Positions 1 through 21,220 of a stretch of DNA of 21,220 nt are shown here, piece after piece. Where the stretch lies: positions 1 to 21,220 of the IMG/VR virus record IMGVR_UViG_3300047409_000204, one strand, 5' to 3'. Source of the DNA: a virus. How positions within the stretch are numbered: position 1 is the first letter of the stretch; each line of letters opens with the position of its first letter. The notes under the pieces are model-generated. The model did no database searches. It worked only from the letters and a program-made list of their open reading frames with translations, and was not told where the DNA came from. Made by a program: the position numbers and the translations under genes.

Positions 1-16
1 ACACATCTGGCATATG
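1..16. promoter_or_regulatory. Operator-like motif copy 1
   Basis: ACACATCTGGCATATG matches the motif in the rightward early promoter (1978-1993) at 14 of 16 bases. The shared core is ATCTG followed by A or G, then C. The copy touches the window edge, so its 5' context is unseen. I interpret it as a binding site for the same regulator; this is inference from repetition only. Confidence 0.35.
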
Positions 17-41
17 CAAATCCAGCGGGGAGATTGCCTAT

Positions 42-57
42 GACATATCTGGCTGTG
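42..57. promoter_or_regulatory. Operator-like motif copy 2
   Basis: GACATATCTGGCTGTG shares the GACAY-ATCTG-RC core and the TGTG end with the promoter copy at 1977-1993, with one base deleted between them. It lies 25 bases after copy 1, so two sites sit close together, as is common for phage operators. Confidence 0.3.
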
Positions 58-142
58 CTACCCTAGAACGCAGTACCTGTACACAGATCGACCAGCAAGC
101 CAGCAGACCGGTCGCTCAACCTGTACGCCTTTCCCGGCCCGA

Positions 143-169
143 TGGCCCTGGACGAAGTCCAAAGGGCCA
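143..169. repeat. Hairpin, left copy of an inverted pair
   Basis: Outer arms GGCCCT/AGGGCC and inner arms GGAC/GTCC close on a GAA loop, with a two-base AA bulge on the 3' side. Its reverse complement recurs almost exactly at 299-323, including loop and bulge. Either copy could fold alone as an RNA hairpin, or both could pair as a long inverted repeat. It could be a terminator, a structured RNA element or an origin element. Confidence 0.55.
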
Positions 170-298
170 CTCGGTCCGGCAGCAAGACCCTCAAGCACTA
201 GCGAGTCCGCCTCTCCCGACTCGCTGCGTCGGCCAGCCCCACGTTCCAGTGGGTCCCGGTGCAGGACGTGTTACGCAAGACAGGCGCCGGTTCGGGGA

Positions 299-323
299 TG
301 GCCTTTGGACTTCGTCCAGGCCA
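299..323. repeat. Hairpin, right copy of the inverted pair
   Basis: Outer arms TGGCCT/AGGCCA and inner arms GGAC/GTCC close on a TTC loop with a TT bulge. It is the reverse-complement partner of 143-169. It ends 26 bases before the start codon of the small membrane peptide at 350, so it would sit in that message's 5' region. Confidence 0.55.
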
Positions 324-349
324 CCCCGCCCGGCCGTTAGGGTTTGGAC

Positions 350-448
350 ATGCTCCTCGCACAGGCCGGCTACACGGGCGCCTACGTGCTGATCTTCGGC
401 GCCATCGTCGCGGTCATCGCGTTTTGCGTCGGCCGGTACTGGAGCTAG
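350..448 (+). CDS. Possible 32-residue single-span membrane peptide
   Basis: The frame starts at ATG 350 and ends at TAG 446-448. It is preceded by a modest AGGG ribosome binding site about seven bases upstream. The peptide has a short polar N-terminus (MLLAQAGYTGAY), one hydrophobic stretch (VLIFGAIVAVIAFCV, about residues 13-27) and a short GRYWS tail, so it would be a one-pass membrane peptide. The terminator at 455-489 starts six bases after the stop, which supports a real short transcription unit. No family is recognised; small holin-like or superinfection-exclusion peptides are possibilities only. Confidence 0.5.
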   Translation: MLLAQAGYTGAYVLIFGAIVAVIAFCVGRYWS

Positions 449-454
449 AACGCG

Positions 455-489
455 AAAGGCCCCCCACCGATGGACGGTGAGGGGCCTTT
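455..489. terminator. Bidirectional hairpin terminator between convergent genes
   Basis: Nine-base arms AAAGGCCCC (455-463) and GGGGCCTTT (481-489) are extended by inner arms CACCG/CGGTG around an ATGGA loop, with one C/A mismatch. The A-run on one side and T-run on the other allow it to work on both strands. It lies between the rightward peptide gene ending at 448 and the leftward block ending at 511, as expected for convergent transcription. Confidence 0.8.
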
Positions 490-510
490 GGGCGCGTCTG
501 GAGGGAACGG

Positions 511-585
511 TTAGTGCTGCCAGTTCCTGTGCGCGTAGAGCGCGAGGGCTGCCCACCAGATGAGGATGAGGGCTACGGGGATCAC
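511..585 (-). CDS. 24-residue membrane peptide, overlapping the upstream gene
   Basis: A GTG start (583-585) overlaps the TGA stop of the upstream 49-residue gene in a GTGA arrangement. A GGAG ribosome binding site lies about nine bases upstream. The peptide is almost entirely one hydrophobic helix (VIPVALILIWWAALALY) followed by a basic, polar tail (AHRNWQH). The same frame stays open upstream, but that extension is Arg/Pro-rich and runs over the upstream gene, so the short form is preferred. It is the last gene of the leftward block, about 20 bases before the terminator. Function unknown. Confidence 0.55.
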   Translation of the reverse strand: MIPVALILIWWAALALYAHRNWQH

Positions 586-731
586 GACCAGATGCTCCGG
601 TCCCACTGACCGGCCATCGCGTACTGACCGGCACGGCACGCGCGACCCTCCGCGGGCGTCATGCCGCGGGCGGGCGGGATGTAGTCGCTCACCGCGCACG
701 CGGTCAGCGCGAGCAGATCGAGCGCGCTCAT
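582..731 (-). CDS. 49-residue small protein with an LTAC motif
   Basis: The start is ATG 729-731, chosen because GGAGGT lies six bases upstream and because the start overlaps the stop of the preceding gene (ATGA). The N-terminus (MSALDLLALTAC) contains a lipobox-like LTAC at residues 9-12, but it lacks the positive charges of a true lipoprotein signal, so lipidation is doubtful. The rest (DYIPPARGMTPAEGRACRAG) is soluble-looking with two more cysteines or small residues. It is sandwiched between two single-span membrane peptide genes and is probably co-translated with them. No family is recognised. Confidence 0.55.
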   Translation of the reverse strand: MSALDLLALTACAVSDYIPPARGMTPAEGRACRAGQYAMAGQWDRSIWS

Positions 732-823
732 GATCCGACCTCCAGCAGCATCGCGCCCAGGTAGATGACGGTTCCCCAGCAGAGCAGCAGCCAAGCGAGC
801 ATGAGGAGGAGGAAGGCGCGCAT
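728..823 (-). CDS. 31-residue single-span membrane peptide
   Basis: The start ATG (821-823) shares a base with the TGA of the upstream 64-residue gene (TGATG), and the stop overlaps the next ATG (ATGA). A GGAG site lies about nine bases upstream. The product begins MRAF and continues as a very hydrophobic Leu/Trp-rich segment (LLLMLAWLLLCWGTVIYLGA), then ends LLEVGS. This is a typical one-pass membrane peptide. The coupled overlaps on both sides argue that it is translated. Function unknown; membrane-acting roles such as lysis timing or exclusion are guesses. Confidence 0.6.
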   Translation of the reverse strand: MRAFLLLMLAWLLLCWGTVIYLGAMLLEVGS

Positions 824-1017
824 CAGACGACGCTCCAGTTGCCGCACGTGTTTCCGTTCACGTCGCGCACCACGCCGACCTCTTGGAACACGCCACCGCG
901 ACGCGTGTCGATCCGATCGGCGAGCTTGCGCAGCGCGTCGGCGACATCTCCGCCGGTCTGCATCTCGGCGTTGCCAAGCCGAATCGTCAGCTCGAACACT
1001 TCGGTACCGTCAGACAT
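823..1017 (-). CDS. 64-residue soluble hypothetical protein
   Basis: The start ATG (1015-1017) is chosen over a longer open frame because GGAGGG lies six bases upstream and a promoter (1038-1066) sits just before it. The protein begins MSDGTEVFELTIRLGNAEM, which reads as a beta hairpin. A helix with DVADALRKLADRI follows, and it ends with GGVFQEVGVVRDVNGNTCG. The helix-plus-strands pattern resembles small phage proteins of unknown function with alternating charge. It is the first gene of a four-gene leftward operon with the tiny membrane peptides downstream. Confidence 0.7.
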   Translation of the reverse strand: MSDGTEVFELTIRLGNAEMQTGGDVADALRKLADRIDTRRGGVFQEVGVVRDVNGNTCGNWSVV

Positions 1018-1037
1018 TCGATTCCCTCCAGGGATCG

Positions 1038-1066
1038 TGAGTAGAGAAGCCGGACGCGGGCTGCAA
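1038..1066 (-). promoter_or_regulatory. Leftward promoter for the four tiny genes
   Basis: On the minus strand, TTGCAG (1061-1066), a 17-base spacer and TACTCA (1038-1043) form a good sigma-70-type promoter. The start would fall near 1031, leaving a short leader that holds the GGAGGG site of the gene starting at 1017. Unlike the other leftward promoter, this one produces a conventional leader. Confidence 0.6.
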
Positions 1067-1086
1067 CCCGTATGCGTCTGGCACCA

Positions 1087-1114
1087 GCGAAGCCCGCTCA
1101 TCGGCGGGCTTCGC
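1087..1114. terminator. Hairpin terminator downstream of the leaderless leftward gene
   Basis: Perfect 11-base arms GCGAAGCCCGC (1087-1097) and GCGGGCTTCGC (1104-1114) enclose a six-base loop. It lacks a clear T-run, as is frequent in high-GC hosts. It separates the leftward unit ending at 1138 from the next leftward promoter at 1038-1066. Confidence 0.75.
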
Positions 1115-1137
1115 GCTGCTATGTGGGGTGAGGCGTC

Positions 1138-1227
1138 CTACCGGCGCAATCTCAAGACCCCGTCCAGCTCCTCGCCCGTGTGATCACGTAGGTGCAGGGG
1201 CTTCGGGAGGTGCTCGGGTGGGGTCAT
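1138..1227 (-). CDS. 29-residue peptide coupled to the 118-residue gene
   Basis: The ATG (1225-1227) overlaps the TGA stop of the upstream gene (ATGA), and the frame ends at TAG 1138-1140, 23 bases before a strong terminator hairpin. The peptide (MTPPEHLPKPLHLRDHTGEE and a basic LRLRR end) is hydrophilic and Pro/His-rich with no membrane segment. There is no clear ribosome binding site, so expression would depend on coupling to the upstream gene. It is plausible but small. Confidence 0.4.
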   Translation of the reverse strand: MTPPEHLPKPLHLRDHTGEELDGVLRLRR

Positions 1228-1580
1228 CGGGTAACCGTGGGCACGCCCCGTGCCGCCCAGTACTCGCGCTCGGACACCTCCGCCCGAACGGTTCCAAGCA
1301 GGTTGTAGAAGCCGGCAACGACGTGGTTCCACAGGTCCTGCCGGTTCTCCCGGCCCGACCTGTTCATGCTCAGCCCCGTTCCCCAGATCGCGTCCTCGAA
1401 CCCGGTCACCGGATCGCGGACGATCGTGCCGACGTACTCCGTCTGCTCGATGTCCTCGAAGTCCCCCGCGGAAAGGTACCCGTCCGGATCGTCGTGGATC
1501 TCGATGACAACGCCATCGCTCAGCGTCACGACATCGTCGCCCGCCATGAATGCTTCGTAGTCCTGCTCTGAGATGTTCAT
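1224..1580 (-). CDS. 118-residue acidic hypothetical protein on a leaderless message
   Basis: The start is set at ATG 1578-1580 (MNISEQDYEAFMAGDD) rather than further upstream, because a strong promoter (TTGACA, 17 bases, TAACGT) ends seven bases before this ATG, so the message would begin at or next to the A. No ribosome binding site precedes it. The protein is acidic, especially in its first half (GVVIEIHDDPDGYLSAGDFEDIEQ), with a Trp/Asn-rich second half (WNHVVAGFYNLLGTVRAEVS). No family is recognised. The divergent, leaderless arrangement opposite the early operon suggests an early or lysogeny-related role, by position only. Confidence 0.75.
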   Translation of the reverse strand: MNISEQDYEAFMAGDDVVTLSDGVVIEIHDDPDGYLSAGDFEDIEQTEYVGTIVRDPVTGFEDAIWGTGLSMNRSGRENRQDLWNHVVAGFYNLLGTVRAEVSEREYWAARGVPTVTR

Positions 1581-1587
1581 GGTGGGG

Positions 1588-1616
1588 ACGTTAGCCACAA
1601 CTGACATGAGTGTCAA
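1588..1616 (-). promoter_or_regulatory. Leftward leaderless promoter
   Basis: Read on the minus strand: TTGACA (1611-1616), exactly 17 bases, then TAACGT (1588-1593), then seven bases to the ATG at 1580. The perfect -35 and consensus spacing make this one of the strongest promoter matches in the window. The distance puts the transcription start on the start codon. An operator-like motif (1595-1610) fills the spacer. Confidence 0.8.
1595..1610. promoter_or_regulatory. Operator-like motif copy 4, in the leftward promoter spacer
   Basis: CCACAACTGACATGAG matches the copy in the rightward promoter at 13 of 16 bases, including the nine-base run CTGACATG plus flanking ACA. It occupies the spacer of the leftward promoter, where a bound repressor would block polymerase. 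Confidence 0.5.
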
Positions 1617-1974
1617 GTGTGCATGTAGGCGCGGCATGGGTGGGCGCGTTCGGGGTTGGGAGGCGTTGCCGCTTTCTCACGCGCTCGGCTCGATCCCCTG
1701 CGCTTGTGATACTTGCCGACCTCAACCATTGCGCGTGCATCTACCGTGTGCACAGTCCCGCCGACTGTGACAAAGCCCAGGCCACGACTGTCATTCGTGT
1801 CCCCGTGCTGCGCATACGGCAGCAGCAGCACGCATGATCACGGCCGATCAGGGCAGCCGCCCGGCCGGCGACATCGGGTGAGACCGGGGGGACCGGGGTG
1901 GGGGCAGCGATGAGGGGGGCGGGCTAAATCTAATGACTCCCCCACCCCTGAAACCAAACCACCCCTCATGAGGC
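1617..1974. other. Divergent intergenic control region
   Basis: No convincing gene is seen. The stretch contains a perfect 7-base palindrome with a 5-base centre (CACAGTC/GACTGTG, 1751-1769), a repeated GACTGT (1763 and 1786), a run of G-tracts (1886-1923) and two interleaved inverted repeats (1895-1904 with 1939-1948; 1911-1917 with 1962-1968). A 72-codon leftward frame ends inside the leftward -35 box and has no good start, so it is not called. The layout fits an early switch or origin region. Confidence 0.5.
1886..1968. repeat. G-tract cluster with interleaved inverted repeats
   Basis: The plus strand carries G-tracts at 1886-1891, 1895-1898, 1900-1904, 1914-1919 and 1921-1923, a strong G-quadruplex pattern. 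GGGGTGGGGG (1895-1904) is complementary to CCCCCACCCC (1939-1948), and TGAGGGG (1911-1917) to CCCCTCA (1962-1968). The two pairings cross each other, so they could form a pseudoknot or act as alternative structures. It ends six bases before the rightward -35 box. Confidence 0.6.
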
Positions 1975-2003
1975 TTGACACATCTGACATGTGCCTGTAC
2001 AAC
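1975..2003 (+). promoter_or_regulatory. Rightward early leaderless promoter
   Basis: TTGACA (1975-1980), exactly 17 bases, TACAAC (1998-2003), then seven bases to ATG 2011. This is the same geometry as the leftward promoter at 1588-1616. The predicted start of transcription is the A of the ATG. It would drive the whole overlapping early cassette. The operator-like motif at 1978-1993 overlaps the -35 box and spacer. Confidence 0.8.
1978..1993. promoter_or_regulatory. Operator-like motif copy 3, in the early promoter
   Basis: ACACATCTGACATGTG is the best copy of the motif and is partly palindromic (ACAT at one end, ATGT at the other). It overlaps the -35 box and most of the spacer. Together with the copy at 1595-1610 it gives both divergent promoters a site for what may be one regulator. 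Confidence 0.5.
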
Positions 2004-2010
2004 TTGCTCC

Positions 2011-2379
2011 ATGAGCGACTTGAAGCCTCCCCCGACGGTGCTGGATGTCCTCCGGCAGACCCGCGAGCTGTTGTCCTCGCCGAGCCGATGGACGAAGGAG
2101 ACGTTCGCGAGGGATGCTCGCGGGAATGAGGTGAGCGAGGTCGACCCGAGCGCGTGTCGCTGGTGCCTCATCGGGGCGATCGGCCGGGTTTCGCGTGACC
2201 TGGGGTTCGAGTACCTCACCTTCCGCAACCCGACGTGCGACATCCTGGACGCTTTTGCGCCGGTGGACGAGCGCGACCGGCCGCTCCCCCTCGCGTCGAT
2301 CAACGACACCGGAGGCCGCAAGGCCGTCCTCGCCCTCCTGGACCGCGCCATCGAGGCCGAGTCGAAGGCGGCGGCATGA
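2011..2379 (+). CDS. DUF6197-like protein
   Basis: A 122-residue protein that heads the early cassette. The ATG at 2011 is preferred to an in-frame TTG at 1975, because that TTG is the -35 box of the promoter. The Trp-Cys segment ACRWCLIGAIGRV (about residues 49-61), the ASINDTGG stretch and the C-terminal helix AVLALLDRAIEAE match the layout I know for the DUF6197 family, common in actinobacteria and their phages. Its biochemical role is unknown. The message has no leader, so translation would begin without a Shine-Dalgarno sequence. Downstream it overlaps the helix-turn-helix gene by four bases (ATGA). Confidence 0.75.
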   Translation: MSDLKPPPTVLDVLRQTRELLSSPSRWTKETFARDARGNEVSEVDPSACRWCLIGAIGRVSRDLGFEYLTFRNPTCDILDAFAPVDERDRPLPLASINDTGGRKAVLALLDRAIEAESKAAA

Positions 2380-2792
2380 GCGGCTTCCGCGTCCCGCCCC
2401 GGACGGTGAAGCGCATCCGTGAGTTGCGCTACCTCGATGGCTTGTCGTGCCCGGCGGTCTCACGGATCGTGGGTGTGGGCGTCGGGACGGTGAACAACAT
2501 CGCGCCGGGCAAGCCGGGGAAGGTGCCGAACCACCTGGTGCGCGAGGCGTTCCTCTCGTCGAACATGACGGCGACTCAGGTGGCGTGGTCGCTGGGCTGG
2601 ATGTCGGGCCGGGAGAAGGCGGATGGGAGCCGCGTGAAGCGTGCGCTGGGCTTGTCGCCGGACGTGTCGGGCTCGACGGGGCGTAAGTCGTTCCGTCGGA
2701 TGATCGACGCGGAGCAGGCCGAGTTGATCGCGGAGGCGTGCGGTGTCGCCGGCTGGTCGGTGCTGCCGGACGAGCAGGAGCTGGCGGCATGA
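2376..2792 (+). CDS. Helix-turn-helix DNA-binding protein
   Basis: A 138-residue protein. Residues about 10-45 (VKRIRELRYLDGLSCPAVSRI then GVGVGTVNNIAPG) form a helix-turn-helix of the resolvase/MerR-like recognition type. A second DNA-binding-like segment follows (NMTATQVAWSLGWMSGREKA, about residues 63-82), and a helical C-terminus (DAEQAELIAEACGV). It may regulate the divergent promoters or act as a small terminase subunit, since no other terminase small subunit is obvious; neither role is shown. It overlaps both neighbours by four bases (ATGA). Confidence 0.7.
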   Translation: MSGFRVPPRTVKRIRELRYLDGLSCPAVSRIVGVGVGTVNNIAPGKPGKVPNHLVREAFLSSNMTATQVAWSLGWMSGREKADGSRVKRALGLSPDVSGSTGRKSFRRMIDAEQAELIAEACGVAGWSVLPDEQELAA

Positions 2793-2959
2793 ACACTTCG
2801 CAGAAGGTGCGCCGAATGCGGCTGCTGTGCATGGTCCTGTGGCTGATTGCCGCTGCGATCAACACCGGTCACGCGGTCTTCGTCGGCGACTCGCTGACGT
2901 TCGGCGTTCTTGCCGTCTTCGATCTGGCGCTGGCCGCGCTGTTCGGAGCGATGGCATGA
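2789..2959 (+). CDS. 56-residue two-span membrane protein
   Basis: A basic N-terminus (MNTSQKVRRMR) leads into a hydrophobic segment (LLCMVLWLIAAAINTGHAVF, about residues 12-31). After a short polar turn (VGDSLT) there is a second segment (FGVLAVFDLALAALFGAMA, about residues 38-56). This suggests a small inner-membrane hairpin with the N-terminus inside. It overlaps its neighbours by ATGA on both sides, placing it in the early cassette rather than with lysis genes. No family is recognised. Confidence 0.7.
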   Translation: MNTSQKVRRMRLLCMVLWLIAAAINTGHAVFVGDSLTFGVLAVFDLALAALFGAMA

Positions 2960-3126
2960 GCAAGGTTCGCCTGCGGGCCACGATCACCGTCGAGTACGAG
3001 GTGGACCCGAACGACTACGACGGGGCGCATCCGGAGTCGATCGCGCTGATCGACGAGGAGAACGTGGACCCGATCGAGTTCGTCATGGACCACTGCCCGA
3101 AGCTGATCGTCGAGGTGGTCGAGTGA
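2956..3126 (+). CDS. 56-residue acidic hypothetical protein
   Basis: It begins with a beta-strand pair (MSKVRLRATITVEYEVDP) and continues with an acidic stretch (NDYDGAHPESIALIDEENVD), then a helix and a last strand (KLIVEVVE). Small acidic strand-helix-strand proteins of this kind are common in phage early regions and have no assigned function. It overlaps its neighbours by four bases on both sides (ATGA in, GTGA out). Confidence 0.7.
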   Translation: MSKVRLRATITVEYEVDPNDYDGAHPESIALIDEENVDPIEFVMDHCPKLIVEVVE

Positions 3127-3254
3127 CCTCCCCTCGCTGTGACCGTTGCGGTTCCAGCCCCCTCGTGCGTTTCGGCCTCTCTCCGGCTCTGTGTGGGTCC
3201 TGCTGGGTGTTCTTGCGTCGTGAGGCACGCAAGGCCGGGAGCGTGCCCGCATGA
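3123..3254 (+). CDS. 43-residue zinc-ribbon protein
   Basis: The GTG start overlaps the previous TGA (GTGA), and the stop overlaps the methyltransferase ATG (ATGA). Two CxxC knuckles, CDRC at residues 6-9 and CGSC at 24-27, are spaced as in a minimal zinc ribbon. A basic C-terminal helix follows (FLRREARKAG). It may bind nucleic acid or a protein partner. It lies directly before the methyltransferase and could assist it, which is inference from position. Confidence 0.7.
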   Translation: MTSPRCDRCGSSPLVRFGLSPALCGSCWVFLRREARKAGSVPA

Positions 3255-4378
3255 GCGTCCTGGACCTGTTTGCTGGCCCCGGCGGCTGGGACGTTGCCGC
3301 CGAGCGGCTGGGAGTCAAGCCGGTCGGCCTGGAGTGGGACCAGGCGGCGTGCGACACGCGGCGCGCGGCCGGTCTGCGAACGATGCAGTGCGACATCGCC
3401 GCCGTCGACTTCGCGTCCGGCTGGCACGACATGCACGTCGATGGCTTGATCGCCTCGCCGCCGTGCCAGGGCTTCTCGATGGCGGGCAAGGGGAAGGGGC
3501 GTGCGGACACGGAGCAGATCATCGCCGCCGCCCACGAGCTTGCAATGGGCCACGACACCCGCGCCACCCGCGAGTGGGCCGACCCGCGCTCTCCGCTGGT
3601 GCTGGAGCCGATCCGGTGGGCGGCAGAGTTTCGCCCTCGGTGGATCGCGCTGGAGCAGGTCCCGGCCGTGCTGCCGCTGTGGTCGGAGTTCGCCCAGATC
3701 CTCGGGACGTGGGGCTACTCGACGAGCGTCGGTCTGCTGAACGCCGAGCAGCACGGGGTTCCGCAGACCCGGAAGCGCGCGATCCTCGTCGCCCACCGTG
3801 ATCGCCAGGTGTCGCTGCCGACGCCGACGCACAGCCGCTACCACTCCCGGAGCCCGGAGCGCCTGGACGAGGGCGTGGAGAAGTGGGTGTCGATGGCGGA
3901 GGCGCTGGGATGGGACCCCGCGGGTGTTGACAACACCCGCGGGGTCCGTCGCACGCCGGGCGGTAACGAGTTCAGCGCGGACCGGCCGTCGTGGGGTGTG
4001 ACGAGCAAGACCCGCTCGTGGTTCGTCGCCAACGCCAACGCCAACGCCACCCGGCGCCCGGTTGGCTCCCCGGCTCCGACGATCACCGCTGGGCATGACT
4101 CGGGGGACCGTCATTGGGCGTATGACCGACCGGCCACCACGGTCATCGGCTCGTTCTGCCCCGACGTGATCGCGGCTCCGGGGTATCGCACTAGGGGTGG
4201 CGTTTCTCGGCAGAACGCGCCGAGCTCGGTCCGCGTCACCGTCGAGGAGGCCGCGTGCCTCCAGTCCTTCCCGCCCGACCACCCGTGGCAGGGCAGCCGC
4301 ACCAAGCAGTTCGAGCAGGTCGGGAACGCAATACCAGTCCTATTGGCGGAAGCCATTCTCCGGGAGGTAGCGGTCTAA
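3251..4378 (+). CDS. DNA cytosine-5 methyltransferase
   Basis: A 375-residue enzyme that transfers a methyl group from S-adenosylmethionine to C5 of cytosine. Motif I DLFAGPGG (residues 5-12) binds the cofactor. Motif IV SPPCQGFS carries the catalytic Cys72. Motif VI is EQV (E135) instead of the usual ENV. Motif VIII is QTRKRA (172-177), and motif X is QVGNAIP (356-362). Residues about 190-330 form the target-recognition region and include PAPTITAGH and PATTVIG segments typical of Dcm-type phage enzymes. The target sequence cannot be read. It probably protects phage DNA from host restriction. A 35-base perfect palindrome lies inside the gene at 3913-3947. No cognate restriction gene is seen nearby. 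Confidence 0.92.
   Translation: MSVLDLFAGPGGWDVAAERLGVKPVGLEWDQAACDTRRAAGLRTMQCDIAAVDFASGWHDMHVDGLIASPPCQGFSMAGKGKGRADTEQIIAAAHELAMGHDTRATREWADPRSPLVLEPIRWAAEFRPRWIALEQVPAVLPLWSEFAQILGTWGYSTSVGLLNAEQHGVPQTRKRAILVAHRDRQVSLPTPTHSRYHSRSPERLDEGVEKWVSMAEALGWDPAGVDNTRGVRRTPGGNEFSADRPSWGVTSKTRSWFVANANANATRRPVGSPAPTITAGHDSGDRHWAYDRPATTVIGSFCPDVIAAPGYRTRGGVSRQNAPSSVRVTVEEAACLQSFPPDHPWQGSRTKQFEQVGNAIPVLLAEAILREVAV
3913..3947. repeat. 35-base perfect palindrome inside the methyltransferase gene
   Basis: Arms of 17 bases (3913-3929 and 3931-3947) are exact reverse complements around a single central A at 3930. It encodes residues about 222-233 (DPAGVDNTRGVR) at the start of the target-recognition region. 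The arms read GGACCCCGCGGGTGTTG and its complement. Such a long perfect arm is far beyond chance for this window length. Confidence 0.9.
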
Positions 4379-4728
4379 TGCCGCGCTACCAGAAGTTCAA
4401 GATCGCTGGCAAAACGGTGCAGGCGCACCGTGTGATCTACGAATCCACCCAAGGACCCATTCCGGGTGGTTGGCACGTCCATCACATCGATGGCGACTCG
4501 CTCAACAACTCGCCGTCGAACCTCCAGGCGCTCCCCCCCGGCGAGCACTCTCGCATCCATAACGACAGGCACCCCCGAACCAAGGAGTGCGAGGTTTGTG
4601 GTGGGTCGTATGAGCCCGCGCCGACGAAGCGCAAACGGGCGAAGACCTGCTCGTACGACTGTGCCCGCGTGCTCATGTCGCGCGCCGCCATAAGGCGTGA
4701 GGCGGAGAAGCGGGAGGTGGCGTTGTGA
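4378..4728 (+). CDS. HNH endonuclease with C-terminal zinc knuckles
   Basis: A 116-residue protein. The ATG shares a base with the methyltransferase stop (TAATG), and GGGAGG lies about ten bases upstream. Residues 16-61 hold the HNH_3-type core: HRVIYE, then HVHHIDGDSLNN (H35, H36, D38, N43, N44), then NLQAL and HSRIH (H57, H61). The tail has CEVC (71-74) and CSYDC (91-95), a second zinc site seen in free-standing phage HNH enzymes. It cuts or nicks DNA. It could be a homing endonuclease inserted beside the methyltransferase, or a working part of the early cassette; its full integration into the overlap chain favours long residence. Confidence 0.9.
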   Translation: MPRYQKFKIAGKTVQAHRVIYESTQGPIPGGWHVHHIDGDSLNNSPSNLQALPPGEHSRIHNDRHPRTKECEVCGGSYEPAPTKRKRAKTCSYDCARVLMSRAAIRREAEKREVAL

Positions 4729-4928
4729 GCGCGCAGGAGGCCATCCCCGTGGACGACTCCCCGCCCATCCCGCGGAACTGCGCGTGGTGCGGTTCGCCGG
4801 CCTTCGACACGCTGGAGGTGGAGCCCGCACGGTTCCGCAACCACAACGGCGTGCGCGTGGTGGCGAAGCCCGCCCGGCTGATGCCGGTGTGCGTGAAGCA
4901 CTACAAGTCGATCGCCAGGCACCAGTGA
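4725..4928 (+). CDS. 67-residue zinc-knuckle protein
   Basis: The GTG start overlaps the HNH stop (GTGA). The protein has CAWC at residues 19-22 and CVKH at 56-59, a split C2-CH metal site enclosing about 33 residues with alternating basic and hydrophobic positions. This is a likely small zinc-binding module of unknown role. With the 43-residue zinc ribbon at 3123 and the HNH tail, it is the third metal-knuckle protein around the methyltransferase. Confidence 0.7.
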   Translation: MSAQEAIPVDDSPPIPRNCAWCGSPAFDTLEVEPARFRNHNGVRVVAKPARLMPVCVKHYKSIARHQ

Positions 4929-5062
4929 TGTGGCTGGCTCGTTTCGCCGGCCGTGAAGCCGTCCGGCGACTCGTCCGCGGCTTCCGTGCCCTGCGCGCCG
5001 ACTGGTGCCTGGTCGGCGAGATGTACGACCAGATCAACCGGGAGCGCCGTCGCAATGGATGA
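4928..5062 (+). CDS. 44-residue basic hypothetical protein
   Basis: ATG 4928 shares a base with the previous TGA (TGATG), and the 3' end overlaps the next gene by eight bases. The product starts MWLARFAGREAVRRLVRGF and is a single basic amphipathic helix, followed by LRADWCLVGEMYDQINRERRRNG. There is no membrane segment or known motif. The overlap chain and the lack of stops support translation. Function unknown. Confidence 0.6.
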   Translation: MWLARFAGREAVRRLVRGFRALRADWCLVGEMYDQINRERRRNG

Positions 5063-5267
5063 CGGCTACCTGCACAGCGATTCGCTGCTCGTGAAGCACC
5101 TCCTGGCCCGTATGACGCCGGAGCAGCGCGCACCCCTGCTCGCCGCCCAGCCGGAGGTCCAGGCGCTTCAGAAGGCACGGGACATGCTGTGGCTGCGGAT
5201 CGGCATGTGCGGCAACGAGGGCAGCGAGGGCGACCTGCTGGACATCTACCGGGACGGGGACTCCTGA
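5055..5267 (+). CDS. 70-residue hypothetical protein
   Basis: It starts at ATG 5055, within the end of the previous gene (eight-base overlap), and its TGA shares a base with the resolvase ATG. The sequence is mostly helical: MTPEQRAPLLAAQPEVQALQ, then ARDMLWLRIGMCGNEGSEGD, with an acidic C-terminus (DLLDIYRDGDS). No family is recognised. Its direct coupling to the resolvase gene suggests joint expression. Confidence 0.65.
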   Translation: MDDGYLHSDSLLVKHLLARMTPEQRAPLLAAQPEVQALQKARDMLWLRIGMCGNEGSEGDLLDIYRDGDS

Positions 5268-5719
5268 TGCGTTTTGTCGGCATCGACCCTGCCGCCTCGA
5301 AGGGCATCGCGCTCGTCAGCATCGGTGAAGCCAAGTCGGCGATCGTCCACACCTCGCCGGTGTTCAAGGTCTCGGAGGCCCAGCGCCTCGTCGCCATCCG
5401 CCAGTGGGTGAACCACCACACGCCGAAGTCGTCGGTGTGCGTGCTCGTCGAGAAGCAGTTCCAGGGCAAGATCCTCCCCGCCATCGCCGCCGTGTGCGTC
5501 GAGGGCTCGCAGGCCGCGGCACCGGGGGCGGTGGTGCTGGAGATGATGCCCTCCTCGTGGCGCCTGGCGGTGTCCGGCTCGGGGCGGATGAGCAAGGAGC
5601 AGGCGATCCTCCTCGCCGCCGAGTACGGGGTGCCGGCGCAGGACGACCTCGCCGAAGCGCTCTGCATGGCGGTTGTTGCCAGGCGCAGGTGGCGTGAGGC
5701 GACGGACGGGTTCACATGA
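5267..5719 (+). CDS. RuvC-like Holliday junction resolvase
   Basis: A 150-residue RNase H-fold nuclease. FVGIDPAASKG (residues 3-13) gives the first catalytic Asp (D7). VLVEKQFQGK (59-68) gives E62. The C-terminal QDDLAEALCMAVVA (125-138) supplies the final acidic pair (D126 or D127, with E130). This is the order seen in RuvC-type phage resolvases, which cut four-way junctions and branched replication products before packaging. Its place just upstream of the terminase fits that job. The start at ATG 5267 (TGATG overlap) is chosen because the fold begins at residue 3. Confidence 0.85.
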   Translation: MRFVGIDPAASKGIALVSIGEAKSAIVHTSPVFKVSEAQRLVAIRQWVNHHTPKSSVCVLVEKQFQGKILPAIAAVCVEGSQAAAPGAVVLEMMPSSWRLAVSGSGRMSKEQAILLAAEYGVPAQDDLAEALCMAVVARRRWREATDGFT

Positions 5720-5940
5720 GCACCGAGCGCAGGAAGCGGGTGAACACGGACCGCAAGATGGCCTACGCCGCGCAGCTCGCCGCCGAGCAGTACGAGGCGG
5801 CCCTGAAGCGCTCAGAGCGGCGCGTGGCGGACCTGGAGGCGGCGATCCTCGCCCATCAGGAGGGCGTGCGGAACGACGACTGGGATGACCGGGCGTTGTG
5901 GGCGATGGTGCCCAGGCGGAGGAAGCGGACTTCCGCCTGA
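5716..5940 (+). CDS. 74-residue coiled-coil protein before the terminase
   Basis: ATG 5716 overlaps the resolvase stop (ATGA). A basic N-terminus (RRKRVNTDRK) precedes a long helix (YAAQLAAEQYEAALKRSERR then VADLEAAILAHQEG), a likely coiled coil. The tail is acidic and Trp-rich, then basic (DDWDDRALWAMVPRRRKR). Its position directly before the terminase large subunit makes it a candidate small packaging factor, though it has no recognised terminase small-subunit fold. Function not established. Confidence 0.65.
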   Translation: MSTERRKRVNTDRKMAYAAQLAAEQYEAALKRSERRVADLEAAILAHQEGVRNDDWDDRALWAMVPRRRKRTSA

Positions 5941-5956
5941 ATCCAGCCTCGCTCGG

Positions 5957-7549
5957 GTGGAAGCCATCCGGCACAAGCTGAACCTCGACGTTCTGGAGGG
6001 GATGGCGCCGCAGGACCGGCGCAAGGCGCTTCGCCTGCTGCGGGAGCACTACGAGGGCCACAAGTCCAACCAACTCTGGCGTTTTGATCCGCTGGCCCCG
6101 ATGGGGTCGGACATCCCGCACTTGAAGCAGCACGCATGGATGGCCGCACACGTCGCCGACATTCGCGTGTTTCTCGGTGGCAACCGCGCCGGCAAGACGA
6201 CTGCCGGCGTGGTTGCAGACATCATCGACTGCTGTGACCCGGAGGCGATCCCGCCGCACCTGTTGCCGTACAAGCGGTGGCAGACGCCGATCCAGATGTA
6301 CCTCGTGGCGGTCGATGCCCGCACGATGGAGACCGTCCAGCTTCCGAAGTTCCGGGAGTGGACCCCGTCCTCGCAGCTTGTCGGCAACGGCTTCGACAAG
6401 GCGTACGACAAGACGCTTCAGCGGCTGAACTTCAAGAACGGCTCGTGGGTGCAGTTCATGACGCAGCGGATGGAGGTGGATGCGTTCGCCGGCGCCTCGC
6501 TGCACCGCGTCCACTTCGACGAGGAGCCCGCCCACGAGCACGGCAAGAGCCTCTACACGGAGGCGGTGACCCGCCTGATCGACCACGGCGGCGACATGCT
6601 GATGACGCTCACGCCGCTGCTGGGGATGAGCTGGTTCTTCGATGACGTTTTTTTGCCGTGGGAGCGGGAGTTGGGTCCGCACGCCGAGCAGGGGTTCGGT
6701 CACCAGGAGGTCGAAGGAGGGTTCGTCAAGACGACCTACCTGACCAAGGTCGATATGGACGACAACCCGACGCTCGACCCGCGGGGCAAGGCGATGGCGC
6801 TCGCCGAGTACCACACGGAGGAGGAGCGCTCGGCACGCAAGTCGGGCAAGTTCGTGTCGTTCTCGGGGCTCGTGTACGACGGCTTCAACCGCGACCGGCA
6901 TGTGATCCCCGACTCGGTGGCCCGCGAGGCGCTGCTGCCCGAGAACCTCCAGCGGCTGGCGGTGGGGATCGACCCCGGCTTCCGCCACAAGGCGGGCGTC
7001 GTGTGGGTGGCGCGCACCGAGAAGCAGCTCGTCGTCGTGTCGGAGCTGGGGCTGAAGGAGACGGTGATCAGCCAGGTCGCAAAGCGGATTCACATGCAGA
7101 ACTCGGATCTGGAGTGCGCTCCGGCGATGTACCCCGGCGACCCCGCCTGCCTGAAGCGCGACCCGCAGACCGGCAAGTCCGACCAGCTCGCGTTCGTCGA
7201 GGCGGGCATCCCGATCTTCCCCGGCATCAACGACGTGCGGCCGGGGATCAACGTCATCCGTGGGCTGCTGGAGCGCGGGGAGCTGGTGATCGCCGCCTCC
7301 TGCACCGAACTGATCGAGGAGTTCACCCGCTACCGGTGGGTGCAGCCGAAGCGCAGCGAGCACGCGCCGCGGGACCAGCCAGTGAAGCGCGACGACCACC
7401 TCCTCGACGCCCTCCGGTACGCCACGATGAGCCTCCCCCGCCCCGACATCCCGAAGGCGGTCGACATGCGGCCGGCGGTGGAGCGGCTGATGGACGAGGA
7501 GATGCGGCTGATCGAGGCTCGTCGCCGCAGGTCCGACGCCATCGTGTGA
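5957..7549 (+). CDS. terL: Terminase large subunit (packaging ATPase and nuclease)
   Basis: A 530-residue motor that pumps DNA into the prohead and cuts it. Walker A is GGNRAGKT (residues 74-81). Walker B is VHFDEEP (D188, E189). The coupling motif region is LMTLTPLLGMSW (215-226). The nuclease half has VGIDPGF (D339) and DDHLLDALRYA (479-489), the RNase H-fold acidic cluster. Start choice: GTG 5957 lies 16 bases after the previous gene and begins the conserved-looking VEAIRHKLNL. An ATG at 5885 in the same frame adds 24 Gly/Pro-rich residues and overlaps the previous gene by 56 bases, so it is less likely. Neither start has a good ribosome binding site. Confidence 0.93.
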   Translation: MEAIRHKLNLDVLEGMAPQDRRKALRLLREHYEGHKSNQLWRFDPLAPMGSDIPHLKQHAWMAAHVADIRVFLGGNRAGKTTAGVVADIIDCCDPEAIPPHLLPYKRWQTPIQMYLVAVDARTMETVQLPKFREWTPSSQLVGNGFDKAYDKTLQRLNFKNGSWVQFMTQRMEVDAFAGASLHRVHFDEEPAHEHGKSLYTEAVTRLIDHGGDMLMTLTPLLGMSWFFDDVFLPWERELGPHAEQGFGHQEVEGGFVKTTYLTKVDMDDNPTLDPRGKAMALAEYHTEEERSARKSGKFVSFSGLVYDGFNRDRHVIPDSVAREALLPENLQRLAVGIDPGFRHKAGVVWVARTEKQLVVVSELGLKETVISQVAKRIHMQNSDLECAPAMYPGDPACLKRDPQTGKSDQLAFVEAGIPIFPGINDVRPGINVIRGLLERGELVIAASCTELIEEFTRYRWVQPKRSEHAPRDQPVKRDDHLLDALRYATMSLPRPDIPKAVDMRPAVERLMDEEMRLIEARRRRSDAIV

Positions 7550-7576
7550 CTTCCCGGTCTCCGCACGATCCGCTGA

Positions 7577-7948
7577 ATGCGACTTGCTGCCCGTACGCCT
7601 GTCCGCTGTTCGTCCTGCTTCTCCCAGAAGCCGGAGAGCGCGCACGTCGACTTCGAGTCCTCCTACGACGGCCCGCCGATCAGCGAGGCGCCGCGCGCAC
7701 CGCATCTGGACTGGGTGGTGATCTGCGACGAGTGCATTGAGGCGGCGCACGCCCTGCTCCCGGCGCAGCATGAGGTCGTGGACAAGCTCCGCGCGCAGCT
7801 TCATGCCGCGGAGTCGGAGCGCGACGAGGTGTCGGCGTACGCGGATCGCCTGGAGGCCGCGATCACCGATAAGCCGGAGCGCAAGCAGCACACGTCTTCC
7901 GCGGAGCCGAAGCCCGCCCGCAAGCCCCGCTACCAGCCGAAGGGTTGA
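7577..7948 (+). CDS. Zinc-knuckle and coiled-coil protein
   Basis: A 123-residue protein. CSSC (residues 11-14) and CDEC (50-53) form a split zinc site around an acidic loop. A helix with heptad-like spacing follows (VVDKLRAQLHAAESERDEVS and on to about residue 97), with a basic Lys/Pro tail (KPARKPRYQPKG). The knuckle pattern resembles ClpX-type or HNH-type zinc modules in many actinobacteriophage proteins of unknown role. It sits 27 bases after the terminase with no strong ribosome binding site. Confidence 0.7.
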   Translation: MRLAARTPVRCSSCFSQKPESAHVDFESSYDGPPISEAPRAPHLDWVVICDECIEAAHALLPAQHEVVDKLRAQLHAAESERDEVSAYADRLEAAITDKPERKQHTSSAEPKPARKPRYQPKG

Positions 7949-7951
7949 GCC

Positions 7952-8245
7952 ATGCCCCGTCGCGACATCGTCAAGTTCCACGGCAAGGCTGACGCCACCG
8001 GCACCTCCCAGGTGCTCATCGCCGACAACCGCTCGCGGCTGCGGCTGACGATCACCAATCAGGACGGCACGAACTCGGTCTGGGCGAAGTGCGTGGGCAC
8101 TGTCGCCGGTACGCCGGTCGCAGTAGCGGACGCGACGTGCTTCAAGATCACGCCGACGACGCCGCTGGTGCTGACCGACTACACGGGGCCGGTGGCGCTG
8201 ATCGCTTCCCCCGCCCCCACGTCGGTCAACGTGCTGGAGGTCTAG
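7952..8245 (+). CDS. 97-residue beta-rich putative virion protein
   Basis: AGGG lies seven bases before ATG 7952. The protein is mostly beta strand (RLRLTITNQDGTNSVWAKC, then PLVLTDYTGPVALIASP, ending TSVNVLEV). Its spacing of TITN, a P-x-x-P or S segment, GPV and a final V-LE resembles the N-terminal domain of the next protein (VTNIGSATVYG, DQGPVWV, SSVLTLEF). It may be a small fibre-anchoring or decoration protein related to that domain. The likeness is by eye and weak in identity. Confidence 0.65.
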   Translation: MPRRDIVKFHGKADATGTSQVLIADNRSRLRLTITNQDGTNSVWAKCVGTVAGTPVAVADATCFKITPTTPLVLTDYTGPVALIASPAPTSVNVLEV

Positions 8246-8248
8246 GCC

Positions 8249-10081
8249 GTGGACCGGTTCCAGGTCACACCGGGGCTCGTCTCGTTCGAGGTCGACAGCG
8301 GCAAGTCGGTGACGGTGACGAACATCGGTTCGGCGACCGTCTACGGCTCGCCCGACGCGATGTTCCCGAACGTCGCCGCCGCTGCCTGGACGCTCGCGCC
8401 CGGTGCATCCCGTGTTGAGGATCAGGGTCCGGTGTGGGTGCGGACGGCGGATGGCACCTCGTCGGTGCTGACGCTGGAGTTCATCGCGTCGGGAACGGTG
8501 ATCGACGTGGGGAGCGGTCTTCCCTCTTCGGGGGTAAGTGCGACAGCCCTTGCCGCCGCCGCCAAGCGTGCGGGTTCGCTGTTCCGTGGTCAGCCGGTCG
8601 TCGCAACGCGTGGCAACGGGGCGATAGCTTTCGGGGCGACCACGGGCACCACCGCCTCGGGGTCCTCGTCGGACGGGACCGCCCAGAAGATGATGGTCCG
8701 CCAGGTCCTCACGGCCACCAGCGACGCCATCGACCTGCGCCTGGTTCTCGGCAACTACGCCGCCTACTTCGCGGGCCTGAACGACATCACCGTGACCGCG
8801 GGCGTCGAGGTCGGGGGCAGCGTCCCGTTCACCTCGCAGTTCTCGGCACCGAACACCGGGGCCGATGTCTTCGGCGTCACGTTTGGTGGCAAGGCCGCCG
8901 TGGTGATTCCCGGCGGCGCGTCGAGCAAGCACGTGGTGTCGGACCCGGTTCCGCTGAGGATCACGAAGGGCCAGCGGTTCGCCGTGCGGCTGTTCGTCAC
9001 CGTCGCGAACGCCGGGGAGAAGATCCCGCTCGCCCGCCAGGCGGCAGGCTTTGGCGTCGGCGACGGCGTCTACTACAACGACCTGGCCGTCGACCTCACG
9101 CAGGCCGTGACGAACTTCGGTACGCCGGGCGTGCTGGCGTGCTACGCCCCGGTGTGCATTCTCGGGACGCCGCTGGACGGGGTGTTCCCGATCGTCGTCG
9201 TGGCGGAGGGCGACTCCATCACGCAGGGGACGAGCGACCTGAACCAGGAGAACTACGGCTGGGTGGAACGGTGGCTCGCCGGGGCCGGCGTCGCGGTCAT
9301 CAACTCCGGTCGCGGCGGCGGAACCGCTGCGGACATCGTGACTTCGCTGCCGCGCCAGCAGCAGTTCCCGCTCATCAGCGGCTGCTCGTCCATGGTCTGC
9401 GCCTACGGCCGCAACGACGTGTCCGGCGGCACCGCCCTCGCCACGATCCAGGCGAACCTCATCAAAACGTGGAAGTACGCCGCCGACCTCGGGATCAACG
9501 TCAAGCAGACGACGATCACCCCGCGGTCGCAGTCCACCGATGTCTTCATCACGGTTGCCAATCAGTCGCCGAACGCTCTCTCGCACGACGAGATCCGCAT
9601 TCCGCTGAACGCATGGATCAGGGACGGCGCACCGATGCTCGCCGGGGTCGCCGTCGCCACCGGCTCAAGCGCCGGAGGCACGCTCCGCTCCGGTGCGACC
9701 GGCCACCCGCTGACCGGGTACATCGAGATCGCCGACCCGGTCGAGACGGCTCGCGACTCCGGGAAGTGGAAGACGGGCGCGGAGGGCACCTGCACCACCA
9801 CCAGCGGCTCCCCGACCCTGACCGTAGTCACGGCCTCGTCGGGTACGTGGCAGGTCGGGCAGAAGATCGTCGGGACCGGCATCCCCGGCAGCACCTACGT
9901 CGGCAGCGTCGGGGCGGGCACGATCGGCCTCGTCAACTCGCTCGGCTCGGCCGCGAACGCCACCGCGACGGCGACCGGAATCGTCATCGGCGCACCGTTC
10001 ACCGACGACGGCGTCCACCCCAACCGCTGGGGTCACGACCGCATCACCGCGTCGCTGCCGGCGGCCACGATTCTCACCTGA
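8249..10081 (+). CDS. SGNH/GDSL-hydrolase tailspike or fibre protein
   Basis: A 610-residue protein starting at GTG 8249 with GGAGG eight bases upstream. The N-terminal ~90 residues are a beta domain, then a jelly-roll-like region follows (about 105-310). From about 315 the SGNH hydrolase fold begins. Block I is EGDSITQG with nucleophile S323. A Gly-rich block II follows (NSGRGGGT). Block III is GRNDV with N389, and block V is DDGVHPN with D587 and H590. All four catalytic blocks are intact. A beta segment with TGIPGSTYVGSV, as in phage fibre repeats, is inserted before block V. Such enzymes remove acyl esters, often from surface polysaccharide, so it probably acts during adsorption. Its place between terminase and portal is unusual. 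Confidence 0.85.
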   Translation: MDRFQVTPGLVSFEVDSGKSVTVTNIGSATVYGSPDAMFPNVAAAAWTLAPGASRVEDQGPVWVRTADGTSSVLTLEFIASGTVIDVGSGLPSSGVSATALAAAAKRAGSLFRGQPVVATRGNGAIAFGATTGTTASGSSSDGTAQKMMVRQVLTATSDAIDLRLVLGNYAAYFAGLNDITVTAGVEVGGSVPFTSQFSAPNTGADVFGVTFGGKAAVVIPGGASSKHVVSDPVPLRITKGQRFAVRLFVTVANAGEKIPLARQAAGFGVGDGVYYNDLAVDLTQAVTNFGTPGVLACYAPVCILGTPLDGVFPIVVVAEGDSITQGTSDLNQENYGWVERWLAGAGVAVINSGRGGGTAADIVTSLPRQQQFPLISGCSSMVCAYGRNDVSGGTALATIQANLIKTWKYAADLGINVKQTTITPRSQSTDVFITVANQSPNALSHDEIRIPLNAWIRDGAPMLAGVAVATGSSAGGTLRSGATGHPLTGYIEIADPVETARDSGKWKTGAEGTCTTTSGSPTLTVVTASSGTWQVGQKIVGTGIPGSTYVGSVGAGTIGLVNSLGSAANATATATGIVIGAPFTDDGVHPNRWGHDRITASLPAATILT

Positions 10082-10100
10082 CCGCTGTCCCCGTATGCGT

Positions 10101-10128
10101 GAGGTGGGGGTAACTGGTTACCACCCTC
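10101..10128. repeat. Inverted repeat upstream of the late promoter start
   Basis: GGTAAC (10109-10114) and GTTACC (10117-10122) form a perfect six-base palindrome around TG, flanked by imperfectly complementary GAGGTGG and CCACCCTC. It lies 20 bases after the fibre gene stop and overlaps the -35 box at 10118-10123. It could be an operator, a terminator for the upstream genes, or both. Confidence 0.6.
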
Positions 10129-10146
10129 CGCGAGATCGTCTAGGCT
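10118..10146 (+). promoter_or_regulatory. Probable late promoter, leaderless type
   Basis: TTACCA (10118-10123), 17 bases, TAGGCT (10141-10146), then six bases to ATG 10153. The boxes are weaker than those of the early promoters, but the geometry repeats. It follows a gene stop by 36 bases and precedes the small genes and head genes, so it is the natural start of the structural operon. Confidence 0.5.
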
Positions 10147-10152
10147 CCGCTC

Positions 10153-10323
10153 ATGGACTCCGACGAGCTCGCTGACCAACTTCCCCCGCAGGACATCGCC
10201 CGTCGCGCGATCGTCGCGCACCTCGTCATCAACACCGGCCTGTTCGACCGGATCTGCGCCGCCGGCCGCAAGCCGCCGCTCGGGCCCATGCCGTACCTGC
10301 CCGTGGCGCCGTCCTACAACTAG
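10153..10323 (+). CDS. 56-residue hypothetical protein at the head of the late block
   Basis: The frame runs from ATG 10153 to TAG 10321-10323. The first half is an acidic-to-helical segment (MDSDELADQLPPQDIARRAI then VAHLVINTGLFDRIC); the second half is Pro-rich (GRKPPLGPMPYLPVAPSYN). No ribosome binding site precedes it, in keeping with a leaderless message from the promoter at 10118-10146. No family is recognised. Confidence 0.6.
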   Translation: MDSDELADQLPPQDIARRAIVAHLVINTGLFDRICAAGRKPPLGPMPYLPVAPSYN

Positions 10324-10357
10324 AAGGACCACACCGCTACCGGTCGAACACCGGCGC

Positions 10358-10612
10358 ATGGCGATCCCGCCCGCCCTGCTGCGCGAGATGAACGACTGCC
10401 GCGACCGCTGGCGTCAGGCGGACGCGGACCGTGAGCGCCTCGTTGTCGCAGGATGGAAGGCCGGCGGCGGCATCCGCGAGATCGCGGTCGAGGTCGGCAT
10501 GAGCCACGTCGGCGTCAGCCGCATGCTCAACCGCCTCGGCGTCCGCAAGCCGCTCACGCTGTCCGACGAGGACGCTCTCCGCGCCGCTCGCGAAGCACGC
10601 GGCGAACGCTGA
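10358..10612 (+). CDS. 84-residue helix-turn-helix protein
   Basis: A helical N-terminus (LREMNDCRDRWRQADADRER) leads into a helix-turn-helix at about residues 37-62: GGIREIAVEVG, turn, MSHVGVSRMLNRLGV. The pattern matches the small sigma-region-4-like or Mor-like DNA-binding proteins frequent in actinobacteria. The tail is charged and helical (SDEDALRAAREARGER). It could regulate late genes or be a packaging recognition subunit, since it sits shortly before the portal. There is no clear ribosome binding site upstream of ATG 10358. Confidence 0.7.
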   Translation: MAIPPALLREMNDCRDRWRQADADRERLVVAGWKAGGGIREIAVEVGMSHVGVSRMLNRLGVRKPLTLSDEDALRAAREARGER

Positions 10613-10706
10613 CCACGCCCGCTGGTTCCTAGCGTCCTGGTCCTAAGTACCCAGCGGACGCGTGACAAGCACCAGCGCGCCTAGCTGACTTCCGCCCGTT
10701 CCCATC

Positions 10707-10988
10707 GTGCGGGCGGTGAGCATCGCACCGTTCGTCCTGGCCGCGCTGATCCTGTTGGCTGCGCACTTTCGCGAGGGCCGTGCGGACCAGCGTGACGCCG
10801 CCCTGCTGGCCGCTCATGAGGCGGAGCGTATGGAGTGGCTGCGCGAGCGGCAGGAGTTGCTCACCCGCATCCAGGCGCCACACCTGATCCCGTCGCCGAT
10901 CCCCCGGCAGGACATCGTCGAGACCGAGCCGCCCGAGGACGACGAGTGGGATCTCGTCGGAACCATCGCCCCCGGTGCTGACGCATGA
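10707..10988 (+). CDS. 93-residue protein with N-terminal membrane helix
   Basis: The GTG start at 10707 gives MRAVSI followed by one hydrophobic helix (APFVLAALILLAAHF, about residues 7-21). A charged coiled-coil helix follows (REGRADQRDAALLAAHEAER then MEWLRERQELLTRIQ), with an acidic tail (EPPEDDEWDLV). A GTG at 10716 is an alternative start. The stop overlaps the portal ATG (ATGA). The membrane-plus-coiled-coil layout resembles spanin or exclusion proteins, but the position before the portal does not support a lysis role. A 7-base hairpin (10692-10698 with 10710-10716) overlaps the start. Confidence 0.65.
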   Translation: MRAVSIAPFVLAALILLAAHFREGRADQRDAALLAAHEAERMEWLRERQELLTRIQAPHLIPSPIPRQDIVETEPPEDDEWDLVGTIAPGADA

Positions 10989-12988
10989 GCGACCAGGCAC
11001 CGGATACGAACGGCACCGGCAAGAGCACGCTCACCGTCGTCCGCGAGCGGCTGCGCCAGGCGAAGCGCGAGCGCCAGCAGTACGAGGCCGACTGGTTCCT
11101 GAACCTTGCGTTCTTCCAGGGCCGGCAGTGGGTGGCGTGGGACGGCAAGGGGATCTACGAGCCGCGGATCAACCGCGTCAAGGTCACCCTCAACCAGTTC
11201 CAGCCGATCATCCGCACCGAGGTCGCGAAGATGACCAAGGAGCGGCCCGGCTGGCAGGCCACACCTCGCCAGCCGTCGGAGGAGGCGGTCAACGATGCGG
11301 TCACCGGCTCGCGCCTGATCGACTGGGGCTACGACCACCTCGACTTCGGGACCGCTCGCCGCAACGGCGTGCAGTGGTCGCGCCTCTGCTCGGCGGGCTT
11401 CGTGAAGGTCGTGTGGAACCCGGACGCCACCGGCTCCGGCACCGACGTTCTCGTGGGCGCCGCGGGTGAGCCGATCGTCGACCCGTCCACTGGGCGTGTC
11501 GCGCGCCCCGGCCAGTTCCCCGAGATCGACGCGATCCCGGACGTGAAGGTGAAACGGATCGGCGAGGGCGACCTGGAGCTGATCGTCCGCGCCCCGTTCG
11601 ACATCTACCCGGACCCGCTCGCCACGGGCATGAACGACCTGCGCTGGCTGATCGACGAGTCGGTCCGCGCCCCCGAGTACGTGAAGGACCGCTACGGCAA
11701 GACGGTCCAGCCCGACGCGCCGAGCCAGTCGGGCGTCGTCGAGTCGCGCACGCTCGCCTCCGCCGGCTCGTCGACCGGCGGCGCGATGCTCGGCGTGCGC
11801 GTCTACGAGATGTGGGAGAAGCCGTCTCCCTCGGTGCCCGACGGCCGGCACGTCGTGTGGTGCGACGGCGCGGTCCTCGCCGACGACCCGAACCCGTACG
11901 GGCGCATCCCCTACTTCATGTTCACCGGCATCGAGGTTCCGGGCCGGTTCTGGCCCGACTCGGTGGGCACACACCTCCGCAACCCGCAGGAGCGGATCAA
12001 CAAGCTCGCCTCCCAGATCGCGGACAACGCCAGCAAGTTCGGCAACCCGTCACTGCTGATCGACGCGCTCGCAGACGTGAAGTACTTCGGCGTCCCCGGC
12101 GAGCAGATCATGTTCAACGGCACCACGCAGACGGCGGCGCCGACGTTCCTCCAGCCGCCGCAGATGCCGCCGTACGTGCTCCAGCTCCAGGACACGTTCA
12201 ACCAGGCGCTCCGCGACATCTCCGGCCAGTACGAGGTCTCCAACGGCACGGTCCCAGCCGGCGTCACCGCGGCGTCGGCGATCTCGCTGCTCCAGCAGCA
12301 GGACGCGACTCGCCTCGGCCCGGACATCGAGGCGATGGAGGAGACGATCGGCGAGATCGGTCAGTTCGTCCTGGAGCAGATGGCGAAGCGGTACAGCACC
12401 GAGCGGATCGTCGTGATCGCCGGTGAGGATGGTGTCATCGACATCGACAGCTTCCGCGCCTCCGCGGCCTTCAACGTGCCGGACGTGCGCGTGCGCCCGT
12501 TCTCCACCTTCCCGCGCAGCATCGCCGCCCGTCAGGCCGCGATCCGCGACACGCTGAACATGCTCCTCCAGTACGGCGTGCCGCTCTCCGGCGCCGCCAT
12601 CGCCCGCGCACTGCGGGACATGGAGGTCGGCGCGGTCGAGGACATCGTGGAGTCGTACACGGCCGACCAGCAGCAGATCGCCCGCGAGCACGCGGACTTC
12701 CTGCGTGGCGGCCAGTTGATCGGCAACCCGATCGTCGACAACCACCCGGTCCACATCGACAACCACAAGGATCTGGCGAAGTCCGCCCGGTTCAAGGCGC
12801 TCGACGGCGAGAAGCAGCAGCTCCTCATGCAGCACATCATGTGGCACGAGAGCCAGATCGCGCCCGCGCCGATGATGCCCGGCGCGCCTCCCGGCGCCAT
12901 CGCTCCCGGCGGCCCTTCTTCGCCGGTCCCGACGGCTCCGTCCGGCAACCCGATTGCTCCCGCGGACAGCGCCGCGCCACCGCAGTAG
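10985..12988 (+). CDS. Portal protein, P22-like
   Basis: A 667-residue protein of the size and layout of P22-type portals, the dodecameric ring at the head vertex through which DNA passes. The N-terminus is helical and charged (RERLRQAKRERQQYEADWFL), followed by a conserved-looking segment (FFQGRQWVAWDGKGIYEPRI, then NRVKVTLNQFQPIIRTEVAK). The middle has mixed strands and the clip-like IPYFMFTGIEVPGRFWPDSV. Helices follow (LQDTFNQALRDISGQYEVSN), typical of the stem and crown. The last ~50 residues are Pro/Ala-rich and probably disordered. It directly precedes a small protein, the scaffold and the capsid gene, as in podovirus head modules. Confidence 0.88.
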   Translation: MSDQAPDTNGTGKSTLTVVRERLRQAKRERQQYEADWFLNLAFFQGRQWVAWDGKGIYEPRINRVKVTLNQFQPIIRTEVAKMTKERPGWQATPRQPSEEAVNDAVTGSRLIDWGYDHLDFGTARRNGVQWSRLCSAGFVKVVWNPDATGSGTDVLVGAAGEPIVDPSTGRVARPGQFPEIDAIPDVKVKRIGEGDLELIVRAPFDIYPDPLATGMNDLRWLIDESVRAPEYVKDRYGKTVQPDAPSQSGVVESRTLASAGSSTGGAMLGVRVYEMWEKPSPSVPDGRHVVWCDGAVLADDPNPYGRIPYFMFTGIEVPGRFWPDSVGTHLRNPQERINKLASQIADNASKFGNPSLLIDALADVKYFGVPGEQIMFNGTTQTAAPTFLQPPQMPPYVLQLQDTFNQALRDISGQYEVSNGTVPAGVTAASAISLLQQQDATRLGPDIEAMEETIGEIGQFVLEQMAKRYSTERIVVIAGEDGVIDIDSFRASAAFNVPDVRVRPFSTFPRSIAARQAAIRDTLNMLLQYGVPLSGAAIARALRDMEVGAVEDIVESYTADQQQIAREHADFLRGGQLIGNPIVDNHPVHIDNHKDLAKSARFKALDGEKQQLLMQHIMWHESQIAPAPMMPGAPPGAIAPGGPSSPVPTAPSGNPIAPADSAAPPQ

Positions 12989-13020
12989 AGCTACTTCCCG
13001 GCGGTCACAGACTGCCGAAC

Positions 13021-13245
13021 ATGCTCACTCCCGAGACGCTACACGCGCTCGACCAGGCGCTCACCGCCGTCATCCACGAGGCGGGCCACGACCCTGAGTA
13101 CGAGGGTCTGGTCCACGCTCTGACCGCCGCGAAGGACGCGATGCCGGACTCGCCGGCCGACCAGGCGGAGGACGCCGCGCCGGAGCACGGGGCCGCCGCG
13201 TTCCAGGACGCCAAGTCCAAGATGATCGCCGCGCGCAAGGGCTAA
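13021..13245 (+). CDS. 74-residue acidic hypothetical protein between portal and scaffold
   Basis: The ATG at 13021 is preferred to longer frames that run back over the portal gene. The product is helical and acidic (MLTPETLHALDQALTAVIHE, then EGLVHALTAAKDAMPDS) with an Ala/Asp/Glu-rich middle and a basic end (DAKSKMIAARKG). No ribosome binding site is evident. Small acidic proteins at this position are often head-assembly helpers, but there is no recognised family. Confidence 0.6.
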   Translation: MLTPETLHALDQALTAVIHEAGHDPEYEGLVHALTAAKDAMPDSPADQAEDAAPEHGAAAFQDAKSKMIAARKG

Positions 13246-13248
13246 GAC

Positions 13249-14055
13249 ATGCCCGAAGACTTCACCCAGGGGAACGACGTACAGCCCGACCAGGGCCAGG
13301 GCGCCGACCTCTCGCAGTCCCAGGTACAGCCCGAGGGCCAGGGCCAGGGGGACTCCACGACCGGTCTGTACGACCTGTCATCTGTCCCGGAGCAGTACCG
13401 CTCGGAGGTCGAGCGGATTGCCAAGGACATCGACCGCAACGCCCAGGCCAAGTTCCGCGAGGCTGCCGACTATCGCAAGCAGTGGCAGCCGTTCGAGGAG
13501 TTGGGACTGACCGATCAGAACCCGGAGTCGATCCGGCAGATGATCGAGCTGTCACAGCTTCTCGGCGACGAGTCGACCGCGCAGGATGCGGTGCTCGCAC
13601 TCGCGAAGCATGTGGGCCTGGAGGTGGACGGGCTGGACCCGGAGCCGGAAGCTGAACCCGACCCGACCGCGGATCTCCGCAGCCAGGTCGAGCAGCTCGC
13701 CGCCGCCGAGTCCGAGCGCCAGCAGGCAGCGGCACAGCAGGCGGAGATGGATCGCCTGCAAGGCGAGTGGGACGAGATCGTGCAGGAGCACGGCCCGTTC
13801 ACGGATGACCAGCAGGAGCTGATCATCGAACTCGCCTCCCGGTTCGACAGCGAGGCGGAGCCCCTCAAGGCGGCGCACAAGCTGTTCAACCAGATCGCCG
13901 GTCACGCGGAGCAGGGCTTGGTCAGGTCCAAGTCCGGCGAACCCGCAGCCGCCGAGCCCGCTGGACGCGCCTCCACCGCGGTCGCCCCGCCCGAGACGTT
14001 CGACGAAGCCAAGCGGCTGATGATCGAGCGTCGTTCCCAGATGAACGCTGCCTAG
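13249..14055 (+). CDS. Head scaffolding protein
   Basis: A 268-residue, Gln/Glu-rich, mostly helical protein just before the capsid gene. The N-terminus is disordered and Gln/Gly-rich (QPDQGQGADLSQSQVQPEGQ). The centre has heptad-like helices (LRSQVEQLAAAESERQQAAA then QQAEMDRLQGEW), and the C-terminus has a helix with basic residues (ETFDEAKRLMIERRSQMN), which fits a coat-binding tail. Composition, length and gene order all match scaffolds that guide prohead assembly and then leave. AGGG lies seven bases before the ATG. Confidence 0.85.
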   Translation: MPEDFTQGNDVQPDQGQGADLSQSQVQPEGQGQGDSTTGLYDLSSVPEQYRSEVERIAKDIDRNAQAKFREAADYRKQWQPFEELGLTDQNPESIRQMIELSQLLGDESTAQDAVLALAKHVGLEVDGLDPEPEAEPDPTADLRSQVEQLAAAESERQQAAAQQAEMDRLQGEWDEIVQEHGPFTDDQQELIIELASRFDSEAEPLKAAHKLFNQIAGHAEQGLVRSKSGEPAAAEPAGRASTAVAPPETFDEAKRLMIERRSQMNAA

Positions 14056-14064
14056 GAGGCCGTC

Positions 14065-15312
14065 ATGGCTACCGCAAACACCACCAACTTCGGCTCGCTG
14101 CTGAAGGAGCTGTACACGCTCCCGCCCGTCCGGGCGCTGAACGACAAGTCCTTCCTTCACGACAAGCTCGTGAAGGAGCAGGCCACCCTCGACCACTCGG
14201 GCAAGTACGCCACGTTCCCCGTGACGCTCGGCCGCAACCTCGGCCGTGGCTCCCGCGGCGACGGCGGCATCCTCCCGACGGCCGGCAACGAGACGATCGT
14301 CTCCGCGCAGGTCCCGATCAAGCGCGTGTACTACGCGCTGGAGTGGACGGAGGCCATCGAGGTCGCCTCGAAGAACACCGAGGGCGCGTTCGAGAACGTC
14401 GTCGACATGAAGATGAAGAACGTCTCCATCGACATGGCGAAGGAGATCAACCGCCAGTTCTACAACTCGAACAAGGGCGTCCTCGGCGTCGCGGCCAGCT
14501 CCACCGGCCCGCTCGGGACCGTGGTCCTCGACTCGGTGCAGTACCTCCGCGTCGGCGACTCGCTCGACATCGTGGCGGTCGCGTCCGGTACGCCGGTCAC
14601 GAACGGCACCTCGCGCGTCATCGCGTCGATCAACAAGACGACGAACACGGTGACGTTCACCGGCGCGACCAACATCACGGTCACGGCTGCGACGCACGGC
14701 GTGGTCCTCGCGGGCTCGTACGGCTTCGAGGTCGAGGGTCTCCGCCTGATCGGTGGCGTCCAGCGCACCCTGCACAACATCGACTCGACGGTCGCCGGCC
14801 AGGAGGAGTGGGACGGCAACGTCCTCGACGCCTCCGGTGGCACGGGTACCGCGACGATCGCGGGCGAGTCGCTGTTCGAGCAGCTCCTGGATCAGGTCGG
14901 CGCCCGCGGGCGTGGCGACCTGGACACGTTCATCACCACGCGCGGCATCCGCCGTCGCCTGGCGGACGAGTTCGCGTCCCAGCGGCGCTACCTGGACAAC
15001 AAGGCGCAGCAGCTCCACCTCGGCTACACGATGATCGAGGTCGCGGGCCGCGAGTGCGTCATCGACGACGACTGCCCGAAGAAGTTCGTGTTCGGCATGA
15101 AGCGCGACTCGCTGAAGGTCATGCAGGGCATCGCGCCCGGCTGGCTGGAGACCTCCGCCGGTGGCGGGGCGCGGATCGAGCTGAAGGACGACACGACCGC
15201 GGGTCAGAAGGTCGCCGCCTTCCAGGCGTGGTACCGCTACCACCTCGCCCTGGAGTGCAGCGATCCGGGCGTCACCGGCCAGATCACCAACTGCGCCGAC
15301 GAGGCCAACTAG
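14065..15312 (+). CDS. Major capsid protein, HK97 fold with beta insertion
   Basis: A 415-residue coat protein with the best ribosome binding site of the window (AGGAGG, five bases before ATG). The N-arm and E-loop region includes GKYATFPVTLGRNLGRGSRG and GNETIVSAQVPIKRVYYALE. The long spine helix includes GAFENVVDMKMKNVSIDMAK. Residues about 145-222 form a beta-rich insertion (LRVGDSLDIVAVASG, RVIASINKTTNTVTFTG, HGVVLAGSYG), comparable in position to the inserted domain of P22-like coats. The rest returns to the HK97 axial domain. A strong terminator follows at 15323-15349. Identification rests on pattern and gene order. Confidence 0.88.
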   Translation: MATANTTNFGSLLKELYTLPPVRALNDKSFLHDKLVKEQATLDHSGKYATFPVTLGRNLGRGSRGDGGILPTAGNETIVSAQVPIKRVYYALEWTEAIEVASKNTEGAFENVVDMKMKNVSIDMAKEINRQFYNSNKGVLGVAASSTGPLGTVVLDSVQYLRVGDSLDIVAVASGTPVTNGTSRVIASINKTTNTVTFTGATNITVTAATHGVVLAGSYGFEVEGLRLIGGVQRTLHNIDSTVAGQEEWDGNVLDASGGTGTATIAGESLFEQLLDQVGARGRGDLDTFITTRGIRRRLADEFASQRRYLDNKAQQLHLGYTMIEVAGRECVIDDDCPKKFVFGMKRDSLKVMQGIAPGWLETSAGGGARIELKDDTTAGQKVAAFQAWYRYHLALECSDPGVTGQITNCADEAN

Positions 15313-15322
15313 CCACCTGAAT

Positions 15323-15349
15323 GAGCCCGCCCCTCCAAAGGGCGGGCTC
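15323..15349 (+). terminator. Hairpin terminator after the major capsid gene
   Basis: Perfect ten-base arms GAGCCCGCCC (15323-15332) and GGGCGGGCTC (15340-15349) enclose a seven-base loop, 11 bases after the capsid stop. There is only a weak T content downstream. Placement between capsid and downstream genes would lower expression of the latter while capsid stays high. Confidence 0.8.
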
Positions 15350-15368
15350 ACTCTGAAAGGAGGCCGTC

Positions 15369-15680
15369 ATGGCCGTCAGCTTCAACCGTCTCACCAAGCG
15401 CGCATCGGGTTCCAGGTACATCATCGCCGGGGATCTGACGCTCGACAACTCCTACCCGACCGGTGGCTACGCTGTCACCCCGGCACTGTTCGGGCATCGG
15501 AACTCGGTCACGTCGATCGACACCACGGTCACGGCCGGCGGCTACACGCTGCTGTTCGTGCCGTCGACCTCGAAGGTCAAGGCGTTCCGCGTCGGTGCGA
15601 TCAACTCGCCGCTCGCGGAAGTGCCGAACGCCACCGACCTGTCCGCGGAGGTCGCGCGGCTTCACGTCACGGGCAAGTAG
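15369..15680 (+). CDS. 103-residue putative head decoration or completion protein
   Basis: AGGAGG stands five bases before the ATG, and the surrounding 16 bases are identical to those at the capsid start, which suggests similarly high translation. The protein is beta-rich (RYIIAGDLTLDNSYPTGGYA, then NSVTSIDTTVTAGGYTLLFV, then KVKAFRVGAINSPLAEV), with an acidic-helix C-terminus (ATDLSAEVARLHVTG). Small beta proteins directly after the capsid gene are often decoration proteins. No firm family is recognised. Confidence 0.7.
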   Translation: MAVSFNRLTKRASGSRYIIAGDLTLDNSYPTGGYAVTPALFGHRNSVTSIDTTVTAGGYTLLFVPSTSKVKAFRVGAINSPLAEVPNATDLSAEVARLHVTGK

Positions 15681-15682
15681 TC

Positions 15683-16150
15683 ATGGAGATCGCCCCCGCC
15701 CACGTCGATGACGTGCGCCTCGGCCGCGACGGCCGGCGCTACCTCGTCACCGCGGAGGCGGGGTCGATCGCCGCCCGCTTGCAGGAGATCGACCCGCGCG
15801 TGTACGTGGAGTTCCACGAGCCGCCCGCGGGTCACGAGGCGAACCCGTACTACTCGATCTGCCTGCGGGTGGACGAGCACAAGTCGGATCTCATCTTCCG
15901 CACGTCCAGCCTCGACGGCCGGGTGGTGGAGCGGATGCGGATGCTGAACTTCAACCTGCGCCACGGCATCAGCGAGGCGGACCGCATGGAGGCGGAGGAC
16001 GAGGCGCGCCGCAAGGAGAACGAGTACCAGCGCAGCCAGGAGATCCGCGAGAACGCCTACCCGCTGATGCGCGCGATCCAGAAGTCGATCCTCGGCGTGA
16101 ACCCGCGGATCTACATGCACCGCTCGAAGGCGGAGCAGCGGGCGGGCTAG
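15683..16150 (+). CDS. 155-residue hypothetical head-associated protein
   Basis: It starts at ATG 15683, two bases after the previous stop. The N-terminal half is beta-rich (DVRLGRDGRRYLVTAEAGSI, NPYYSICLRVDEHKSDLIFR). The C-terminal half is a long, charged helix (RMEAEDEARRKENEYQRSQE, then IRENAYPLMRAIQKSIL). It ends two bases from the adaptor ATG region. The position and two-part structure suggest a head or connector role, but no family is recognised. Confidence 0.65.
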   Translation: MEIAPAHVDDVRLGRDGRRYLVTAEAGSIAARLQEIDPRVYVEFHEPPAGHEANPYYSICLRVDEHKSDLIFRTSSLDGRVVERMRMLNFNLRHGISEADRMEAEDEARRKENEYQRSQEIRENAYPLMRAIQKSILGVNPRIYMHRSKAEQRAG

Positions 16151-16834
16151 ATGGCGCTGACGTTCACCCAGCTCACCGACGAGGTGATGTTCAACGCCTT
16201 CGAGGGGACGGGCTTCACGACCCGCGCCCAGCGGTTCCTGAATGAGGCCGTCAACGAGGTCGGGCGTCGTGTCGGCTTCCTGCTGAAGACGTTCGAGGTC
16301 GCCCCGTTCGACGCGACCGGCACCGTGACGTTGTCGCAGCCGTTCTTTCGCTTCGACGAGGTGTGGCTGGCTACCGGCCCGGCCGCGACGACGAGCGTTG
16401 CGCTGACCACCCAGGCGACACGCCGACTGCCGCCGGTCATGCAGGACTCGGGCGCGACGAACATCATCCGCTCCGGTTCGCCGTCCGAGTACCAGGCGCA
16501 GTACGCCCCCGGCGACCGCCCATCCGCGGGCCTGCGCGTGTTCCCGGCCGGGCAGACCGGGTTCGTCGGAGTTGTCGGCCGCGCTCTCCCCCCCGTGATG
16601 GTCGCCCCCGGCGACTTCTCGGGGCTGGGTGGCGAGTGGGATGACGCGCTGGTGTGCTTCGCCCGCTCCCGCTGCTTCCGCACCGAGGACGACTTCCAGG
16701 CCGCCCAGGTGTGGATGGCCGAGTTCGATCAGCATGTCCGCACGCTGGCAAAGGCGCGCACCCCCTCGACGGATAGCCCGATCATCACGCCGGGCGACGA
16801 CTGGACGGGAACCCCGACTAGCGGCGGCGCCTGA
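16151..16834 (+). CDS. Head-tail adaptor protein, podovirus type
   Basis: A 227-residue protein. The N-terminus (MALTFTQLTDEVMFNAFEG then TRAQRFLNEAVNEVGRRVGF) has the helical pattern of phage adaptor proteins such as P22 gp4 and T7 gp11, which dock beneath the portal. The centre is beta-rich, and the C-terminal helices include WDDALVCFARSRCF and FQAAQVWMAEFDQHVRTLAK, also usual for that family. It lies between the capsid group and the stabilisation protein and overlaps the latter by one base (TGATG). Confidence 0.75.
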   Translation: MALTFTQLTDEVMFNAFEGTGFTTRAQRFLNEAVNEVGRRVGFLLKTFEVAPFDATGTVTLSQPFFRFDEVWLATGPAATTSVALTTQATRRLPPVMQDSGATNIIRSGSPSEYQAQYAPGDRPSAGLRVFPAGQTGFVGVVGRALPPVMVAPGDFSGLGGEWDDALVCFARSRCFRTEDDFQAAQVWMAEFDQHVRTLAKARTPSTDSPIITPGDDWTGTPTSGGA

Positions 16835-18342
16835 TGCGCCCCACACCGTTCTACAACGGCGGCCTCGTCGGTGGTCTGAACACGCGCGAGGCTGCCTACG
16901 ACGTGGAGCAGAACCAGGCACGCGACCTGTTGAACGTACTCGGCACCACGCACGGCGCGATCCGCAAGCGCGAGGGCTGCGCGACCCTGGCAACCACCGC
17001 TGCGCCGTTCCTGTCGCTGCTGCCAGTGGAGGTCACGGCGACCCGCTACCTGATCGGTCAGGGCGGCTCCGCGTTCTACTCGGTGGACGCCGCGGGAGTG
17101 GTCACGACGATCACGGGTGCGACGGTCCCGACGGCCGGCGCGCGCTGGTCGCACATCCAGGCGCAGACCGTCGGTGGACAGGGGCCGGTGTTCTTGTCGA
17201 ACGGTGTCGACACGCCGCAGTACTGGTCGGGCTCGGGCGCGCTCGCCAACTGGACGGCATCCTCCGGGACTTTGCCGAACGGCAAGTTCCTGAAGACGAT
17301 GAACAACCGCATCTGGGCCGCGGGCATGTCGTCGTTCTCGACGCCTGACCCCGGCTCGACGCTGGCGTTCTCGGCGATCGGTGACCCGCGAACCTGGCCC
17401 GCCGCGAACGTGGTGGAGTTCGACCCGAACGACGGCGACCAGATCACCGGCCTCGGCTCGGTTGGCCCGTACCTGCTGGTGTTCAAGCGCCGGAAGGTGT
17501 TCATCGTCTACGACCTGGACACGGGCGCGAACCGCCGCCTGTCGGACAACACCGGCTGCTGCGCGTCCAGGACGATCGTCGAGACGCCGGGCGGCACGTT
17601 CTTCCTGACGCTGGACCGCGGCGTCTACGTGACGGACGGCTCCCACCTGACGCTGGTGTCGGACATCATCCGCCCAACGCTGGAGAGCGTCGTCGCCGAC
17701 CAGCGCGCGAACGCCGCCGCCGCATTCTTCAACAACCACTACTACCTGTCGGTGGCGATCGGGACCGGGTCCACGGCGCCGAACACGACGCTCGACTACG
17801 ACACCACGCTCCAGTCGTGGTGGAAACACGACTTCGCCGCCAACCAGTTCGCGGTGTGGGCGCCGGCCGACGCACAGCGTCTGTACGCAGCGCCACCCGC
17901 GTCGCGGGTTCACACATGCCTGGTGCCCGGCTTGTTCACGGATGCGGGCGCGGGCTATGCGGCGTACTGGACGGGCGCCTGGCAGTCCCCCTCCTACTTC
18001 CGTCGGCGGATCATCCAGAGCCCCGACTATCGCAAGCGTCTTCGCGGCGTGCGATTCGACGGCTCGGGCAAGTTGAGCCTGAGCTTGGCGAAGGACTTCT
18101 CCGGCTCGCCAACCTTGGTCAAGTCGTTCGACTTCACGGGCGTCGGCACGACGTTCGGACAGTCCGGCACGACTTTCGGCGGAGCAGGCTTGTTCGGTGG
18201 CGTTCAGGGCGTGCGACAGGGTCGTGCGTTCTCGATGGGAACCGCTCGGGCGTTCAGCCTCCAGTGGGGTAGCGATGCTGCCTCCACGGTCGGCTGGGAG
18301 CTGGAGAACTACGTGCTGCTCATGGCAGACAGGAGCGACTGA
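16834..18342 (+). CDS. Packaged DNA stabilisation / tail hub protein, beta-propeller type
   Basis: A 502-residue protein starting at ATG 16834. The opening segment (FYNGGLVGGLNTREAAYDVE, then QNQARDLLNVLGTTHGAIRK) is the usual start of phage tail nozzle and stabilisation proteins, followed by repeated beta blades (YLIGQGGSAFYSVDAAG, GPVFLSNGVDTPQYWSG, FLKTMNNRIWAAGMS, YLLVFKRRKVFIVYDLD). Length is close to P22 gp10 (about 470). It would close the tail channel after packaging. C-terminal repeats GTTFGQSGTTFGGAGLFGG are Gly-rich loops. Confidence 0.78.
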   Translation: MRPTPFYNGGLVGGLNTREAAYDVEQNQARDLLNVLGTTHGAIRKREGCATLATTAAPFLSLLPVEVTATRYLIGQGGSAFYSVDAAGVVTTITGATVPTAGARWSHIQAQTVGGQGPVFLSNGVDTPQYWSGSGALANWTASSGTLPNGKFLKTMNNRIWAAGMSSFSTPDPGSTLAFSAIGDPRTWPAANVVEFDPNDGDQITGLGSVGPYLLVFKRRKVFIVYDLDTGANRRLSDNTGCCASRTIVETPGGTFFLTLDRGVYVTDGSHLTLVSDIIRPTLESVVADQRANAAAAFFNNHYYLSVAIGTGSTAPNTTLDYDTTLQSWWKHDFAANQFAVWAPADAQRLYAAPPASRVHTCLVPGLFTDAGAGYAAYWTGAWQSPSYFRRRIIQSPDYRKRLRGVRFDGSGKLSLSLAKDFSGSPTLVKSFDFTGVGTTFGQSGTTFGGAGLFGGVQGVRQGRAFSMGTARAFSLQWGSDAASTVGWELENYVLLMADRSD

Positions 18343-18992
18343 TGGGACTTTCAACTCAGCCTCTCCCCACTCTCGGTGGGGATAACGGCGTCGAGGACCC
18401 GAAGATCCGGGGCCTACTGAACGAGCTTCAGGGCATCGTCAACAGCAACATCGACCTCATCAACCTATCGACGGCTGCGACATCCGCTCTCGACGCGCGA
18501 ACAACGGCCCGCGGGAAATCAATCATCCCAGCGGTCGAGAACCGCGCCAGCGCCGCGTACGGGACCCTGGCGACCCCGGACACCGTCACCGTCACCCTGC
18601 CCACGAGTGGTCTCATTTTCGTCGCCTTCCAGGGAACCTGGCTTTCGACCGTTGGTGGCGCCGGGAGCGCAGCCATCTTCATCGGTGCAAACCAACTGAA
18701 GCTATCCAACGGTGGGACTGCGCCCGCTGTGAACAGCGCGAGTACCCACCCAACACCCAACGTAACCACGTCGCTGTCGTCCATCTCCACAGGGCTCTCC
18801 GCAACCGCGGGCAGCGTCTACACGGGAGATGTCACGACGGGTCAGGCTATCGGTGTGGTGGATGACTATGGCGGACCCTGCACGATCTTTGCAGCCGCGG
18901 GGACGTATGCCGTGTCGATCCAGTTCAAGGCATCGTCCGGCACGGTTTCCGTCTCCGATCGCAAGCTGTGGGTCTGGACGATGGGCTTCTAG
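18342..18992 (+). CDS. 216-residue fibre-like virion protein
   Basis: The ATG shares a base with the previous TGA (TGATG). An N-terminal helical segment (KIRGLLNELQGIVNSNIDLI) may trimerise or attach to the tail. Residues about 70-216 are beta-rich with alternating Thr/Val (DTVTVTLPTSGLIFVAFQGT, SAAIFIGANQLKLSN), ending in SDRKLWVWTMGF. This layout is typical of small receptor-binding or fibre-tip proteins. Codon choice is slightly less GC-biased than in neighbours. Identification is by pattern. Confidence 0.65.
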   Translation: MGLSTQPLPTLGGDNGVEDPKIRGLLNELQGIVNSNIDLINLSTAATSALDARTTARGKSIIPAVENRASAAYGTLATPDTVTVTLPTSGLIFVAFQGTWLSTVGGAGSAAIFIGANQLKLSNGGTAPAVNSASTHPTPNVTTSLSSISTGLSATAGSVYTGDVTTGQAIGVVDDYGGPCTIFAAAGTYAVSIQFKASSGTVSVSDRKLWVWTMGF

Positions 18993-19336
18993 TGCGCCTC
19001 CCCGCGCTTCCCGTTCACGACCCCTTGTCGACGCTGAACTTCGAGACGATCCAGAAGCTCCTCGGCAGTACGCTGTCGGCCGCTACGCCGGGCACTTCCA
19101 CGCCGAAGTTCGCGTGCGGGATCTCGTCGGTCGTGTTCACGGCATCCGACACGAGCGCCACCGCCAGCGTCGCGCACGGACTCGGGGTGACGCCACAGAT
19201 CGCGCTCACCACCGCCACCGACTGGAACCACAAGATCGCCGCTTTCAACCTCGGCGCCTCGACGTTCGATGTGAAGGGCAAGTACGACACGAGCATCACT
19301 GGCACGGCGACCTTCTACTGGCTGGCGATCGGGTAG
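18992..19336 (+). CDS. 114-residue fibre-tip-like beta protein
   Basis: A GTG start at 18992 overlaps the previous TAG (TAGTG); a longer in-frame ATG start at 18968 would overlap by 25 bases. After a short linker with a helix (LSTLNFETIQKLLGS), the protein is a beta domain: CGISSVVFTASDTSATASVA, HGLGVTPQIALTTATDWNHK, TATFYWLAIG. The HGLGVTPQ segment and the aromatic last strand are common in C-terminal domains of phage fibres. It probably pairs with the preceding fibre-like protein. Confidence 0.65.
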   Translation: MRLPALPVHDPLSTLNFETIQKLLGSTLSAATPGTSTPKFACGISSVVFTASDTSATASVAHGLGVTPQIALTTATDWNHKIAAFNLGASTFDVKGKYDTSITGTATFYWLAIG

Positions 19337-19361
19337 TTCCCGGCCGACCCAGCATACGTCC

Positions 19362-20264
19362 GTGGCAACGAAGCCGAAGAAGCCGACGATCAATCCGGCA
19401 AACCTGGCCGGTGCGAGGCTGTCGCTCTCCCCCGCGTTCCTGAAGCTCGCCGGCAAGACCCCCAACTCTGGGCTTGCCGGAAGCCGTCTTCAGAACTCTC
19501 CGGCGTTCATGGCGCTTGCCCAGCAACAGGCGGCACAGGCCGCTGCGCCCCAAGCGGCAGGCGGAGGCAGCGTCAACGGCGACATCTCCACTGCCGACCC
19601 TCGCGACTCGACGTTCGGCGCCGGTCTTGCCGGTCTGCTCGGGCAGATCCAGGCGCAGCGCACGGCGATCCAGGGCGCCGACCAGCTCGACCAGCAGCAG
19701 TACGGCGAGAACCAGAAGACCCTCGCCGCCAACCGTGCGACATCGCTGGACAACACGGCGACGAACGCGAACCGTGAGGGCCTGTTCTACAGCGGCCAAC
19801 TCGGTAAGCGGCAGGGCGACGTGAACGCGACCTATGACGCACAGGCCACGGGTGAGACGACGGCGCTCCAGCAGCGTCAACAGGCCCGCCAGTCGCAGCT
19901 TCAGCAGATCGGCCAGATCAGCGCCGACGCATCCTCGCCGTATGGCTACACGGCCACGGGCGATGCGGGCACGAGCTTCTACAACCTGCTCCGCGACGCC
20001 GCCGACCGGCGCGTGTCGCAGGGCTTCGCCGACACGCCCGCCTCGGTTCCGAATGTGGCATCGGGCGCGACCGCCGCTGGTGTCGGTCCGACGCCGACGA
20101 TCGCGAAGCCCACGGGCGGCGTGAAGCTCCCCACCTACAAGCCGAGTACGCCGTCCGCCGCGAAGCCGAAGGTCGCCAAGCCGAAGGCGATCCACGGCTC
20201 CTCGACGGTGAACCTGAACCGCTTGCAGGGGTCGGCTCGCGGCGTCTCACTCGGAGGCCGCTAG
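19362..20264 (+). CDS. Ala/Gln-rich putative ejection (internal virion) protein
   Basis: A 300-residue protein from a GTG start at 19362, without a clear ribosome binding site. The N-terminus is basic (MATKPKKPTINPANLAG) and has two related segments: residues 15-30 (LAGARLSLSPAFLKLA) and 38-53 (LAGSRLQNSPAFMALA), 11 of 16 identical. The centre is Gln/Ala-rich and helical (AGLLGQIQAQRTAIQGADQL, then QQRQQARQSQLQQIGQIS). GLFYSGQLGKRQGDV at about residues 139-153 is a recurrent motif of such proteins. The tail is Lys/Pro-rich. Composition and place fit proteins injected with DNA by podoviruses; this is inference. Confidence 0.65.
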   Translation: MATKPKKPTINPANLAGARLSLSPAFLKLAGKTPNSGLAGSRLQNSPAFMALAQQQAAQAAAPQAAGGGSVNGDISTADPRDSTFGAGLAGLLGQIQAQRTAIQGADQLDQQQYGENQKTLAANRATSLDNTATNANREGLFYSGQLGKRQGDVNATYDAQATGETTALQQRQQARQSQLQQIGQISADASSPYGYTATGDAGTSFYNLLRDAADRRVSQGFADTPASVPNVASGATAAGVGPTPTIAKPTGGVKLPTYKPSTPSAAKPKVAKPKAIHGSSTVNLNRLQGSARGVSLGGR

Positions 20265-21220
20265 ATGCCCACCGCCCCCAAGGCCAGCCTCTCGTCCCGC
20301 GCCGCCCGCGACCCCGCCCTCCTGAAGCGCGTGCTCGCAAACCCGAACCTGCGCTACAAGCTCCCGTCATCGATGCTGTCGGTGGCTCAGCGTCGGGCGC
20401 GCACGAACGCCCAGGCGTCGAAGGCGAAGGCACAGACGACTGCGGCGCTCGCCGACCCGACCACCCCGCTCTCGGGCGTGAACCTGATCGGCGTGGCGAA
20501 CCAGACGGTGAACGGCGCCTACGACCCCCAGGTGGCGGAGGCGGACCGGCAGACCAAGCAGGCGATCAGCCAGCGCGACAACTCGATCCGGCAGACCGGT
20601 GGGATCTACGACACGATCGCCAAGTACCAGACGGCGGCGCTGAACGCTCAGAACACGCAGCAGCAGTCGGGCGCACAGGCGACCGCGGGGATCACCACGG
20701 CGGCGCTCGGCCAGTTGACCGCCGCACAGGCGCAGCAGCAGGCCCAGGCGGCGAAGGACGCGCAGATCCGGGGTACCGGACTGGACGGTGGGGCGAACGC
20801 CCTGGCCGCCGACCGCGCGGCTTCGGCGTCGAACTCGGTGACGACGCGCGGGCAGATCGCCGGTGACGCCCAGGCTGCGAACGCCCAGACGAACAACGCG
20901 GTGCTCGGCGGGATCGGTGCCGCCACCCAGCAGCACCGCGGCGAGGTGCAGGACAACCTGCGCTCGTCGACCAAGAGCACGCTCGACAAGCTAGCTTCCG
21001 ACCGTTCAAGCATCCTCGGCGCGAAGGGATCGGCGCTCGCGAAGGAGATCCTCGCGCTGCGCCAGCAGGCGACCGACGAGTACTACACCAGCGCCGGCCT
21101 CGGCCTGAAGGCGGCCACCGCCACCCAGGACTCGAAGGACAAGGCCGCGTCGCTGAAGCAGTCCTCGGAGGACAAGAAGGCCAGCCGCGACGCGCAGAAC
21201 AAGAAGTGGGGCCGCACCCT
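20265..21220 (+). CDS. Ala/Gln-rich putative ejection protein, cut by the window end
   Basis: GGAGG lies seven bases before ATG 20265. The frame stays open for 318 codons to the window edge. The N-terminus is basic (KASLSSRAARDPALLKRVLA), followed by long low-complexity helices rich in Ala, Gln and Thr (ITTAALGQLTAAQAQQQAQA, then ATQQHRGEVQDNL) and a Lys/Asp-rich region (TQDSKDKAASLKQSSEDKKA). Composition resembles the preceding protein and podovirus ejection proteins. A catalytic domain may lie beyond the window. The 3' end is missing, not broken. Confidence 0.7.
   Translation, partial: MPTAPKASLSSRAARDPALLKRVLANPNLRYKLPSSMLSVAQRRARTNAQASKAKAQTTAALADPTTPLSGVNLIGVANQTVNGAYDPQVAEADRQTKQAISQRDNSIRQTGGIYDTIAKYQTAALNAQNTQQQSGAQATAGITTAALGQLTAAQAQQQAQAAKDAQIRGTGLDGGANALAADRAASASNSVTTRGQIAGDAQAANAQTNNAVLGGIGAATQQHRGEVQDNLRSSTKSTLDKLASDRSSILGAKGSALAKEILALRQQATDEYYTSAGLGLKAATATQDSKDKAASLKQSSEDKKASRDAQNKKWGRT

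Follow-up and report, generated by a model that had tools for sequence, protein, structure and literature searches.

The window, i.e. the whole stretch of DNA analysed here, comprises 21,220 bases of an IMG/VR virus record that is classed as linear, a class that often corresponds to a fragment. Tailed-phage genes are present in the record (P22-like portal, terminase, major head protein), and a long protein between the terminase and portal genes (8249-10081) contains a GDSL-lipase-like domain whose score lies just below the Pfam cut-off. The features around the palindrome described below are:

3251..4378, + strand: C5-cytosine DNA methyltransferase gene, 375 aa (PF00145, E 3.2e-37; phrog_116, E 7e-65)
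3908..4036, + strand: TRD cassette, approximately residues 220-262, of an ancestry unlike that of the preceding codons (segment identities; blastn homology break)
3913..3947, + strand: perfect palindrome of 35 bases with 17-bp arms and a 1-base centre (folds to -34.1 kcal/mol, z -7.5)
3913..3929, + strand: left arm, coding (W)DPAGV(D), variable linker from the catalytic half to the TRD; putatively the derived (copied) arm
3930..3930, + strand: centre base A (codon GAC, D); T (GTC, V) in L012, L016, L024 and L039
3931..3947, + strand: right arm, coding (D)NTRGV(R), conserved start of the TRD; putatively the source arm
4375..4728, + strand: HNH endonuclease gene, overlapping the methyltransferase stop codon (PF13392, E 1.5e-15)
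5267..5719, + strand: RuvC-like Holliday junction resolvase (phrog_159, E 1e-7), the resolvase of the initial annotation

Phage C5-cytosine methyltransferases combine a conserved catalytic half with an exchangeable, variable recognition region. Besides the PF00145 match, the window gene possesses both the SPPCQ and the GVPQTR catalytic motifs. The palindrome occupies codons 221-233 (W-D-P-A-G-V-D-N-T-R-G-V-R), at the joint between the conserved catalytic half, which ends in SMAEALGW, and the recognition region, which begins with NTRGxRxTxGGNEF. Further downstream the TRD contains a perfectly repeated CGCCAA hexamer in 3.8 copies (4027-4049), coding for NANANA. The adjoining HNH endonuclease gene may encode a companion nuclease, or it may be an independent gene of the homing type.

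The palindrome reads GGACCCCGCGGGTGTTG-A-CAACACCCGCGGGGTCC, with 17 exact pairs flanking one unpaired base, as the initial annotation had described it from the sequence; the placement of NTRGVR in the conserved start of the recognition region is likewise confirmed. The longest other perfect arm in the window is 11 bp (loops of up to 12). The probability that all 16 tested pairs match is approximately 5e-6 when residues are fixed and codons are drawn by local usage. The palindrome is real and, as had been claimed, beyond chance. Pairing is possible with no other codons than those present, among them the less-used GGT and GTT. In single-stranded form the 17-bp arms on paper fold into 16 bp with a 3-nt loop (-34.1 kcal/mol). 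Palindrome-free relatives carry unrelated residues of equal length at the site of the left arm (W-xxxxx-V-NTRG), and NTRG itself is conserved in more than 30 homologues that lack the palindrome. An intrinsic terminator is not supported, as no T-run follows the stem, and neither a promoter nor a match to an Rfam covariance model was found at the palindrome.

Homologues at the NTRG site

A scan with the palindrome core recovered the viral contig L012, and a separate protein-motif scan, blind to pairing, recovered 26 viral and 13 actinobacterial loci. Core matches in three further viral contigs (L013-L015) lie in three unrelated places and, by our estimate, do not exceed chance for a collection of this size; they were discarded. 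The motif (P/A)AG(V/I)xNTRG occurs, among the loci of the motif scan, only in the window and four contigs. A codon-neutral search for the PAGV-NTRG pattern in 84,980 bacterial and archaeal genomes gave no match, and a search of 396 actinobacterial genomes returned the known hit only.

The methyltransferase of L012 is 52% identical to that of the window over 284 residues and has a perfect palindrome at the same codons (P for complete pairing given the residues = 2.5e-6). Its outer bases are not those of the window (GCT..AGC instead of GGA..TCC) yet pair, and they encode L/E in place of the residue pair D/V. The centre base is A in the window and T in L012, with perfect arms in both; this is either an inverted spacer or a single transversion, which a one-base flip cannot tell apart. 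L016 possesses a near-perfect palindrome with one mismatch and one further compensatory pair. The palindrome of L024 is partly decayed while its residues are nearly kept, and L039, with nearly identical residues, forms no stem. Folding energies are -34.1 (window), -34.1 (L012), -35.2 (L016), -18.1 (L024) and -4.6 kcal/mol (L039), and for L039 189 of 200 shuffles fold at least as well as the native sequence. In the five-sequence alignment, three of the 17 pairs are changed on both sides and none by a one-sided G-U step; the observed level of paired double changes is reached in 8 of 500 shuffles. Judged by these energies and pair changes, pairing has been kept or re-made in some lineages and lost in others.

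Pairing is thus not strictly required, since L024 and L039 lose it with nearly the same residues, and these two sequences depart from the behaviour of a functional conserved RNA hairpin, in which pairing is kept where residues are kept. They also leave unsupported the proposal of the initial annotation that codons had been selected to build the palindrome: unpaired arms with the same residues, named there as the finding that would count against it, are largely what L024 and L039 present. The comparison of related genes proposed there shows compensatory outer pairs in L012 and L016; those of L012 alter residues.

In a tree of the catalytic half, L012 (there L087) and L016 (there L061) fall inside a 63-row clade with support 100/99 and the window falls outside it, i.e. 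the three genes with an NTRG palindrome are not sisters. Residues 186-219 of the window gene are nearest to Microbacterium phage Min1 and L097 (76-79% DNA identity), and its TRD block (220-262) to the types of L012, L024, L001 and L103. Homology in blastn to Min1, SM23, MaGuCo, JuneStar and FuzzBuster stops at window position 3914, the left edge of the palindrome. The window gene is, by these comparisons, a mosaic; segment identities to candidate relatives are mostly 50-79% at the DNA level, too low to place the event on one branch. With the boundary of the mosaic at the palindrome, the PAGV-NTRG piece may have spread through TRD exchange and been re-homogenised afterwards.

Palindromes elsewhere in related genes

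Some related methyltransferase genes carry palindromes with arms of 16-37 bp and spacers of 1-15 bases, in frame and at sites that differ between phages. L024 (= L062) contains two, longer than any other palindrome in 200 kb of that phage record. The first has 36-bp arms over catalytic motif IV (SPPCGTFSAAGK) at 3050-3130 (L062:5172-5252); its left arm encodes LARRGERPARRG, at a position where the linker of relatives is shorter and unrelated. The second has 37-bp arms at the last TRD module, 3904-3989 (L062:6026-6111). L039 (= L060) has, at its last TRD module, perfect 30-bp arms around a 15-base loop (bases 1058-1132, numbered from the start of the methyltransferase match). Further arms measure 24 bp in L064, 21 bp in L040 (at LTEKTRSW), 19 bp in L065 and 17 bp in L098. 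L060, L062 and L064 thereby possess three different palindromes in one structural place, just before the last catalytic motifs; in L072, the closest relative of L064 in the tree, this module is wholly absent. Four of the four complete genes of one clade (L060, L061, L062, L065) contain at least one long palindrome, in differing places, and L095 of the same clade has no stem, nor have most homologues.

Palindromes at different sites differ in sequence. With the exception of L098, each combines a motif that relatives conserve with the reverse complement of that motif, placed in a variable linker; the L098 palindrome looks like the correction of a pre-existing imperfect repeat. A search seeded by L098 alone recovered a single additional relative. 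Codon alignments show an equal-length in-frame replacement for the L065 palindrome against L067, and five codons added in frame for the motif IV palindrome of L062 against L060 and L061. The pattern of one old and one new arm is clear for both L062 palindromes and for L065, and in the window it emerges only by comparison with NTRG homologues without PAGV. The codon register of the centre varies between sites, so that a new peptide is not the common factor. L029 (9064-9267) contains nested, repeat-like copies of a zero-loop palindrome, TCAGCATGACCCCCGGGGGTCATGCTGA, in one region.

A census of perfect palindromes with arms of at least 16 bp covered 94 loci and 936 kb. It yielded eight in 123 kb of methyltransferase DNA, two in 630 kb of other coding and eight in 183 kb of non-coding DNA, the rate for other coding DNA being approximate because a purpose-written gene caller delimited it. 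Methyltransferase and other coding DNA differ with a Fisher p of 2e-5, and more weakly (3 versus 2, p 0.03) when the four seed genes are removed. Shuffling synonymous codons within each gene gave an expectation of 0.4 palindromes against nine observed, near-perfect ones counted. In six phage records, the window and five others picked for carrying a methyltransferase palindrome (50-200 kb scanned in each), that palindrome is the longest found. A phage-wide excess of palindromes is rejected, as those of the methyltransferase gene stand out from every other palindrome in the scanned records that carry them.

A further 79 contigs, sampled independently and encoding more distantly related enzymes (93 kb of methyltransferase DNA), contained no perfect palindrome of this size, where approximately six were expected at the rate of the first sample, and one imperfect, near-perfect case (L258). 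Family-wide enrichment is refuted by this sample; because of it, the excess is limited to a subset of actinophage C5-cytosine methyltransferase genes.

Origin of the palindrome

Template switching, in which a short stretch is copied as its reverse complement beside itself, was first proposed from phages (Ripley 1982, cited in PMC8604942), and E. coli work has addressed template-switch (quasipalindrome-associated) mutations (PMC7202029). In a study of yeast coding sequences, arms were made identical, spacers inverted and several residues altered at once, with recurrence at sites (PMC8604942). Template switching can furthermore give rise to perfect hairpins and preserve them through changes that look compensatory (Monttinen and Loytynoja, PMC8794818). 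The window, with its 17-bp arms and 1-base centre, has the (near-)perfect inverted repeat with a short spacer by which such events are recognised. Its palindrome probably arose through a template switch during replication that the variable recognition region could tolerate, with decay or re-homogenisation afterwards; it is most likely a trace left by mutation and not a signal.

During copying of the methyltransferase gene, the nascent strand would fold back, or switch to the other strand, so that a reverse-complement copy of the conserved NTRG-coding stretch would replace the five-codon variable linker just upstream, with the length of the linker unchanged. As GC-rich codons like these seldom yield a stop in reverse complement, the frame would stay open. 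Variable linkers and the TRD would tolerate such changes, leading to survival here and purging elsewhere. Thereafter the arms would decay, as may have happened in L024 and L039, or be made identical by further switches, which would produce paired changes and a flipped centre base. We infer the switch in the window, and its direction, from this pattern.

The methyltransferase palindromes share with template-switch mutations (PMC8604942, PMC7202029) identical arms, recurrence at sites and coding changes that come in clusters of several bases and residues; the flipped centre base may be a spacer inversion. The yeast events changed up to five residues (PMC8604942), whereas the methyltransferase genes have gained whole new arms of 16-37 bp, at several different sites within one phage gene family. 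As in the hairpins of Monttinen and Loytynoja (PMC8794818), one event would give a perfect stem and re-copying would give compensatory changes; those hairpins lie in microRNA and rRNA genes, whereas here the DNA is protein-coding phage DNA and the new arm alters the protein.

Template switching alone leaves unexplained why this gene rather than others is affected. For three lineages to have one centre, either the site must descend from a common source via TRD exchange or switching must have struck a single seed repeatedly. The obvious candidate reason for such events to be kept would be diversifying selection for recognition specificity. A wider claim is possible and rather doubtful: a soil actinophage lineage would have diversified the variable region of its methyltransferase by repeated backward copying of the gene's own conserved motifs, which would aid changes of specificity against host restriction; lying where catalytic half and TRD meet, the palindrome may also promote TRD exchange.

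Weighing of alternatives

The strongest rival is a functional mRNA hairpin, i.e. a stable coding stem selected to restrain methyltransferase expression or to pause the ribosome or polymerase, for which the exact place would matter little. Stems of -34 to -35 kcal/mol in the window, L012 and L016, the compensatory pairs and the long palindromes in all complete genes of one clade (L060, L061, L062, L065) agree with it. The NTRG stem is lost in L024 and L039, however, although most residues are kept; no stem is found in L095 of that clade or in most homologues, no Rfam model matches, and a conserved motif joined to its reverse complement tells how the sequence arose, not what it does. We regard a selected hairpin as unlikely. 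As to the earlier suggestion of a strong RNA hairpin that slows translation, the strength of the fold (-34.1 kcal/mol) agrees with it, and the loss of pairing in L024 and L039 speaks against it.

It is considerably less probable that the palindrome is a protein-binding or recombination site favouring the exchange of TRD cassettes, be it an operator by which the methyltransferase regulates itself or a cruciform that the RuvC-like resolvase cleaves. The coincidence of the mosaic boundary with the left end of the palindrome would fit such a site, but this boundary is also simply the end of the conserved half. The palindrome core has no second copy in the window at up to two mismatches, and, in contrast to a sequence-specific site, the outer sequence varies between phages with pairing kept. 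A RuvC-like gene is located 1.3 kb downstream, but a search of seven other records, six of which contain methyltransferase palindromes, recovered no member of the family. Both the self-regulatory binding site and the resolvase target envisaged in the initial annotation, which had also proposed to look for the arms elsewhere, are thereby left without support.

That PAGV-x-NTRG is a conserved protein motif whose codons are complementary by coincidence is very improbable. In register, the reverse complement of NTRG does read PAGV, and most of the motif is present in five homologues; against this stand the pairing probabilities given the residues (window and L012), the absence of the pattern from the bacterial and archaeal genomes and the recurrence of palindromes at unrelated motifs of the gene. 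An assembly or amplification artefact is scarcely credible even with records that are mostly metagenomic fragments, because open frames and colinear homology run on through both sides of the palindromes inspected, and equivalent palindromes occur in independent records.

Rickettsia palindromic elements are in-frame palindromic insertions in genes that form dispersed families of related repeats. They share with the methyltransferase palindromes the presence of palindromic DNA in frame within protein-coding genes, but each methyltransferase palindrome is built of local sequence, with no copies elsewhere in the window. A mobile palindrome of this type, with several sequence-related copies at different loci, is not supported, as the window has one site and sequences differ between sites. 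Compared with the known variation of the TRD in phage C5-cytosine methyltransferases, the variation here would partly consist of backward copies of the gene's own motifs, beyond exchange between genes.

Template switching itself is a known mechanism; what would be new is its recurrence across variable parts of a single phage methyltransferase lineage, and the repeated building of new protein segments by template switching in one phage gene family is undescribed in the literature searched. If the clustering in recognition regions reflects usefulness, template switching would be a simple source of multi-residue novelty in the conflict between phage and host. Compensatory pairs together with a very stable stem inside a gene need not mean that selection acts on an RNA or DNA element there.

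Towards the left end of the record, the window further contains a 32-nt inverted repeat (134-165 and 302-333) that is 81% complementary, with 136 nt between its arms and the core CCTGGACGAAGTCCAAAGG / CCTTTGGACTTCGTCCAGG.
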